From: an uncultured Flavobacteriaceae bacterium
Lineage (GTDB): Bacteria > Bacteroidota > Bacteroidia > Flavobacteriales > Flavobacteriaceae
Length of the DNA: 64,000 bases
Direction: 5' to 3'
Assembly: GCA_947497245.1 (NCBI GenBank)
Contig: CANMFO010000003.1
Coordinates: forward strand, 1-64,000
Of this stretch, positions 1-64,000 are shown in pieces; within the stretch, counting starts at the first letter, position 1; each line of letters opens with the position of its first letter. The notes under the pieces were generated by a model. The model saw nothing but the letters and a program-made list of their open reading frames with translations. It was not told the origin of the DNA and did not search any database. The position numbers and the translations under genes were made by a program.

Positions 1-3000
1 GCCGCCCCCGCAAACCCGACGTTCACCACAACACCGACAGCATGCTACTCGGGCGCCAACGACGGGTCCATACAGGTGGACGTCACCTCAGGGAACGGCG
101 ACTACCAGTTCAGCATCAACGGAGGGCCGTGGATCCTGCCGACCCCCACAACCGCGACCTCGCACACCTTCGCGAACCTCGCAAACGGCAACTATACCAT
201 TGACGTAAGGGACGCATTCGGGTGCGCGGGCGTGCAACAGAACGTAACAATCCAACCGCAACTGACCGCCATCGTCGATGTGGTGGATGTCAGCTCTTGC
301 GCCGACGGTAGCATTACCGTAACGGCCTCAGGGGGAGACGGAGCCTATCAATATGCCTTTGTCCCTACTACAACGAGTCCAACCGGATTATTTGGTGCCG
401 GCAATACTTTCGCCGTAACCGCAGGAAACGACGGAACCTATGACGTATACGTGCGGGACAATTCCGCAGCTTCGCCCTATTGCGAATACATGGAGACAGT
501 TACCGTAAATCCCGCAACGCCCCTGGCCTTCACGGCAACACCTACGGACCCGGAATGCCATGACGGCGTGGGATCCATAGCGGTAAATGTGACCGCAGGG
601 GACAACCCCTACACGATCCAGATTATTGATTTGGACAATGGCGGGGCTTCCGATCAGACCGACACCAACGTGGTAACGGCTACGACCACCTATTACAACT
701 TGGCCCCGGGCAACTATACCATCAATGTGACCGATGCCAATGGTTGTACCGTGACCGATACGCCCATCAATATTGCCAACCCCGATGAACTGACTGGCGA
801 TGTTATCGGCGTGCTGCCCGCTTCCTGTACTAGTGTCGACCCCAATGACTATGGTTTTCAGTTCATCAGCTACCCGACCACCTTGGGGACCATTGAGTTC
901 AGTGCCGATGGAGGGGCAACCTGGACCGGGGACAACAGTACTCCGGGAACATCCGATATTCTGACAGGATACCTTTCCGGTACAAGCGTTTTCCCGTCCA
1001 TGCGAACAGTGGACGGCTTTGGCAACACTATTTGCCAGACCGATCTACCCAGGTTTATAATTCCATATCCTTTGGATGATCTGGACATTACCATCTCAGC
1101 CATTATTGTAAGTTGCAATGACCTTCAGGTTACTGTACAGGGAGATCAAGGCACAGCTCCTTATGAATACGCCTATACCGACAACCCTGCAACCTTTAAT
1201 CCCGGGACGGCGACATGGACCGCCCCAACAGCCGGAAGTCATATCTTCACAGGCCTGATTCCAGGAAGGACCTATGTTTTTTATGTAAGGGATTTTAACG
1301 GGTGCGTGCGTCAAAGTTATGTCAATGTCAATAACATTGTAGTCCAACCAATTGAGATAGCGGTGGCGTATGAACCTTCTTGTTCTGGGGCAAATGATGC
1401 CGAAATAACCTTTACCCTAACCGATACCGATGGTTCTTTTGAATCACTGATCCGTTGGGAATTGTTCAACGCCACCACGGGTGCCTCAGTACTTACTAGT
1501 GGAGGAACTATTGCCTACAATCCTGTTCCCTCACAAGATATCGTAATAAATAGTCTGTCACCTGCGGAATATTATATTGTGGTCACTGAAGTGGACGGAG
1601 GTGGAGTGGATACCTGCGTTGGAGGGAGTGAAAATGTGCAGGTCGAGGAACTTGACCCGATTACAGCCACATTGAGCAAGCTGAGCGATATCAGCTGTAA
1701 CGCCCCTGGATTGATCTTAATTGACAACATCAATGGCGGCGGTGGCACCTTTACGTATACCGTAACCGGGCCCGCGCCATTCACAACGATTACGGGAACC
1801 CCTGACAATCCCGTGGAAATACCTGCCAACTCTCCCGCCGGAAACTATAATGTGACCATTACGGACCAGTTCGGCTGTTTCACCGATTTGGGGCCGATCA
1901 ACCTGGGCCTTTCACCGAATCCCACAATAGATTCCATGGTGGTCGACAATTGTGCGTCCCCAACCTCCTTGACCATCACTGCGACAAGCGGGGCGGCCCA
2001 AATACTATACTCCATAGATGGAGGGACCAACTATGTGGACAATGGCGGCGTGTTCGCCAACATCGCTCCCGGAACCTACGCGGTAGCCATTATCGATAGC
2101 AATGGTTGTACCGATACCGATACCGTAGATGTATTCCCCGTATTGGAGGCCAATGTGAGCCTGACCAAATTAATGGATTGTACGGTAACGCCGGATGCGG
2201 AAATCACAATTGATATAACCTTTGGTTCCGGCAATTACGACTATGAAATCACAAATGGCCTGGGCCCAGTTGTCGCAAGGACGGCGCTGCCAAGCGATCC
2301 CTTTGTTTTCAGTACCTCTGTGGCCGAAAACTATACCATCACCATTTATGACAATGACACCTCGGCACCAGAGTGTAACCGGGTATTCCCGATTACCGTT
2401 CCTGCTGCCGCAACTCCAGCCCTTTCGGTGGATTCTTTTACGGATGTAAGCTGCAACGGTGCGGATGACGGAACCATTTCCGTAAGTGTGGTGGACAATG
2501 GTACCGGACCCTATACCTTTGAGATCATTTCAGGGCCTGGAAGCGGTGCCGCATTCCCGATCGCGCCCACTTCCAATACCGCCACAACGGCCACTTTTAC
2601 CGCATTGGAAGCTTTGGCGGCCCCTGGAATAACCTATACCATAAGGGCTACCGCAGCCAACGGATGTACTACAGATCAAACCCAGGTAATCCTTCAACCC
2701 GATGCCATTGCGAACGTCAATGCAACGGTGGTGGAATTTGGTTGTACCTCCGGAAACAATCCGGACAATGCCACGATCACCATCGACGATGCGGCCATTA
2801 CCGGTGGAAGCACCACCTATGTCACCTATGAATTCATCAACGACCAGGGCACGGTCGCAACGGCCGATGATGTTGTCGTACAGTCCGGCCCCAACACCGT
2901 TTATACTGAAACCGATACGGCCGGTGGCACTTACATCATCAATGTTTATGATGATAACGGTTGTATTGGGACCACAACCGCGGCCATTGCGGAGTTTGTG

Positions 3001-6000
3001 GAAATCACCAATCCTATCGTATCGATTACCCAAGATATAAGCTGCGCCCCAGGAAACGATGCCGAAGTGGCCATCGGGATTACGCTTAACCCCCTGACCG
3101 GAACACCGAACCTCGTGTATTCCCTTGTGGGCACCGATAATGCGTACAGTGTGTTGAACCAGGCCTCCAATGCGTTTACCGCCTTGGGTATCGGAAACTA
3201 TTTGGCCACGGTTACCAATACCGATACCGGTTGCTTTGTGGAAACTACGTTTGAAATAGAGGATCCGAACAACTTTGAGATAACCACTACAACTGTCGAT
3301 GTTGTGTGTTTTGGGGACGATGGTACGGTAAGCTTTACCATCAACGACCCTATCAATCCGTATGCTGGTGGATTCACCTGGCAAATCTATAACTCCCAAG
3401 GAACCGCGACGCTTGCAGATGATGTGCTGATCGTGGGTGCCAACGGCGTTTCCGTCAATGTTGGTCCTACCGTTCCCTTTGCCATCGGAGCGGGCGAATA
3501 CCGGGTGGACATTGTACAAGACACCGATCCATCCTGTACGAACACGGCCTTCTTTGCCATTGCCGGACCAAGCGCCGCAATTAGTGCAAATACAGAGGTC
3601 ACCGAAGTGACCTGCGCCGGGAACGACGGGGTCATCGAAATAACAGATGCCTTGGGTGGATGGGGCGGCCATACCTATTTTGTCGATTTGGCCTCGAACC
3701 CCGCGCCCACTTTCCCGGGAAGCTATCAGGCTTCTCCTGTGTTTGCCGGTCTGGCCGGAGGGGCAACTCCGGGAACGGATTACCAGGTTTGGGTAGCCGA
3801 TCAAAACGGTTGCGAGGTGCGCTTGACCGATGTAACACTTGTTGATCCTACCGCCATATCCGCATCGCTCCAGATCAACCAGGCGAACTGTGTTAACTTT
3901 GGAGGGGAAATTGAGGTAATCGGCGTTACCGGAGGACAAGGAAGCAACTACACCTATCAATTGATAAAGAATGGTGGCGCAATCGGTGCACCCCAGAACA
4001 CCAGGGTGTTCTCCGGACTCGATGCGGGAAGCTACCAGGTGGAAATCACAGATCAGTGGACCTGTACCTTTACCACAGCGGCAACCTTGCTTTACGAACC
4101 CATAGTGCCATTGGCCACCGTAGTAAAAACCATTGACTGTACGGGAACCCCAGGCGGGGAAATCACCATTACCCAAACCGGTGGTTCCGGAAACTTTGAC
4201 TACAGCGTACTATATCCCGATGCTGTTACCACCACGGCCAATACAACAGGGGTCTTTACCGGACTGACCCAGGTCGGGGACTACGAATTCACCATCACGG
4301 ACCAGGCTGTAGGACATGCGTGCAGTGTAACCGTTATACAAACACTTGCGCCGGCCGTACAACCCACGGTCATCATCGATGCCTTTACGGATGTTAGCTG
4401 CAACGGTGCCAATGATGGAACAATCAACGTGAGCGTTGTGGACAATGGGGTTGGGCCTTATACTTTTGAGATCGTCTCAGGGCCGGGGAGCGGTGCCGCT
4501 TTCCCGATAGCTCCGACTTCCAATACCGCCACAACGGCGACCTTTACCGCATTGGAAGGCCTTGCTGCTCCGGGAATTACCTATACCATACGGGTTACGG
4601 CCTCTAATGGATGTACCGATGACGAAACCCAGGTAATTGCGCAGCCAGATGTAATCGCAAACGTAAATGCTGCCGTGGTCGAATTTGGTTGTACCGCTGG
4701 AAACAATCCGGACAATGCCACCATCACGATCGACGATGCCAGTATAACGGGGGGAAGCGGTACCTATGTCATCTATGAGTTCATCAATGACCAAGGCACC
4801 GTCGCAACGGGCGATGATGTTGTTGTACAGTCCGGCCCGAACACGGTATACACCGAAACCGATATGGCCGGTGGCACCTACATCATCAATGTTTATGACG
4901 ACAATGCATGTGTGGGAAGCACCACGGCTACCATACTTCCATTCGACGAATTGTTGACCGCCTCCGCGGCAATCACAAGCGCCATTAGCTGCAACCCTGG
5001 AAGCGATGGGGAGATTACCCTTACGGTTACCTCAACGAACAGTGATGCCACCCGGTTCGAATACAGCATTGACAATGGGGCCACCTACCAGGCTTCCAAC
5101 GTATTTGCCGGATTGGGAATAGGCCCCCACAACTTCCTGATAAGACATATCGACACCGGTTGTACCATTCCCACCTCGGAAATCATTTTAGACCCGAATA
5201 CCTTTACCATTGACGTTGTCAAACTAAGCGATGTCATTTGTTTTGGAACCACCACCGGGGAGGTAACCTTTGAATTGATCGATGCTACCTATGCGGGAGG
5301 TTTTGACTGGGAAATTTTCGATACCAATGGTACCCCTGCAAATCTTGCGGATGATATCTCGGTAACCAACGGAACAGAAGCAACCAATGGCCCAACGGCC
5401 GGAGTCAACTTGCCTGCAGGAAATTACTACGTGTCCGTATCCCAGACCAACAATCCCATGTGCGTCAACACGGAAGCGTTTACCATTAACGGTCCATCCG
5501 CGGCAATTACGGCGAATACGCAAATAGAACCGATCAGCTGTATTGGCAATGACGGGGTCATAGAAATCATCGATGTCCTAGGAGGATGGGGCGGATATGC
5601 CTACTATGTGGGTACTGCGGCACCGACCGGCCCTGGAGACTATGTGGCCGGCCCGAGGTTCGAAAACCTTGCCGTAGGCACCTATGAAGCATGGGTAATC
5701 GATAGTGCCGGCTGTCAGCAAATGGTCCAAAACGGTATGGCCTTGGCCGATCCGGTGGCCATTACTGCAAGCCTGCAGATCAATCAGGAGAACTGTACCA
5801 ATTTACAGGGTGAAATCGAGGTCGTGGGCACCACTGGAGGACAAAACGGCAACTACACCTATCAGCTCATCAAAGATGGTGCTGCCTTTGGAGCTCCACA
5901 AACCGCTACCGTATTCCCAGGTCTGGGTGCCGGAAGCTATGAGGTGCGGATAAGCGACCAATGGGCCTGCGCCACAACCATTGGACCCGAAGTACTGTAC

Positions 6001-9000
6001 GAAGAAATGACACTGACGGCAACCGTTGTCAAAGAAAAAGACTGTACCGCAACCCCAAATGGGGAGGTTACCATAACCGTAAGTGGAGGTTCCGCGAACC
6101 TGGAATACACGGTTACCTATCCGGACGGTGTGACCACGGTTACCAACAATACGGGAATATTTACGGGACTCACCCCTGCGGGAATATTCACTTTTGAGGT
6201 GACGGATCTGGACACCACCAATCCTGTTTGCTCAAAGTCCATTACCCAAGAGCTCCTAGATCCTACACCGGTCACTTTTGACCCACATACGATCGTCGAT
6301 GTTTCCTGCAATGGGCTTAGTGATGGAAGCATTACCGTAAACCTTGCCACCGTTGCGGCCGGGGTGAACGACAACCCGATCTATACCTATAATCTGTACG
6401 ATGCTGCAGGAACGACCCTATTGGCCGGTCCACAGGCGGACCCCACCTTCAGCGGTCTGGCCGCGGCCTTTTACCAGGTCGAAGCGGTTTCCGGGCTGAG
6501 CTGTTCGTTACGGGAGACCGTTGAAGTGGTCGAACCGACCGCCCTGGTTGTCAGCGCAAGTGCCACTGCATTTGCCTGTGCGGCGGATAATACGGTAAAT
6601 GTATCCGTACTTACCGTTGCCATTCCAACCACGGGTACCGCCCCATATTTGTACAGTATTGACAATGTGAATTTCCAAAGTGCAAATACCTTTGACATCA
6701 TCGATAACGGCGCCGTCCAAAACCTGACGGCATACGTAACCGATGCCAATGGTTGCCAAGCGACCGATAACGTGGTCATTCAACCTCTGAACACCTTCAC
6801 GGTAGCGGTTGCCCAAAACACGGCCATCTCCTGCGCCGGCCCTGAACAGGTGCTCATTACGGTGACGGATGACGGTAATCCGGCAAATGCTTATTCCTAT
6901 GAGCTCCTGCCCGTAGGAAACCCGAATGGCGTCCAAACGGGAATACCAACGAACGTTACGGCAACCTACGACCTTTCTGCCGTTGGCAGCTATACATTCC
7001 GCATAACGGACACCGCTACGGGCTGCTATGTGGATACGGCACCTTACGATATTGCTCCTTTCGACCTTATCGATGTCGTGGCCACCGCTACGGCCCCGGT
7101 AATTTGTTTTGGGGATACCAATGGCGCCCTTGAAATCAACGTCAGCGGTTATACCGGGGCATATGACTTCGAGGTGTTTACCCAGGCTGGGGTCAGTGTG
7201 CAAGCTGGTACGGGGAACACAACGACCAATCCGCTGAGCATTCCAGGATTGGTGGGAGGCAATTACTATGTAAGGGTCACCGAAACAGCGGCACCATTGT
7301 GTTCGGAAGATTCCAACATGGTCACCATCGTTTCCCCGGACATGCCATTGGTCGAGGTGACCACCGCGGTCGCACCCGTCACCTGTACCAATGATCAGGG
7401 AGAGGTTTTGGTCGATCCTTCCGGAGGTTATGCACCCTATGATATTGTACTGACCAATACGACCACCGGGATAGCCTCTCCGGTAGCGAACGATGTTCTT
7501 AGCTTTACCTTTACCGGATTGTCCGCAGGCGATTACACCGTGTCCGTGACCGATGCCGGTGGATGTCCAGTAACGACGAACTATCCCGCCCTGTTGGTGG
7601 CCGCGACCCCAATTGTAGCCAATGCAACGCCCTTGAACACCATGTTGGCGTGCTATGGGGACACCAACGCCACGGTATCCGCGGTGGTCACCGGTGGTGG
7701 AAGCGGTACTTATCAGTATCAGTTAAATCGTTACGACCTTACGGGAACCGTAATAGATGTGACTTCTGGAGCCCAGCTAAGCCCAGACTTTAACAATCTA
7801 GGGGCCGGTATTTACAGCATTACGGTTTCAGATGGTTGGGATTGTGATGTGGAAACCAATCTAGTGACCATTTTGGACCCTACGGAGGTAAATGCCTCCC
7901 TGATCAGAACAAGTCCATTGACCTGTGCGACCCAGGCAGAATTGATATTGACGGCCACCGGAGGTACCGGGCCCTATAGCTATAGCTCTGATGGGTTGAC
8001 CTTCTTCCCCATGGCGGGAGGAAACACCCATACCTTTAACGTTCCCGCGGGATCGTATAGGTACTATGTCCAGGATTCCTTTAACTGTACTTCCATTTTG
8101 TCCAATGAGATCACGGAGGACCCCATAGATCCTTTGACCCTGGATCTTGATACCAGTGCCGCTTTCATCAATTGTAATGGAGAAAGTACGGCAATCATAT
8201 ATGCCGATGCCGATGGGGGTCTTGGTAATTACAGGTATGAACTGTACAGCGATTACAATGGAACGGCCCTCAATCCGGCCGACCTTTTGGTAGGTCCCCA
8301 AACCATCGGAGACTTTACCGGACTCGCCGCGGGTACCTATTGGGTAAATGTTACGAGCGAGGATTGTACGGCGGCACCCCAAAGGGTGGATATTGGCGAG
8401 CCAACTCCCCTGACCTATACCGATTTAGTAACCGATGTGAATTGTAACGGCGCCGCGGATGGTACCATTACAGTGGAGCTTTCGGGAGGGGCCGGAGGAT
8501 ATCAGTATGCCATATCACCCAACCTAAACCAGTTTGATGATGAAAATACCTTTACCGATCTGGCCGGAAGTCCCACGGGAATCACCTACACGGTAATCGC
8601 CCAAGACCAGAACGGTTGCTTCGTCGAATTGGAGTACACCATTTTCGAACCGGAGGTACTGCAGGCTACCGCCACCTCTACCCCTGAGATCTGTATTGGC
8701 GACGAAGATGGCACCATTTCGGTAAATATCACCGGTGGAACCGCGCCCTACAGGACCAGTCTTAACGACAATACCAACTTTGTCCAAGACCGGGTAGATT
8801 TCACCAATTTGGCCGCCGCGACCTACTTTGTCTTTGTCAGGGACGCCAATGACTGTGAGTTCATCGTGCCCATAGCGGTTGATCCAGGGGTGAACTTAAA
8901 CGCCACCGTCGAGCCCGTATACGAATGTACCGGTGACAGTCCGACCAATTATGTGAACATTACCTTGGAGGACGACACGGTTCTGGGCGATGTAATGTAT

Positions 9001-9618
9001 GCCCTGGATTCTACAAATCCAGCGGATATGCAATTGAATCCCGACTTTAGGAATACGGCCCCCGGACCGCACTATATCGCAATAGCCTCTACTTCAAGTG
9101 GTTGCTTGAAAACATACGATTTCGAAATTGAGGCCTTTGAGCCATTGACCTTGGTATTGGAGCAAAACAACCTGAATGAAATCACTGCGGTCGCAGAGGG
9201 AGGTAAGCCGGGGTACACCTTCTATTTTGGTGATGTGAACAATGGCGACGACAATACCTACTATATCAACAGAACCGACACCTATGTCGTAACGGTCGTG
9301 GACGAAAACGGTTGTGAAGCCGTAGCGAGCATCTTTATGGAGTTCATTGATATTGAAATACCGAACTTCTTCACCCCTGATGGGGATGGGGAAAATGATT
9401 TCTGGAGACCAAAGAACCAGGAAGCCTTCCCACAGATACTAACCATCATTTTTGATCGTTATGGTAGGGAGGTATACAGAATGGGTCTTAACGATGCCGG
9501 ATGGAGCGGTATCTATAACAACAAAGAGCTTCCAACCGGCGATTACTGGTACGTTATAAAGCTCCGTGGTGAAAATGATGACCGAGAGTTTGTTGGACAC
9601 TTTACGCTATATCGATAA
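1..9618 (+). CDS. SprB-like gliding adhesin, 5' end outside window
   Basis: Giant cell-surface adhesin of the SprB type, exported by the type IX secretion system and, in SprB, moved along the cell surface during gliding. The frame is open from base 1, so the gene is cut by the window start; the GTG at 76 is only an internal Val codon. More than 3,200 residues are visible: Ig-like modules of roughly 80-100 residues, each opening with a cysteine motif such as DVSCNGADDG, containing a G-x-Y-x-V/I strand and ending in DxxGC, as in SprB repeats. The last ~85 residues (IPNFFTPDGDGENDFW through FDRYGREVY to the end) are a gliding-motility-associated type B sorting domain, which directs secretion and surface attachment. 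A PorP/SprF gene follows 18 bp later, the usual sprB-sprF arrangement. Whether it is the SprB orthologue or a paralogue cannot be told. Confidence 0.93.
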   Translation, partial: AAPANPTFTTTPTACYSGANDGSIQVDVTSGNGDYQFSINGGPWILPTPTTATSHTFANLANGNYTIDVRDAFGCAGVQQNVTIQPQLTAIVDVVDVSSCADGSITVTASGGDGAYQYAFVPTTTSPTGLFGAGNTFAVTAGNDGTYDVYVRDNSAASPYCEYMETVTVNPATPLAFTATPTDPECHDGVGSIAVNVTAGDNPYTIQIIDLDNGGASDQTDTNVVTATTTYYNLAPGNYTINVTDANGCTVTDTPINIANPDELTGDVIGVLPASCTSVDPNDYGFQFISYPTTLGTIEFSADGGATWTGDNSTPGTSDILTGYLSGTSVFPSMRTVDGFGNTICQTDLPRFIIPYPLDDLDITISAIIVSCNDLQVTVQGDQGTAPYEYAYTDNPATFNPGTATWTAPTAGSHIFTGLIPGRTYVFYVRDFNGCVRQSYVNVNNIVVQPIEIAVAYEPSCSGANDAEITFTLTDTDGSFESLIRWELFNATTGASVLTSGGTIAYNPVPSQDIVINSLSPAEYYIVVTEVDGGGVDTCVGGSENVQVEELDPITATLSKLSDISCNAPGLILIDNINGGGGTFTYTVTGPAPFTTITGTPDNPVEIPANSPAGNYNVTITDQFGCFTDLGPINLGLSPNPTIDSMVVDNCASPTSLTITATSGAAQILYSIDGGTNYVDNGGVFANIAPGTYAVAIIDSNGCTDTDTVDVFPVLEANVSLTKLMDCTVTPDAEITIDITFGSGNYDYEITNGLGPVVARTALPSDPFVFSTSVAENYTITIYDNDTSAPECNRVFPITVPAAATPALSVDSFTDVSCNGADDGTISVSVVDNGTGPYTFEIISGPGSGAAFPIAPTSNTATTATFTALEALAAPGITYTIRATAANGCTTDQTQVILQPDAIANVNATVVEFGCTSGNNPDNATITIDDAAITGGSTTYVTYEFINDQGTVATADDVVVQSGPNTVYTETDTAGGTYIINVYDDNGCIGTTTAAIAEFVEITNPIVSITQDISCAPGNDAEVAIGITLNPLTGTPNLVYSLVGTDNAYSVLNQASNAFTALGIGNYLATVTNTDTGCFVETTFEIEDPNNFEITTTTVDVVCFGDDGTVSFTINDPINPYAGGFTWQIYNSQGTATLADDVLIVGANGVSVNVGPTVPFAIGAGEYRVDIVQDTDPSCTNTAFFAIAGPSAAISANTEVTEVTCAGNDGVIEITDALGGWGGHTYFVDLASNPAPTFPGSYQASPVFAGLAGGATPGTDYQVWVADQNGCEVRLTDVTLVDPTAISASLQINQANCVNFGGEIEVIGVTGGQGSNYTYQLIKNGGAIGAPQNTRVFSGLDAGSYQVEITDQWTCTFTTAATLLYEPIVPLATVVKTIDCTGTPGGEITITQTGGSGNFDYSVLYPDAVTTTANTTGVFTGLTQVGDYEFTITDQAVGHACSVTVIQTLAPAVQPTVIIDAFTDVSCNGANDGTINVSVVDNGVGPYTFEIVSGPGSGAAFPIAPTSNTATTATFTALEGLAAPGITYTIRVTASNGCTDDETQVIAQPDVIANVNAAVVEFGCTAGNNPDNATITIDDASITGGSGTYVIYEFINDQGTVATGDDVVVQSGPNTVYTETDMAGGTYIINVYDDNACVGSTTATILPFDELLTASAAITSAISCNPGSDGEITLTVTSTNSDATRFEYSIDNGATYQASNVFAGLGIGPHNFLIRHIDTGCTIPTSEIILDPNTFTIDVVKLSDVICFGTTTGEVTFELIDATYAGGFDWEIFDTNGTPANLADDISVTNGTEATNGPTAGVNLPAGNYYVSVSQTNNPMCVNTEAFTINGPSAAITANTQIEPISCIGNDGVIEIIDVLGGWGGYAYYVGTAAPTGPGDYVAGPRFENLAVGTYEAWVIDSAGCQQMVQNGMALADPVAITASLQINQENCTNLQGEIEVVGTTGGQNGNYTYQLIKDGAAFGAPQTATVFPGLGAGSYEVRISDQWACATTIGPEVLYEEMTLTATVVKEKDCTATPNGEVTITVSGGSANLEYTVTYPDGVTTVTNNTGIFTGLTPAGIFTFEVTDLDTTNPVCSKSITQELLDPTPVTFDPHTIVDVSCNGLSDGSITVNLATVAAGVNDNPIYTYNLYDAAGTTLLAGPQADPTFSGLAAAFYQVEAVSGLSCSLRETVEVVEPTALVVSASATAFACAADNTVNVSVLTVAIPTTGTAPYLYSIDNVNFQSANTFDIIDNGAVQNLTAYVTDANGCQATDNVVIQPLNTFTVAVAQNTAISCAGPEQVLITVTDDGNPANAYSYELLPVGNPNGVQTGIPTNVTATYDLSAVGSYTFRITDTATGCYVDTAPYDIAPFDLIDVVATATAPVICFGDTNGALEINVSGYTGAYDFEVFTQAGVSVQAGTGNTTTNPLSIPGLVGGNYYVRVTETAAPLCSEDSNMVTIVSPDMPLVEVTTAVAPVTCTNDQGEVLVDPSGGYAPYDIVLTNTTTGIASPVANDVLSFTFTGLSAGDYTVSVTDAGGCPVTTNYPALLVAATPIVANATPLNTMLACYGDTNATVSAVVTGGGSGTYQYQLNRYDLTGTVIDVTSGAQLSPDFNNLGAGIYSITVSDGWDCDVETNLVTILDPTEVNASLIRTSPLTCATQAELILTATGGTGPYSYSSDGLTFFPMAGGNTHTFNVPAGSYRYYVQDSFNCTSILSNEITEDPIDPLTLDLDTSAAFINCNGESTAIIYADADGGLGNYRYELYSDYNGTALNPADLLVGPQTIGDFTGLAAGTYWVNVTSEDCTAAPQRVDIGEPTPLTYTDLVTDVNCNGAADGTITVELSGGAGGYQYAISPNLNQFDDENTFTDLAGSPTGITYTVIAQDQNGCFVELEYTIFEPEVLQATATSTPEICIGDEDGTISVNITGGTAPYRTSLNDNTNFVQDRVDFTNLAAATYFVFVRDANDCEFIVPIAVDPGVNLNATVEPVYECTGDSPTNYVNITLEDDTVLGDVMYALDSTNPADMQLNPDFRNTAPGPHYIAIASTSSGCLKTYDFEIEAFEPLTLVLEQNNLNEITAVAEGGKPGYTFYFGDVNNGDDNTYYINRTDTYVVTVVDENGCEAVASIFMEFIDIEIPNFFTPDGDGENDFWRPKNQEAFPQILTIIFDRYGREVYRMGLNDAGWSGIYNNKELPTGDYWYVIKLRGENDDREFVGHFTLYR
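2431..6285 (+). repeat. Two tandem ~640-residue super-repeats inside the adhesin gene
   Basis: Codons 2431-4377 and 4378-6285 encode two head-to-tail copies of the same series of about seven Ig-like modules. Both copies contain, in the same order, SGPGSGAAFPIAPTSNTATT, EFGCT-GNNPDNATITIDD, YEFINDQGTVAT, GPSAAI-ANT, SLQIN and TYQLIK. The offset is 1,947 bp at the first module and 1,908 bp at the next boundary. A more diverged third series with the same cysteine-motif order follows from about 6286. Synonymous positions differ widely between copies, so the duplication is old or the copies have been kept apart. Confidence 0.85.
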
Positions 9619-9636
9619 ATCTTAACCTACTTGACC

Positions 9637-10593
9637 ATGCGCAATACATTATTCATCTTAGTCCTTTTTCTCGGCGCATTGCTGGGCAGGGGGCAGGAGT
9701 TGAACTCTCCCCAGCTGACCCAATATCTGGCCGACAACCCTTTTGTGTTGTCTCCAGTATACGCGGGGATCGGGGATCATGTAAAAATCAGGTTGAACGG
9801 CCTCAGTCAATGGGTGGGAATAAAAGACGCCCCACAGACCCAATCTTTGGCCGCCGATATGCGCATCGGCGAACAATCTGGGATCGGTCTATTCCTGTAC
9901 AACGACAGCAATGGCTATACCAAGCAACAGGGGGCACGTCTTTCCTTTGCCCACCACTTGGTACTGGACCGGTACGATGATGAGTTCCTTTCCTTGGGGC
10001 TTTCCTATAACTTCAACCAGTTTCGAATCGATATCGACGAGTTCAACATGATCGATTTTCCGGATAACGGAGTGGTCAATAACCGGCAGACCGGAAATCA
10101 CAATTTTGATGTGGGGGCCATGTATCGCTACGGGAAATTCTACTTTAGCGCCAACGCTTCGAACTTGTTGAACAAAGATCCCAGGGACCTCACCTTCGAC
10201 ATTGACGAGCCCAACGAGCTTCGAAATTACTATGTCTATACCGGATACCGTTACCGAAAGAACAAAAACAGCGATTTGGAGATCGAGCCTTCCCTACTTT
10301 TCAAAATCTTTGAGAGCGATGGTCGGTCCGAAACGGACCTCAACCTGAAGTTTCGATGGTACGATTTTGATGATTACTACTACGCTGGGGTGAACTATCG
10401 TTTTTTGAACGACCAAATTGGCGATCCCCTTTTCATAGCTCCCTTTGTTGGTCTTAAAAAAAGTAATTTCTACTTTGGATATTCCTACCAGATCATACTA
10501 AACGAAATCTTGGGCTACAGCACCGGTACCCACGTTGTTACCATTGGTATGGACCTGTTCCAAGGCCTGAGCAATTGCCGTTGTACCTATTGA
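9637..10593 (+). CDS. PorP/SprF family type IX secretion outer-membrane protein
   Basis: A 318-residue outer-membrane beta-barrel protein of the PorP/SprF family. SprF-type members assist secretion or anchoring of a specific type B cargo, and the cargo here is almost certainly the adhesin encoded 18 bp upstream. The sequence begins with a signal peptide (MRNTLFILVLFLGALLGRGQ) followed by the family's N-terminal motif, in which the phrase YLADNPFVLSPVYAGI is typical. Alternating aromatic/hydrophilic strands follow, ending in HVVTIGMDLFQ. I chose the ATG at 9637 over the in-frame TTG at 9631 because it gives a clean signal peptide. It is probably cotranscribed with the adhesin. Confidence 0.9.
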   Translation: MRNTLFILVLFLGALLGRGQELNSPQLTQYLADNPFVLSPVYAGIGDHVKIRLNGLSQWVGIKDAPQTQSLAADMRIGEQSGIGLFLYNDSNGYTKQQGARLSFAHHLVLDRYDDEFLSLGLSYNFNQFRIDIDEFNMIDFPDNGVVNNRQTGNHNFDVGAMYRYGKFYFSANASNLLNKDPRDLTFDIDEPNELRNYYVYTGYRYRKNKNSDLEIEPSLLFKIFESDGRSETDLNLKFRWYDFDDYYYAGVNYRFLNDQIGDPLFIAPFVGLKKSNFYFGYSYQIILNEILGYSTGTHVVTIGMDLFQGLSNCRCTY

Positions 10594-10689
10594 TCGTTTC
10601 CTGACGGTCCTTTGTTCGGGCAGTGCGGCCCTCCCCGTTCGCAATGGGGGATTTCAAAACCATTGTTCCATTTTCTCGACCAATTCGAT

Positions 10690-10697
10690 TAAGTTTG
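10690..10697 (+). promoter_or_regulatory. Candidate -7 element before folB
   Basis: TAAGTTTG fits the Bacteroidetes -7 consensus TANNTTTG exactly and lies 18 bp before the proposed TTG start of folB. No convincing -33 TTTG sits at the ideal distance; the nearest TTG is about 24 bp upstream. Confidence 0.35.
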
Positions 10698-10715
10698 CAA
10701 AAACTGTATGGCGTT

Positions 10716-11078
10716 TTGGGAAAAATAAAGGTTGAGAATATAAGGGTATACGCACATCACGGCTGTTTATCGCAGGAAACCGTTATTGGAAGTGATTACC
10801 GGGTAGATGTCACGGTCCGTGCAGCGCTTTCCAAACCGGCCAGCACCGACGATCTTGCGGATACCGTGGACTATGTGCACATTGCCCATATCGTAACAGA
10901 GGAAATGAAGGTGCCCTCCAAGCTTTTGGAGCATGTTGCGCAACGCATTGTCCGACGTGTCCTCAGGGAAATGGAAATGGTCGACAAAGTTAAAATATCG
11001 GTGGGTAAAATCAATCCGCCAATTGGCGGCGATGTGGAAATGGTAACCATCGTGCTTTCCGAGAAAAGAATCGACTAG
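10716..11078 (+). CDS. folB: Dihydroneopterin aldolase
   Basis: Converts 7,8-dihydroneopterin to 6-hydroxymethyl-7,8-dihydropterin and glycolaldehyde in cytoplasmic folate synthesis. The 120-residue length matches the family. Recognisable parts are the N-terminal strand GKIKVENIRVYAHHGC, the TVDYVHIAHIV segment with its conserved tyrosine, SKLLEHVAQRI with the substrate-binding Leu-Glu-His, and the C-terminal KINPPIGGDVEMV. I place the start at TTG 10716, which gives MGKIKVENIRV, the usual beginning of flavobacterial FolB; the frame is open upstream to 10623, but those residues are not FolB-like. It stands alone, ahead of the tRNA-Cys gene. Confidence 0.88.
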   Translation: MGKIKVENIRVYAHHGCLSQETVIGSDYRVDVTVRAALSKPASTDDLADTVDYVHIAHIVTEEMKVPSKLLEHVAQRIVRRVLREMEMVDKVKISVGKINPPIGGDVEMVTIVLSEKRID

Positions 11079-11117
11079 TATATTCGTTATTGGTTATGTC
11101 CATTTCCCAAATTGTAG

Positions 11118-11125
11118 TATCTTTG
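11118..11125 (+). promoter_or_regulatory. Candidate -7 element of tRNA-Cys
   Basis: TATCTTTG matches TANNTTTG exactly and ends 11 bp before the tRNA, the spacing expected for transcription starting at or just before the 5' leader. A weak TTATG stands where the -33 element should be. Confidence 0.45.
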
Positions 11126-11136
11126 GCCCGCTAAAA

Positions 11137-11207
11137 GGCATCGTGGCCGAGTGGCTAGGCAAGGCTCTGCAAAAGCTTGTACAGCGGTTCGAATCCGCTC
11201 GATGCCT
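11137..11207 (+). tRNA. tRNA-Cys (anticodon GCA)
   Basis: A 71-nt cloverleaf. Acceptor arms GGCATCG (11137-11143) and CGATGCC (11200-11206) pair perfectly; the D arm contains GCCGAGTGGCTAGGC; the anticodon stem AGGCT/AGCTT encloses loop CTGCAAA with anticodon GCA; the T arm is GCGGTTCGAATCCGC. The discriminator is T and the 3' CCA is not encoded. Confidence 0.95.
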
Positions 11208-11211
11208 CATG

Positions 11212-11240
11212 AAAAACCTCCATTGATTGGAGGTTTTTTA
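11212..11240 (+). terminator. Rho-independent terminator after tRNA-Cys
   Basis: Inverted repeat AAAAACCTCC (11212-11221) and GGAGGTTTTT (11229-11238) with a 7-nt loop, ending in a T run. The A run on the other side could also end leftward transcription from the LysE-family gene, whose stop is at 11258. Confidence 0.85.
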
Positions 11241-11257
11241 GTTTCCCGGGCAATCTG

Positions 11258-11941
11258 TCACTCCCTTATTTTTTCTATTTGTTCAATTCCCTTTTCTATG
11301 TTGAACTTGTCCTTGGGCAAAAAACCCTTGGTGACCAATACCAGGCCACAGATGACCAAGAGTATCCCCAGGCCCTTCTTTACCAGACGTATTCTTTCCT
11401 GGGTCAATTTTTGCTTCAGTTGCTTGGCCAGGAGTATCTTGAAAATATCGGTAATAAAATAGGCCAATACCATGGTGGAAAAGAAAATGACAATGCGCTG
11501 GGGGTCATTGTCGAGGCTGGGGCCCACCACAATGATGATCCCCAACCAAAACACCAAAACACCAATATTGATGAAATTGAGCAAAAAACCCTTAATGAAA
11601 AGGCCCAAATAGCTTCTGCTGGCACTAATTCTAGGGTGGTCGCCCGTTATCTGCTTTTTCACGTCCTTCTTAACAAAGGTGGTGATACCGTAAACCAACA
11701 ATATCACCCCGCCAAAAACATAAAGTCCCGGCTGGTTGCTCAAATTTTCCAATAATTGAAAGCTACTGAAATAAGCGGCGGTAATAAAAATAACATCGGC
11801 CAATATAACACCGAGATTAAAGGAAATGGCCGCTCGAAAACCTTTGATGGCGCTGGTTTCCAGCAACACAAAAAAAACAGGGCCGATCATAAAGCTCAAG
11901 AAAAAGCCAAGGGGTATCGCTGCCTGAATGTCTTCCCACAT
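11258..11941 (-). CDS. LysE family transporter
   Basis: Inner-membrane exporter of the LysE/RhtB superfamily, which pumps amino acids or related small molecules out of the cell; the substrate cannot be inferred. The 227-residue length and about six hydrophobic segments fit. The N-terminal segment contains the family motif PLGFFLSFMIGPVFFVLLE, with a conserved Gly-Pro, and the second helix begins FNLGVILADVIFI. The segment NFINIGVLVFWLG in the middle matches the family's NxxxxxFW region. The C-terminal tail is charged. It lies 69 bp downstream of the GIN-domain gene on the same strand and may be read from a common transcript with rnr. Confidence 0.85.
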   Translation of the reverse strand: MWEDIQAAIPLGFFLSFMIGPVFFVLLETSAIKGFRAAISFNLGVILADVIFITAAYFSSFQLLENLSNQPGLYVFGGVILLVYGITTFVKKDVKKQITGDHPRISASRSYLGLFIKGFLLNFINIGVLVFWLGIIIVVGPSLDNDPQRIVIFFSTMVLAYFITDIFKILLAKQLKQKLTQERIRLVKKGLGILLVICGLVLVTKGFLPKDKFNIEKGIEQIEKIRE

Positions 11942-12010
11942 CTTGGATCGTTGGGTTTGGGGGTTATTGTATTGTTTGTTTCGGCGTTTGTCCCCGCTTT
12001 GGACGAAGCA

Positions 12011-12694
12011 TCACATTCGGGTCACCTTTCCTCCGAAAACGGTTTTTTCATCCATTTTTGCCGGATCTCCATAGACCAATACCTCCCCGCCTGCCTTTAC
12101 CGTCGCTTTTACATAATCGGTTGCAAAAATCTCCGCCCTAGATCCCGCGTTGACGTTCACCGTGGTAAATTTGGTCTTTAAATCCTTTCCTTCATAGACT
12201 CCGCCGGTGTTAATGGCGATATCCTGTAGATCCGATGTCCCGGATGTCTCTACCAAACCACCGGTAACCGTTTTGATCAACAACTGTTCCACTTCGGCAT
12301 TGATGACCAGCTCTCCACCCTCCTGGGCCTTGAGTTCCAAAACATCTTGTTTGATCGTTTCCCGGGAAGTGATCCGGGCATCTTCATTTACATCAATGAT
12401 AACCACTTTTTCCGTATAATGGAGATCAACAAAGGTCCGATATCCGCTAAATATTTTATCGAGCTTCATACGGAGCTTCAATACGCCCCCATTGTTCACA
12501 ACGGCCACCCTATCTGTATTGGCACCGGTAATCACCGCCCTGTTCACGTCCGATTTAATCAAATTGACAGATAATCCATCAAAAGCCTTTACTTCGGTGA
12601 ACCCATCAAGGTCTTTGGTTATTTTTCCCTCCTGTGCTATCGAAAAATCAATTCCGATCAGCAGCACCATTAGAAATAGTATTTTTTGTATCAT
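12011..12694 (-). CDS. Secreted GIN-domain (DUF2807) protein
   Basis: A 227-residue exported protein of the family called putative autotransporter adhesin head GIN domain (DUF2807), very common in Bacteroidetes; function is unknown. It has a clear signal peptide, MIQKILFLMVLLIGIDFSIAQ. The rest is a repetitive beta-solenoid with the FDGLSVNLI opening typical of the family, rungs such as VETSGTSDLQDIAINTGG, and the ending GGEVLVYGDPAKMDEKTVFGG. It lies 55 bp downstream of rnr on the same strand, with a small hairpin between them. Confidence 0.8.
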   Translation of the reverse strand: MIQKILFLMVLLIGIDFSIAQEGKITKDLDGFTEVKAFDGLSVNLIKSDVNRAVITGANTDRVAVVNNGGVLKLRMKLDKIFSGYRTFVDLHYTEKVVIIDVNEDARITSRETIKQDVLELKAQEGGELVINAEVEQLLIKTVTGGLVETSGTSDLQDIAINTGGVYEGKDLKTKFTTVNVNAGSRAEIFATDYVKATVKAGGEVLVYGDPAKMDEKTVFGGKVTRM

Positions 12695-12702
12695 GTTGGT
12701 TC

Positions 12703-12721
12703 TTAAGTAGGTTCTACTTAA
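12703..12721. other. 8-bp inverted repeat between rnr and the GIN-domain gene
   Basis: TTAAGTAG, three-base loop, CTACTTAA: a perfect hairpin 8 bp upstream of the GIN-domain start codon and about 28 bp beyond the rnr stop. There is no T run, so it is not a normal terminator; it could be an operator or an mRNA processing/stability hairpin. Confidence 0.5.
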
Positions 12722-12749
12722 TTAAACAAATTTCATTCCAAAAAACTGT

Positions 12750-14939
12750 CTATTCGTGCTTTCCTATCAATGCGAAATCCAAATGGCGTTTTATGAGGTC
12801 CGTACTTTTTACCATGACCACGACCTCATCTCCCAAAGTATAGGTTTTTTTGGTACGTTCGCCCACAATGGCGTACTGCTTTTCATCAAAGATATAATAA
12901 TCCCCCTTTATATCACGTATGCGCACCATTCCCTCACATTTGTTCTCAATGATCTCGACATACATGCCCCATTCGGTAACACCGGAAATAACCCCTACAA
13001 ATTCCTGGTCCTGATGGTCCTGCATGAACTTTATCTGCATGTATTTTATGGAATCGCGTTCGGCGTTCGCGGCCAAATGCTCCATATCCGATGAATGTTT
13101 GCATTTTTGCTCATATACCTCGGCCCTGGGGGAATTTCCACCATCCAGATAATGCTGCAACAGACGGTGCACCATTACATCCGGGTACCTGCGTATCGGT
13201 GAGGTAAAATGGCTGTAATAGTCGAACGCAAGTCCGTAATGACCGATATTATCGGTCGTATAAATGGCTTTTGACATACTTCGTATCGCCAATGTATCGA
13301 CCAGATTCTGTTCCTTTTTCCCCTTAACATCCTCCAAGAGCTTATTTAGGGAAGCGCTGATCGACTTTTTGTCCTTAAAGTCCAACCTGTGCCCAAAGCG
13401 GGAAACAATCCCGTTAAGGGCCTGTAATTTATCCTCATCGGGGTCGTCGTGGATCCTATAGACAAAAGTTTTCTTTGGTTTTTGCTTTCCAATGAACTCG
13501 GCCACCTTTTTATTGGCCAGCAACATAAATTCCTCTATCAACTTATTGGCGTCCTTGGATTCCTTAAAATACACCCCTTCAGGTTCATTTTTGTCGTTCA
13601 GGTCAAAGCGTACCTCAATGGAATCGAACGAAATGGCACCCTGCCCCATTCGTTTTTCCCGCATGACCTTGGCCAATCTGTCCATGGTCAGTGTCGCTTC
13701 CACTACCTCATTTGAAACGGAATATTCCGTTTCGCGAATGGAAATTTCCGCGGGAATGTGACCCTTTTTGTTTTCAATGATATGCTGTGCTTCCTCGTAT
13801 GCAAAACGCTCGTTGGAATCGATGACGGTTCGGCCGAACCATTGATTTTTCACCACTGCCCGATCGTCCAGTTCAAAAATGGCCGAAAAAGTATATTTTT
13901 CCTCATTCGGTCTTAGGGAGCAGGCGTTGTTCGACAAGACCTCCGGGAGCATGGGCACCACGCGGTCCACCAGATACACCGAAGTGGCCCGATTGTAGGC
14001 CTCATCGTCCAAAACGGTATCAGGCTGCAGATAATGTGAAACATCCGCAATATGTACCCCCACTTCGTAATTTCCATTTTCGAGCACTTCAAAAGACAGG
14101 GCGTCATCAAAATCCTTGGCATCCTTGGGATCTATTGTAAAGGTCAGCACATCCCGCATATCCCTACGCTTGCCAATTTCTTCCGCCTTTACTTCCGTAT
14201 CCAGGGTATTTGCGTATTGTTCCACTTCTATGGGAAATTCGTGGGGAAGACCGTATTCGGCCAAAATAGAATGGATCTCGGTATTGAGTTCCCCGGGCTT
14301 GCCCAGAATCTGGATTACACTGCCCACGGGCGAATCGGTATGATCGGGCCATTCCGAAATCTCCACGATAACCTTATCGCCATCGGCGGCATCACCTATT
14401 TTCTCTTTTGGGACAAAAATATCGGTATACATTCTAAAATCGGTCGGGCGCACAAAGGCAAAGGTCTTCTGCATATCCACTATGCCCACAAAACTGTTCT
14501 TATTCCGCTCCAGGACCCTTGTAATTTCGCCCTCTAGCTTCTTCCCCCTGCGCCGGGGGTAGATATACACTTCAACAGTATCTTTGTGAAAGGCCCTTTT
14601 AAGTTTGTTGAAGGGGACAAAAATGTCATCTTCCATACCTTCCACAACAATGTACGCGTTGCCGCGCCCTGTAACGTCAACCGTTCCCGTATGATAGGTT
14701 TTGGTGGATGCCGTCGCTCTATAATTGCCCCTACTTTCCTCTAAAATGCGTTTCTTTTCTTTCAACTCGACCAACCTTTTGATCAGTTGGTTCCGATCAT
14801 GGGCATCGGTCACCCCAATTTTCGCTGCTATTTGTTTATAGTTAAAGGATTTTTTTGGTTCCTTTTCCAAGACTGTAAATATGCCTTTTGTAATTTCGTT
14901 TTTTCTATGGCCTTTTGTTTTCCTCTTTTTCTTCGACAT
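12750..14939 (-). CDS. rnr: Ribonuclease R
   Basis: Processive 3'-5' exoribonuclease of the RNB (RNase II/R) family that degrades structured RNA in the cytoplasm. At 729 residues it has the full RNase R layout: basic N-terminus, winged-helix region (about 10-70), two cold-shock/OB domains (about 75-220), RNB catalytic domain (about 250-580) with the metal-binding Asp cluster in FTIDPKDAKDFDDALSFE, and a C-terminal S1 domain starting at FVGVISGVTEWGMYVEI. The ATG at 14939 follows a TAATTTTG -7 element by 18 bp. It is divergent from rpiB across a 606-bp AT-rich gap. Confidence 0.95.
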   Translation of the reverse strand: MSKKKRKTKGHRKNEITKGIFTVLEKEPKKSFNYKQIAAKIGVTDAHDRNQLIKRLVELKEKKRILEESRGNYRATASTKTYHTGTVDVTGRGNAYIVVEGMEDDIFVPFNKLKRAFHKDTVEVYIYPRRRGKKLEGEITRVLERNKNSFVGIVDMQKTFAFVRPTDFRMYTDIFVPKEKIGDAADGDKVIVEISEWPDHTDSPVGSVIQILGKPGELNTEIHSILAEYGLPHEFPIEVEQYANTLDTEVKAEEIGKRRDMRDVLTFTIDPKDAKDFDDALSFEVLENGNYEVGVHIADVSHYLQPDTVLDDEAYNRATSVYLVDRVVPMLPEVLSNNACSLRPNEEKYTFSAIFELDDRAVVKNQWFGRTVIDSNERFAYEEAQHIIENKKGHIPAEISIRETEYSVSNEVVEATLTMDRLAKVMREKRMGQGAISFDSIEVRFDLNDKNEPEGVYFKESKDANKLIEEFMLLANKKVAEFIGKQKPKKTFVYRIHDDPDEDKLQALNGIVSRFGHRLDFKDKKSISASLNKLLEDVKGKKEQNLVDTLAIRSMSKAIYTTDNIGHYGLAFDYYSHFTSPIRRYPDVMVHRLLQHYLDGGNSPRAEVYEQKCKHSSDMEHLAANAERDSIKYMQIKFMQDHQDQEFVGVISGVTEWGMYVEIIENKCEGMVRIRDIKGDYYIFDEKQYAIVGERTKKTYTLGDEVVVMVKSTDLIKRHLDFALIGKHE

Positions 14940-15545
14940 TAAGTTTTAATTTGTGTGCAAAATTACGAATTATAAAACTGACCTTCGATTCACACATTTC
15001 TTCCATTGATGAAAATTGTTATCAACATACGGTAGATATTTATTTATTTTATTTTTTTAATAATTTCAAAAATGGTGTTTATGATGGTATGTTGATACTT
15101 GGGATAATTAAATGAACCAAAACTTGCTTTGAACGGAATGTAAAACTTATCGACAAAATTTACAGTGGTATGGGAACTGTGAATGAGGGCCTTATCCTTT
15201 TTATCAAGATAAGTTGATAAGCTGTTTCAACATATATTATTTGATAAGTTAAGCGCAGATCAATGTTAACTACAACTTGTTTTGGTCTCATATCTTCCCA
15301 TCAAGTTCTCAGAAGTAAATTATTGGGTTTAGGGATAGTTTTGTAAAGCATCTTTCCAGCGAAAAATCAAAACCAAGAAGTAAGTTTTTATAGGATATTT
15401 ATGAACAAGGTATTCTATGGAATCACCGGGCTAATTAACAATTTATTTTTGGGAAATGTGGATTTCTGTGGCGGACCCGCTACTTTTTGTGGTGAAAGCA
15501 TAACTATTTGTATTTTTACATGGAAAAACACTTCAAAGCACCATT
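14940..15545. other. 606-bp AT-rich intergenic region with DnaA-box-like sites
   Basis: No gene is seen. The stretch holds a long A/T-only run (about 15036-15066) and a cluster of nonamers close to the DnaA box TTATCCACA: TTATCAACA at 15019-15027 and TTATCGACA at 15147-15155 (one mismatch each), GTATCAACA (minus, 15090-15098) and TTATCAACT (minus, 15212-15220), plus TTATCCTTT at 15192 and TTATCAAGA at 15201. It sits between divergent rnr and rpiB. It may be a replication origin or simply two promoter regions. Confidence 0.35.
14958..14965 (-). promoter_or_regulatory. Candidate -7 element of rnr
   Basis: On the minus strand this reads TAATTTTG, an exact TANNTTTG match, 18 bp before the rnr start codon. 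No clear TTTG is present at the -33 distance. Confidence 0.4.
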
Positions 15546-15977
15546 ATGAAAATAGCAATAGGTAACGATCACGCGGGAACAGAATACAAGCTTGCGATCA
15601 TTGGACTGCTAAAATCTAAGGGAATTGAGATAATCAATTACGGTACCGATGGCAGTGATAGTGTGGACTATCCCGACTTTGTCCACCCGGTTGCCCAGGA
15701 CGTGGAAGATGGAAAAGTAACGTATGGAATAATTATCTGCGGTAGCGGAAACGGCGCGTCAATGACCGCCAACAAACATCAGAAAGTACGTTGTGCCCTA
15801 TGCTGGACCAAGGAAATCGTTGCCCTCGGAAGGGAACACAACGATGCGAACATACTAAGTCTACCGGCAAGGTTTATCGCCCTAGCACAGGCTTTGGAAA
15901 TGGTCCAGACCTTTCTGGATACCCAATTTGCGGGAGGCCGGCATGAACGACGGATAGAAAAGATACCCTGCGCATAG
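15546..15977 (+). CDS. rpiB: Ribose-5-phosphate isomerase B
   Basis: Interconverts ribulose 5-phosphate and ribose 5-phosphate in the pentose phosphate pathway (RpiB/LacA/LacB family). The 143-residue length is typical. It begins MKIAIGNDHAGTEYK with the substrate-binding Asp-His, carries the DYPDF motif, and has GIIICGSGNGASM with the catalytic Cys near residue 65 and the phosphate/anion-hole glycines. HNDANILSLPARF near residue 100 completes the signature. LacA/LacB-type or allose-phosphate isomerases share the fold, but the motif spacing and chromosomal setting favour RpiB. The GNAT gene follows 46 bp later. Confidence 0.92.
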   Translation: MKIAIGNDHAGTEYKLAIIGLLKSKGIEIINYGTDGSDSVDYPDFVHPVAQDVEDGKVTYGIIICGSGNGASMTANKHQKVRCALCWTKEIVALGREHNDANILSLPARFIALAQALEMVQTFLDTQFAGGRHERRIEKIPCA

Positions 15978-16023
15978 CTCCTGTCGAAACAGGAATGCAG
16001 AATACAGCCCTATTTGCCCCAGG

Positions 16024-16467
16024 ATGATGGAAATACAAGCCAAAAGATTTCAGGAACTTTCTTTGGATGAGTTGTACCAACTGTTACAGCTCCGAAACGA
16101 GGTATTTGTGGTGGAACAGGATTGTGTGTATCAAGATCTCGATGGAAAGGACCAAAAAGCACTCCATGTTTTTGGAAAAAAAAACGGACAGATAGTGGCC
16201 TACACCAGAATTTTTGCCCCAGGGGACTATTTCAAAGAAGCGAGTATTGGACGTGTGGTGGTGAAAGGAACCGAAAGAAAGTACGGTTATGGTATGGATA
16301 TAATGAAAGCATCCGTGGCAATGGTCCAGGAGCACTTTAAAGAGAACACGATTCATTTATCGGCACAGGTCTATCTCAAGAAATTTTACAACACTTTGGG
16401 CTTTGAACAAGTGGGAGAGGGGTACCTGGAGGATGGGATCCCCCACATCGGGATGTTGAAAACGTAA
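16024..16467 (+). CDS. ElaA-like GNAT N-acetyltransferase
   Basis: A 147-residue acetyl-CoA-dependent acyltransferase of the GNAT superfamily, closest in layout to ElaA; the acceptor is unknown. The ElaA-type N-terminus reads LDELYQLLQLRNEVFVVEQ and is followed by the YQDLDGKD segment. The strand IGRVVVKGTERKYGYG holds the acetyl-CoA-binding R/Q-x-x-G-x-G/A-like turn in a slightly altered form (RKYGYG). The end, FYNTLGFEQVGEGYLEDGIPHI, is the usual C-terminal GNAT/ElaA motif. ATG codons at 16024 and 16027 are both possible starts. Probably cotranscribed with rpiB. Confidence 0.85.
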   Translation: MMEIQAKRFQELSLDELYQLLQLRNEVFVVEQDCVYQDLDGKDQKALHVFGKKNGQIVAYTRIFAPGDYFKEASIGRVVVKGTERKYGYGMDIMKASVAMVQEHFKENTIHLSAQVYLKKFYNTLGFEQVGEGYLEDGIPHIGMLKT

Positions 16468-16478
16468 GTTTCCTACAC

Positions 16479-16853
16479 TTATATCTTGATCGGGTTTTTG
16501 TTGCTCAAGTTGATATCTTCCAACATGGTGTCGGTAAACTTGTAATGGCCCTTGGTGGTGATGATGCGAAAGTAATGCGAATTCATGCGGCTCATGGTGT
16601 CCAAAAACAGCCATTTCGATTTTAGAAGTCTGGGCTTGTCCGATTTCAGGCTGATTTCAAAGAAATACTTTTTCCCATTTTTAAAGGCTACAATATCAGG
16701 TGTGATTCGGGTGTGGTTCCCCTTTCTAACATATGATTTAGGTGTTTCGTACCCCTCCATATCGGCTTTGATGTCCTCAAAACCTGTGGACACCAGGTGA
16801 TGGATCGATTTCTCCAAAAAATCCGTGTTTTCTTCTTTTTCCACTGCTAGCAT
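16479..16853 (-). CDS. Conserved hypothetical protein, possible PD-(D/E)xK-like fold
   Basis: A 124-residue cytoplasmic protein I cannot name. It has a helical N-terminus (EENTDFLEKSIHHLVSTGFEDIKADM) and then ITPDIVAFKNGKKYFFEISL followed by Lys, reminiscent of the core of PD-(D/E)xK nucleases (Pro-Asp, then Glu about 11 residues later), although the Lys is displaced. A basic segment follows (KSDKPRLLKSKWLFLD). Similar short proteins seem common in Flavobacteriaceae, from memory. The nearest same-strand gene is the cytosine methyltransferase upstream, separated by 396 bp of structured non-coding DNA, so a link between them is only a possibility. Confidence 0.6.
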   Translation of the reverse strand: MLAVEKEENTDFLEKSIHHLVSTGFEDIKADMEGYETPKSYVRKGNHTRITPDIVAFKNGKKYFFEISLKSDKPRLLKSKWLFLDTMSRMNSHYFRIITTKGHYKFTDTMLEDINLSNKNPIKI

Positions 16854-17249
16854 ACCTTACAAGGTAACACAAATTTCGTGAAATACGAATTTTTACGCCT
16901 GATTAACAAGAAGTTAAAACCCGTTTTAAGAAAATCGTTGCAAAAAAGGGAAATCGCTGTTCCGGTCCAACTTTCTAGGAACACTTGTAGCGACAACCGT
17001 TAAAAAACCAGGGTTTCTGAGGTGGGTTGGCAGAAAGTCGATGAAAACCAGCGAACCGACCCACCGGTTGGTGTCGGCAGGTGGCAATGATCGTGATGTT
17101 GTACGAAATACCCTTTAATAAAAGGGGTTTATCGATAAACGGTACAACTTTTTATACGGGGTCGGCAAAAACGGCCTTTTGCCGACCCCATGGTCTGTTT
17201 GGGACGGGTTTCCATTATGGAAACCGTAGGATAAAGGGCTCCTGGTCGA
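16854..17249. repeat. Structured intergenic element A (several inverted repeats)
   Basis: No gene fits in these 396 bp. From 17021 to 17189 the DNA is a chain of inverted repeats: GGTGGGTTGG (17021-17030) with CCGACCCACC (17056-17065); CCGAC with GTCGG (17056-17060/17073-17077); GTTGTAC with GTACAAC (17098-17104/17142-17148) enclosing CCCTTTAATAAAAGGG and the 14-bp palindrome GTTTATCGATAAAC (17127-17140); and GGGGTCGGCAAAA (17158-17170) with TTTTGCCGACCCC (17177-17189). Parts match element B at about 30.15 kb. Confidence 0.6.
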
Positions 17250-18488
17250 TCAATTTGTTGCGGAAGCGTCGATTTTTTTGAACAGGGATGCCCCAATTTT
17301 TTCCACAACACCGACAACAAGGGCATTTCCCATAAAGAAAGCACGTTTGGCATCACTTATTCCCGCTAGTTGGGTGTGGTCGTCGGGAAACATGTTCAGG
17401 CGTTCCAGTTCCACTGGGGTCAATCTTCGAAGGCCTCGGGCAGTCTGTACGACATGTTTAAACCGGGAAGGCGATTTACCGCCCTCTCCGGTAATAATTG
17501 TACGAGAGGCATTGTCCAGTGCATCGGGAAATACCATGCCACCCTCCCCATATTGATATTCAAAACCGTTTTTGGCCCTTCGAATTTCCTTTTTGGCACC
17601 TTTTAAGTACTTCCACTTTTCAAAATCCTCTTCCGGAATAAAAAACCCATCGGTTACCGTCCCATTCTGAAGAATGTCGCCCAAAACGGTCTTTTTACCA
17701 GTATAGTTCGGAATGGTTTTGTTCGTATGGACCGTTCCGTTCAAAAAAACACCGCTGTTTTCGAAAGGAGAATGTTTCTTTTCGGTGTTGAAGTGCTTCG
17801 AGACCTCAACCAAAGGCCCTTCGATTTCAAAAGATTGTATTTCCTTCTGTGGAGGTTGTACGGGAAAAGCTTCCGGCAAGGTTCCGAACCGATGTATCCA
17901 ATTGGATTTATCCATTTTTTCGAGTGTACGATAAATAGGTGTCGAGCGGTGATAGCCCACCAAAAAGATACGCCTGCGACGTTGCGGCATGCCATATTCG
18001 GCAGCGTTGATTACTTGCCACTCTATGGCATAGCCCAATTCTTGAAGGCTTTTGAGGATGATTGCAAAATCCCGTCCGCGCTGTGATACCGGGGACTTGA
18101 GCAATCGGTCCACATTTTCGAGAAAGAGATATTTTGGGGGCTGCTTCTTTTCTGAAAGAATCCTGTGGATGGACCACCACAAAACGCCTTTTTTACCAAT
18201 TAGCCCCATAGCATTTTGAAGTGCGGTGGCAACGGAATAATCCTGACATGGAAACCCGCCTACGAGAAGATCGGCATCCGGGATTTCCGTAGTGGGAACT
18301 TTGGAGATGTCCCTATTGCTGTGGTTTTCTTTCCCAAAACGCGCTTCGTATACCATGGAGGCGTGCTGGGTCTTGGTAGCGGGCTCCCACTGGTTGCTCC
18401 AGAGTACTTCAAAATGGCGGGTATTTTCCAAACCGAGGCGGAAACCGCCGACTCCCGCGAAAAGTTCAATTACCTTGAGTTTTTTCAT
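17250..18488 (-). CDS. DNA (cytosine-5) methyltransferase
   Basis: Transfers a methyl group from S-adenosylmethionine to C5 of cytosine in a specific DNA site. The 412 residues carry the ordered motifs of the family: I IELFAGVGGFRLGL (about 8-20), IV GGFPCQDYS with the catalytic Cys at 81, VI ENVD (124-127), VIII QRRRR (169-173), a target-recognition region (about 180-340), IX RRLTPVELERLNMFP and X GNALVVGVV. No clear restriction endonuclease is adjacent, so it is probably solitary, used for regulation or protection; the only same-strand neighbour is the 124-residue PD-(D/E)xK-like protein 396 bp away. The recognition site cannot be read from sequence. Confidence 0.93.
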   Translation of the reverse strand: MKKLKVIELFAGVGGFRLGLENTRHFEVLWSNQWEPATKTQHASMVYEARFGKENHSNRDISKVPTTEIPDADLLVGGFPCQDYSVATALQNAMGLIGKKGVLWWSIHRILSEKKQPPKYLFLENVDRLLKSPVSQRGRDFAIILKSLQELGYAIEWQVINAAEYGMPQRRRRIFLVGYHRSTPIYRTLEKMDKSNWIHRFGTLPEAFPVQPPQKEIQSFEIEGPLVEVSKHFNTEKKHSPFENSGVFLNGTVHTNKTIPNYTGKKTVLGDILQNGTVTDGFFIPEEDFEKWKYLKGAKKEIRRAKNGFEYQYGEGGMVFPDALDNASRTIITGEGGKSPSRFKHVVQTARGLRRLTPVELERLNMFPDDHTQLAGISDAKRAFFMGNALVVGVVEKIGASLFKKIDASATN

Positions 18489-18547
18489 CTGTGATCAAAA
18501 TTACATAATTTCACTTAGGAATAGGAACTGAAAAAACCAATGAGCGC

Positions 18548-19747
18548 ATGAATACTAAATGGGAAAAACCCACCATCATCTGGATCGCATTGCTTCTTAC
18601 CCTTACGGGCTGTATTGTTGAAAAGGAGGAGAAAAACCCACTTGAATCGCAGATTACGGCGATAAGAACGGCCTTTGCCCCTGATAAAAGGGTCGCGCTT
18701 TTTAATGTTGCCGCTTCAAAGAAGGGGAAAACCTATGTGCTGAGGGGAGAAAGCGATTTGCCAGAAGCGGTCGCGGCGCTTAGGGAACAATTGTCGGCAA
18801 AGGGAATCGATTTTGCGGACAGCGTGCAGCTCCTTCCAGCTGCCGGTCTTGGGGGCAGGACCAAGGGGGTCATTAAAATTTCGGTGGCCAACCTGCGCAG
18901 TAAGCCAGCCCATTCCTCGGAATTGGCCACCCAGGCCACCCTGGGAACTCCGGTTAAAGTGCTTAAGAAGGAAAATGGTTGGTACTATATACAAACGCCG
19001 GACAGGTATTTGTCCTGGGTGGACGCAGGGGGGGTGGAGTTGATGGATGTCGCTACGGCCTCGGCATGGAGGGAAACAGAAAAAATAATCTTTACCAGTA
19101 CTTATGGGCAGTCGTACGCCCGACCGGATGGAGATGCCCAAACCGTTTCCGACTTGGTTGCGGGCAATATCCTTGAAGTTTTGGGGGAGGAAGGCTCCTT
19201 TTTTAGGGTTCGGTATCCCGATGGCAGACAAGCCTATGTTTCCATGGAGGATTCCGAATCGTACCACAATTGGCTCGAAGCCCTGGACCCCACGGGGGAA
19301 AGTCTGGTCTCCACCTCAAAAACCCTGATGGGCCTGCCTTACCTCTGGGGCGGCACCTCTCCCAAAGGAGTGGATTGCAGTGGCTTTACAAAGACCGTTT
19401 TTTTCCTGAACGGCATGGTCATTCCAAGAGACGCCTCCCAACAGGTGCATACCGGAAAACCGATAGACTCCGTACAAAACTTTGAAAGCCTCGAACGGGG
19501 CGATCTGCTCTTCTTCGGAAGAAAGGCCACAGATTCCACTAGGGAAAAGGTGGTCCATGTGGGCATGTGGATCGGAAACAACGAGTTCATCCACTCCTCC
19601 GGTCAGGTACGCATCAGCAGTATGGATCGGGAAGCGGAGAATTTCGACGCGTTCAACCGAAACCGGTATTTGCGTAGTAAAAGATTGTTAAAGGAAGACG
19701 ATGCGGGACTCATTCATCTGGCTCGGACCCCGCTTTTTAAGGATTAG
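18548..19747 (+). CDS. NlpC/P60 (C40) cell-wall endopeptidase lipoprotein with SH3 domains
   Basis: A peptidoglycan peptide hydrolase, probably cutting a D-gamma-Glu-diaminopimelate bond in the periplasm. The 399 residues begin with a lipoprotein signal (lipobox LTLTGC, Cys22), followed by two bacterial SH3-like domains (about 105-165 and 180-240; VANLRSKPAHSSELA is typical). The C-terminal NlpC/P60 domain has Cys277 in VDCSGF, His337 in VHVGMWIG and His349 in EFIHSSG. The layout resembles YkfC-type muropeptide-recycling enzymes, but no dipeptide epimerase or aminopeptidase partner is next to it. It is divergent from the methyltransferase, and its 3' end overlaps the convergent symporter gene by 11 bp. 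Confidence 0.9.
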   Translation: MNTKWEKPTIIWIALLLTLTGCIVEKEEKNPLESQITAIRTAFAPDKRVALFNVAASKKGKTYVLRGESDLPEAVAALREQLSAKGIDFADSVQLLPAAGLGGRTKGVIKISVANLRSKPAHSSELATQATLGTPVKVLKKENGWYYIQTPDRYLSWVDAGGVELMDVATASAWRETEKIIFTSTYGQSYARPDGDAQTVSDLVAGNILEVLGEEGSFFRVRYPDGRQAYVSMEDSESYHNWLEALDPTGESLVSTSKTLMGLPYLWGGTSPKGVDCSGFTKTVFFLNGMVIPRDASQQVHTGKPIDSVQNFESLERGDLLFFGRKATDSTREKVVHVGMWIGNNEFIHSSGQVRISSMDREAENFDAFNRNRYLRSKRLLKEDDAGLIHLARTPLFKD

Positions 19748-21278
19748 GACGATTTGAGGACTTTCCAAAGATCAAATCCAAATGCCCCTCGTCCGGTTTG
19801 CGTTGGCCGCTCAATAGGCTGACCACCGTATAGGTCAGCATGGAAAGTAGGAACGCGGGAATCACTTCGTGAATATCGTTTAAGGCGTAGAATTCGAAAC
19901 GGAAGGCGAAACGCCATAGCACGTTCACGGCCATTCCCACGATCATGGAGGCCATGGCCCCAAGATCGGTTCCCCATTTAAGATACAACCCACCAAAAAT
20001 GGCAGGGAAGAAACTGGCAGCGAACACCGCCCCGGCAAATGCGGTAAGTTCTACAATGCCGGCCATGGGATAGAGGGTCAGGACAAAAACGATGGCACAG
20101 TACATGGCCATGAACCATTTGGTCCTCGGTATGATCTTGGCTTCGGGCATCGGTTTGGCCACATGCCAAATGTCCTTGACAAAAGCGGTACCGACAATAA
20201 TGATCACCGAGGCCAAGGAGGACATTCCGGCCGCAAAGAGTCCGGCCACGCAAATTCCGCTTACCAGTTTGTTATCGAACTTATCGAGCATAAACCCGAT
20301 GACCTCGTCGGTATGGGCAATAAGATACGTGGCTTCATCCGCGTTGGCCATACCGTGTACCAAAGCACCCAGGCCCATCACGCACACAAGGGAAATTCCC
20401 AAAAAAATGGGGGTCCAGATCATGGCGAACCGCATGCTTTTGGCATTGTCGATGGAATAAAACCGGATCAAGTTCTTGGGTTCGGAGATCTGTTTCATGC
20501 CAATGGACAGCCCAATGCCCAGAATATAGAGAAAGGAAACCAATTCTCCAAAGGTCACTAGTCCCGATTTGATGGGTTCCCCCGATGGGGTCAGGTGGTC
20601 CGTATTGCTTATGGAATCCATTAGATTATCTATACCGCCCACGTACAAAAAGGGAATGGCAAGCATTAAAATGGCAACACCGAACATAATGATACCCTGT
20701 ACCGCATCGGTCCAAAGCACACTGTACATCCCGCCCCAGATGGTGTATGCGCATGTAATGCCAATAATGGCAAATGCTCCGTAGGCATAGGGAATGTCTA
20801 GGACCGAGGTCAGAACATGGGCACACCCCTTGGCAATTCCCACCATATACCACAAGGTGGCGAACAAAATAATGACCGCCGAAAGTACGCGAATGCTTTT
20901 GGCCAGATTGCTCTTGTACCTCAAGTGAAAATAATCGGGAATGGTAAATGATTTCAAGCGTGCGGTCTGGAAACGCATTTTGGGACCCAGCAATTGCCAT
21001 GAAATAATGCAGAACACCGTCCAGATCAGACCCATCCACGCCCAGGACAGGCCATACTGAAATGATTTCCCGGCCTGCCCGATGTAGGTGTTGGTGCTGG
21101 CCGAAGTTGAAAAAAATGCGAGGGAGATGACCCATCCCGGGATTTCCCTTTTGGCGAGATAGTATCCCTCCACCCCCTGCGATGCTCTCTTTTTGAAATA
21201 CCATCCGATGAACAGGCATCCCCCAACATATATTGCCGTAAGGATCAGTGTCACATAATGTTCACCGAAATACGCCAT
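19737..21278 (-). CDS. Sodium:solute symporter (SSS family)
   Basis: Inner-membrane Na+-coupled importer of 513 residues with about 13 membrane helices. The first helices carry the SSS pattern (GWYFKKRASQGVEGYYLAKR, then ISLAFFSTSASTNTYIGQAG), and ITCAYTIWGGMYSVLWTDAVQG is the classic SSS signature. Organic-acid, amino-acid and sugar carriers share this layout; next to an acyl-CoA ligase an organic acid is the more likely cargo, but that is inference. The start is ATG 21278, whose first base overlaps the TGA of the upstream 39-codon gene, so the two are translationally coupled. The gene ends the operon. Confidence 0.92.
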   Translation of the reverse strand: MAYFGEHYVTLILTAIYVGGCLFIGWYFKKRASQGVEGYYLAKREIPGWVISLAFFSTSASTNTYIGQAGKSFQYGLSWAWMGLIWTVFCIISWQLLGPKMRFQTARLKSFTIPDYFHLRYKSNLAKSIRVLSAVIILFATLWYMVGIAKGCAHVLTSVLDIPYAYGAFAIIGITCAYTIWGGMYSVLWTDAVQGIIMFGVAILMLAIPFLYVGGIDNLMDSISNTDHLTPSGEPIKSGLVTFGELVSFLYILGIGLSIGMKQISEPKNLIRFYSIDNAKSMRFAMIWTPIFLGISLVCVMGLGALVHGMANADEATYLIAHTDEVIGFMLDKFDNKLVSGICVAGLFAAGMSSLASVIIIVGTAFVKDIWHVAKPMPEAKIIPRTKWFMAMYCAIVFVLTLYPMAGIVELTAFAGAVFAASFFPAIFGGLYLKWGTDLGAMASMIVGMAVNVLWRFAFRFEFYALNDIHEVIPAFLLSMLTYTVVSLLSGQRKPDEGHLDLIFGKSSNRPNP

Positions 21279-21397
21279 CAAAGCTCTGGACCGTTTTCAC
21301 CGGCGTCCACGGTAATCTTACGTTTTAGGACCAGTAGCGCATTGATGACCACCAACAAAATCATGCCTATGTAGGGAAAGAGGGTTAAAAAATCCAT
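21278..21397 (-). CDS. 39-residue membrane protein coupled to the symporter
   Basis: A short gene whose protein reads MDFLTLFPYIGMILLVVINA, then LLVLKRKITVDAGENGPEL: one hydrophobic helix (about 4-24) followed by a positively charged, then acidic tail, which predicts a single-pass protein with the tail in the cytoplasm. It begins 9 bp after the ligase stop, and its TGA overlaps the symporter ATG (TGATG), so translation is coupled. Small subunits or accessory proteins are known beside other sodium:solute symporters, which makes a role in stability or regulation of this carrier likely. Confidence 0.75.
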   Translation of the reverse strand: MDFLTLFPYIGMILLVVINALLVLKRKITVDAGENGPEL

Positions 21398-21406
21398 ATG
21401 TTTTTT

Positions 21407-22894
21407 TTATGGTTCCGAGAACATTTTTTTCAACTCGTTCTTGGTGACCTTGCCCAGTACATTTCTGGGAAGGGACCTGCGAACGATATAATTCCTTGGA
21501 ATTTTGTAGGCCGGCAATTGTTCCCTCAACCAGTTGGAAACCCTTGCCGTGTCAATTCCTTCCTTTTCCGATACGATGCAGGCGGAGACCACCTCCCCCC
21601 ATTCCTCATCGGGAAGCCCCACCACGGCACAATCTTCGACCACCTCATGTCTCCGTAGTATATCCTCTATCTCCAAAGCGGAGATCTTGTATCCGCCCGA
21701 CTTTATGATATCCACGCTATCCCGTCCCAGAATTTTGTAATACCCCTTGTTCAGAACGGCGATATCACCTGTAATAAACCACCCGTCTTTGGTGAACGCC
21801 TTTTGGGTAGCGGTCTCCATTTGCCAATATTCCTTAAAGACACTGGGCCCCTTGACCTGTATTTCCCCGGTTTCGTTTTCTCCTACCGGGTCGTTTTCGC
21901 CATTTACCAAACGCATTTCCACTCCGGGCAAGGGGAAGCCCACATGGCCCGGCCTGCGTTCTCCCCAATAGGGGTTGGAAAGTCCCATTCCAATTTCGGT
22001 CATGCCATAGCGCTCCAAGAGGGTCTGTCCCGAGATATCACGCCATTTTTCCAAAACGGTAACCGGAAGTGCCGCGGAGCCCGAAACCATCAACCTCAGT
22101 TTGGAGGCAGCTCCGGACAGGCTCTTTTGTTCGTTTTGCGAAAGGTTTTCCCAGAAGGAAACGAGTTTAAAATAGATGGTCGGTACTGCCATAAACAGGG
22201 TCAACCGTCCCGATTCGATAGTTTTCCAAACCGCCCCTGCATCGAACTTGGGCAGGAACTCACAGCAAGCCCCGCTCCAAAGGGCACAGCCCATGACGTT
22301 GATAATGCCATGCACATGGTGAAGGGGCAGGATATTGAGGATATGGTCCTTTGGCCCCCATTCCCAGGCTTTTACCAAAGTAGTGATCTGCGCTTCAATA
22401 TTGGCGTGAGTGGAGACCACGCCTTTGGGCTTGTTCGTGGTTCCGCTCGTATACAGGATCATGGCCCTTCGTTCCGGGGCAATATCCGGTAAGGCATGGG
22501 TGTTTTCGTCCAAAACCGACTCCAGGGAGGTTATGGTGATCCCCATCTCCTGTTCCAACGGCATTAGAAAATCGATATAATCGGAATGGACGATGACCCT
22601 ATCGGCCTGGGTGTCCTCCAAAACGTATTGGATCGAAGGCAGGGGGTGCAGTACACACAACGGTACGGCGATACCACCGGCTGCCCATATGCCCCATTGG
22701 ACCGCCGCATACCCAAAAGAAGGGGGGATCAAAAATGGAATTCTTGCCTCCCCCAGGTCCGCGGCCCCGTCCAAAAGATTGGCCGCTACGTTTTTGGAAG
22801 TCTTCAAAAGCCGGCGATAGGTATAGCCATCTCCCTGGGAAATCAGTGCGGTCCGGTCGTTGAAGGAAGCGGCTCTTCCCAGAAGGGCTATCAT
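21407..22894 (-). CDS. Acyl-CoA synthetase, malonyl-CoA synthetase (MatB/ACSF3)-like
   Basis: An ATP-dependent acid:CoA ligase of the adenylate-forming superfamily, 495 residues. The AMP-binding loop ILYTSGTTNKPKG lies near residue 147, A5 YGMTEIGM near 295, A7/A8 TGDIAVL and LGRDSVDIIKSGGYKIS near 395-420, and the catalytic-lysine region KIPRNYIVRRSLPRNVLGKV at the C-terminus. The segment LSNPYWGERRPGHVGFPLPG strongly recalls MatB and ACSF3, which activate malonate or methylmalonate; short-chain dicarboxylates are therefore the best guess. It sits between the dehydrogenase gene (16 bp upstream) and the small membrane protein/symporter pair (9 bp downstream), so it may activate the imported acid. 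Confidence 0.85.
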   Translation of the reverse strand: MIALLGRAASFNDRTALISQGDGYTYRRLLKTSKNVAANLLDGAADLGEARIPFLIPPSFGYAAVQWGIWAAGGIAVPLCVLHPLPSIQYVLEDTQADRVIVHSDYIDFLMPLEQEMGITITSLESVLDENTHALPDIAPERRAMILYTSGTTNKPKGVVSTHANIEAQITTLVKAWEWGPKDHILNILPLHHVHGIINVMGCALWSGACCEFLPKFDAGAVWKTIESGRLTLFMAVPTIYFKLVSFWENLSQNEQKSLSGAASKLRLMVSGSAALPVTVLEKWRDISGQTLLERYGMTEIGMGLSNPYWGERRPGHVGFPLPGVEMRLVNGENDPVGENETGEIQVKGPSVFKEYWQMETATQKAFTKDGWFITGDIAVLNKGYYKILGRDSVDIIKSGGYKISALEIEDILRRHEVVEDCAVVGLPDEEWGEVVSACIVSEKEGIDTARVSNWLREQLPAYKIPRNYIVRRSLPRNVLGKVTKNELKKMFSEP

Positions 22895-22910
22895 GTGTCA
22901 AAGATAGAGG

Positions 22911-23972
22911 TTACAATTCCACGGTCTTTCCCGTTTTAAAGGACTCATCGGCAGCCAATACGATCCGAAGGCTGTTCACCGCATCGTTGAGGTGATCGGT
23001 CAGATCCATATTTTCCGTAATGGCTTTCAGGAAATACTGCTGTTCCAACAGGCAGAGCCCGTCGTGGTCGGGTTCATCCGATGTGTCGATGATTTCATCG
23101 GGTTTGGTAAAGTGCCCGTTTTGATCGATGGTTCCGTGGTGCAATTTCAGGGCCCCTGTTTTGGAGTGGCCGTCCACATCATCGGAACCACCCTTGGCCT
23201 CATCAACGATAGAGACACAACCTTTGGGTCCGATCACATCCTTGACAAAAAAAGCGGTCTCGCTCATCATCGGCCCCCATCCCGCTTCGTACCACCCCAC
23301 GGAACCATCTTTGAACCGGACCTGCAACTGGCCATAATTGTACATCTGGGAGTCGATTTCGTCCGAAAGGCGGGCGCCAATGGCGCTTACGCTCACAGGT
23401 ACCGATTTTGTCATCAAACACATGATATCCACATAGTGCACCCCACAGTCCACGATGGGCGACATGGAATTCATCAATTGCTTATGGGTGTACCATTGCT
23501 CCCCGGAACTTTGTTGGTTGAGGTTCATGCGCATCACCAAGGGTTTGCCCAGGCCCTGGGCAACTTCCACAAACTTCGCCCAGGCGGGGTGCACCCTCAG
23601 GATGTACCCGACCACCATTTTCTTCTTCTTTGCAATGGCCAGTTCCACTAGGCTTTGGGCGTCCTCAACCGTAAGGGCCAAGGGCTTTTCGACAAATACA
23701 TGGGCATCGGCCTCCAGGCAGGACCTGATGTATGCCGAATGCGTATCTGGATAGGTGTTGATGGAAACCGCATCTGGCCGTGTGGCCGCTAGGGCACTTT
23801 CAAAATCCCCAAAAGTGGGGTAACCCCCCAATTCCTTTGATAGTTTTTCCCTACTTTCCGGCTTTCGGCTGACCAGACCAACCAGTTCAAACCCCTCCAA
23901 CTGATGATAGGCCCTTGCATGGCTTGTTCCCATATTGCCACAGCCCACCACCAAAATCCTTATTTTGTCCAT
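22911..23972 (-). CDS. Gfo/Idh/MocA family NAD(P)-dependent oxidoreductase
   Basis: A 353-residue dehydrogenase of the glucose-fructose oxidoreductase/inositol dehydrogenase family, usually acting on sugars or cyclitols. The N-terminal Rossmann fold starts ILVVGCGNMGTSHARAY (dinucleotide-binding GxGxxG-type loop), and the conserved VFVEKPLALT with the catalytic Lys is near residue 95. The C-terminal alpha/beta domain holds DCGVHYVDIMCLM with the usual Asp and His. No signal peptide, so it is cytoplasmic. It is the first gene of the leftward ligase-symporter operon and divergent from the sulfatase with only 50 bp between; substrate unknown. Confidence 0.9.
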   Translation of the reverse strand: MDKIRILVVGCGNMGTSHARAYHQLEGFELVGLVSRKPESREKLSKELGGYPTFGDFESALAATRPDAVSINTYPDTHSAYIRSCLEADAHVFVEKPLALTVEDAQSLVELAIAKKKKMVVGYILRVHPAWAKFVEVAQGLGKPLVMRMNLNQQSSGEQWYTHKQLMNSMSPIVDCGVHYVDIMCLMTKSVPVSVSAIGARLSDEIDSQMYNYGQLQVRFKDGSVGWYEAGWGPMMSETAFFVKDVIGPKGCVSIVDEAKGGSDDVDGHSKTGALKLHHGTIDQNGHFTKPDEIIDTSDEPDHDGLCLLEQQYFLKAITENMDLTDHLNDAVNSLRIVLAADESFKTGKTVEL

Positions 23973-23997
23973 CGTCTTTTTTTTGATATTATATTTG
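23964..23997 (+). promoter_or_regulatory. Candidate promoter of the sulfatase gene
   Basis: TATATTTG (23990-23997) is an exact TANNTTTG -7 element, and a TTTG (23964-23967) stands 22 bp upstream as a possible -33. Transcription would start about 20 bp before the sulfatase ATG at 24023. The upstream half overlaps the start of the divergent dehydrogenase gene. Confidence 0.5.
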
Positions 23998-24022
23998 CTA
24001 TATCACCATCGAAAATTAATCA

Positions 24023-25585
24023 ATGCAAATGAAACAAGCAATGAATACGGCCTTCAAGTTTGGCAAAATAATCTTTGTGCTGTTGGGAACGGGATTGTTT
24101 TTGGGAAATGGGGGCAGGGCAGACACCCGGGCAAATGGACAGACAACTAGGCCGAACATCGTTTTTTTGATTGCGGACGACTGGTCGTATCCACATGCGG
24201 GCATCTATGGAGATCCGACGGTCCGAACCCCTACCTTCGATGGCCTTGCCCAAATGGGGGCCCTGTTCCAAAATGCCTATTGTGCGGCACCCTCCTGCGC
24301 CCCTTCCAGGGCAAGTATTCTTACGAGCCGCTATCCCCACCAATTGGAAAGTGCCGGCAATCTGTGGTCCGTGATCCCCGATGCGTTTCCCAATTGGGTC
24401 ACCCTTTTGGAAGCTTCGGGATATCACACCGGAAAGAGCAGAAAGGGCTGGGGCCCCGGGGATTTTGAGGCGGGAGGGTACAGCCATAACCCTGCAGGAA
24501 AGGACTACCTAGATTTTGTTGCTTTTTTGAAGGCGGGAAAGGCCGGACAACCCTTTGCCTATTGGTTTGGGAGCCAGGACCCCCACCGCACATATGAGAC
24601 CAATTCGGGCGTGAAGACGGGGATGGACCCCGCCAGCGTTCGGGTACCCGGGTTTTTACCCGACTTTTCCTGTGTACGGAATGATATCATGGACTATTAT
24701 TTCGAAGTGGAGCGGTTTGACCGGGAATCGGGAACGATTTTGGCCACCCTGCAGAAAGAAGGGCTTTTGGAAAACACCATCGTTGTGATGACCAGTGATA
24801 ACGGGATGCCCTTTCCACGGGCAAAGGCAAATTTATATGACTACGGGACGCGAATGCCTTTGGCCATCTATTGGAAGGGCCGGATCGAGGGCGGCCAGGT
24901 AATCGCCGATTTTATGAATTTTGTGGATTTTGGGCCTACCTTTCTCGAAGCGGCCGGCTTGAAAATCCCAGAGGCCTTTCAAGGGCATAGCCTGTTGGAG
25001 ATCTTTTCCGGGAAGGACGGGAAAACATGGGACCGGAACAGGGTTTTCTTGGAGCGCGAACGGCACGCCAATGTTAGGAAGGGAGATTTAAGCTATCCTG
25101 CCAGGGCCATACGCACCAAGGACTTTTTGTACATTAGGAACTTTGAACCGGACCGTTGGCCCGGAGGAGATCCTGAAACACATCAATCGGTAGGCCAGTA
25201 TGGCGATGTGGATAATTCCATTTCCAAATTCCTGATTTTGAAAATGGAGGGCAGCCCTTCGGATAAGGATTATTTTGATCTGGCGTTTGGCAAACGGCCA
25301 GCGGAAGAACTGTATGTTTTGGCAACAGACCCCTACAATCTTAAAAATGAAGCCAAAAACCCAACGTTCGGCGAAACCTTGAATATCCTAAGGAACGACC
25401 TATCGAAATGGATGGAGGAAGAAAACGACCTTAGGGCCACCCAACCCCGCACCGATTATTGGGACAAAGTGCTTTACACCCCGGACTACCAGTTCAAAAA
25501 CTACGATTTGGATGCGAAGTTGGACCGCTATCGCATGCTCAAAAAAGCGGGCGGGAAGCTTACGGAAGTTCCCTGCAAGCTGTAA
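24023..25585 (+). CDS. Exported sulfatase, N-sulfoglucosamine sulfohydrolase-like
   Basis: Hydrolyses sulfate esters or N-sulfate from sugars. The 520 residues start with a signal peptide (hydrophobic IIFVLLGTGLFLGNG) and then the sulfatase core RPNIVFLIADDWSYPHAG with the metal-binding Asp pair. Cys92 in CAPSRASILTSRYPH is the residue converted to formylglycine (C-x-P-S-R), so an anaerobic or FGE-type maturase must act, though none is in this window. VVMTSDNGMPFPRAK supplies the second metal-binding Asp-Asn. The motif layout resembles heparan N-sulfatase (SGSH)/S1_8-like enzymes, but the substrate is uncertain; marine algal or animal polysaccharides are likely. Confidence 0.9.
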   Translation: MQMKQAMNTAFKFGKIIFVLLGTGLFLGNGGRADTRANGQTTRPNIVFLIADDWSYPHAGIYGDPTVRTPTFDGLAQMGALFQNAYCAAPSCAPSRASILTSRYPHQLESAGNLWSVIPDAFPNWVTLLEASGYHTGKSRKGWGPGDFEAGGYSHNPAGKDYLDFVAFLKAGKAGQPFAYWFGSQDPHRTYETNSGVKTGMDPASVRVPGFLPDFSCVRNDIMDYYFEVERFDRESGTILATLQKEGLLENTIVVMTSDNGMPFPRAKANLYDYGTRMPLAIYWKGRIEGGQVIADFMNFVDFGPTFLEAAGLKIPEAFQGHSLLEIFSGKDGKTWDRNRVFLERERHANVRKGDLSYPARAIRTKDFLYIRNFEPDRWPGGDPETHQSVGQYGDVDNSISKFLILKMEGSPSDKDYFDLAFGKRPAEELYVLATDPYNLKNEAKNPTFGETLNILRNDLSKWMEEENDLRATQPRTDYWDKVLYTPDYQFKNYDLDAKLDRYRMLKKAGGKLTEVPCKL

Positions 25586-25596
25586 AAAGACATTTT

Positions 25597-27729
25597 TTAT
25601 TCCAAAGCAAAAGCGATTATCCGATTTCCTTTTTCCGTTCCAAGCTTCTCCCCTCCGCAGGCAATGGCAATATATTGGGTACCATCGACCTCGTACATCG
25701 CGGGAGTGGCAAAGGCCGCTGCGGGAAGTTTGTATTCCCAAAGGACTTTTCCAGTATGCTTGTCAAATACCCGGAAATATCCGTCACGTGTCGCGCCAAT
25801 GAAGAGCAACCCGTTTTCGGTGACCACAGCACCTCCATAATTTTCCGTGCCGGTTCCGGTCACCCCCTGCTCCAAAAGCTCAGGGGTCTCTCCGAAGGGA
25901 ACGGACCAAATATACTTACCGGTATTTAAATTAATGGCATGTAGGGTCCCCCAAGGCGGCGAAATGGCCGGTAACCCCCGGTTGTCCAAAAATTTATTGT
26001 AACCCTTGTGGATAAAGGGTACCGGACTACCGGCCTTTTTTTCATTGCCTTCGATCATGCTGTGCTGTATTTCTTCATCGAACAAGAATTGGATGAGTGC
26101 CTCTTGTTCTTCTTTTGGCATCTCGGGAAACCCGGTCATCATGCCCTTGCCTTGGGCAATAATAGTGGACACCTCCTTTTTTTCCTTTCTCAAGCGGAGG
26201 TCCACCAAGGAGGGAAACCCACTGGTTTCGACGCCTTTTCTGTCTTCTTGGTGACAGCTGGCGCAGTATTTGTTGTAAATGCCCTGCCCTGGAGGCAAGC
26301 CGGGGTCGTCCTCCTCCGCAAGCCCCATGAGCAGCATGCGAGGCATTTCATTGCTGTTTACATATAGGATGCCATCCTCGGGATCTGTAGATGCCCCGCC
26401 CCATTCGGCGGCGCCGTCATAACCCGGCAATAAGATGGTCGGCTCAAGTGCGGGGGGAGCGTAGATTCTTTTATCGGAATCCCTAAAAATTTGCAGAAGC
26501 TCTTCCCGATTTTCCGCAAACGGACTAATGTCGTCCTCGGTCAATTCTGTGGACTGTCGGGCGAAAGGCTTCGGTTTAACGGGAAAGGGCTGTGTCGGCC
26601 AGGTTTCTTCACCTTCCAATGTGGATGGGGGCACGGGCACCTCCTCAATATCGAACAAGGGTAGCCCGGTCATACGGTCAAACACATAAACATAGCCCTG
26701 TTTGGTAACTTGGGCGACGGCAGGAATCTTTCTGCCCTCCCTTTCGACCATGAGCAGGTTTGGGGGAGCGGGAGGGTCCCTGTCCCAAATATCATGATGG
26801 GTAAACTGAAAGTGCCAAAGGCGTTTGCCCGTGTTGGCGTCCAATGCCACCAGGCAATTGGAATAGAGGTTGCTGCCCTTTCTCAATCCGCCGTAGAAGT
26901 CCGGTGCCGCCGACCCTGTGGGCACATATATGATTCCCGCATCTTCATCTACCGCCATCCCGGCCCAATTATTGGCCGCACCGACGACCGGACTTTTCCG
27001 AATCGCGTTGTCTCCCCAAGTTTCCGAGCCTTCTTCACCCGAAGCGGGAATGGTATGAAAGACCCATTCCACCGCACCGGTGATTACATTGAAAGCCATA
27101 ATATCCCCGGGAGGGGCCCCGGCACCTTCCGACAGCCGCAGGGGCATTACTATTAGATCTTTATAGACCGTACCGGGTGTATTGGAAATAACAAACCCGC
27201 TTTTTGCCGATTCCGCAAGCCCGGAGCGTAGGTCCACCCTTCCCTGGTTTCCGAAAGTCGGTATTGGTTTACCCGTTAGTGCATCCAGGGCATAAAGGTC
27301 AGGGCCTCTGGTACAAAGAATGCGTTTGTCGTCGCCCTTTTCCCAATAGGAAACTCCACGACTGGTCGAATGCCATACTTTGATTGAATCTCCGAATTGC
27401 CAAATTTCCCGGCCGGTCGCGGCATGAAGGGCAACTACCCGAAGTGCCGCCGTAACGCCATAGAGTATGCTGTCCGCTACGATTGGGTTCATTTGCATTT
27501 GCCCCCAATCCGCAGCTTCATAAGACCACGCAACCTTTAGGTCCTTGACATTTTCGGGGGTTATTTGGGAAAGTGTGGAATAATGGCTCCTTCCGGGGTC
27601 GCCGAGATAGGACGACCATGTAGTATATTTCTTGTTGGGAGAACCAGATTCCCCGGGCGAGCACCCTACCAAAAGAAAACAAAGCAATAGGCATGTGGAT
27701 ATGGCCGCACATGAATTTTTCGAAAACAT
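25597..27729 (-). CDS. PQQ-dependent dehydrogenase lipoprotein with inserted cytochrome c domain
   Basis: A periplasmic quinoprotein that probably oxidises a sugar or alcohol and passes electrons through its own heme. ATG 27729 gives a lipoprotein signal ending LLVGC, with Cys at residue 23; the frame is open for 21 further codons upstream but these lack signal character. Beta-propeller repeats run through the 710 residues (VVALHAATGREIWQFG, LVALDANTGKRLWHF, FRVFDKHTGKVLWEY). A cytochrome c domain (about 480-560) with Cys489-x-x-Cys492-His493 interrupts the propeller before its last blades rather than being attached at an end. It converges on the sulfatase with an 11-bp gap. Confidence 0.9.
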   Translation of the reverse strand: MFSKNSCAAISTCLLLCFLLVGCSPGESGSPNKKYTTWSSYLGDPGRSHYSTLSQITPENVKDLKVAWSYEAADWGQMQMNPIVADSILYGVTAALRVVALHAATGREIWQFGDSIKVWHSTSRGVSYWEKGDDKRILCTRGPDLYALDALTGKPIPTFGNQGRVDLRSGLAESAKSGFVISNTPGTVYKDLIVMPLRLSEGAGAPPGDIMAFNVITGAVEWVFHTIPASGEEGSETWGDNAIRKSPVVGAANNWAGMAVDEDAGIIYVPTGSAAPDFYGGLRKGSNLYSNCLVALDANTGKRLWHFQFTHHDIWDRDPPAPPNLLMVEREGRKIPAVAQVTKQGYVYVFDRMTGLPLFDIEEVPVPPSTLEGEETWPTQPFPVKPKPFARQSTELTEDDISPFAENREELLQIFRDSDKRIYAPPALEPTILLPGYDGAAEWGGASTDPEDGILYVNSNEMPRMLLMGLAEEDDPGLPPGQGIYNKYCASCHQEDRKGVETSGFPSLVDLRLRKEKKEVSTIIAQGKGMMTGFPEMPKEEQEALIQFLFDEEIQHSMIEGNEKKAGSPVPFIHKGYNKFLDNRGLPAISPPWGTLHAINLNTGKYIWSVPFGETPELLEQGVTGTGTENYGGAVVTENGLLFIGATRDGYFRVFDKHTGKVLWEYKLPAAAFATPAMYEVDGTQYIAIACGGEKLGTEKGNRIIAFALE

Positions 27730-27877
27730 AGTTCGTGTTTGGATGGTTTCCTTAAAAATAGGGAAAAACGTGGCAATCATCACAATCAGCATTTGGTCCT
27801 TTCCAAAAAACGGTTAAGTGCGCTCCCTTTGGTGATGGGTCCCATGGGTCTCGATAAATCGACTCCAAAGGGAAAAC

Positions 27878-28741
27878 TCAAAAATATTTCTTTAAGATCG
27901 AGGACACGGAGCTATAGTACGATTTTCCAAAAAGATTCAAATGAACCAACAAATAGTAAAGTTGGTAAAGATCCGTTCGAGCACTCTCACCGCCTACTTC
28001 CGGAAAGCGTTCAGCGTAGGCACCATAAAAATCCGGGCCGAAACCACCAAAAAGCCGAGTCATGGCAATATCCACTTCATGATGGCCAAAATAGACTGCC
28101 GGATCGATCAAATAGGGAGTACCATTTTTTGAAATTAGGTAGTTTCCGCTCCATAGGTCACCGTGCAACAAACTGGGTTTGGTTTCCGGGAAAAGGTTCT
28201 GGCAGGTCTTGAGGAGTGCCGTTTCCGATGGGATTTCTGGGGAACGGAGTAACATGCGGTCCTTAGCCAGCATGAATTGGGGTAGAAGGCGCTCCTTCGA
28301 ATAGAACACATTCCAATCGGTATATTTTTGATTGGATTGGGGAAGGCTTCCAATGAAATTATCCGTGTTCCAGCCGTAACTACCTGCACCATATGCTAGG
28401 TGCAGGGCCCCTAACTGCCGTCCAAAAAGCGCCATGTCCATGGAGGTGGCATCTCCAGGCTCAATATATTCCATCAGCATAAAGGCTCCGAAGTCGGACT
28501 CTTCACACAACAGTACCTGGGGCACGGCTATGGTGTTCGTTTTGGAAATGGCCTCCAGACCTTCTTTTTCCGCAACAAAAAAAGCATGGGCGGAGGAATC
28601 CTGGTTCACCTTGCAAAAGAAGCGCCCGGACCCGGTTTCCAAAAGAAAGGCCTGGGAAATATCACCTCCGGACAAGCGGCTGGCAGCCTTAATAGGGGCA
28701 CCTAGCCGAAACCCGATGTGGTCTATAAGATACTTTTCCAT
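27878..28741 (-). CDS. Fructosamine kinase family protein
   Basis: A cytoplasmic sugar-amine kinase of the fructosamine-3-kinase/aminoglycoside-phosphotransferase fold; bacterial members phosphorylate ribulosamines or erythrulosamines on glycated proteins. With ATG 28741 the length is 287 residues, matching the family (an upstream open frame to 28831 adds residues unlike it). Family marks are RLSGGDISQAF in the nucleotide-binding lobe, FMLMEYIE as hinge, SLLHGDLWSGN as catalytic loop and YLIDPAVYFGHHEVDIAMT with the metal-binding Asp-Pro-Ala. Divergent from the HGSNAT-like gene, with 257 bp of otherwise featureless DNA between the two starts. Confidence 0.88.
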   Translation of the reverse strand: MEKYLIDHIGFRLGAPIKAASRLSGGDISQAFLLETGSGRFFCKVNQDSSAHAFFVAEKEGLEAISKTNTIAVPQVLLCEESDFGAFMLMEYIEPGDATSMDMALFGRQLGALHLAYGAGSYGWNTDNFIGSLPQSNQKYTDWNVFYSKERLLPQFMLAKDRMLLRSPEIPSETALLKTCQNLFPETKPSLLHGDLWSGNYLISKNGTPYLIDPAVYFGHHEVDIAMTRLFGGFGPDFYGAYAERFPEVGGESARTDLYQLYYLLVHLNLFGKSYYSSVSSILKKYF

Positions 28742-28998
28742 GAAACGTCTTTGGATGGAATTGTTAATGGATAAAGATTTGGAACGGGACATATGGGTTA
28801 GGGCGCTACAATGCGGGTCGCGAAATCGCAATGGCGACAGTTGTTCCCAATTATAGAAACCAAGATATAAAAAATGTCGTCTTTTTCAGCTTTTTTAGAG
28901 GTACAGGAAATCTAAATATATTTAAGTACATTGTAGGTGTTGAAATTCAAATCCATGGATTCCCACTAACCAAAGAACAACCACTTTAAAAACCAATC

Positions 28999-30102
28999 AT
29001 GTCACAATTTGCATCAAACGTATCGAAACGCCTTTTTTCACTGGATGTTTTTCGAGGGCTTACCATGTTCCTCCTTGTTGCCGAAGCAGCGGGATTTCAC
29101 CATAGTTTTTCGGAATTGGCCGAAGGCACCATCTTCTCGGGCCTTGCGGAGCAGCTTCACCACCACCCTTGGAACGGACTTCGATTTTGGGATTTGATCC
29201 AGCCCTTTTTCATGTTCATAGTGGGTGTGGCCATGCCCTTTTCGCTGCGCAAAAGGTTGGCCACCGGTAGCCGAAGCGATGTGACCAAACATATTTTAAG
29301 AAGGTGCTTTTTGCTGTTTGCCTTTGGGGTATTGCTCCATTGCGTGTACAGCCATGCCCTGGTCTGGGAGCTTTGGAACGTACTGGTCCAACTGGCGTTT
29401 ACCATACTTATCGCCTATGCCGTTATGAGCATGCCCCATAAAACACAAATCGGCATTTCCATAGGCCTATTGGTATTGACAGAAATCCTGTATCGCGCGT
29501 ACAATCCGGGAGACCCCTACAACCAGGGCCAAAGCTTTGGCTCCTGGACCGATATGCTTGTGATGGGCAAGATCAATGGGGGGCACTGGGTTTTTGTCAA
29601 TTTCATTCCTACCGCGGCGCACACCATTTGGGGTGTCATCTGTGGACAGGTATTGCTGTCGCATAGCTCCAATAAGGAAAAATTAAGGCTCTTTCTGGTT
29701 TGGGGCGTAGCAATCTTGGTGTTGGGTTTTGCCCTGGACCTATTGAACATCACCCCGATCATAAAGCGAATAGCCACCACTTCTTTTACCTTGGCTTCCG
29801 GAGGGTTTGCCATTCTTGCGCTGGCACTGTTCTATTGGGCCATTGATGTAAGGGACAACCACAAAAAATGGCTCAAGATCTTCTCGGTGGTCGGTACCAA
29901 TTCCATATTCATTTATCTTCTGGCCGAGACCGTAGGCGTGCAATGGTTCCGCGATTTTGGAAAGATTTGGACGGAGGGGCTGTTGCTTCCACTGGGGATA
30001 TCGGAAAAGGTGCTACATGTGATCACCTCTCTTTTGGTACTGTTCATATTCTGGTATATTACCTATTTCTTGGATAAAAAGAAGGTATATTTCAAGATAT
30101 GA
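28999..30102 (+). CDS. Membrane acyltransferase, HGSNAT/NagX-like (DUF5009)
   Basis: A 367-residue inner-membrane protein with about 10-11 helices, related to the catalytic membrane part of heparan-alpha-glucosaminide N-acetyltransferase and bacterial NagX. The start RLFSLDVFRGLTMFLLVAE is the family signature; RFWDLIQPFFMFIVGVAMPF and the C-terminal VVGTNSIFIYLLAE also fit. Bacterial members lie in amino-sugar and polysaccharide loci and are thought to acetylate or move sugars across the membrane; the real activity here is unknown. It is a single gene, followed by 442 bp of structured non-coding DNA. Confidence 0.85.
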   Translation: MSQFASNVSKRLFSLDVFRGLTMFLLVAEAAGFHHSFSELAEGTIFSGLAEQLHHHPWNGLRFWDLIQPFFMFIVGVAMPFSLRKRLATGSRSDVTKHILRRCFLLFAFGVLLHCVYSHALVWELWNVLVQLAFTILIAYAVMSMPHKTQIGISIGLLVLTEILYRAYNPGDPYNQGQSFGSWTDMLVMGKINGGHWVFVNFIPTAAHTIWGVICGQVLLSHSSNKEKLRLFLVWGVAILVLGFALDLLNITPIIKRIATTSFTLASGGFAILALALFYWAIDVRDNHKKWLKIFSVVGTNSIFIYLLAETVGVQWFRDFGKIWTEGLLLPLGISEKVLHVITSLLVLFIFWYITYFLDKKKVYFKI

Positions 30103-30544
30103 TCACCGTCATTGACCTTTGACGATAAAAACGGTCCGGCGCATAGTTTTTTGGCAGAAGTAAAGGAACCGACCCAACGGTCGGTAATGATTCAATGTGA
30201 TGTATGGAAATCCTGGGGAACGGAGGGTATGGGGATATTAAAAACCGACGTACCGCCTTTTCATGGCCGCCCCATCGACGAAAGGCCCCGTTACCGACCG
30301 TTGGGCCGGTTTATCGGACCACCACTGCAGTTCCAATACCAGTGAATTGGGCATTTGTTTTCCGTGTGCCGCTGTCAAAGTCCTCCGATCATAGGGAATT
30401 ATGGAAAATTCCCCGTACCGTGCCATGGTCCGGAAAGGTATTGGGTTTCCGGACCATTGCAATTCTCTCAAAGAATAATTTTGACATTCGAAGTCTGGAA
30501 AATTGGCAAAACTTGTGTAATATTAGGTGACCGTAGATTTAAAG
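30103..30544. repeat. Structured intergenic element B with paired 21-bp inverted arms
   Basis: No convincing gene in these 442 bp. A 21-bp arm at 30167-30187 is repeated in inverse orientation at 30291-30311 with one mismatch, enclosing 103 bp; each arm is itself a small hairpin (ACCGACC/GGTCGGT). Downstream are GGGAATT/AATTCCC (30394-30400/30407-30413) and a perfect 12-bp hairpin ATGGTCCGGAAA/TTTCCGGACCAT (30425-30436/30446-30457). The left part (TTGGCAGAA, GAACCGACCCA, AATGAT, TGTGATGT) recurs in the same order in element A near 17.03-17.10 kb. Confidence 0.65.
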
Positions 30545-31429
30545 ATGATGCCCATGGCTTGGAAAATATCCCGATTGCTTTGCTTGGTTACTCTGGTTTC
30601 CCTTTCCACCCGGTGCGCTTCCCAAAAGGCGACATCGCCCGATGCCGGTTGGGAAGAGCTGTTCAATGGAAAGGACCTGAACGGCTGGACGGCCAAAATA
30701 CAGCACTATGAAGTTGGAGACAACCATGGAGATACCTTTAGAGTAGAAGATGGTATCATCAAAGTGCGCTACGACCAATATGAGGGTGGTTTTAACGACC
30801 GTTTCGGCCATTTGTACTACGATAAGCCCTATTCTTATTACCATTTGGTGGTCGAGTACCGCATTTTGGGGGAACTACACCCAGGCTCGCCGAGCCACAC
30901 CCTAAAGAACAGTGGGGTCATGTTCCACTCCCAGGACCCCAGGACCATGCCCAAGGAGCAAGATTGGCCCATTTCGGTGGAAATGCAATTTCTGGCCGGG
31001 GTCGAAGAAGGAAAATCCAGGCCCACGGGCAATATGTGCTCTCCGGGCACAGAGGTTGTGTTTGAAGGAAGAATAGATCCGAGACACTGTATCCCCTCAA
31101 GCTCAAAAACATACTATGGCGACCAATGGGTACGGGCCGAGGCCGTGATCCTGGGCGACTCTTTGGTGACCCATATCATCAATGGGGAAGAAGTACTGCG
31201 GTACACCCAGCCTCAAATCGGGGGAGGAGTGGTCAACCGTTATGATCCGAAGATCAAACAGGATGGGAAGTTGCTGAAGGAAGGGTTTATTGCGTTGCAA
31301 AGTGAGGCCCAGCCCATCGATTTTCGAGTGGTAAAGCTCCGAAACCTAAAAGGCTGCATGGATCCCAAGGCGAAAAACTACAAAAAGTACTTTGTGAAGT
31401 CCGATCCCACAAGCTGCTTCTACGAATAG
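30545..31429 (+). CDS. DUF1080 (3-keto-disaccharide hydrolase-like) lipoprotein
   Basis: An exported protein of the 3-keto-disaccharide hydrolase (DUF1080, LamG-like beta-sandwich) family; characterised relatives cleave 3-keto-glycosides. The 294 residues begin with a hydrophobic signal ending LSTRC, a probable though weak lipobox. The family core is clear: WEELFNGKDLNGWTAK, VEDGIIKVRYDQ, NSGVMFHSQDP, QWVRAEAVILGDSLVTHIIN and EGFIALQSEAQPIDFRVVKL. The extreme C-terminus carries GCMDPKAKNYKKYF and SCFY, a small Cys-containing motif seen at the ends of other secreted Bacteroidetes proteins. The start is taken at ATG 30545; 30548, 30554 and GTG 30527 are alternatives. Converges on the peroxidase gene. 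Confidence 0.87.
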   Translation: MMPMAWKISRLLCLVTLVSLSTRCASQKATSPDAGWEELFNGKDLNGWTAKIQHYEVGDNHGDTFRVEDGIIKVRYDQYEGGFNDRFGHLYYDKPYSYYHLVVEYRILGELHPGSPSHTLKNSGVMFHSQDPRTMPKEQDWPISVEMQFLAGVEEGKSRPTGNMCSPGTEVVFEGRIDPRHCIPSSSKTYYGDQWVRAEAVILGDSLVTHIINGEEVLRYTQPQIGGGVVNRYDPKIKQDGKLLKEGFIALQSEAQPIDFRVVKLRNLKGCMDPKAKNYKKYFVKSDPTSCFYE

Positions 31430-31437
31430 TGACTTTA

Positions 31438-32613
31438 TTATTGGATATGGCCCCCCACGGGCAGCCCACTTGGAACGCTCACAGGGATTTCCTTGTCAAA
31501 ATCCGCATCGTTTAGGGTGTTGAGGAAAGAGATGATCTGTGACATTTCCTTGACGCTCAATTGCAGCTCGCGGACAAAGGGGTCGAAATGTTGTTTTGAT
31601 ACGGAAGGGTTTCGTTCCCTTCCAAATGAAATGTCCTCATAAAACTCCAAAACCTGCCGCAGGTCTTTCAGACTTCCATTGTGCATATAGGGGGCCGTAA
31701 AGCGAAGATTGCGCAACGTAGGTGTTCTAAAGGCAAAAGTATCGCTTACGCCACCGTCCGGAGCGGGCAGTTTGTTGTTTTCCGGGACCCCCAGGACATG
31801 GGGCTTATAGTCCGAGAACATCGGGCCGTTATGGCAATTGGCGCAACCTACTTTTTTGAACTGTTCGAAGCCTTCCTTTTCCGAAATGGAAATGGCTTCG
31901 GGATCGCCCCGCATATAGGCATCGAAGCGTGAATTGTTGGCCAAAAGGGTGCGTTCGAAGGCCGCTATGGCCTTGGCGAGATTCTCGGCACTGATCTCCT
32001 CTCCCGGAAAAGCTTCCCCAAACAGTTTTTGGTATTCGGGGACGGCTTGCAACCGTTCGATCACCTCGTCCAGAATCTCGGTTTCCGAAAAGCCGCGGCC
32101 CCGCATCTCTTCCAGGGCCTTTATGGGTTCAAGTGCTTGTTTTTCAAGACTTTTTGCCCGATCGTCCCAAAACATGGGAGCGGTTTCGGGGTCATAGTCG
32201 TTTTGGACGCCGATACCGTTGAAGGCCGTGTTCAGCACACTGTGCGCGTTCCTTTTTACAAAAGGGATGTCGTTTGGGACATTGAAGCCCCGCTTGCTTC
32301 CGAAACCCTTCCCATTTACCCCGATGGAGATATCCAAAAATTCGGCATATCCGTTGTTGGGATGGTGACAGGTGGCACAGGCCACATCTTTGTTGCCCGA
32401 TAGGATGGGATCGTAAAAGAGCAACTTCCCCAACAACGCCTTCTCTTCCGTAGCGGGATTGTCCTTGGGCGACCGCACCGTCTTGGGGAGGGCGGAGAAA
32501 GAAATCAGCGGACCACGCTGTTTGCCCGCCGTTTTTTCGGACTTCTTATCGCTACAGCCAACCAAGAGCAGGGCCAACGATAAGGTTAGGATATACAAGC
32601 CGCTTTTTTTCAT
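31438..32613 (-). CDS. Di-heme cytochrome c peroxidase family lipoprotein
   Basis: Periplasmic di-heme protein of the CcpA/MauG family, which either reduces hydrogen peroxide or carries out heme-based oxidation. ATG 32613 yields a lipoprotein signal (LSLALLLVGC, Cys20) and a 391-residue protein; the longer open frame upstream is not protein-like. Two heme c sites are present, Cys79-x-x-Cys82-His83 (CATCHH) and Cys257-x-x-Cys260-His261 (CANCHNG). GKLLFYDPILSGNKDVACA and FRTPTLRNLRFTAPYMHNGS are standard family segments. It is the last gene of the leftward group SMP-30, SDR, VOC, peroxidase, with 115 bp before it. Confidence 0.92.
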   Translation of the reverse strand: MKKSGLYILTLSLALLLVGCSDKKSEKTAGKQRGPLISFSALPKTVRSPKDNPATEEKALLGKLLFYDPILSGNKDVACATCHHPNNGYAEFLDISIGVNGKGFGSKRGFNVPNDIPFVKRNAHSVLNTAFNGIGVQNDYDPETAPMFWDDRAKSLEKQALEPIKALEEMRGRGFSETEILDEVIERLQAVPEYQKLFGEAFPGEEISAENLAKAIAAFERTLLANNSRFDAYMRGDPEAISISEKEGFEQFKKVGCANCHNGPMFSDYKPHVLGVPENNKLPAPDGGVSDTFAFRTPTLRNLRFTAPYMHNGSLKDLRQVLEFYEDISFGRERNPSVSKQHFDPFVRELQLSVKEMSQIISFLNTLNDADFDKEIPVSVPSGLPVGGHIQ

Positions 32614-32728
32614 ATGGGTCGAAAGTTCGCTACTCCGAAAAAGATGGAGCACACCAGGGACGTACGCCATAAAATTAATCAAAATAATAAGGATTGGGGC
32701 GTTCCGGACGACAATGGTCCGGATCCCG

Positions 32729-33115
32729 TCAATTTTCATAAAGTTCAATGGGAAGGCCATCGGGGTCCTCAAAAAAGGTAAATTTTTTTTGGGTGGACCC
32801 ATCAACACGCACCCCTTCGGTAACGATCCCCTGATCGTTGAGGTGGCGGATGGCAGCATCAATGTCCGAAATTCCGAATGCCAGGTGCCTCAGGCCCATT
32901 GCCTCAGGCCTTGTTGGGCGTTTTGGAGGGTTCGGGAAGGAGAACAGTTCAATGAGGTATTCCCCGTTCAATGCCAAATCCAACTTATAGGATTGTCTGG
33001 TCTCCCGATAGGTTTCCCGGACAATTTCCAGGCCCAAAACCTCTACATAGAATTTTTTCGACCGCTCATAATCCGAACAGATAATAGCGATATGGTGGAT
33101 TTTATTCAAATACAT
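32729..33115 (-). CDS. VOC superfamily protein, GloA2/YaeR-like
   Basis: A small metal-dependent enzyme of the vicinal oxygen chelate fold (128 residues), of the type annotated as SMU1112c/YaeR-like glyoxalase. It shows the paired beta-alpha-beta-beta-beta units: IHHIAIICSDYERSKKFYVE with His8, then LRHLAFGISDIDAAI with the second His, and FFEDPDGLPIELYE ending with the metal-binding Glu. Substrate unknown; true glyoxalase I activity is not assured. It lies 24 bp after the SDR gene on the same strand, so it belongs to the SMP-30/SDR transcript. Confidence 0.88.
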   Translation of the reverse strand: MYLNKIHHIAIICSDYERSKKFYVEVLGLEIVRETYRETRQSYKLDLALNGEYLIELFSFPNPPKRPTRPEAMGLRHLAFGISDIDAAIRHLNDQGIVTEGVRVDGSTQKKFTFFEDPDGLPIELYEN

Positions 33116-33139
33116 CTTTAGGGGTCAAACGAAATGGAA

Positions 33140-33922
33140 TTATTGCAAGTCCTCTGGATACTTCCCGGCCACGGTCCATCCGCCATCCACCGGGATGGTC
33201 TGTCCGTTGATGTGGGCGGCTTCATCGGACAATAGAAAGAGGCATGTTTTTGCAATGTCGCCGGGCCTGCCCACAACGCCCCTAGGAATCAACTTTCCCC
33301 AGATACCCTCATAGTCGGGCTGTTCGTTTTGGGTGCGCTCCGTCAAAGTGGCTCCTGGTGCCACGGCATTTACGGTAATTTGATACTGCCCCATTTCATA
33401 GGCCAGGTTTCGCGCAAGCATCCGGAGGGCCGCCTTGGTCATGGAATAAGCGGTCAAACGGTGATACGCCTGGATGCCCACCTGGGAAGACATCATGATC
33501 ATCCTACCGCCGGTGCCCTGTTCGATCATCTCCTTTGCCGCACGTTGGGCCAGAAAAAAGGCACCTTGCAGATTGAGTTGCATGACCTTTTGAAAGGACT
33601 CCGGGGTGAATTCCAAAAAGTCCCCGAACAATGTAATACCTGCGTTGGGGACCACAAAATCTATTTTCCCGAATTGTTTTAGGGCAAAATCGACCATCTT
33701 GTCGATTGTTGCCACCTCGCCGGCATCCCCGGGGAACGGGAGGCAGCGGCCTGGGTTTGATTGGTCCAAAGTGGTGGCGGCCTTTTCCGCACTTTCCTTT
33801 TCCAGATCGTTCAGCACCACTTGGGCGCCCCCTTTTACCAGCAGTTCGCAAATGGCATAGCCTATACCCTCACCGGCTCCGGTGACGATCGCAACCTTAT
33901 TTTGTATACCCGAGTACTTCAT
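33140..33922 (-). CDS. Short-chain dehydrogenase/reductase (SDR)
   Basis: An NAD(P)-dependent oxidoreductase of 260 residues, classical SDR type. Visible motifs are the cofactor loop VTGAGEGIGYAI, NDLEKE (acidic Asp after strand 2, favouring NAD), NAGIT, the catalytic Ser in MMSSQVGIQ, YSMTK for Tyr-x-x-x-Lys, and the end INGQTIPVDGGWT. ATG 33922 shares one base with the SMP-30 stop (TAATG), so the two are coupled; the frame runs on upstream but only as the shadow of SMP-30. Together with a sugar-lactonase-like partner it probably oxidises a sugar, for example in a fucose- or galactose-type oxidative route. Confidence 0.92.
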   Translation of the reverse strand: MKYSGIQNKVAIVTGAGEGIGYAICELLVKGGAQVVLNDLEKESAEKAATTLDQSNPGRCLPFPGDAGEVATIDKMVDFALKQFGKIDFVVPNAGITLFGDFLEFTPESFQKVMQLNLQGAFFLAQRAAKEMIEQGTGGRMIMMSSQVGIQAYHRLTAYSMTKAALRMLARNLAYEMGQYQITVNAVAPGATLTERTQNEQPDYEGIWGKLIPRGVVGRPGDIAKTCLFLLSDEAAHINGQTIPVDGGWTVAGKYPEDLQ

Positions 33923-34803
33923 TAAAAATAGGTTATTGGTGTTCCGGAGACTTTCGGTTTGTAAAGGAAAAGGCCCCCACTTAGTGGAAACTCCCCAAGC
34001 TGGGCTTCGGTTAAACCGCTTCTTGCCGATGTAATATACAAAGTATCCAAATTTTCGCCGCCAAAACAACACGAGGTGATATGCGGGGCATCTACCTCGA
34101 CCTTTTCCAGAACCTCGCCGCTGATCGGGTCCCATCTTCTGATACAGCTTCCGCCCCAATGTGCGATCCAGAGCATGCCATCGGCATCGATGCACATGCC
34201 ATCGGGGCCACCAAAGGATTCGGGTATGGAAATGGCCGTTCGCTTGTTGGAGATTTCGGCGGCCCCCAAGTCGAAATCGAAGCTGCAGACCCTATAGGTG
34301 GGCGTATCGATATAATAAAAACGTCTATGGTCGGCGGTCCAGGCCATCCCATTTGATATGGTGGTTTCTGAAATGTGAACGGAAGTCTGAAAATCCTTGG
34401 TGACCCGATAGAGGTTCCCCGCTTTCGGTGCAAATGCCTTATGCATACTGCCTATCCAAAAATTGCCATCGGGTCCGACCTTGCCGTCGTTAAAACGCAT
34501 GAGTGGATCACCGTTTTTGAGGACCTGGTGCTTTACGAGGGTTTCGGTCTCCGCGTTGAACGTGGCCAAACCTGATTCCAGTGCCAAGAGGAGCTGTCCG
34601 TTTTCCATGGGAACGGCGGCTCCGATCATTTCGTTGAAGTGCCAGGAACGGTTTTCGCCCTTGGATGGATCGTACCGCAGCAGTATTTTTCCTTCAATAT
34701 CTACCCAAAACAAATGCTGCTTTTTCCAATCCCAGACCGGGCCCTCGCCCAAAGTGCATTTTGCATCCAATACAAGTTCTGACCTACCTGTGCTAACAAC
34801 CAT
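33922..34803 (-). CDS. SMP-30/gluconolactonase family lactonase
   Basis: A 293-residue six-bladed propeller of the regucalcin/gluconolactonase family, which opens sugar lactones with a divalent metal. Metal-ligand motifs are all there: LGEGPVWDW (Glu near 19), RFNDGKVGPDGNFWIG, ISNGMAWTADHRRFYYIDT (Asn) and FGGPDGMCIDADGMLWIAHWGG (Asp). No signal peptide, so it is cytoplasmic, where it would hydrolyse the lactone made by the coupled SDR. This is the first gene of the leftward SMP-30, SDR, VOC group. Confidence 0.92.
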   Translation of the reverse strand: MVVSTGRSELVLDAKCTLGEGPVWDWKKQHLFWVDIEGKILLRYDPSKGENRSWHFNEMIGAAVPMENGQLLLALESGLATFNAETETLVKHQVLKNGDPLMRFNDGKVGPDGNFWIGSMHKAFAPKAGNLYRVTKDFQTSVHISETTISNGMAWTADHRRFYYIDTPTYRVCSFDFDLGAAEISNKRTAISIPESFGGPDGMCIDADGMLWIAHWGGSCIRRWDPISGEVLEKVEVDAPHITSCCFGGENLDTLYITSARSGLTEAQLGEFPLSGGLFLYKPKVSGTPITYF

Positions 34804-34868
34804 TTGATCTAAGCGTCAATTTGGATTGAAGTTACGCAATTCGATCCAATTATTTAGGCCGGCCGATG

Positions 34869-36497
34869 CTATTTCAGAATCCCACGGTATTGCACATCAT
34901 CCTTTAAAAGTGAAGTGGCCGACAAAATCGCCTCATCATTTTTGAGGTAGTACTCATATAGTCCTTCCCGGTAGAAATAACGTTTAATGATCTCGCCCTT
35001 CAATTTGGACTGAATCTCTTTTCGAAAAGTCTGTAAGGCGGCCAGTTTACTTTTTTCAATATCCGACAACAGTGTTTTTAGATCGTTTTTGACGGCTTCA
35101 TCGAAAATGACATCATCCTTGTTGAGCAAAGCAGATTTCAAGGCCTTTTCGGTTTTGGTCTCAAAGGAAAAATCGCTTTGGGAAACGAATTGGGCAAAAT
35201 CTTGGAAATCTTGGTCGGAAAACGTAAAATCGGCAATATGCTGCAGATGGTTCCCGTAGTAGTAATCAGTGGCATAGTCAAAAATCACATTGTTGCTGAG
35301 CAGGGCATTTGTGAGTTCGTTAGCCTTTACCGACTCGACCTCCAGATCGGGCAATACCCCTCCACCATCTTGTACTTTCCGGCCGTTGCGGGTGGTGAAG
35401 TCCTTGAAGTTGGTGGTCCTTTTGGCATTTCCATCCTTATCACGGTTCCAGTAGTCGAGCGATTGGATACAACGCCCGGAGGGGGTATAATAGCGGCTTA
35501 TGGTCACCTTTAATTGGGTGCCATAGGTCAGTTTTAGGGGCCTTTGTACAAGACCTTTGCCGAAGCTGCGGGCACCCATGACCACGGCGCGATCCAAATC
35601 TTGTAGGCTGCCCGATACAATTTCGCTTGCCGAGGCACTGCTCCCGTCGACCAGGACCACCAGGGGAATTTCGGTGTCCACGGGCCGATTGCGGGTCTTG
35701 TACTCTTGGTTGAACTTTTTCACCTTCGACTTGGTGGTCACGATCAATTCGCCTTTTGGAACGAACAGGTTGGTAACATTGATGGCTTCCGAAAGGAGTC
35801 CTCCGGGATTGCCCCTTAGGTCCAAAATAATTTTTTCCGCACCCTTTCCCTTGAGGTCGTTAAGGGCCTCCTTGGTCTGGCCCGATGCCTTTGCATTGAA
35901 TTTTGAAAGCACGATGTACCCGGTTTTTTCGTCTACCATCCTATGGAACGGTACCGCATCCACCTCTACCGAAGCCCTCGTAATGGTAGTGGTCTTCGTT
36001 TCCCCCTGTCGTTTGTAGGTTATTTTTATGGAGGTATTGTTGGCCCCTTTGAGCAGTTCGCTGGCATTGTCGTCAAAATCAGAAACTGCAATATCCCCAA
36101 TTTTAATGACCTCGTCTCCCGCTTTGAGCCCCGCTTTGTCCGCGGGATACCCTTGATGGGGTTCCACGATCAGCAGTTTGTCCTTATAGGAGCGTACCAG
36201 GGCCCCAATGCCCGAATACTCACCGGCATTGTTCATTTTGTACTCCTCCACATCCTGTTCGTTCAGGAATTTGGTGTAGGGGTCCAGATCGTCCAACATG
36301 TTTTTTATGGCGGTATCCATAAGTTCGGCAGGGTTGGTATCATCCACATAGTTCATGTTCAGTTCTTTGAACAGGGTTGTGAATATTTCGATTTGTTTCG
36401 CGATTTCGAAAAAATCGCTTTTGAAACTACTGCCAACGATCAAAAAGGATATGGCTATTGCAGGTACAAGGACCTTCTTTTTTATCAGATTACTCAT
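34869..36497 (-). CDS. C-terminal processing (S41) protease
   Basis: A periplasmic serine protease of the CtpA/Prc family that trims or degrades exported proteins. The 542 residues start with a hydrophobic signal/anchor (KKKVLVPAIAISFLIVGSS). A PDZ domain (about 85-170; YSGIGALVRSY, PADKAGLKAGDEVIKIGD) precedes the S41 domain with the Ser-Lys pair Ser289 (DGSSASASEIV) and Lys314 (ARSFGKGLVQ). A ~150-residue C-terminal helical domain follows. The ATG at 36497 overlaps the 3' end of rnpA by 8 bp (ATGAGTAA), an overlap that implies cotranscription. Confidence 0.93.
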   Translation of the reverse strand: MSNLIKKKVLVPAIAISFLIVGSSFKSDFFEIAKQIEIFTTLFKELNMNYVDDTNPAELMDTAIKNMLDDLDPYTKFLNEQDVEEYKMNNAGEYSGIGALVRSYKDKLLIVEPHQGYPADKAGLKAGDEVIKIGDIAVSDFDDNASELLKGANNTSIKITYKRQGETKTTTITRASVEVDAVPFHRMVDEKTGYIVLSKFNAKASGQTKEALNDLKGKGAEKIILDLRGNPGGLLSEAINVTNLFVPKGELIVTTKSKVKKFNQEYKTRNRPVDTEIPLVVLVDGSSASASEIVSGSLQDLDRAVVMGARSFGKGLVQRPLKLTYGTQLKVTISRYYTPSGRCIQSLDYWNRDKDGNAKRTTNFKDFTTRNGRKVQDGGGVLPDLEVESVKANELTNALLSNNVIFDYATDYYYGNHLQHIADFTFSDQDFQDFAQFVSQSDFSFETKTEKALKSALLNKDDVIFDEAVKNDLKTLLSDIEKSKLAALQTFRKEIQSKLKGEIIKRYFYREGLYEYYLKNDEAILSATSLLKDDVQYRGILK

Positions 36498-36867
36498 TAT
36501 CAATGGTATTAAGGAATTTTTTCATCACATGTACTAGGTGCTCTTCCACGGTGTGGTACGGGGGTATTTCCCTTCCAAGATATAAAAATAGGAACGCAAA
36601 AGTACCTTTAGTATTGTTAAAAACAAGCTGTTTGTTCAATCGATAACTTTCTCGGAGCAAGCGTTTGACGCGGTTGCGGTCCACGGCGCTTTTTATACGC
36701 CTTTTGGAAACCGTTACCCCGGTTTGGATCTTGACCCCCTCGGGGAGCTCCGTTTTCAGATAGATTAATTTTATGGGATAGCTCGACACTGATTTCCCCT
36801 CGGAAAACAGACGGTCGATAAGCTTCTTGCTCTTGAGTTTTTCCTTTTTTGGATACGTGAACGACAT
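36490..36867 (-). CDS. rnpA: Ribonuclease P protein component
   Basis: Protein subunit of RNase P, which matures tRNA 5' ends. The 125 residues show the family core: FTYPKKEKLKSKKLIDRLF at the start and the RNR motif region VTVSKRRIKSAVDRNRVKRL followed by LRESYRLNK. ATG 36867 is chosen because MSFTYPKKEKL is the usual beginning; the frame is open further upstream without RnpA-like sequence. The classic rpmH and dnaA neighbours are absent, as is usual for this group, where rnpA is followed by the S41 protease gene (overlap 8 bp). Confidence 0.93.
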   Translation of the reverse strand: MSFTYPKKEKLKSKKLIDRLFSEGKSVSSYPIKLIYLKTELPEGVKIQTGVTVSKRRIKSAVDRNRVKRLLRESYRLNKQLVFNNTKGTFAFLFLYLGREIPPYHTVEEHLVHVMKKFLNTIDNE

Positions 36868-36987
36868 CGTGCCGTAAAAGTAAACATAATACCTGTTGCC
36901 TGGGTGTATGACTTTGGTCATAGTGCTCGGCCGTTCAAATCGATAAATTGGTCCGTATTGCCGATTGAAACCTTTTAAACCAGTATT

Positions 36988-38832
36988 ATGGGAGAGTTGA
37001 ACGTAAAAGCATTGAACAATGTAACGGAAAAGGCCCAATATATCCGTCAGCTCCTGGCCGATATTGAACTGCTTGAGCAAATGCTCGGGCAGGGGGTGTT
37101 CGAGAAAACACCTGTTCGAATGGGCGCGGAGCAGGAGTTTTGCCTTGTCGATGAGGCGTGGGAGCCCTCCCCCGGTGCCATGAAGGTGCTGAAGAAGCTC
37201 AAGGCCCCGAACTACACCACGGAACTGGCGCTGTACAATATGGAGATAAACCTGGATCCGTTGGAACTTGGGGGGGATTGTTTTTCAAAAATGCACGCCC
37301 AACTGGACGCCCTATTGGCAGAGGCCAGGCAAGCCGCCGCGGACAGCGGCCTAAAAATTGTCTTAACGGGCATTCTCCCCACGATCGACAAAAGCCATTT
37401 GAGCATCGAATATATGACACCGCTCCGAAGGTACCAATCATTGGATACTATGGTAAGGAAGCTGCGGGGCGAGGATATTGAACTGCATATCAAGGGGGTC
37501 GATGAAATCAACATTCACCACGATTCCATCCTTTTCGAGGGGTGCAACACCAGCTTTCAGTCCCATTTGCAGATTGATCCGGACGATTTTGTGGATACCT
37601 ACAACTGGGCACAGGCCATTGCCGGACCCGTTCTTTCCATAGGTGCCAACTCGCCCCTTTTGATCGGTCGTGAATTATGGCAAGAGACCCGGATCGCGTT
37701 GTTTACGCAAAGTGTGGACACCCGGGCAAGCACCTATATGCTCAATGAACGGGAGGCAAGGGTAGGTTTTGGCCATGCCTGGGCAAAGGGATCGGTCGCG
37801 GATTATTTCAAGGACTGTATCGTCGGGTTCAAAAGTCTGTTGACGACCGATTTTGAGGAAACGGACCGCCCGGACCATGGCAGCGCGCCCAAATTAAAGG
37901 CGCTTTCCCTCCATGGAGGCACGGTCTACCGATGGAACCGGGTATGCTACGGTCTTACGGGTAACAAGCCCCATATCAGGATTGAAAACCGATATTTGCC
38001 CTCAGGCCCCACAACTACCGACGAAATAGCCAATATGATGTTCTGGATCGGTTTGATGAAGGGGAGGTCCAAAATGTATGACGCCATCGATTCAAAAATG
38101 GACTTCAAGGACGTCAAAAGCAATTTCTACATGGCCGCGCGCTATGGCACGGCAGCACAGTTCTATTGGAACGGCAGGTTATGGCCTTGCCAAGAACTAT
38201 TGCTCGACCACCTGTTGCCAATGGCCTACAGAGGACTGTACGCCATGGACATTTTACCGAAGGATGCGGAGTACTATCTTTCAGTGATCGAAAATCGCAT
38301 CAAAACAAGGAACGGGGCCCGCTGGACGGTAGAAAGTTACCGAAAGCTCAAGAACCGGTACAAACCGCCCGAGGCCCTTAGGATCCTGACCGCTGCCATG
38401 TACGATCGCGAGCGAAAGGGATATACCGTCGATGCCTGGGAACCGCCACGGGGAGATGAGATCAACCGGGACCCTGGAAACAAAAAGGTCCGTCAACTGA
38501 TGAATACCAAGACAATTACCGCACAGCAGGACGACAGTGCGGAACTGGTTCTCAAAATGATGCATTGGAAGAATATCCATCACGTTCCCATCTTGGACAT
38601 GCGCTCAGATTTGGTGGGACTGCTTACCTGGACCGATGTAGCGCAGTACCTGGACAACCCTAAAAAAAGCTCAAGTAGCATCAAAAGCATCATGAAGACG
38701 GAACTGATCACTGTGGCGCCCGACACCGGGGTCGGTGAGGCACGTCATTTGATGCGATCAAAGAAGATCAACTGCCTGCCCGTAGTGGACGGCAATACCC
38801 TGTTGGGCATTATTACCTCAAACGACCTATAA
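36988..38832 (+). CDS. Glutamate-cysteine ligase (GCS2)-like protein fused to two CBS domains
   Basis: A 614-residue fusion. Residues about 40-420 are a GCS2-type glutamate-amine ligase fold: VRMGAEQEFCLVDE (metal/glutamate-binding Glu pair), YNMEINLDPLELGG and HIRIENRYLPSGPTTTDE. Residues about 495-614 form a CBS pair (RQLMNTKTITAQQDDSAELV ... IHHVPILDMRSDLVGLLTW; IKSIMKTELITVAPDTG ... INCLPVVDGNTLLGIITS), which normally binds adenine nucleotides and so may sense energy charge. True glutathione synthesis is doubtful, as no glutathione synthetase is nearby; another gamma-glutamyl amide is possible. The aspartoacylase-like gene starts 3 bp after the stop. Confidence 0.88.
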   Translation: MGELNVKALNNVTEKAQYIRQLLADIELLEQMLGQGVFEKTPVRMGAEQEFCLVDEAWEPSPGAMKVLKKLKAPNYTTELALYNMEINLDPLELGGDCFSKMHAQLDALLAEARQAAADSGLKIVLTGILPTIDKSHLSIEYMTPLRRYQSLDTMVRKLRGEDIELHIKGVDEINIHHDSILFEGCNTSFQSHLQIDPDDFVDTYNWAQAIAGPVLSIGANSPLLIGRELWQETRIALFTQSVDTRASTYMLNEREARVGFGHAWAKGSVADYFKDCIVGFKSLLTTDFEETDRPDHGSAPKLKALSLHGGTVYRWNRVCYGLTGNKPHIRIENRYLPSGPTTTDEIANMMFWIGLMKGRSKMYDAIDSKMDFKDVKSNFYMAARYGTAAQFYWNGRLWPCQELLLDHLLPMAYRGLYAMDILPKDAEYYLSVIENRIKTRNGARWTVESYRKLKNRYKPPEALRILTAAMYDRERKGYTVDAWEPPRGDEINRDPGNKKVRQLMNTKTITAQQDDSAELVLKMMHWKNIHHVPILDMRSDLVGLLTWTDVAQYLDNPKKSSSSIKSIMKTELITVAPDTGVGEARHLMRSKKINCLPVVDGNTLLGIITSNDL

Positions 38833-38835
38833 CCT

Positions 38836-40137
38836 ATGGCCGAAAGTACAATGACGTCCCCCATACCCAAACGGCCGGACAGACGGGTGGGCCATATGCA
38901 AGGAAGCGAAAACGGCCCTACATTGGTTTTTTTCGCAGGGATCCATGGAAATGAAATGGCCGGTGTAAAAGCCATGGAACGCGTTTTTGAAGCGCTACGG
39001 CCCCATTCCGGCCACCTTAAGGGAACCTTGATAGGCTTTCGGGGCAACATTCCCGCCCAGCGGGCAGGGAAGCGGTTTTTGGAACATGATCTGAACCGCC
39101 TTTGGACCCATGACAATGTGGAATCGATCATGGCCAAATTGCCTTCGGCCCGAAGCATTGAAGAACGGGAACTTGTAGAGCTGTACCAGGAGCTGTCCCA
39201 ATTGCTGGCCACCCAGTCACCCCCGTTTTATTTTATCGACTTTCATACCACATCGAGCAAGACCCTTCCGTTCATTACCATAAATGATGCCCTGATCAAT
39301 CGGAGTTTTTCCAGATTTTTCCCGGTTCCCACTATCCTGGGCATCGAAGAATACCTTGAGGGCCCTCTACTAAGTTATATGAACCAAAAGGGGTATGTGT
39401 CCCTGGGGTTTGAATCGGGCCAGCACAATGCAGGGGATTCAATAGAGAACAGTATTGCCTTTATGTGGCTTGCGCTCATATGTTCCGGGCTCTTGCACGA
39501 AAATGATGTGCCCGGGCCCGGACTTGGAGCGCATTTCCGACAACTCCAAAGGGCCGCGAAGGGCAATGCCCACTTTTATGAGGTGACATACCGCCATAGT
39601 CTGGCAAATAGGGACCGGTTCAAAATGGTTCCCGGACTGGAAAGTTTTCAGGAATTGCGCAAGGGGACGCTTATCGGATTTCATGATCGGCAGGAGATAA
39701 AGACAAAAAAAGATACCATTATCTTTATGCCCCTGTACCAGCAGCAGGGAGAGGAAGGGTTTTTTCTGATAAAAGGCATTCCCTCCTGGGCGTTGAGGGC
39801 ATCCGTTTTTTTGAGAAAAATACGGATGGAGACCTTCCTTACGCTGTTGCCCGGGATCTCATGGAGCGATGGCGGTAAAGAGCGACTTCTTGTAAATACT
39901 TCCATCGCACGTTTTTTGGCCAAGTCTTTTTTTCACCTTTTGGGCTATCGAAATAGGACGATCGATGCGGACCATAGGGTGATGCACAATCGCGAACGGC
40001 AGGCCAAGAACCATATGTACCGAAAGGAATGGTGGTTCGGATCTAGTCTTTTAAAGGTTGGGAAACCTTCTGCCAGACGTTGTTCTCCGCATTCACATCG
40101 GCCATTAGCTCCGAGGGGTCGATCATTACGCCCTTGA
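38836..40137 (+). CDS. Succinylglutamate desuccinylase/aspartoacylase family zinc hydrolase
   Basis: A zinc carboxypeptidase-fold amidase of the AstE/AspA family, 433 residues. Zinc ligands are His37 and Glu40 (FAGIHGNEMAG) and His137 (FIDFHTTSS); EHDLNRLW supplies the substrate-binding Asn-Arg, and SLGFESGQHN the catalytic Glu region. Residues from about 230 form the extra beta domain (FKMVPGLESFQELRKGTLIG). It starts 3 bp after the GCS2-CBS gene, so it is translationally linked, and it probably cleaves an acyl-amino acid or the amide that enzyme makes. The last ~31 residues are encoded antisense to the end of the M1 peptidase gene and look unlike the family, as if the original stop was lost. 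Confidence 0.87.
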   Translation: MAESTMTSPIPKRPDRRVGHMQGSENGPTLVFFAGIHGNEMAGVKAMERVFEALRPHSGHLKGTLIGFRGNIPAQRAGKRFLEHDLNRLWTHDNVESIMAKLPSARSIEERELVELYQELSQLLATQSPPFYFIDFHTTSSKTLPFITINDALINRSFSRFFPVPTILGIEEYLEGPLLSYMNQKGYVSLGFESGQHNAGDSIENSIAFMWLALICSGLLHENDVPGPGLGAHFRQLQRAAKGNAHFYEVTYRHSLANRDRFKMVPGLESFQELRKGTLIGFHDRQEIKTKKDTIIFMPLYQQQGEEGFFLIKGIPSWALRASVFLRKIRMETFLTLLPGISWSDGGKERLLVNTSIARFLAKSFFHLLGYRNRTIDADHRVMHNRERQAKNHMYRKEWWFGSSLLKVGKPSARRCSPHSHRPLAPRGRSLRP

Positions 40138-41926
40138 TACTTTCCAACGGCCTATCCACTGTAAAGGAATAGGTTTTGGAGGCCCAGGGCCAATCTTCAA
40201 GGACCGTTCTTTTCAGATGGGGGTACGGATTGTCCTTTTCGCCCCGCATCATCCGCAACGGTGCATAGAAGGTTTCTTGGGTACCGTCTTCATAAACCAC
40301 CAAAATATCCAAGGGCATGGGCATTAGACCGTTTCGGACCAGGCGGATGTTTGTGTTTTCGCCGTCCGCCGACACCCCTTCAATACCGTAGTCGATGGTA
40401 TTGGTGGTCTGGGTCCAGTCGGTAAGGTACCAGTCCAATTCCATCCCGGACACCTTTTCCGCACTTCTTTTGATGTCGTTCGGAACCGGGTGCTTGAACT
40501 TGAAATCATTGTAGTATTTCCTAAGGGATTCCATTAATTTGTCCTGCCCGATGACATAGCCCAACTGTGACAAAAAAACAGCGCCCTTGCTATAGGCCGA
40601 TATGCCGTAGGCGAAATTCATGTCATAGCGGTCGGCATGGGTGGTCTGCGGTTGTTCCCTACCAGAAAGGGCCAGGTTGTAATAGCCCTTATAACTGTTT
40701 TCAAAAGGATTGGGCTTTTTGGCGCCCAGGATCTCATTTTTACAAAGGCTGGAGATGAAACTGGCAAAACCTTCGTCCATCCATTCGTGCTTGGCCTCGT
40801 TGGTGGCAAGGACATGCTGAAACCAGGAATGGGCAAGTTCATGGATCATGGTACCTTGCAATCCCCCCAATTTTTTTCCTCCGGTGATCAAGGTGCCCAT
40901 GGCGTATTCCATACCGCCGTCCCCTCCTTGAATGACCGAATATTGCTTGTACGGATAGGGTCCGACATTTTTGTTGAAAAAGGTCATTGCATCGGCCGTG
41001 GTGGGCTGCACTTTTTTCCAGTTTTCGATGATTTCGGGGTCGTTCTTATAGAAAAAATGGAGAGTAGGTCCATTTTCCATGGCAAGCGTATCGTGAATGT
41101 AATCGGGATCGGCGGCCCACATAAAATCATGTACCATGGGAGCTTTGAAATGCCATGTAAGCGTTTTTCCCTTTTCCCTTTTGACCGTTGAACCCGGAGC
41201 CTCGTATCCATGACCGATCTCTTGGGGGTTTTGGAGATAGCCGCTCCCACCAACGGTATAGTTCTTGTCAAGGGTCAGTTTCACGTCAAAATTCCCCCAG
41301 ACCCCATGGAACTCACGGGCAATGTAGGGATCGGCATGCCAGCCCTCAAAATCGTATTCCGCCAATTTGGGGTACCACTGGCTCATTGAGAGTGCGACGC
41401 CGTCCGCATTGTTTCGACCCGACCGGCGTACCTGGACAGGAACTTGACCATTGAATTCCATGTCAAAGATGGTCTTTCCCCCAGGGGCAATGGGCTTGGC
41501 CAAATCGACCACTAGCACTGTGCCTTCTTCCATTACCACGACCTCTTGTCCATCCTGTTTCAAGGAGGTTGCGCGCAAATATCCTTGCTCGCTTTCGGTC
41601 AAGGAGGCAATGCGGCTCCTTTTTTCATCGGTGACCATTCTTCCGTCTGGATCCGTGATACCTTGAAGGCGCAGATCCATCTCGCTTCCGGGCTGGAAAG
41701 CGTTAAAATACAGATGGTAATAGACCCTTTTCAGGGTGTCCGGGGAATTATTGGTATAGACCAGTTTTTGTGTGCCGGTATATTGAAAGTTTTCCACGTC
41801 CATGTCCACTTCCATCGTATAGTCCACATGTTGCTGCCAATACCCCGTGTTTTGCGCCTCGACAACGCCCACAAAAGCGAGCAGTGCCACCAGTGGTCCT
41901 AAGCGCGACCAATTTTTATACTGCAT
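40043..41926 (-). CDS. Secreted M1 family zinc metallopeptidase
   Basis: An aminopeptidase-like gluzincin of 627 residues with a signal peptide (GPLVALLAFVGVVEAQ). The zinc site is His362-Glu-Leu-Ala-His366 with Glu385 (WMDEGFASF) as third ligand. The exopeptidase motif is GGMEYAMGT instead of the usual GAMEN, common among bacterial M1 relatives of this size. The N-terminal beta domain (about 30-250) contains QKLVYTNNSPDTLKRVYYHL. It is the last gene of a leftward run; the subtilase stop is 6 bp before it. Its final 95 bp overlap the converging aspartoacylase-like gene. Confidence 0.92.
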   Translation of the reverse strand: MQYKNWSRLGPLVALLAFVGVVEAQNTGYWQQHVDYTMEVDMDVENFQYTGTQKLVYTNNSPDTLKRVYYHLYFNAFQPGSEMDLRLQGITDPDGRMVTDEKRSRIASLTESEQGYLRATSLKQDGQEVVVMEEGTVLVVDLAKPIAPGGKTIFDMEFNGQVPVQVRRSGRNNADGVALSMSQWYPKLAEYDFEGWHADPYIAREFHGVWGNFDVKLTLDKNYTVGGSGYLQNPQEIGHGYEAPGSTVKREKGKTLTWHFKAPMVHDFMWAADPDYIHDTLAMENGPTLHFFYKNDPEIIENWKKVQPTTADAMTFFNKNVGPYPYKQYSVIQGGDGGMEYAMGTLITGGKKLGGLQGTMIHELAHSWFQHVLATNEAKHEWMDEGFASFISSLCKNEILGAKKPNPFENSYKGYYNLALSGREQPQTTHADRYDMNFAYGISAYSKGAVFLSQLGYVIGQDKLMESLRKYYNDFKFKHPVPNDIKRSAEKVSGMELDWYLTDWTQTTNTIDYGIEGVSADGENTNIRLVRNGLMPMPLDILVVYEDGTQETFYAPLRMMRGEKDNPYPHLKRTVLEDWPWASKTYSFTVDRPLESIKGVMIDPSELMADVNAENNVWQKVSQPLKD

Positions 41927-41932
41927 GGTATT

Positions 41933-43564
41933 TTATAGTTTTATTTTTCCGTTCTTCACATTTTCGGCCATGATCAGCGCGTTGTAGGCATTGACCATTT
42001 TTCCCGAAGTCGAAATTTTATCGAGGGGGGCGCTCTTGGAGGCATCCCCTCCTAAAATCACCTTCGCTTTGGGCGATAAACCGGAGGCCATAAGAATCCT
42101 TTTTACCTGCGGGGCCGTCAATTTTGGATAATGGGATCGAATCAGGGCCGCGACACCAGCAACCGCTGGAGCTGCCATAGAGGTGCCCGGGGAATATTCA
42201 TAGGTGTTGTTGGGATAGGTCGAATAAATATCGGTCCCCGGGGCAAAAACATCTACGTTTATCTGTCCGTAATTGGAGTATGATGCGACCAATTCCGAAC
42301 CATATTTTGGATCTAGGGCCCCGACGGTAATTACGTTGTCCGCAATTTCGGGGCCATTGTTTACCTGATCATTGGGGAAATTGGGATTGTCCGGGTTGTC
42401 CAAATCGGCACCATCGTTGCCCGCTGCATGAACAAAAAGAACATCATTTTCGGCCGCATATTTTATGGCATCGTATACCCATTGTGCATTTGGTGAGAAC
42501 GATTTTCCAAAACTGCCGTTGATGATCTTGGCCCCGTTGTCCACAGCGTACCGTATGCCAAGGGCAATATCCTTATCGTACTCATCCCCGTTGGGCACGG
42601 CGCGAACACTCATGATCTGAACGTTGTTTGCCACCCCGTTGGCGCCCTTGCCATTGTTTCGTTCGGCCGCAATGATACCGGCGACATGGGTGCCATGGCT
42701 TTCATCTTCCGAAAGGCTCTGTGGGTTGCCGTTTCCATACCCTTTGCTGTTGATATCATATGGGTCATCGCCTACTATTTTACGTCCGTCAAAGTCGACG
42801 TTGTAGTTATAATTGGCCTGGTCCGAAAAATGCTTGATCCCGCTTTTTAGTTGTTTCAAAACTTCCGGAATGCTGTCCTCAAAAGTGTACATCTGCATCA
42901 GCACGCCCACATGCTGTTGCATGGTCTGGTCCTCTGTTTTGATACCGGCAACCTCCTTTTTGGTATAGGTGGTTTTGCCCAGCTCTTTTTTCACGGCCAC
43001 GTCCGCATTCTTAACCGCCTGCAGTATCTGCTCATATTGTTGTTTGTTCTGGACCGCTTTGGCGTAGTCCGCTTCCACTTTGGCCTTGGCCTTGGCCTGC
43101 ATGGCCGGATCGCCCAATTTAAGTTTGACGATACGTGCCGCTTCCAACTGCTCGTTGTACGCCTGGCCCAAAAAGTTGTACCCATGGATGTCGTCCACAT
43201 AGCCATTTTTATCGTCATCCTTGCCATTTCCGGGCTTTTCACCTTTGTTGGTCCAAAGGACATTCTCAAGGTCTTCATGTTTCAGGTCGATGCCCGAATC
43301 CAAAACGGCCACAATGACCTTTTGACCCTTTCTTTTTCCAATGATCTCGGCATAGGCCTTGTCGACGCTCATTCCGGGAATGGTATCCGTAAGGAGGTCC
43401 AAATGCCCCCAATTTTTTTTCTCCGCCTCGGTAAGGTCGGCAATCTTTAGTGGGGTAGTATCTATATTCTCTATTGGGGTTGATACCAGCGCTGTGGCCC
43501 CGCACCCCATGAATAGCAGTGCGGAGAAAGATCCAAAAAGGAATCTGGAAAAATGATTTGTCAT
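41933..43564 (-). CDS. Subtilisin-like (S8) serine protease lipoprotein
   Basis: An exported subtilase of 543 residues with a lipoprotein signal (SALLFMGC). The catalytic triad is Asp89 (VAVLDSGID), His290 (ESHGTHVAG) and Ser462 (SPGTSMAAPAVAG), with the oxyanion Asn in HAAGNDGAD. Between Asp and His lies an insertion of about 150 residues rich in Lys, Ala and Gln (about 130-260), probably coiled-coil, far longer than in subtilisin. There is no long propeptide domain. It sits 15 bp after the propeller lipoprotein gene and 6 bp before the M1 peptidase gene, which suggests these proteins act together on extracellular protein. Confidence 0.93.
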   Translation of the reverse strand: MTNHFSRFLFGSFSALLFMGCGATALVSTPIENIDTTPLKIADLTEAEKKNWGHLDLLTDTIPGMSVDKAYAEIIGKRKGQKVIVAVLDSGIDLKHEDLENVLWTNKGEKPGNGKDDDKNGYVDDIHGYNFLGQAYNEQLEAARIVKLKLGDPAMQAKAKAKVEADYAKAVQNKQQYEQILQAVKNADVAVKKELGKTTYTKKEVAGIKTEDQTMQQHVGVLMQMYTFEDSIPEVLKQLKSGIKHFSDQANYNYNVDFDGRKIVGDDPYDINSKGYGNGNPQSLSEDESHGTHVAGIIAAERNNGKGANGVANNVQIMSVRAVPNGDEYDKDIALGIRYAVDNGAKIINGSFGKSFSPNAQWVYDAIKYAAENDVLFVHAAGNDGADLDNPDNPNFPNDQVNNGPEIADNVITVGALDPKYGSELVASYSNYGQINVDVFAPGTDIYSTYPNNTYEYSPGTSMAAPAVAGVAALIRSHYPKLTAPQVKRILMASGLSPKAKVILGGDASKSAPLDKISTSGKMVNAYNALIMAENVKNGKIKL

Positions 43565-43579
43565 ATAGTAAAAATTAAG

Positions 43580-44485
43580 TTAGTGCAAACTTTTGTAAAA
43601 GGCCCCGGGATACGGTGCCGTAAAACTTTCGAAACAGCCCCTGTCCGCCATGGTCACAAAGCAGGTTTTACCGTTTTCGCCCCCAAAGGTAATGTTGGAG
43701 GGTTTTTTGCCCTTTAATGCGATTTCGTCAATAACTTTTTTGTCCGGGGCGATGATGACCACTGTTCCCTTATCGTACCGTGTAATGTATAGATTTCCCT
43801 CCGAATCGCAGCGCATACCGTCCATGCCAAAGTCGTCGAACGCCAGGAAGAGCCTTTTGTTGGAGACGCCCCCGTCCGGATCGATATCATACTGCCATAC
43901 GTTGCGCTGTACCGATTCGTTTACGTACAACTTTTTTCCGTCAGGACTCACCTCAATACCGTTCGTGGTTCCCATATTCTCTTCCAAAAGCACAATTTCC
44001 CGAGATTTATTGACCATCCAAATACGGCCCGTACCCTCTTTCCAATTGGGATCGCTCAGATAGATCAGGCCGTTCGGGGCGATGGTAAGATCATTGGGCT
44101 GGCTCATTTCCGGATGGTGCGCCCAGACCTCGGGCACCTGGGTACCTTTTTTGACCTGGTAGACATTGTGCCCAACATAGTCGGCAATGTACATATTGCC
44201 CTCAGAATCGAACCGAATGCCATTGCCCACACTGCCTTCGGGAAGTTTGAGGAAGATTTTGCCGTTTCCCTCCTTGTCGACCGCTCCTATGGTCCCCTCT
44301 TCTTGAAAGTTGACGGCGTATAGTTTGCCGTCAGGGTCCACTGCCGGACCCTCAATGCCTTTGGTGAAGGCAAATTCTGGAGAAAAATCTGAACTTTGAG
44401 CCTGCTGCGCCCTGCACGCCATATACAGGCCCACAAAACAAATACCGATCAGTATTTTATAGGTTGAACTAGCGGAACAATTCAT
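43580..44485 (-). CDS. SMP-30/NHL-type beta-propeller lipoprotein
   Basis: A 301-residue exported six-bladed propeller of the SMP-30/gluconolactonase type. Starting at ATG 44485 it has a lipoprotein-like signal (CFVGLYMAC). Blade motifs include GNGIRFDSEGNMYIADYVG, QPNDLTIAPNGLIYLSDPNW, TTNGIEVSPDGKKLYVNES and DGMRCDSEGNLYITRYDKG, with the Asn and Asp metal ligands kept, so lactonase activity is possible. It overlaps the 3' end of the MBL hydrolase gene by 17 bp. The frame is open 27 codons further upstream, but those lie inside that gene. Confidence 0.87.
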   Translation of the reverse strand: MNCSASSTYKILIGICFVGLYMACRAQQAQSSDFSPEFAFTKGIEGPAVDPDGKLYAVNFQEEGTIGAVDKEGNGKIFLKLPEGSVGNGIRFDSEGNMYIADYVGHNVYQVKKGTQVPEVWAHHPEMSQPNDLTIAPNGLIYLSDPNWKEGTGRIWMVNKSREIVLLEENMGTTNGIEVSPDGKKLYVNESVQRNVWQYDIDPDGGVSNKRLFLAFDDFGMDGMRCDSEGNLYITRYDKGTVVIIAPDKKVIDEIALKGKKPSNITFGGENGKTCFVTMADRGCFESFTAPYPGAFYKSLH

Positions 44486-45329
44486 CGAATGTATATATTT
44501 CGTTAAGCCGAACTCCTTTTTCGGTGCGTTGCAAGGTACAAATTTCGTTATTTGCATCATGTTCATAAAACAAATAGTGCCCTTTCTCGACAGCCTGTCC
44601 CAAAAAGGCCTCCTTTTCCGTGAGTGTCAGCAGGGGCCTCGTGTCATAGCCCATAATATACGGCAACGGAATATGGCCCACTGTAGGGATCAGGTCGGCA
44701 ACAAAAACCAGGGTCTTCCCCTTGTAATGGATATGGGGCAGCATCTGTTTTTCGGTATGGCCATCTACAAATAGAATGCCGAACCCAAGTTCGGAATGGG
44801 GAACAAATGCTCCATCTTCCTTGGAAACAAAACGCAACTGCCCACTTTCCTGCATCGGAAGGAGGTTTTCCCTTAAAAAAGAGGCTTTTTCCCTATTGTT
44901 GGGGTGGGTTGCCCACTTCCAATGATTTTCGTTCGTCCAAAAGACGGCATTTTTAAAGGCAGGTTCGTAGCCCGTCCGGTCCCTGTTCCATTGGATGCTT
45001 CCCCCGCAATGGTCAAAGTGGAGATGGGTCATGAAAACATCAGTAATGTCATCTCGATGAAAACCATGTTTTTTTAGGGAACCATCCAGTGTATGGTCTC
45101 CCCAACGGTGGTAATGGCCGAAAAATTTGTCGGACTGTTTGTTGCCCAAACCGGTGTCGATCAGGATCAACCTTTGCCCGTCCTCGATCAAAAGGCATCT
45201 TGCCGCAATATCGATGAGGTTATTGGCATCGGCAGGGTTCGTCCGGTTCCAGATCGTTTTGGGCACCGCACCGAACATGGCACCTCCGTCCAGTTTAAAA
45301 TTTCCGGTTTCTATGGGGTAAAGGGTCAT
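44469..45329 (-). CDS. Metallo-beta-lactamase fold hydrolase
   Basis: A 286-residue cytoplasmic hydrolase of the MBL superfamily. The zinc motif is THLHFDHCGG (His102, His104, Asp106, His107), with further ligands in LFVDGHTEKQ (His) and VFVADLIP (Asp). The overall pattern resembles the AHL-lactonase/YtnP group, so an ester or lactone substrate is plausible; quorum quenching cannot be claimed from sequence. It is the first gene of a leftward run with the propeller lipoprotein, subtilase and M1 peptidase. Confidence 0.88.
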   Translation of the reverse strand: MTLYPIETGNFKLDGGAMFGAVPKTIWNRTNPADANNLIDIAARCLLIEDGQRLILIDTGLGNKQSDKFFGHYHRWGDHTLDGSLKKHGFHRDDITDVFMTHLHFDHCGGSIQWNRDRTGYEPAFKNAVFWTNENHWKWATHPNNREKASFLRENLLPMQESGQLRFVSKEDGAFVPHSELGFGILFVDGHTEKQMLPHIHYKGKTLVFVADLIPTVGHIPLPYIMGYDTRPLLTLTEKEAFLGQAVEKGHYLFYEHDANNEICTLQRTEKGVRLNEIYTFDELFR

Positions 45330-45405
45330 TCAAATAGTACTATGAAGTTGCAAAATAAGAAAAGCATCAGGGATACGGGACCCGCTTTTGCCTTTTTTTA
45401 ACAAA

Positions 45406-47631
45406 CTAGAACAATACCGGGTGGTTTTGGACCAGTTTGCAGAACTGCTTTCCAAAATAGATCATTGCCTTTATTTCCTTTACGCTCAACAACCGTTCTT
45501 TCTTCAAGATCAAAAGGGATTCCCCGTTGGACTCTACATGGTAATAGGGGTTGCTTTCCAAGAACAGGATCAGTTCGTCGTTGAACAAAGATTGTATCTC
45601 TTTTTTGTTCTCCCCGCTAAGGAAGAACCTTCTATTAAAATCGGGGTGGTTTTCCAAATCGATGTCCTTAAACCCTGCCAGGTTGTAGATAAAATCCAAA
45701 AGCCCTTCCTTGTCCAAGGTGAATACGGGGATTTTCACGTCCAACTGCAGGTGCATTACCGTGGTTTTGACCACTTCCCTGGCGATAAAGGCCCCTTCGG
45801 TAAATTCAACATCGAATACCCGATACTTTCCTTCGCCATCCAACAGGGTGTTGTACAGATAGGGGATTTGTCGTGTCCTAAAAAAGATAAAATTGCCCAA
45901 AAATTTGGTCCCTGTGTCCTTTTTGGGTTCGTAGGACCACTTGAATTCATTTGCGGTAACCTTTAATAGGTCCTGTCTTTTGGTAAAATAGCGCTCAATT
46001 GGGTTCAATTTGGCCAAGGGTAGTATTTTCCGGATCGCGAACGGATGGGTAGAATCGGCACCATGCTTGTCGAGACCAATGATCTCCACACTTCCCCCAC
46101 GCTTGGCAAAGGTCTCGGAATAGCTCTCAAGACCTTCCATTACGGTATGGTCGACAAAATTGCAGAGCGAAAAGTCAAGGATTACATTTTCGTTTTCGGG
46201 AATCATGTCCAAATTGTTCTTCAACCTATAGAAATTTAGAAAGCTGCAAAAGTATTTTATGCTGACGTAGTAGTTCCCACCGTCCTGTTCCTTGAAAAGC
46301 AGCACATTGGGTTTGGCCGAATGGCTTATAAAGAATGAAAAGCTTCTATTGATCAGGACATGTATGATGAAGGTTACCAAGATACCGGCGCTGATGCCCG
46401 TGATCAGGTTGGTGAAAAGGGTTGTGAGCAAGGTCGCCAAAAAAATAACGATTTGTTCCTTTCCTATCCTGGCTACCTTCTGGAAGGTTTTCGGGGTCGC
46501 CAATTTATAGCCGGTGTAGACAAGTATGGCCGCCAGGGCCGCCAAGGGAATTTTCCGGAGCTGCGCTTGGAACAACAGGACGAACAGGACCAGAAAGGCC
46601 GCATGGGAAAAATTTGCCGACCGATTGGTCGCCCCGTTGTTGACATTTACCGAACTCCGCGCGATTACGGTCACGACATTGAGCCCGCCCAAAAGGCCAC
46701 TGATCGAGGTGGCCAGGCCAAGGGCCTTCAAATCCTTGTTTACGTTGGACCTTCTATTCTGCGGATCTAGCTTGTCTACGGCCTTGATACTTAACAAGGA
46801 TTCAATGCTCGCAATGAGCGTAATGGCAAAAACGGCTATGATAAAATCGGTCTGCAGTGCTTTGGAGAAATCCGGGGCGGCCAAATTGGTCAGTACATCG
46901 TCCGGAATGGTCACTAGAAACGCCGGCTCCATAGGGTAGGCAATGTTCAGCCAAAGACAGGCATAGCTAAATCCGATGGAAAGGATCAGGATCCACATCG
47001 GAGCGGGAATCAAATGAAAATAAGGGTTTCGGATCTTGGAATAAAAAATCATGATCAATAGGCTGACAAAGCCTATTATCGCAGCAATGAACATGCTGGT
47101 GCCCGACTGCTGAAAAAGAGAGAGAAACCCACTTGGGATTTGCCCCAGAAGGGTGATGATACTTCCCTCCGCGCTGGTGTTTCCGATCATGATGTGGAAT
47201 TGCTTTGCCAAGATCCCGATCCCAATGGCGGCCAGCATGCCCTCTATGGCCGAGGCCGGAAAGAAATCGGCAAGTCTTCCCATTTTCAGAAAGCCCAAGA
47301 GCAACATCAAAACACCCGAAAAAACGATAGCGGCCAGGGTAAACAGGTACCCCTGGTACATATCTCCATCGCCGAGGGTGGTAATGGCGCCCAAAAGTAC
47401 AATGACAAGACCATTTCCCGGGCCGGCAATGGTCACGTTCGATCCGCCGAAAACCGCCACGATAATACCACCGACCACCGCGGCGATGATTCCGGAGATG
47501 GGCGGCGCCTCGCTGGCCAGGGCCAGCCCAAGGCCTAGGGGAAGCGCGATCAGGGATACTACGAAACCCGAAAAAATATTCTTGGGCAAAGTGCTTATGA
47601 AGTGCTTGGTATGATCGGTTTTTGCGGTCAA
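45406..47631 (-). CDS. SulP family anion transporter with STAS and extra C-terminal domain
   Basis: A 741-residue inner-membrane anion carrier. Eleven or so helices span residues 15-430, with the SulP segments SLIALPLGLGLALASEAPPI and IASIESLLSIKAVDKLD. A STAS domain (about 440-530; VILDFSLCNFVDHTVMEG) follows. Beyond it lie about 200 residues found in some Bacteroidetes SulP proteins that I do not recognise (IFFRTRQIPYLYNTLLDG to the end). BicA-type members carry bicarbonate with Na+, others sulfate; the facing Na+/H+ antiporter gene favours a Na+-linked anion such as bicarbonate, as inference. The Usp gene ends 4 bp before the start codon. Confidence 0.92.
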   Translation of the reverse strand: MTAKTDHTKHFISTLPKNIFSGFVVSLIALPLGLGLALASEAPPISGIIAAVVGGIIVAVFGGSNVTIAGPGNGLVIVLLGAITTLGDGDMYQGYLFTLAAIVFSGVLMLLLGFLKMGRLADFFPASAIEGMLAAIGIGILAKQFHIMIGNTSAEGSIITLLGQIPSGFLSLFQQSGTSMFIAAIIGFVSLLIMIFYSKIRNPYFHLIPAPMWILILSIGFSYACLWLNIAYPMEPAFLVTIPDDVLTNLAAPDFSKALQTDFIIAVFAITLIASIESLLSIKAVDKLDPQNRRSNVNKDLKALGLATSISGLLGGLNVVTVIARSSVNVNNGATNRSANFSHAAFLVLFVLLFQAQLRKIPLAALAAILVYTGYKLATPKTFQKVARIGKEQIVIFLATLLTTLFTNLITGISAGILVTFIIHVLINRSFSFFISHSAKPNVLLFKEQDGGNYYVSIKYFCSFLNFYRLKNNLDMIPENENVILDFSLCNFVDHTVMEGLESYSETFAKRGGSVEIIGLDKHGADSTHPFAIRKILPLAKLNPIERYFTKRQDLLKVTANEFKWSYEPKKDTGTKFLGNFIFFRTRQIPYLYNTLLDGEGKYRVFDVEFTEGAFIAREVVKTTVMHLQLDVKIPVFTLDKEGLLDFIYNLAGFKDIDLENHPDFNRRFFLSGENKKEIQSLFNDELILFLESNPYYHVESNGESLLILKKERLLSVKEIKAMIYFGKQFCKLVQNHPVLF

Positions 47632-47635
47632 AAGT

Positions 47636-48493
47636 TCAATTGCGGATTATTAATAGATCTGTGGGCAGATCGGACAAAATGTATTCAATATCATGGGGAA
47701 AAATGCGATCCAGAATACCCGTTTTGGTGGGGGCGTTCATCACGAGGAGGTCGGCCCTTACCACTTCGGCATAATGGCCTATCGAGTACCCCCTTTTTCC
47801 GAAGATGCTCTGCGTCTTTACAAGAATGTTTTTGGTCAGGGATTCGGGCATGGCCGCAATGATCTTGCGCACCCTCGATTCTTCGCGCAACTTTAGCCTT
47901 TCTTTTATGATGTTTGCCTTTTTAAGGGACCGATCGTCCTCGACGGTGACGTCGATTTCCTTTCGGAGGATTTCTTCCACGATGGTGAGCTGCTGCGATC
48001 CAAGGGCATTGGCAACGTAAAAGGCATCTGTAATGGCCAAAGGGGTGTCCGGGGCATCCAACCCGTTTACCACCACATTTTTGCAGGGCACGCGTTCGGC
48101 CGAAGGCTTGATCAACAACAGGACCGAACAGCAGACTTTTCGGGTCAGTTTTCTGGCAATGGAGCCCACATAGAACTGGAACATATTTTCATGCTGCAGT
48201 GCTCCCAAAATCAAGAGATTGATGCCCATGGTCTTACAAGCATCGAGAATCACATGGTACGGATTCCCGCTTTGCCACCGGATCTCAACGGCCGGATCTT
48301 TAAACTCCACTTCCCCCAAAATGGAATTGATCTCATCCAGTTTTTGGTCGGTTTTTTCTCCCACGTGCAACAAGATCAGCTTTGCATCGAAGAAATGCGC
48401 GATGCGCGTGGTTTCGAGCACATTCACCCTCAGCGAAGGCGAAAATGCAAAACCGAACAGTATGGTTTTAAACGGATTGAGGTTGATTTCCAT
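47636..48493 (-). CDS. Universal stress protein (UspA) family
   Basis: A 285-residue cytoplasmic protein with an N-terminal Usp domain (about 5-130): FKTILFGFAFSPSLRVN, LILLHVGEK, then LLILGALQHENMFQFYVGSIARKL, which matches the ATP-loop pattern G-2x-G-9x-G only loosely. The second half ends in a Usp-like strand (RADLLVMNAPTKTGILDRIFPHDIEYIL), so it is probably a tandem Usp with a diverged middle. It lies 4 bp before the SulP gene and probably senses nucleotides or stress to tune that carrier. Divergent from the antiporter gene, 130 bp away. Confidence 0.85.
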   Translation of the reverse strand: MEINLNPFKTILFGFAFSPSLRVNVLETTRIAHFFDAKLILLHVGEKTDQKLDEINSILGEVEFKDPAVEIRWQSGNPYHVILDACKTMGINLLILGALQHENMFQFYVGSIARKLTRKVCCSVLLLIKPSAERVPCKNVVVNGLDAPDTPLAITDAFYVANALGSQQLTIVEEILRKEIDVTVEDDRSLKKANIIKERLKLREESRVRKIIAAMPESLTKNILVKTQSIFGKRGYSIGHYAEVVRADLLVMNAPTKTGILDRIFPHDIEYILSDLPTDLLIIRN

Positions 48494-48598
48494 TCAAATG
48501 GGTTGAAAGGCCAAGATAACACAATATTTGAGAATCAAAATCGGCATGACGTTTTTTGCAGGGTAACGATTAAAATGGTATTTTTCAATGGTCGCCCC

Positions 48599-48606
48599 TA
48601 CCTTTG
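48599..48606 (+). promoter_or_regulatory. Candidate -7 element of the antiporter gene
   Basis: TACCTTTG matches TANNTTTG exactly, 17 bp before the start codon of the antiporter gene. The -33 position holds only a T-rich stretch (GTATTTTTC). Confidence 0.4.
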
Positions 48607-48623
48607 TCAATTAAATAAGAACA

Positions 48624-50486
48624 ATGGTTGAACTTGCAGGAATCATTATCCTTGGAATCATCGCACAATGGGTGGCATGGCGGCTGAAATTGCCGGCCAT
48701 CCTGCCGCTGATATTGATCGGTCTTTTGGTCGGTCCCATTTCCACCTTGTTCACCAGTGACGGTTCCAAATTGGTAGAACCCATCTGGAACGGTACCAAA
48801 GGATTGTTTCCCGGAGAAGGCCTGTACTATTTTGTGTCGCTGGCCATCAGCATCATTCTTTTTGAGGGCGGTCTGACCCTCAGGCGCTCGGAAATACGCA
48901 ACGTGGGCCCCGTTATCACGAAATTGATCACGCTTGGGAGCTTGGTCACTTTTTTTGGGGCCGGCATAGCGGTACACTATATTTTCGGACTCAACTGGCA
49001 AATTTCTTTTTTGTTCTCCGCCCTGATCATTGTTACCGGACCCACTGTGATCACCCCCATTTTAAGGAACATCCCTTTGAAAAAGGACGTTTCGGCCGTT
49101 CTGAAATGGGAAGGTATTCTAATAGACCCCATAGGCGCCCTGGCCGCTGTTTTGGTGTTCGAGTTCATCATTGTGGGCGAGGGGCACGGATATACCCAAA
49201 CGGCACTTATGGAGTTCGGTAAGATTTTGCTCTTCGGGTTTAGTTTTGGTTTCACTTTCGCCCATGCGCTCGTATTTGTCATCAAAAAAAGTTTGGTGCC
49301 GCACTATTTGCTAAACGTGGTATCGCTTTCCGTGGTGCTGCTGGTCTTCGTTGTGTCAGACGTTTTTGCACACGAGTCGGGGCTGTTGGCGGTAGTGGTC
49401 ATGGGAATGGTCATGGGGAATACCGACCTGCCGAACATCAAGGAATTGTTGTATTTCAAGGAATCGCTGAGCGTACTTTTGATTTCCATACTTTTTATTT
49501 TGTTGTCCGCCAATATCAACATCTCGGACCTGGAATTGATCTACAACTGGAAAACGGCCCTGTTGTTTGCGGTCATCGTATTTCTGATACGGCCCATGGG
49601 CGTTTTTTTGAGCGCTTCGGGATCGAACCTGAAGCTCAATGAAAAGTTGTTCGTGGGCTGGGTCGGACCACGGGGTATCGTGGCGGCCGGGATCGCATCC
49701 CTCTTTGGATCGAAATTGATATCGCAGGGCGAGCCCGGAGCGGAGTACATTACCCCGCTGGTATTCATGATCGTTTTGGGCACGGTACTGCTCAATGCCA
49801 CTACCGCTAGGTTGTTTGCCAAAATGGTGGGCGTATTCCTTAAAAAATCCGAAGGCATCTTGATTATCGGCGCCACAAAGGTCTCCAGGCTTATTGGCGA
49901 TTATCTGCAAAAGAACGGGAGACACGTGGTGCTGATCGACAATAACCGAACCAATATCGAAAAGGCGCAAAACATTGGTTTGGAAGCCTTCACGGCAAAC
50001 ATTTATTCCACGAACCTCTCTGACAATATCGAACTGAACGATGTCGGGTATTTAATGGCTTTGACCGGAAATTCGGAAATCAATGAATTTGCAATCAAAA
50101 AGTTTGAAAAACAGTTTGGGGAGAACGGATCGTTCCGGTTGGTCAATGTGGATGAAATGAACGACCCTAAGGATAACCCCAAGGAAGGGCTTTTTTCGCA
50201 CACCGACGATTTCATTAAATTAATGGAAGCTGCCAGAAAATATCCGGCCGTACATGAAATCGGCCTCAAGAGCCGAGCGCATTACGAAGGGCTTATTTCG
50301 ATAACCGATGGCGATGAGGACATTATCCCCATCTTTCTTAAAGACCCCCAGGGCGACCTAAAGATCATTTCTTCGTTCAACACCAATTTTGAGGATATTG
50401 CAGAGGGATATCGATTGGTGTATTTGGGAAAGATGTTCGACCTTGATGAAGCGGTAAAGGTGAATGCCCCGACCGGGCCTACTTGA
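48624..50486 (+). CDS. CPA1-type Na+/H+ antiporter with RCK (TrkA-N) domain
   Basis: A cation:proton antiporter of 620 residues. The membrane part (about 1-400) has 12-13 helices, including ISIILFEGGLTLRRSEI, SALIIVTGPTVITPILRN, the ion-binding WEGILIDPIGALAAVLV (Asp-Pro) and VGWVGPRGIVAAGIASLFG. A TrkA-N/RCK domain follows (about 410-540; ILIIGATKVSRLIGDYLQ, VVLIDNNRTNIEKA), giving NAD(H)- or nucleotide-gated control. The remainder is a regulatory tail. It faces the Usp-SulP operon and could recycle Na+ used by that transporter. Its end overlaps the converging glycosidase gene by 8 bp. Confidence 0.92.
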   Translation: MVELAGIIILGIIAQWVAWRLKLPAILPLILIGLLVGPISTLFTSDGSKLVEPIWNGTKGLFPGEGLYYFVSLAISIILFEGGLTLRRSEIRNVGPVITKLITLGSLVTFFGAGIAVHYIFGLNWQISFLFSALIIVTGPTVITPILRNIPLKKDVSAVLKWEGILIDPIGALAAVLVFEFIIVGEGHGYTQTALMEFGKILLFGFSFGFTFAHALVFVIKKSLVPHYLLNVVSLSVVLLVFVVSDVFAHESGLLAVVVMGMVMGNTDLPNIKELLYFKESLSVLLISILFILLSANINISDLELIYNWKTALLFAVIVFLIRPMGVFLSASGSNLKLNEKLFVGWVGPRGIVAAGIASLFGSKLISQGEPGAEYITPLVFMIVLGTVLLNATTARLFAKMVGVFLKKSEGILIIGATKVSRLIGDYLQKNGRHVVLIDNNRTNIEKAQNIGLEAFTANIYSTNLSDNIELNDVGYLMALTGNSEINEFAIKKFEKQFGENGSFRLVNVDEMNDPKDNPKEGLFSHTDDFIKLMEAARKYPAVHEIGLKSRAHYEGLISITDGDEDIIPIFLKDPQGDLKIISSFNTNFEDIAEGYRLVYLGKMFDLDEAVKVNAPTGPT

Positions 50487-52104
50487 TCAAAAGTACCCAA
50501 GGATTGTGATCGGGCGCTCTGAAAGTAGTCGTGGAAACCTTTCCCATTTGCGCGGGTTCCCCGGTTCTGGGGTCGATCCACATATAGTTCAAGTGCATTG
50601 GTACGGCATCGATCGAAATTTCCCCGCCCCTGTCCAGATATGAAATGTAGAGCTCGCCCTCTTTGGCCAATAAGGGTCTGTTTTGCGCCAGGTCCCACCG
50701 TCTTTCGATGTCGGCCAGATCCAGGTCATCCAAAATTTTGCTTACAAGGCCCACATAGGACGACCCTTCCAAAGCCATGGCACCTTTCCAGGAGAGGGGC
50801 TGGTCGGTCCAGGACTGCCAACCTTCTTCGTCCTGGGCGATTTTCCACTGCCACAGGCTTGCCGCTCCGTAGACCACGCCCATGGTCCCGCCATGCATCA
50901 ATTGCATCCAAGCTTCCTCTCCCTGCCACCACCCCAGGCCGTTTTTGCCGTCGTTCATACCTTCGTAGGTGGGTTCCCCGTTGGCCACGGCCTTGGTGGG
51001 CATATTGTTGTACATGCGTTCCACCTTGTGGTACAGATGTTCATTTCCATGCCCGGTCTGGGCCCATTGAAAATCGAGCCATTCTTTATCTTGATAGGTT
51101 TTGTTATAGTGGAAACAGTGCTCACCGGGCTGGTTCTTCGCCCACTCCGCCAGATAGTCATCGCACGGGTTGTAATGGATGCCCGTAGGTTGGGCATAGC
51201 CGTCCCATTTTTGCAGCATCTCGCCACTTTCCAGGACTCCGGGGTCCTTGCCGTTATGATCCCCGCCCAAAAGCCAAAAGGCCGGATAGCTACCGTAACG
51301 GGCCAAGAGGTATTTGCAGTAGCGAACATATTCCCCGGGGGCCACCCTTCGGCCCAAGACCTGCTTTCCCTTCCACCCAAACCCATGGAAAACAGGTTGA
51401 AAGGCCGGAACGATCTCATGTTCCAGCAGCACGGCGATCAGGGAGTCGTAGTATTGGAAATACGCTACGTTCATTAGGTTGATGTGCCCGTCCTTCAAAT
51501 CTTTAAAAGCGCGCTTAAATCCTTTGACCGTATTGCGTTTGTCCGGGCCCTCTGCCCTCATATCGGGTTGTACGGTCATCATCAGTGCCGTGTTGAACCC
51601 TTTTTCCCTTCGGTCCCGGGCATAGATCACTACCTGCTCTTTGGTGGCCCGGAACGGAAGGGCCCAGGGCGTGTCTGCAACGACCAGGAACGACTTGCCG
51701 GATCGGTGCACGACATTTCTTTGGCCAGGGGATATTTTCAGGAGGCCGTTTTGTACCAGCTTGTTTTTCCCCTTATAGGGTGTTGAAGTGAAATGGCCCG
51801 TTTGGCCGTGCAGTCCGGTGTCGGTTGCATTGCTGGAGAAGGATTTCCATGTCCATTCACCGTTCGCATCGGGTGCGGCAAAACGAATCCTCCAAACCTT
51901 GTGCCCATCCCAGAACGCAGGTCGTTTCAAGCTATCCCCTTTTTGATTGACAAACAGTGCCCATACCGAAACGTCGGTATAGGGATTTTCATATCGGGCT
52001 TGTGCGGTCAATACGATCTCATGGGTGGTCCATTGGGGAACCAGGGCCTTTTCTCCTTGGGAACACCCCACGATCGGGAGCAACAAAAATAGGAACAGCC
52101 TCAT
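50479..52104 (-). CDS. Glycoside hydrolase-like lipoprotein, DUF5060 + DUF4038 (apiosidase-like)
   Basis: An exported glycosidase-like protein of 541 residues with a short lipoprotein signal (FLFLLLPIVGC). Residues about 25-115 form a DUF5060-type beta-sandwich (NPYTDVSVWALFVNQ, WTWKSFSSNATDTGLHG). A TIM barrel of the DUF4038/apiosidase-like type follows (FLVVADTPWALPFRAT; YPAFWLLGGDHNGKDPG; ANGEPTYEGMND with a likely acidic catalytic residue), then a C-terminal beta region (WIDPRTGEPAQMG). Relatives act on apiosyl or related side chains of pectin, but the substrate here is unknown. The exported isomerase-like gene lies 11 bp before its start, so the two are likely one operon. Confidence 0.87.
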   Translation of the reverse strand: MRLFLFLLLPIVGCSQGEKALVPQWTTHEIVLTAQARYENPYTDVSVWALFVNQKGDSLKRPAFWDGHKVWRIRFAAPDANGEWTWKSFSSNATDTGLHGQTGHFTSTPYKGKNKLVQNGLLKISPGQRNVVHRSGKSFLVVADTPWALPFRATKEQVVIYARDRREKGFNTALMMTVQPDMRAEGPDKRNTVKGFKRAFKDLKDGHINLMNVAYFQYYDSLIAVLLEHEIVPAFQPVFHGFGWKGKQVLGRRVAPGEYVRYCKYLLARYGSYPAFWLLGGDHNGKDPGVLESGEMLQKWDGYAQPTGIHYNPCDDYLAEWAKNQPGEHCFHYNKTYQDKEWLDFQWAQTGHGNEHLYHKVERMYNNMPTKAVANGEPTYEGMNDGKNGLGWWQGEEAWMQLMHGGTMGVVYGAASLWQWKIAQDEEGWQSWTDQPLSWKGAMALEGSSYVGLVSKILDDLDLADIERRWDLAQNRPLLAKEGELYISYLDRGGEISIDAVPMHLNYMWIDPRTGEPAQMGKVSTTTFRAPDHNPWVLLIK

Positions 52105-52115
52105 TTTTTATGGTT

Positions 52116-53024
52116 TTAGATCTGACGGATCGCTCCCCGTACCTCACTTAGCAGGGCCCGAACCTTTTGAAATGGGTCACCGGGCCCCAAGGTTTCCAAG
52201 GGAAGGTATCCTCGATACCCTGCCTGTTTCAGTATTTTGAACAACTTTATAAAATCGGTGGGCCGTTCGGATCCATTGACCCAAACGGTCTCTTTGATTT
52301 GCCATGTGATGGCGTGATGTATGTTCTGTGCTATTTCCCCATAGGGGTCTTTTTGCCTATAGCTCCCAATATCGAGGTTCAGCCCCAACCAGTCCGAACC
52401 TACCCATTCGAACAGTTGGTCCACATCATCTGCGGTTTTCAGAAATTCGTTATGGTTCTGCAACGCGATCATTACCCCGTATTGTTTGCCGTATTCGCAG
52501 CAAGTGCGGATATCGTCGGCGATCCATCGCATGACCTGAGGCCGGGTGTATCCCTTGTGATCGGAGGTGCCCGTAAAGATACGGAGATGCGGGCTTCCCA
52601 GTTTGGCCGCCGTTTCTATCCATTTTTTGGTGCGTTCGATATGGGCCTTTCTTTTGGCGGTGTTCGGATCGGCAAAGTCGTTTCTGATACCGGTACCGCT
52701 TATCGCTATCCCGAGCAAAAAAGCCTGCCTTTTAAACGTATTGATGAACGTATTGGAAGGTACTTCGGGATATCCGGGAAAATAGTAGCCCGTGGGATCT
52801 ATGGCGTCGAAATTGTTTTCAGCACAAAAGTCCAGTGCACCGAACAGGTCCATTTTGCCCGCTTTCAGAGCGGCATCAAAAGAATAGAGGTTCAGGCTCA
52901 GTTTAAACTTATGGGAACGCTCTTTCATGGGATCGGAAAAGGCAAACGTCCCTTGGCAAACCATCCAGGCAGGTACGGAGAGAGCGGCCTTGAAAAATTT
53001 TCTTCTGGAGGTTGAGGCGTCCAT
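52116..53024 (-). CDS. Tat-exported sugar phosphate isomerase/epimerase-like TIM barrel
   Basis: A 302-residue xylose-isomerase-like TIM-barrel protein. Despite the family name it carries a twin-arginine-like signal (TSRRKFFKAALSVPAW), so it acts outside the cytoplasm on unphosphorylated sugar. Metal-ligand segments include IALQNHNEFLK (His/Glu), WLGLNLDIGSY (Asp) and YRGYLPLETLG (Glu). Recent work assigns some relatives to 3-keto-glycoside cleavage or epimerisation, consistent with a DUF1080 protein elsewhere in this window, but that link is inference. ATG 53024 is preferred to the upstream GTG at 53045. Likely cotranscribed with the DUF4038 gene. Confidence 0.87.
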   Translation of the reverse strand: MDASTSRRKFFKAALSVPAWMVCQGTFAFSDPMKERSHKFKLSLNLYSFDAALKAGKMDLFGALDFCAENNFDAIDPTGYYFPGYPEVPSNTFINTFKRQAFLLGIAISGTGIRNDFADPNTAKRKAHIERTKKWIETAAKLGSPHLRIFTGTSDHKGYTRPQVMRWIADDIRTCCEYGKQYGVMIALQNHNEFLKTADDVDQLFEWVGSDWLGLNLDIGSYRQKDPYGEIAQNIHHAITWQIKETVWVNGSERPTDFIKLFKILKQAGYRGYLPLETLGPGDPFQKVRALLSEVRGAIRQI

Positions 53025-53073
53025 CGCTGTTTTTTTGGAAAACACCTAAAAGTAAGAAAAAAGCAAGAATGGA

Positions 53074-53307
53074 CTATCCTGAAAATGGCATGGTCTTCCA
53101 AACAGTGACGGCGATATCGTCTTTTTCCACCTCATAATTTTGTCCGGCGACCAAGTGGTAAAAATGGATCGAGGATTCGCGCCGTATCTTATCTTCCAAA
53201 AGGGAGGTATCAATATCACCACTTTCCTGTCTCCAGATGAAGATGGAATTCTGTTCTATCTGTATAATACGGTGCTTGGCCGTAAATTGTGCTACATAGG
53301 TAACCAT
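53074..53307 (-). CDS. Hypothetical protein, 77 residues
   Basis: A short reading frame beginning ATG 53307 that I do not recognise. The product is soluble and mixed in charge (MVTYVAQFTAKHRIIQIEQN ... SSIHFYHLVAGQNYEVEKDD), with no signal peptide or membrane segment. Composition is protein-like and the gene fills the gap between lepA and the exported isomerase gene in the same direction, 49 bp ahead of the latter. It may be a small conserved protein or chance; the opposite-strand frame here is less convincing. Confidence 0.45.
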   Translation of the reverse strand: MVTYVAQFTAKHRIIQIEQNSIFIWRQESGDIDTSLLEDKIRRESSIHFYHLVAGQNYEVEKDDIAVTVWKTMPFSG

Positions 53308-53435
53308 AAAGTTGTGGGAGGAACGTAACGGTTAATAGTGGTCCAAATTAAACGAAAAACAGGTTTCCAGAAAAATTAATGTAGGAAAAATCAAAATTTG
53401 TGTGGTGAAACCATCAAAAAATGGCTGTAGAATGT

Positions 53436-55232
53436 TTAGTCGTTCAATTTTAGTACGGCCATAAAAGCCTGCTGGGGAATCTCTACATTGCCCACTTGGC
53501 GCATGCGTTTTTTCCCTTTTTTCTGTTTTTCCAGCAGCTTTCTTTTCCGGGAAATGTCTCCCCCATAACACTTGGCCGTAACATCTTTTCGAAGGGCCTT
53601 GATCGTCTCCCGCGAAATGATCTTGGCCCCTATGGCGGCCTGAATGGGGATATCGAATTGCTGTCTCGGGATGAGTTCCTTCAACTTTTCACACATTTTT
53701 TTTCCTATGGTCACGGCATTGTCGAAATGGATCAGGGCGGAAAGTGCATCTACGGGCTGTCCGTTCAACAGAATATCCACCCGGACCAATTTGGAGGCCC
53801 GCATTCCGATGGGCGAATAATCGAAGGAGGCATATCCCTTGGAAACGGTTTTCAACCGGTCATAGAAATCGAACACGATTTCGGCCAAGGGCATATCAAA
53901 GGTGAGTTCCACACGATCGGTAGTGAGATAGGTCTGGTTGGTGATCAGGCCCCGTTTGTCGATACAGAGCGACATCACATTGCCCACAAAATCGGCCTTG
54001 GTGATGATCGTGGCCTTGATATACGGTTCTTCTACCCGTTCCATTGTGGAAGGATCGGGCAGGTCTGTCGGGTTGTTCACAATGAGCGCCTCAGCCGGAT
54101 TTTTTCGGGTAAAGGCGTGGTAACTAACATTGGGGACAGTGGTGATCACCGTCATATCGAACTCCCGCTCCAGGCGTTCCTGTATGATTTCCATATGGAG
54201 CATCCCCAGGAAACCACAGCGAAAACCAAAACCCAGGGCGGCACTGCTCTCGGGAGTAAAGACCAGGGAAGCATCGTTGAGCTGTAATTTTTCCATGGAG
54301 GAGCGCAGTTCCTCAAAATCTTCGGTATCCACCGGATATATCCCCGCAAAGACCATAGGTTTTACATCTTCGAATCCGGCGATCGCATTTTTTGTGGGAT
54401 GGGCGGCATCCGTAATGGTATCGCCCACCTTAACCTCCCGGGCGTCCTTTATTCCCGTGATCAGATAGCCCACATCTCCCGCTTTGATACTTTGCTGTGG
54501 GTGCTGCGTAAGTTTCAAGGTGCCCACCTCATCGGCAAAATAGCTTTTGTCCGTTGCCACAAATTTAATTTTCTGTCCTTTCCTGATCTCGCCGTTGATC
54601 ACCCTGAAATAGGTTTCGACCCCACGGAATGGATTGTAGACCGAATCAAAGACCAGTGCTTGTAGCGATTCGTCCAAATTTCCAGTGGGTGCTGGAATGC
54701 GCTCGATGATGGCCGCCAGAATTTCGGCAATTCCCAAGCCGGTCTTGGCACTGGCCGGGATCACCTCCTCTACCTTGCAGCCCAGCAAATCGACAATATC
54801 ATCCGTCACTTCCTCCGGGCTGGCACTGGGCAGGTCCACCTTGTTCAGTATTGGAATGATCTCCAGGTCGTTCTCCAATGCCAAATAAAGGTTGCTTATG
54901 GTCTGTGCCTGGATACTTTGAGCGGCATCTACCACCAAAAGGGCCCCTTCACAAGCGGCTATCGACCGGGAAACTTCATAGGAGAAATCGACATGGCCCG
55001 GGGTGTCGATAAGGTTGAGGACATAGTCCTCGCCCTCATGGGTATATTCCATTTGAATCGCATGGCTTTTGATGGTAATGCCGCGCTCCCGCTCCAGATC
55101 CATATTGTCGAGGAGTTGTTCCTTCTTCTCGCGCTCGGTTACCGAACCGGTATAGTCCAATAGTCGGTCGGCCAGGGTACTTTTGCCATGGTCGATATGG
55201 GCGATGATGCAAAAATTTCGGATGTTCTTCAT
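53436..55232 (-). CDS. lepA: Elongation factor 4 (LepA) GTPase
   Basis: Ribosome-associated translational GTPase that back-translocates or aids ribosome assembly under stress. At 598 residues it is standard length. G1 is [15 protein letters not shown] (about 10-24), the switch region [18 protein letters not shown]3 DTPGHVDF and G4 NKVDLP. Domain II begins near 185 ([18 protein letters not shown]), and the LepA-specific C-terminal domain ends with [20 protein letters not shown] followed by GKKRMRQVG, the LepA signature. No partner gene is required. The 128-bp gap downstream holds nothing clear. Confidence 0.97.
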
Positions 55233-55317
55233 GGATACGGCTAAAGCGAGTGCAAATATAGTTTTATTTTATACGCGGGTTGAACGGCCGGGCCATTAAT
55301 TTGTCCCGCGAAACCGC

Positions 55318-55530
55318 TCAGAACCCGCCCGCCAATCCCCCACAGATGCCCAGACTTATAAGAAGATAGACGCCTGCCAGGATATACAGAACCTTGGCCG
55401 CTTTTTTGTTGTTTTTTCGCAGTACAAGCCCGATGATCAAAAGTATTAGGGCCGGTCCGAACATTATAAGAAGGATGAGTATCAAGAGGCCTTCCAGGCC
55501 ACCGATTTCCAAAGGCAAGATCAAGTTCAT
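55318..55530 (-). CDS. Small two-helix membrane protein beside the radical SAM gene
   Basis: A 70-residue hydrophobic protein with two predicted helices: residues about 10-37 (GLEGLLILILLIMFGPALIL) and about 46-68 (VLYILAGVYLLISLGICGG), joined by a basic loop (LRKNNKKAAK) that should lie in the cytoplasm. Its ATG overlaps the radical SAM stop by 4 bp (ATGA), so it is translationally coupled. The function is unknown; coupling to a lipid-like radical SAM enzyme suggests a membrane subunit or anchor. Last gene of the trio, 85 bp before lepA. Confidence 0.75.
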   Translation of the reverse strand: MNLILPLEIGGLEGLLILILLIMFGPALILLIIGLVLRKNNKKAAKVLYILAGVYLLISLGICGGLAGGF

Positions 55531-56921
55531 AACATTTCAGTTTGAAGTTTTTGTAAATACGCTTTTTTTTCATCCCTATAGAACAGGTTCATGGTCTCGA
55601 ACGGAATGATCTGGTAATCCTTGTCCACAATGTGCACACAGGATTTTTTGATAGCCCGGACATCAAAGTTATGGGCGTCGATAAATTGCATGATGATGAT
55701 ACGGAACAAGTTGTCATAGCCCAGTTCGGGAGCATCGATCTCGGGCAGGCAGCACATAATGCTCTTTAGGTTTTCCGATGCTTTTTCCACGGAATTCCCG
55801 GTACTGAAGAGTTCGATCATTTTGCCGTGCAGTTCTTGATCTTGCTCGTATATGATAGTGTTCTTTCCCTCGTTCAACAGATCGTCCGGATTGATGTACC
55901 GCGTCAAGGGGGTCACCTCGTCTCCCAGTTTCAGGGCATACCCCATGACCAGGGCATCCGGATTGCAGGGCACGGGAATCAGGTCGTCCGCTTCGAAAAT
56001 GGGGGATTGCTCCAGGATGTTGCGCCGTACCTCCGTAAGGGTAATCCTGTTTTCGTCCGCTTCAAAATTTTCCAGCCGGCCCGCGATCTGGGTGGGCTGG
56101 AAGGTGACCCCGCGGACACACCGCTGTTTTAGCGCAAAATCGATGGTGGTCCCCATTTCGTGATCGTTCAGTCCTTTTTGAAGGGTCACCACCAAGGTAG
56201 TGGACAGGTTCAGCCGGTTCAGATGTGCCAAAGCGTTCAAACGGGTATCGGCCAAATCCGCACCCCGCAGGGTTTGCAGCACTTGGTTGTCCAGGGAATC
56301 GAACTGGAGATAAATCTCAAAATCAGGGGCATAGGTCGCCAACCTTTCCGCGAAGGCAAAGTCCTTGGCGATCTTTATCCCATTGGTATTGACCATCAAA
56401 TGTCGTATGGGCAGGGTCTTGGCATAGTCGAGGATATCGAAGAACCGGGGGTGTACGGTAGGTTCGCCCCCGCTGATCTGCACCACATCGGGTTCACCCT
56501 CGTTCCGGACGATGGCATCCAACATTTTTTTGATTTCGTCCAAAGTCCGATGCCTGCCGTAATGCGGGGAGGACGATGCATAACAAGTGGGGCAGGTGAG
56601 GTTGCACCGATCGGTCACCTCGACCACGGTCAAACAGGAATGCTGCTCGTGGTCCGGACAAAGGCCGCAATCATAAGGACAGCCGTAATGTGTTTTGGTG
56701 TTGAAGGTCTTGGGGTACTCCGAGGCCTTGTTGTAATTGCGGATGTTCTTATAGTAGGCCACGTCATCCGCGATCAACACCTTCGATCGCCCGTGTTCCC
56801 TACAGTTTTTGAGCATGTACACCTTGTCGTTTTCGAAGACGATCTTGGCATCGATCCGCCGCAAACATTCCGGGCAAAGGCTCAGGGTAAAATCATAATA
56901 GGTGTAGTTTCTGGCAGGCAT
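55527..56921 (-). CDS. Radical SAM protein, Tes/MJ0619 (COG1964)-like
   Basis: A 464-residue radical S-adenosylmethionine enzyme. The catalytic cluster motif is Cys106-x3-Cys110-x2-Cys113 (DRCNLTCPTC). Extra cysteines before it, at about 16, 19, 40, 81, 85, 88 and 96 (LCPECLRR, NCREHG, YGCPYDCGLCPDHEQHSC), match the pattern of the MJ0619/tetraether-lipid-synthase family. ISGGEPTVHPRFFDIL (GGE motif) and MVNTNGIKIA are also family-like. Archaeal Tes couples lipid tails through C-C bonds; bacterial members are little studied. The gene overlaps the Lgt-like gene by 29 bp and the small membrane gene by 4 bp, so it belongs to this putative lipid-modifying unit. Confidence 0.85.
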   Translation of the reverse strand: MPARNYTYYDFTLSLCPECLRRIDAKIVFENDKVYMLKNCREHGRSKVLIADDVAYYKNIRNYNKASEYPKTFNTKTHYGCPYDCGLCPDHEQHSCLTVVEVTDRCNLTCPTCYASSSPHYGRHRTLDEIKKMLDAIVRNEGEPDVVQISGGEPTVHPRFFDILDYAKTLPIRHLMVNTNGIKIAKDFAFAERLATYAPDFEIYLQFDSLDNQVLQTLRGADLADTRLNALAHLNRLNLSTTLVVTLQKGLNDHEMGTTIDFALKQRCVRGVTFQPTQIAGRLENFEADENRITLTEVRRNILEQSPIFEADDLIPVPCNPDALVMGYALKLGDEVTPLTRYINPDDLLNEGKNTIIYEQDQELHGKMIELFSTGNSVEKASENLKSIMCCLPEIDAPELGYDNLFRIIIMQFIDAHNFDVRAIKKSCVHIVDKDYQIIPFETMNLFYRDEKKAYLQKLQTEML

Positions 56922-57675
56922 GGGCAATCCCTTTTCTGAGCGTTTTTTGGTAGTATAGCAAACAAATTAAGCATAAATATTGGATGCTGCTCAACCCCAG
57001 GACCAAAAAAGTATTGGGCTTCAGGAATTCGATGCAGCACCGAAACGAAAAGTATGTAATCATAAAGATTTTGAAATACATGCCCTCCTCCAAACGGACC
57101 TTTCTGCTCTGAAGCTTTTTGACAAATAGGAACAAAAGCCCTAAAAAAACCAGCTCGTACAGAACGATGGGGTGCCTTAAAATGCCGTCCCCGAGGTCCA
57201 TCCCCAAGGGAGAAGTGGTTTCGGCACCATAGGTGAATTCGTTGACACCGGCCAGGAAGCAGCCGATACGGCCAATAAAGATGCCCCCGATGATGGGCAA
57301 CGTGAACAAATCACCGGAAGATTGCTTTTCCCCAATGATCTTTTTGACCCATTCTACCCCCAAAAGGCCTCCGAACAGTCCGCCCATGATCGTTTTATTG
57401 TTCAATATGGAGACCCAGCCCTGTGAATAGTGCAGCACGGGATTTTCCAGAAAAGCGACCAGGCGGGATAAGAACAGGGCCCCAAAAATGGCCCCTATGA
57501 TGATTGATAAACGGTTGTTCGAGGAAATGTTGTCCCTGTTTTTTTTTCTCAGGATGACATAGTACCGGAACCCTACAAAAAAGGCTAGATATTCCAATAC
57601 CAGGTGTATATTGACCTTGATGCCAAACAAAAAGGGTTCAAAGGGAAGGGGAAAGCCCAAAAGATAGTTGCTCAT
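56893..57675 (-). CDS. Prolipoprotein diacylglyceryl transferase (Lgt)-like membrane protein
   Basis: A 260-residue membrane protein with about seven helices related to Lgt, the enzyme that attaches diacylglycerol to the lipobox Cys. Segment KTIMGGLFGGLLGVEWVKK resembles the Lgt GG region; GIFIGRIGCFLAGVNEFTYG aligns with the signature GRIGNFxNxE, but Asn is replaced by Cys and the following residues differ, and RHPIVLYE is conserved. This is therefore a diverged paralogue, not the housekeeping Lgt, and may bind another lipid or protein substrate. First gene of the trio; its end overlaps the radical SAM gene by 29 bp. Confidence 0.8.
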   Translation of the reverse strand: MSNYLLGFPLPFEPFLFGIKVNIHLVLEYLAFFVGFRYYVILRKKNRDNISSNNRLSIIIGAIFGALFLSRLVAFLENPVLHYSQGWVSILNNKTIMGGLFGGLLGVEWVKKIIGEKQSSGDLFTLPIIGGIFIGRIGCFLAGVNEFTYGAETTSPLGMDLGDGILRHPIVLYELVFLGLLFLFVKKLQSRKVRLEEGMYFKIFMITYFSFRCCIEFLKPNTFLVLGLSSIQYLCLICLLYYQKTLRKGIAHACQKLHLL

Positions 57676-57842
57676 TGCCCCCTAAAAGTAAACACAATTC
57701 GGCTGAACCGCTCCAAAAACCCAAAATAAACGTTTGGGCGAAATCTTGGAAACCGACCGATTTTGGGGCGCGCCGCCGACCCGTTTTTGTGGTCCGTTTT
57801 GCCCAACAGCTCAAGGGAAAGGTCCATCCCCGGATTTTTACG

Positions 57843-57850
57843 TAATTTTG
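57843..57850 (+). promoter_or_regulatory. Candidate -7 element of the dus gene
   Basis: TAATTTTG matches TANNTTTG exactly and ends 24 bp before the chosen TTG start. No TTTG is visible at the expected -33 spacing. The element lies in the 199-bp gap between the Lgt-like and dus starts. Confidence 0.4.
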
Positions 57851-57874
57851 CCTTCCCAAAACACAGCATACGTT

Positions 57875-58870
57875 TTGCCCAAAATAGGAAACATACAATT
57901 ACCGGAGTTCCCTTTGTTGCTGGCACCCATGGAAGATGTGAGCGATCCACCCTTCCGTGCCCTGTGCAAGGAACAGGGCGCCGATGTTGTCTATACCGAA
58001 TTTATCTCTTCGGAAGGACTTATCCGCGATGCGGCCAAGAGCACGATGAAGTTGGACATCTATGAAAAGGAGCGCCCGGTGGGCATTCAAATATTCGGTG
58101 CCAATTTGGACTCCATGTTGCGGTCTGTGGAGATTGTTGAAAGATCAGGGCCCGACATCATTGACATCAACTTCGGTTGCCCGGTAAAAAAGGTGGTGAG
58201 CAAGGGCGCCGGTGCAGGTATTTTAAAGGATGTAGATCTAATGGTCTCCCTGACCAAGGCCATGGTGGAACACACCAAGCTCCCGGTCACGGTGAAGACC
58301 CGATTGGGTTGGGACCACGACTCCATTATGATCGTCGAGGTCGCGGAACGCTTGCAGGATGTGGGTTGCAAGGCCATAGCGATCCATGGGCGCACCCGCG
58401 CCCAGATGTACAAGGGAGAGGCCGATTGGGGCCCGATTGCGGAGGTGAAGAACAACCCGAGAATGCATATTCCGGTTTTTGGAAACGGCGATATCGATAC
58501 TCCGGAAGCGGCCAGGAGGATGCGGGACGAATACGGTTTGGACGGAGCGATGATCGGTCGTGCGAGCATTGGCCATCCCTGGTTTTTTAAGGAAGTAAAG
58601 CACTTTTTTAGGACCGGCACGCATCTGGCACCACCGACCATGGAGGAACGGGTCGATGCCGCAAGAAGGCATCTGCGGATGGCCATTGCCTGGAAGGGCG
58701 AGAAATTGGGCGTCTTTGAGACCCGCCGCCACTATACCAACTACTTCAAGGGTATTCCCGACTTTAAGCCCTATCGGATGAAAATGGTCACCAGCGATGA
58801 TTCGGCCGATGTTTTTGCCGCCTTTGACGAAGCCCTGGCGCAATTCGGGAATCACGAGTTCAGCCTTTAG
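57875..58870 (+). CDS. dusB: tRNA-dihydrouridine synthase (DusB-type)
   Basis: FMN-dependent reductase that converts uridine to dihydrouridine in tRNA D loops. A TTG start at 57875 gives 331 residues and the usual beginning PKIGNIQLPEFPLLLAPMED; the frame is open upstream to 57734 but those residues are out of character. Motifs are LLLAPMEDVSDPPFR, INFGCPVKKVVSKGAGAGIL with the catalytic Cys, AIHGRTRAQMYKGEADW, VFGNGDIDTPEAA and GAMIGRASIGHPW. The DusB label is by overall pattern. The last 4 bp overlap the converging permease gene. Confidence 0.92.
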   Translation: MPKIGNIQLPEFPLLLAPMEDVSDPPFRALCKEQGADVVYTEFISSEGLIRDAAKSTMKLDIYEKERPVGIQIFGANLDSMLRSVEIVERSGPDIIDINFGCPVKKVVSKGAGAGILKDVDLMVSLTKAMVEHTKLPVTVKTRLGWDHDSIMIVEVAERLQDVGCKAIAIHGRTRAQMYKGEADWGPIAEVKNNPRMHIPVFGNGDIDTPEAARRMRDEYGLDGAMIGRASIGHPWFFKEVKHFFRTGTHLAPPTMEERVDAARRHLRMAIAWKGEKLGVFETRRHYTNYFKGIPDFKPYRMKMVTSDDSADVFAAFDEALAQFGNHEFSL

Positions 58871-60069
58871 GCGATCAATTTTTTGTTGACCCTGCTGCTG
58901 GCGATTTTCGCCGCAACGACCCCGAGCACCACAATAGTGGCCAGAACGATCAGCACATTGATCAATTGGTATTCCACGGGATAGGCGAGGGAAGGTGTGA
59001 TTTTTAGCCAGCCAAAGGCCAATTGCGACCCGATAAGTAGCGAGCCCAGGAGCACACCGATAAGCCCGCCCAAACTGGTCACCAAGACACCTTGTATAAA
59101 ATAAATGCGCCGAACTTCCCGCAAAGTGGTCCCCAAACTATAGAGTGTCCTGGAATTTTGCTGTTTGTCCAAAATCATCATCGTGATGGCCCCTACCACA
59201 TTAAAGAGCGCTATGACCAGCACCAGGGTGAAAATCAAATAGGTGGCCAGGTTTTCGGTGTTCAACATTTTGTACAGGCTGCTGTTCAGCTCCCTTCGGT
59301 CCTTGAGGATCACCTGGTCACCAAAGATCGCTGCTATTTCATTCTTGACAGCAAGGATGTCCCTGGGGTCGTTCAATCTGAAATTGATGCCGGAGAGCTG
59401 GGTACTGTCTTTTTCCAACAGGGCCTGTACCAATGCCAGATCGGCAAAGACGTATTTTTTGTCCAAATTCTCCTCTACGGCGTACAGCCCGCTCAATACC
59501 AAGGGAAGTTCGTTGTACACACTGGACAGGTCCTGCTGGGAAAGCGAACCTTTTCCCGGTTTCAGGGCCAGGATCTTTAAGGGGTCCCTAAACTGGTTGG
59601 TGAAGATGTTCAAAGAGTTTGCGATCTCGAGCCCCGCCACACCCTGCAGTTCGTTCAACGACCAATCGCCGTAGCGCACGGTGCTGTCCACTCCGGTTAC
59701 CTGGGTATAGTGCGCATCGACGCCCTTGATGACGGCAATGGCAAACTTTTCCTTGTGGGTAAGCAGCACCTGCTCCTCCAGTTCTTTGGAGAAATGGGCC
59801 ACTTCCTTGATTTTGCCCAGGGCCACTTCCTGTTCCGGGCCGATGGGAAAAAACTTTCCGGTGGCGGGCAGTGCCTTTAGGTCGGGGTCGAAAGAATCGG
59901 TAAAGGAAAGGCTGAACGTCTTCAGGCCGGCAAATCCGGAGAGCACGATAAAAAGGGCCGCCGAACCGATGACAATGACCAAAAAAGTAATAAAATTGAT
60001 GATGTTCACCGCATTTTGGCTGCTTCTGGAATGCAGGTACCGCTTGGCGATGTAGAGCGGAAAATTCAA
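58867..60069 (-). CDS. LolC/LolE-type ABC transporter permease
   Basis: A 400-residue FtsX/MacB-type inner-membrane permease of the lipoprotein-releasing kind. One helix lies near the N-terminus (INFITFLVIVIGSAALFIVL), then a large periplasmic domain (about 60-270), then three C-terminal helices (LIFTLVLVIALFNVVGAITM, IQGVLVTSLGGLIGVLLGSL, LINVLIVLATIVVLGVVAAK). The motif NQNxRTLYSLGTTLREVRRI-like region (DKQQNSRTLYSLGTTLREV) precedes the second of these. The ATPase gene is not adjacent. In the Lol system it would lift lipoproteins to the outer membrane. rbfA lies 2 bp upstream on the same strand, and the pair is typical of this group. Confidence 0.9.
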   Translation of the reverse strand: MNFPLYIAKRYLHSRSSQNAVNIINFITFLVIVIGSAALFIVLSGFAGLKTFSLSFTDSFDPDLKALPATGKFFPIGPEQEVALGKIKEVAHFSKELEEQVLLTHKEKFAIAVIKGVDAHYTQVTGVDSTVRYGDWSLNELQGVAGLEIANSLNIFTNQFRDPLKILALKPGKGSLSQQDLSSVYNELPLVLSGLYAVEENLDKKYVFADLALVQALLEKDSTQLSGINFRLNDPRDILAVKNEIAAIFGDQVILKDRRELNSSLYKMLNTENLATYLIFTLVLVIALFNVVGAITMMILDKQQNSRTLYSLGTTLREVRRIYFIQGVLVTSLGGLIGVLLGSLLIGSQLAFGWLKITPSLAYPVEYQLINVLIVLATIVVLGVVAAKIASSRVNKKLIA

Positions 60070-60071
60070 GT

Positions 60072-60464
60072 TTACGATTTTTTTCTTTTGGGCAAGAGGT
60101 CCCTGTTCTCAATAGGGTTTTCGGTTCCTTTGAGCGACTTCTCGATGTTTTCGATATAGTCCAACGAGTCGTCCAGGAAGAACAAGAGTTCGGGTACCCG
60201 CCGCAATTGGTTGCGGGTACGCTGCGAAAGTTCGTGCTTGATCAAGGGCTGGTTCGATTTGATCCCTTCCATAAGGGCCTCTGCCTCCTTGTTCGGAAAA
60301 ATGCTCAAGTATACCTTTGCAATGGAAAGGTCGGTGGTCACCGATACCTTGGACACCGAAATGAGGGTGCCGCGCATGCCCCCATCGACGGCAGCACGCT
60401 GTAAAATATCAACGATATCCTTTTGGATGACTCCCGCTATCTTCTTCTGTCGTTGTGTTTCCAT
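60072..60464 (-). CDS. rbfA: Ribosome-binding factor A
   Basis: A KH-like 30S maturation factor of 130 residues that helps mature the 16S rRNA 5' end and in cold adaptation. The start METQRQKKIAGVIQKDIVDI and the core GTLISVSKVSVTTDLSIAKV, YLSIFP and TRNQLRRVPELLFFLDDSLD match RbfA; the end is a basic tail (LLPKRKKS). The start codon is 60464, and the stop is 2 bp from the start of the LolC/E-type gene, so they are cotranscribed. Confidence 0.93.
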   Translation of the reverse strand: METQRQKKIAGVIQKDIVDILQRAAVDGGMRGTLISVSKVSVTTDLSIAKVYLSIFPNKEAEALMEGIKSNQPLIKHELSQRTRNQLRRVPELLFFLDDSLDYIENIEKSLKGTENPIENRDLLPKRKKS

Positions 60465-60515
60465 GGGGCAAAAATACGCACATTATTGTGTACTTTAGTG
60501 GTTTAAACCAAGATA

Positions 60516-60920
60516 GTGGACAAAATCGAGCATATCGGAATTGCCGTGAGGGACCTCAATGCCTCCAACCGCCTGTTCGAAAAATTGTTGGGCGTGCCCC
60601 ATTATAAAATTGAAGAAGTGGCTTCTGAGGGGGTGCGTACCTCCTTCTTCCGATCGGGCCCGAACAAAATTGAGCTTTTGGAAGCCTTGGACAAGGACAG
60701 TGCAATTGCAAAGTTTCTCGAAAAAAGGGGGGAAGGGGTACACCATATCGCCCTTGCCGTTGACGATATCACGGCGGAAGTCAAAAGATTGAAATCCGAA
60801 GGTTTTGTGGTCCTCAACGAAGAGCCCAAAAGGGGAGCCGACAATAAATGGGTGGTTTTTTTGCACCCCAGATCGGCCAATGGGGTGTTGGTGGAGCTTT
60901 GCCAAGAAATACGGGATTAG
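60516..60920 (+). CDS. mce: Methylmalonyl-CoA epimerase
   Basis: Interconverts (R)- and (S)-methylmalonyl-CoA, needed for propionate metabolism with methylmalonyl-CoA mutase. This 134-residue VOC-fold protein starts at GTG 60516 (MDKIEHIGIAVRDLNASNRL). Metal ligands are His7 (IEHIGIAV), His76 (VHHIALAVDD) and the Glu of GVLVELCQE. GPNKIELLEAL supplies the remaining ligand Glu. The start of rbfA lies 51 bp away on the other strand. The mutase gene is outside the window. Confidence 0.92.
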   Translation: MDKIEHIGIAVRDLNASNRLFEKLLGVPHYKIEEVASEGVRTSFFRSGPNKIELLEALDKDSAIAKFLEKRGEGVHHIALAVDDITAEVKRLKSEGFVVLNEEPKRGADNKWVVFLHPRSANGVLVELCQEIRD

Positions 60921-60932
60921 CGATTGAAATAC

Positions 60933-60964
60933 TTTGGCGGCCTTAAAAATAAATAGTAATATTG
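60933..60964 (+). promoter_or_regulatory. Candidate promoter of the CAT-anticodon tRNA
   Basis: TTTG (60933-60936), 20 bp, then TAATATTG (60957-60964, one mismatch to TANNTTTG), ending 13 bp before the tRNA. Both boxes and spacing fit the Bacteroidetes consensus. Confidence 0.5.
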
Positions 60965-60977
60965 CAGTCCAAATTTT

Positions 60978-61051
60978 GGTCCTATAGCTCAGTTGGTTAG
61001 AGCACCTGACTCATAATCAGGTGGTCCCTGGTTCGAGCCCAGGTGGGACCA
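60978..61051 (+). tRNA. tRNA with anticodon CAT (elongator Met or Ile2)
   Basis: A 74-nt cloverleaf. Acceptor arms GGTCCTA (60978-60984) and TGGGACC (61044-61050) pair with one G-T; the D arm is GCTCAGTTGGTTAGAGC; the anticodon stem CCTGA/TCAGG encloses CTCATAA; the T arm is CTGGTTCGAGCCCAG. Discriminator A; CCA is not encoded. The sequence alone does not separate elongator Met from lysidine-modified Ile2; the D-loop length is more like elongator Met. It is not the initiator type. Confidence 0.92.
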
Positions 61052-61060
61052 CTTCAATAA

Positions 61061-61099
61061 TCCGTAACAAACTATTAATTAGTAAGTTACGGATTTTTT
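61061..61099 (+). terminator. Rho-independent terminator after the tRNA
   Basis: TCCGTAAC (61061-61068) pairs with GTTACGGA (61086-61093), with a nearly palindromic A/T loop, followed by six T residues. It ends 25 bp before the stop of the converging phosphoesterase gene. Confidence 0.8.
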
Positions 61100-61124
61100 G
61101 ATTTATAATACGTACATTTTTTGG

Positions 61125-62084
61125 TTATGCCCTTGACCCTTCTTCTTTTTTTATTCTAATTCGCTCATCTTCCCAACCATGATCAATATATTCCCACGTA
61201 AAATCATCGCCCTTGACCTTGATACTTACGAACCCTTCCTTGGTATTGTGCCTTCTTCCCTTCCATCCGTTCCCGGCAATGGAGCCCCCAATGATATAGT
61301 GAAATCGATCGTTGACATGACCATATTCTTTCCAATGAATGTGACCTTGTAAGATCAGTTTTAAATTATGGTTCTCCATCAATTCAAAAACAACCGAAGA
61401 ATTGGTGACATTAGGGCTGCCTTTGCTGCCGGTTAGCTGTGAGCGGGCACATATCATGGGAATATGGGTCGTAATCACAATGGGTGTTGATTTATCGACC
61501 TGTTCCAAATCTTTTTTCAACCATTCCATCTGCTCGTCGTGAAAAACGGTTTTATACCTTTTATTTTCAGTTACATCCAAGGAGTTTAAGGTGATGAAAT
61601 GCCAACCCTTATGGTCAAAAGAATAGTAGGTTTTCCCAAAATACCTTTCCCACATACCATACTTGTAATCAGGATGGTCTTCAGATTCAGGACTTTCTTC
61701 ATATATGCCGAACAGATCGTGATTTCCTACACAATTGTGAACGGGCATGTTAAAGCCCTTGCTCATATCTTGATATAACGAAAAAAGGGATTCACATTTT
61801 TTTTGATTGCCCCGCATGGCATCGTAGACTAAATCGCCTCCGGTCAATACAAAGTCAGGGTTCATTTCATTTACTTTGTCAATGGCCATCTGAAAACCCT
61901 TTGGAGCGTTCATCTCGGGTTTGATATGAATGTCGGTCAAAAAGGCAAATTCAAAACCATCTGGTTCTTTGACGGACTCTTTTTGCTTACAAGAAAGCTG
62001 CGTCAATGGAATCGCTGCAACGGCCAAGCTGGACTGGCGTATAAAATTTCTTCGACTACTAGTGGCATTCTTTTTTGCGCTCAT
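61125..62084 (-). CDS. Tat-exported calcineurin-like metallophosphoesterase
   Basis: A 319-residue phosphoesterase with a twin-arginine signal (SSRRNFIRQSSLAVAAIPLT) that ends near LSCK, possibly also lipidated. Metal-binding motifs in order are AFLTDIHIKP (Asp-x-His), LTGGDLVYD, NCVGNHDLFG (Gly-Asn-His-Asp/Glu), VITTHIPMI and LQGHIHWKEYG (Gly-His-x-His). The real substrate may be a phosphomonoester or phosphodiester; some relatives work in polysaccharide loci. It is 14 bp after the glycoside-hydrolase-like gene on the same strand, and both are richer in A and T than the genes to the left. Confidence 0.88.
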   Translation of the reverse strand: MSAKKNATSSRRNFIRQSSLAVAAIPLTQLSCKQKESVKEPDGFEFAFLTDIHIKPEMNAPKGFQMAIDKVNEMNPDFVLTGGDLVYDAMRGNQKKCESLFSLYQDMSKGFNMPVHNCVGNHDLFGIYEESPESEDHPDYKYGMWERYFGKTYYSFDHKGWHFITLNSLDVTENKRYKTVFHDEQMEWLKKDLEQVDKSTPIVITTHIPMICARSQLTGSKGSPNVTNSSVVFELMENHNLKLILQGHIHWKEYGHVNDRFHYIIGGSIAGNGWKGRRHNTKEGFVSIKVKGDDFTWEYIDHGWEDERIRIKKEEGSRA

Positions 62085-62098
62085 AATTTTATTATTGC

Positions 62099-64000
62099 TT
62101 AATCACTTTTTATCAGCCATATTTCCGCAACTTGAGAGCCCCGTTCCCCTTCGCCGCAAGTCCATTTGAACAAAACGTTTCCATCGGCAGTTGCCTCCTT
62201 GGGAACTTTGAATTCATAAATGGGCCTTTCACCGGTGGTTATAAAATCATGAACAGGAATATTATCTGCAACCATTTTTATTTTGGAAGGAAACCGCCCG
62301 GTATAGGCGACTCTAATGGTATACGAGCTTTCGGGATCCAACTGGTCATAAACGATTTCGAGAGGTTGGTCGTACAAAGTGGTAACCTGTTGCATCCACG
62401 CTGCAGGTGAGGCTTGACCCTCAAAACCGACCGCCGTTATCTCGTGTACCCATTCTTCCCCTTTTAGTCCGATACCGAAACTGGTACGAGGTGATGCAAG
62501 GCTACCGGGGTCTTCTTCCCATGTAATGTTTGATTTGACCCTGTCCCAACTTTTTGGTGAACCAAAATTATCGTAGAATCCGCCCGGCCCTGGATCGGTT
62601 CTTTGCAACATGTTGTCGATTTCGACCAGCCTTTTTTCTTCGCTATCATATTTTTCAATGGCATCAAGTTTATCGTTGATCCACATGACATCGTTCAAAG
62701 GCAGGTCGATATTGTCGATAAAGTTGCCGCGACCTGCTGCCGCTAAATGCTTTTTCACCGTTAATTGCGCCCCGATACTTCTGAACAAAGAATCGGCCAA
62801 GACATGGCATTTTTCCCTTAAGCTTGGCAAAATAGGTTCCTTTATAGATTTAAGCAATATTCTTCTAGCTTCCTCGATCGCCGCCATTGAACCTTTATTT
62901 TTGGCAAATGCCAAAGTTTCACGGGCCGCATGTTCCAATTCGGTTTCGTAGACCAACCTCCGATAGGTGTAGGCGTCAAAATAAGCGCGTATAAGCCCCA
63001 TTTGAAATCTGGGATTGACCAACACATCGTGGGGGGCGCTTTCTTCCATTTCCTGCCATTGCCGTAATGTTCGCATTACACCGTCATTTACCAACAAAGG
63101 GCCGTGAATGTTTTTCTCTAGGTTAATGATTCCTTGCGCGACGGACTCGGTAAAATCAGCACCTATAAAATATCGGGCATAGTCACGAAGTGTTTCCATA
63201 ACCGGGGTTTCAGGATCCCAATCTTGATCGCTCCACACTATTTTGTTTACATCGTCGTTGGTTCCTTCCGAATAACTGATACTGCCTTGGCCATATTCAT
63301 CCAGTGCATTGTGAATCATTTTCTCGTCCGTCGGTCTGGGGTTGATACATTCACGCCCAAGCGTGATGGCATAGGCCAAGTCCCATTTGGGAACCGGATA
63401 TTGACTGCTTAAACTATGTGTGATATCAGGGTATTTCCTTATCGGGATTCCCGGATTGATAATTTTTCTTATTTCTTGTATCGGGGTTTTGATCCACGGC
63501 CCGAAAACAACACCTCCTAGCCAGGCGTATTCTTTGTTGATATGTGCGTAAAAGGCATCGAACCACTCTTTTGTTGGTCTAAAAACTTGTGGGGAGACCC
63601 ATATTTTGGCATTGGGGTGGTATTGATGAAGTACCTTTGATACGGTTTCGAGCCATTCGAACAATTCATCGGGCCCCAATTCCCCGGGATCACCACCCGG
63701 AACAAAAAGAGCATCTAATTTCGGCAACGCCTTAAACACTTTGTGACGCTCATTTAATTCGTTTTGGATGGAATCTTTGTGCGAATAGTCAAGCCCCATG
63801 TTCGGATACCACATCCAAACGTCCATACCGTATGATTTACAAATTTTAGATTGTTCGGCAATCATGTCGATGGCCGGAATCTTCATATGAACGCTAGTGA
63901 AATCATCATCGGTACGGGGAGGAACTATCTCGATGCTATTGGCCCCAAAAATCGCAAGATCTCGTATATAACCATCAAACTGCTCAGGAGAAAACGCATC
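62099..64000 (-). CDS. Large glycoside hydrolase-like protein, 5' end outside window
   Basis: The frame is open to the window end, so the gene is cut; ATG 63884-63886 is internal, and 38 further codons upstream of it read as protein (FGANSIEIVPPRTDDDF). Over 630 residues are visible. The first ~250 look like a TIM barrel (WMWYPNMGLDYSH, FVPGGDPGELGPDELFEWLE, IWVSPQVF, GVVFGPWI), and YSEGTNDDVNKIVWSDQDWD followed by LRDYARYF resembles uncharacterised GH84/GH115-type enzymes of polysaccharide loci. A helical region (about 290-430) and a C-terminal beta domain (from about 500; YTIRVAYTGRFPSKIKMVAD) follow. No family can be named with confidence. Likely cotranscribed with the phosphoesterase. Confidence 0.7.
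   Translation of the reverse strand, partial: DAFSPEQFDGYIRDLAIFGANSIEIVPPRTDDDFTSVHMKIPAIDMIAEQSKICKSYGMDVWMWYPNMGLDYSHKDSIQNELNERHKVFKALPKLDALFVPGGDPGELGPDELFEWLETVSKVLHQYHPNAKIWVSPQVFRPTKEWFDAFYAHINKEYAWLGGVVFGPWIKTPIQEIRKIINPGIPIRKYPDITHSLSSQYPVPKWDLAYAITLGRECINPRPTDEKMIHNALDEYGQGSISYSEGTNDDVNKIVWSDQDWDPETPVMETLRDYARYFIGADFTESVAQGIINLEKNIHGPLLVNDGVMRTLRQWQEMEESAPHDVLVNPRFQMGLIRAYFDAYTYRRLVYETELEHAARETLAFAKNKGSMAAIEEARRILLKSIKEPILPSLREKCHVLADSLFRSIGAQLTVKKHLAAAGRGNFIDNIDLPLNDVMWINDKLDAIEKYDSEEKRLVEIDNMLQRTDPGPGGFYDNFGSPKSWDRVKSNITWEEDPGSLASPRTSFGIGLKGEEWVHEITAVGFEGQASPAAWMQQVTTLYDQPLEIVYDQLDPESSYTIRVAYTGRFPSKIKMVADNIPVHDFITTGERPIYEFKVPKEATADGNVLFKWTCGEGERGSQVAEIWLIKSD

Follow-up and report, generated by a model that had tools for sequence, protein, structure and literature searches.

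Lgt transfers a diacylglyceryl group from PG to the N-terminal cysteine of a lipobox. According to PMC4728403, the residues R143, E202, Y235, and R239 of E. coli Lgt line the second phospholipid site. PMC13251419 describes Y26, H103, and N146 as essential in the same enzyme, with the addition that other Lgt also show variation at H103 and N146. The same source reports the exchange of Asn for Cys in Leptospira Lgt and in MSMEG_5408, the second Lgt of M. smegmatis, which carries the pair Y26H/N146C and is presumed there to have low activity. Tes, or GDGT-MAS, is known from MJ0619. As described in PMC9433317, the enzyme binds two lipids, with one tail located at 5'-deoxyadenosine, and contains the site C9X2C12X20C33X2H36. 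Its residues Met439 and Tyr459 are reported to be completely conserved in 1000 archaeal homologues, and variants of MJ0619 at either position remained active (PMC9433317). The cassette discussed here combines relatives of both enzymes with a small membrane protein; no paper describing it was found in open-access PMC text.

The window, a stretch of 64,000 nucleotides from an uncultured Flavobacteriaceae bacterium, contains the three genes of the cassette on the minus strand, and all features given with coordinates below lie on this strand. The Lgt paralogue, hereafter Lgt2, is a polytopic membrane protein of 260 aa (56893..57675). Its gene overlaps by 29 bp with that of a Tes-superfamily radical SAM enzyme of 464 aa (55527..56921, ATG at 56921), which in turn overlaps by 4 bp with the gene of a small two-helix membrane protein of 70 aa (55318..55530), the proposed substrate. 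The first-pass annotation had described three overlapping leftward genes, and strand, coordinates, and both overlaps were confirmed in the window sequence. It had also named conservation of the gene order in relatives as a check, and the order is indeed kept. In each of 103 loci, Lgt2 is located upstream of the radical SAM gene and shares its strand; this count covers loci with both genes recognised in the available stretch, uses an Lgt2 threshold of 120 to 200 bits, and leaves two duplicate locus pairs unmerged. The two genes overlap in 69 of these loci. As strand and order agree throughout, a chance overlap of unrelated genes is rejected. Two distant loci outside this count, L139 and L140, have an Lgt-like gene downstream of the radical SAM gene, again on the same strand.

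Within the phylum, 296 genomes were compared. The radical SAM protein (at least 300 bits) is present in 24 and Lgt2 (at least 150 bits) in 25 of them, the host genome included in both counts. All 24 radical-SAM-positive genomes carry Lgt2, and one further genome (G075) has Lgt2 alone. In G328 and G092 the two genes are found on different contigs, and G071 encodes a Cys-tailed small protein without either enzyme. A profile of the small protein (A6) matches 10 of the 296 genomes, all of them radical-SAM positive. The trio is a conserved module in Bacteroidota relatives, and its carriers include soil bacteria of the genera Chitinophaga, Mucilaginibacter, and Hymenobacter (L094, L110, L107). A diverged form of the cassette is present in Actinomycetota; the spread beyond Bacteroidota rests on three plasmid records, two of which were inspected, and a search of plasmid records with the window Lgt2 as query returned Persicobacter only and no actinobacterial relative. 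In the radical SAM tree, a branch with a support of 93/88 separates the 16 cassette rows from the others.

Lgt2 matches the Lgt family PF01790 with 76.1 bits (cut-off 24.9) and fails the equivalog model TIGR00544 with 37.4 bits (cut-off 118.9). Its AlphaFold model has a pLDDT of 92.8, and the sole PDB fold match at E<=0.001 in a Foldseek search is 5azb, the E. coli Lgt (E=1.4e-5, TM 0.53). The residues R136, E174, Y208, and R212, which correspond to R143, E202, Y235, and R239 of the phospholipid site, are present in 102 of 102 Lgt2 sequences (100 of them distinct), and the equivalent of G154 is kept as well. Other positions differ from the E. coli enzyme. The signature reads GRIGCF (57256..57273), in which Arg136 is retained and Cys139 replaces N146; this Cys is likewise found in all 102 sequences. 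His24 occupies the position of Y26 in every sequence, and Met97 that of H103, where M, V, I, L, or A occur across the 102 rows. An alternative, weak pairwise alignment places a residue near F101 opposite H103, which is not His either. The first-pass annotation was right about the Cys in place of the Asn of GRIGNF, but this exchange is not special to Lgt2, as the Leptospira protein and MSMEG_5408 also have it (PMC13251419). The latter shares both Y26H and N146C with Lgt2, a likeness drawn from its description only. Four further residues, E28, E108, K111, and T148, are invariant in Lgt2, and W, L, A, and I are found there in the host's own Lgt. To judge by its sequence, Lgt2 is not a standard member of the Lgt family. 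A role as a plain second Lgt for ordinary lipoproteins is unlikely, because the host genome holds two further Lgt genes that score higher and because the TIGR00544 cut-off is missed. Since the equivalents of Y26, H103, and N146 are all changed, Lgt2 may not transfer diacylglyceryl at all.

The radical SAM protein matches PF04055 (90 bits) and PF23545 (72 bits). By sequence it is related to MJ0619/Tes (PDB 7tol, E=3.3e-65), and the best matches of its predicted fold are 7tom and 7tol over the whole length (TM 0.76–0.78). Membership in the Tes superfamily is thus supported, as the first-pass annotation had proposed with its comparison to MJ0619, but the protein is not Tes itself, as it scores 286.1 bits against NF045702 (cut-off 450). 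Its best NCBIfam score, 330.2 bits over the full length, belongs to TrsS (NF045646), yet the cut-off of 490 is missed here too, and identity with either true Tes or true TrsS is rejected. The cassette differs from TrsS further in that its frame needs no Sec codon and that its partner genes are others. Homologues from M. vanbaalenii and a haloarchaeon (L056, L057) also match TrsS best and below its cut-off, and a methyltransferase gene follows L056 and L057 as well as L202 and L203.

Several cofactor sites of MJ0619 can be recognised in the enzyme. The CX3CX2C motif consists of C106, C110, and C113 (56583..56606) and is preceded by exactly seven cysteines (C16, 19, 40, 81, 85, 88, and 96), which agrees with the "about seven" of the first-pass annotation. 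The rubredoxin-like site C16-x2-C19-x20-C40-x2-H43 (56793..56876) has the same spacing as its counterpart in MJ0619 (PMC9433317); C16, C19, and C40 are present in 21 of 21 aligned rows and H43 in 20. Probable ligands of the N-terminal [4Fe-4S] cluster are C81, C85, and C88 together with H91 or H94 (56649..56681). These cysteines align with C73, C77, and C80 of MJ0619 and the His with a His, and the three cysteines are missing from the diverged G153 and actinobacterial forms and from the haloarchaeal homologues. A putative C-terminal auxiliary cluster region extends from M411, aligned with Met439, to C428 (55638..55691). Across 45 rows, M411 is nearly invariant and C319, C390, C391, and C428 are invariant. 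The structural model has a mean pLDDT of 73.9, with cluster loops below 50, and is too weak to place this C-terminal cluster. In addition to its lower score, the cassette enzyme differs from Tes in having I431 at the position of Tyr459 and in its linkage to Lgt2 and Cys-tailed proteins. Its C319 and C390/C391 are absent from L142, the bacterial Tes row of the alignment.

The small protein drifts freely in sequence and occurs in one to three copies per locus, with two Cys-tailed copies in 28 and three in 8 of 110 entries. Its best Pfam match is DUF4064 (PF13273, E=0.0006 over 43 residues), a family to which it is not assigned at 20.4 bits (cut-off 32.1). NF058595 was rejected as its family as well (13.8 bits, cut-off 37), and a search of 31 genomes with this model gave no match above the cut-off. 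The name of the entry, "lipo-invert putative C-terminal anchoring domain", suggests that its curators proposed a C-terminal anchor; the comparison is by name only, and no paper using the term was found in open-access PMC text.

The sole cysteine of the window protein, Cys63 (...ISLGICGGLAGGF; codon at 55342..55344), is the proposed acceptor. Small ORFs were counted by a rough hydropathy criterion within a set distance, so that all counts of them given here include some unrelated ORFs and miss some true members. In 98 of 115 loci, an ORF with at least two helices starts at a distance of -10 to +300 bp from the stop codon of the radical SAM gene, and in 96 of the 98 the last 35 aa include a Cys. 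Among 156 distinct small membrane ORFs of the cassette span, 146 carry a Cys among their last 30 residues, compared with 31 of 61 control ORFs, namely other small ORFs of at least two helices from the same loci. The motif [GSA]x[GSA]xC is found in 129 of the 156 and in 8 of the controls, three of which resemble true family members; an earlier, stricter motif, G[FLYWVIM][GSA]xC, gave 82 of 158 small ORFs versus 2 of 61 controls. The Cys is lacking from the last 30 aa of 10 out of 164 small ORFs, and one of these 10, a clear paralogue at L096, has Phe in its place. The context is mostly [GS]-[FL]-[GS]-x-C, followed by 3 to 22 residues (median 7). Dissimilar small proteins of M. branderi, Nonomuraea, G153, G178, and G213 likewise end in a helix with a Cys. 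The invariance of the Cys in two alignments, A6 and A7, is partly due to selection, because their rows were chosen after the Cys had been noticed.

With helices assigned by plain hydropathy and topology by charge alone, the Cys is predicted to lie where the last helix ends, facing the periplasm: Lys and Arg average 2.8 in the 27 residues before this helix and 0.2 after the Cys (131 proteins). In lipobox lipoproteins, too, the Cys directly follows small residues and sits where a transmembrane helix reaches the outer face, but there it is N-terminal, whereas the small protein has its Cys at the C-terminal end of its final helix. The first-pass annotation had taken the small protein for a membrane partner of the enzymes. 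As the C-terminal Cys is its most widely kept feature, it looks more like their substrate, and this reading is the new point of the present analysis.

A pathway acting on lipids or lipoprotein tails, already suggested in the first-pass annotation, is kept as the most natural reading. Tentatively, and with a probability somewhat short of even, the trio would encode a protein-lipidation module in which Lgt2 lipidates the Cys of the small protein and the Tes-like enzyme modifies the tail. From the conserved linkage, the homologies, the conservation of the Cys, and the charge pattern, we infer the acceptor, the donor lipid, the tail chemistry, and the order of steps as follows. The last helix of the small protein would run from the cytoplasm to the periplasm and place the conserved Cys at the outer face. 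Lgt2 would bind a phospholipid in the retained second site and transfer its diacylglyceryl group onto this Cys. On the cytoplasmic side, the hydrophobic pocket of the Tes-like enzyme would receive an alkyl tail, whose end the enzyme would modify through hydrogen abstraction and possibly join to a second tail. The small protein would then carry an unusual, perhaps membrane-spanning, lipid. A more specific version is unlikely, namely that the Tes-like enzyme welds the tail of a diacylglyceryl group on the C-terminal Cys to an inner-leaflet lipid, yielding a membrane-spanning anchor that is spread over Bacteroidota and Actinomycetota.

The homology to Tes by sequence and fold and the retained lipid site of Lgt2 would also suit a synthesis of membrane lipids, a reading in line with the first-pass annotation. 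Here, the coupling of phospholipid tails by the radical SAM enzyme would yield bola- or brGDGT-like lipids, Lgt2 would prepare the lipid head or trim it, and scaffolding or membrane anchoring would be left to the small proteins; brGDGT synthesis was proposed for bacterial homologues by Zeng et al. (PMC8941075). This explanation is considered rather unlikely, as a scaffold role leaves the single C-terminal Cys of otherwise dissimilar small proteins unexplained. Moreover, L142, a bacterial protein that does exceed the cut-off for Tes, is not accompanied by Lgt2 within the 17 kb read.

Alternatively, the radical SAM enzyme could modify the small protein itself in a RiPP-like maturation, for instance by forming a thioether at or near the Cys, with Lgt2 presenting the product or lipidating it later. 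Several fast-drifting small proteins do adjoin the radical SAM gene, and among the fold matches ranking after Tes are MoaA and two RiPP maturases, SkfB and SuiB. However, the closest fold remains that of a lipid enzyme, the Cys is predicted to be across the membrane from the cytosolic Fe-S enzyme, and alignments A6 and A7 show no conspicuous stretch resembling a leader or a core, which makes such a maturation distinctly unlikely. Apart from this Cys, the same two alignments contain no invariant residue, such as a His or another Cys, that could serve as a ligand. This speaks against the small proteins being subunits of a membrane redox complex with their Cys as a metal or redox ligand, although one widely kept Cys per protein and several copies at some loci would fit; as the strict pairing with Lgt2 would also be left unexplained, the idea is highly improbable. 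Least credible of all, despite the median of 7 residues after the Cys, is a release of a lipopeptide of about eight residues by signal peptidase II cutting the lipidated small protein before its Cys, since the lipobox [LVI][ASTVI][GAS]C is seen in just 1 of the 148 distinct windows around the Cys and no signal-peptidase-II-like gene was recognised by eye among the recurrent neighbour clusters.

If the small protein is indeed the acceptor in a lipidation by Lgt2, the cassette would represent a second route of protein diacylglycerylation, acting at the C-terminal end of a helix, and possibly a radical editing of the lipid tail as well. PMC11868695 states that bacterial Tes homologues have yet to be confirmed in their activity, and PMC9433317 calls for their study. 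The cassette itself provides a fitting candidate acceptor whose single Cys is widely kept, so that one mass measurement could address both the activity of a bacterial Tes homologue and the acceptor of Lgt2.

An anti-phage function was rejected, as PADLOC gave no specific model match and the neighbours are partly housekeeping genes. In this search neither Lgt2 nor the small protein matched any model, and the radical SAM core partially matched two viperin models with 48 and 45 bits. Housekeeping genes adjoin the cassette at some loci and in the window too; named from sequence by eye, they include tRNA-dihydrouridine-synthase-like genes at 17 and LepA-like genes at 16 of 80 loci.

The cassette in the window comprises three overlapping genes on the minus strand, encoding an Lgt-like protein (Lgt2, 56893-57675), a radical SAM enzyme (55527-56921) and a small membrane protein (55318-55530). 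Their position, strand and overlaps of 29 and 4 bp are as described in the first-pass annotation, and its assignment of both enzymes was borne out. The radical SAM enzyme, seen there as a relative of the tetraether lipid synthase Tes, matches PF23545, PF04055 and PDB 7tol (E=3.3e-65), and seven cysteines precede its CX3CX2C motif, as had been noted. The best fold matches of its AlphaFold model are 7tom/7tol. Lgt2, read as a paralogue of prolipoprotein diacylglyceryl transferase, matches PF01790 with the signature GRIGCF. Its AlphaFold model is confident (pLDDT 92.8), and the sole PDB match at E≤0.001 is E. coli Lgt (5azb). The same genome contains two further Lgt genes, both scoring above Lgt2. 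Bacterial Tes homologues of unconfirmed function have already been described (PMC8941075, PMC9433317, PMC11868695), while literature searches of open PMC text did not find the pairing of the radical SAM enzyme with Lgt2 and Cys-tailed small proteins.

A radical SAM match (E≤0.001) is present in 32 of 60 close genomes, own included, 15 of them scoring >560 bits and the remainder ≤41.3 bits. Across 296 genomes drawn from the phylum (own included), the radical SAM enzyme was found at E≤1e-40 in 26 and at ≥300 bits in 24. The Lgt2 profile gave 39 matches at E≤1e-15, comprising 25 at ≥168 bits and 14 at ≤85.4 bits. Five of these 14 were inspected in context; four are Lgt homologues without an adjoining radical SAM gene, and the fifth, in genome G153, belongs to a diverged cassette. 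All 24 radical SAM genomes fall within the 25 Lgt2 genomes, although these counts do not represent independent events, as the genomes are related. The exception, G075, encodes an Lgt2 of 249 bits (L177:6653-7498) and shows no radical SAM match at E≤1e-20 genome-wide. Since two genomes, G328 and G092, carry the two genes on separate contigs, the tie between the enzymes is more than mere neighbourhood.

A scan of named genomes confirmed 584 loci; of the best 80, 74 have an Lgt2 match in the stretch examined, and all 80 belong to Bacteroidota, judged by titles. After merging of two duplicate pairs, 113 distinct radical SAM loci were scored within the stretch examined per locus: 102 have Lgt2, 102 a Cys-tailed small protein and 96 both, part of the misses being contig ends. 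Loci L052 and L053 were found complete over longer stretches (L139, L140). At L061:5144-5886 and L091:934-1671 the Lgt2 match is divided between two reading frames that overlap or adjoin, which may point to a broken gene or an assembly error. In the radical SAM tree, a single branch (93/88, recovered in 91% of bootstrap trees) sets apart the 16 sequences that have an Lgt partner; in the Lgt tree, the 15 partners are likewise separated by one branch (97/97). Both trees are unrooted with long branches flagged, and L178 and L179, which served as ordinary Lgt, likewise read RxGC.

The small protein was taken as a membrane partner in the first-pass annotation, and the analysis of its C-terminal cysteine goes beyond this reading. 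Small ORFs with hydropathy-predicted helices were collected near the radical SAM gene, ignoring cysteine in the selection. In 98 of 115 loci, an ORF of 45-130 aa with at least two helices begins between -10 and +300 bp relative to the radical SAM stop, and in 96 of these 98 it has a cysteine within the last 35 aa. The cassette spans contain 156 distinct ORFs; a cysteine lies among the final 30 aa in 146 of them and the motif [GSA]x[GSA]xC is present in 129, compared with 31 and 8 of 61 other small two-helix ORFs from the same loci. Twenty of these controls are likely genes, five with the cysteine and three with the motif; the latter three look like missed cassette members. An earlier, stricter motif fitted 82 of 158 cassette ORFs versus 2 of 61 controls. 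In 148 distinct Cys windows, which include small proteins of Mycobacterium branderi, Nonomuraea, G153, G178 and G213, G/S/A occupies position -4 in 138 and -2 in 134, and a lipobox fits only one. Lys/Arg average 2.8 in the 27 residues preceding the last helix and 0.2 in the tail past the cysteine (131 proteins), so that, by the positive-inside rule, the cysteine is predicted to be periplasmic. The Lgt active site is also described as periplasmic (PMC4728403).

The small proteins split into at least two families. In the A6 alignment (22 rows) only G34, I50 and C63 are invariant, and the A7 alignment (24 rows, mean column identity 27%) has just two invariant positions, G81 and C85. This invariance illustrates the cysteine rather than tests it, since rows were chosen after it had been noticed and an L096 paralogue with Phe was excluded. 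Relatives of A6 occur in 10 of the 296 genomes, all radical SAM-positive, and relatives of A7 in five. One of the five, G071, has neither a radical SAM nor an Lgt2 match in its genome; its L200 is an orphan Cys-tailed small membrane protein, and its congener is G092, with the enzymes on separate contigs. The A7 match in G195 lies ~5 kb from the locus and has no cysteine. At L063:5594-5797 and L070:5623-5826, both from Flavobacteriaceae, another small two-helix protein without cysteine is encoded, with the Lgt2 gene on one side and the radical SAM gene on the other. The NCBIfam name of NF058595, 'lipo-invert putative C-terminal anchoring domain', suggests that curators had a similar idea; the window protein falls outside this family.

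In 102 Lgt2 sequences (100 distinct), R136, E174, Y208 and R212 are invariant. Bridged via the host's own Lgt, they correspond to R143, E202, Y235 and R239, which are reported to line the second phospholipid site of E. coli Lgt (PMC4728403). In contrast, invariant His24 and Cys139 stand at Y26 and N146, and the H103 position holds M/V/I/L/A. For the HGGL region of Lgt, a role in holding the lipobox peptide has been proposed (PMC4728403); H103 is described as not universal, Leptospira Lgt as having Cys at N146, and a second Lgt homologue of M. smegmatis, MSMEG_5408, with both Y26H and N146C, as presumably of low activity (PMC13251419). Lgt2 thus keeps the lipid side of the site and differs on the proposed acceptor side, as would be needed for a new acceptor. 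Alternatively, the changed site possibly reflects a loss of transfer activity. Like Tes, the radical SAM enzyme has the rubredoxin-like site and the radical SAM cluster, and the Met439 position is also retained; C319, C390, C391 and C428 are invariant (45 rows). The N-cluster ligands are kept in the main Bacteroidota form and lost in the G153/actinobacterial form.

Linkage, homology and the small-protein cysteine are direct observations. If Lgt2 is an active transferase, it would place diacylglyceryl onto the C-terminal cysteine of the small protein at the outer membrane face. The diacylglyceryl tail would extend to the bilayer centre, where the cytoplasmic Tes-like enzyme could capture it, abstract hydrogen and join it to a second tail or otherwise edit it. 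By analogy with Tes alone, we infer that the lipid tail is the radical SAM target; Tes is described with two bound phospholipids, one tail lying at the radical source (PMC9433317).

A diverged form of the cassette was recovered from plasmid-collection records. The gene row in M. branderi is Lgt-like, two small membrane proteins, radical SAM, and in Nonomuraea gerenzanensis small protein, Lgt-like, radical SAM; on an M. avium plasmid both enzymes are known from matches alone. G153, from the window's own phylum, has the actinobacterial-type form (Lgt-like, small protein, radical SAM). In G178 and G213 an ICMT-like methyltransferase (PF04140) and a DUF4395 protein lie between the radical SAM and a downstream Lgt-like gene; such gene pairs inside diverged cassettes occupy L139:9383-10448 and L140:4784-5855. 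The first-pass annotation had looked to a conserved order of the three genes; with these forms counted in, the parts themselves vary less than the order in which they stand.

Related radical SAM genes also occur in other settings. Genome G124, from a different family of the phylum, encodes a radical SAM protein (L142:7864-9318) that scores 493.8 bits, above the NCBIfam Tes cut-off of 450, with no Lgt2 within the 17 kb examined; this protein is a candidate true bacterial tetraether-type synthase. On plasmids from M. vanbaalenii and three haloarchaea, the radical SAM homologue is followed by a methyltransferase gene in place of the Lgt gene (L056:7971-10339, L057:7893-10171, L202:3986-6149 and L203:3974-6084).
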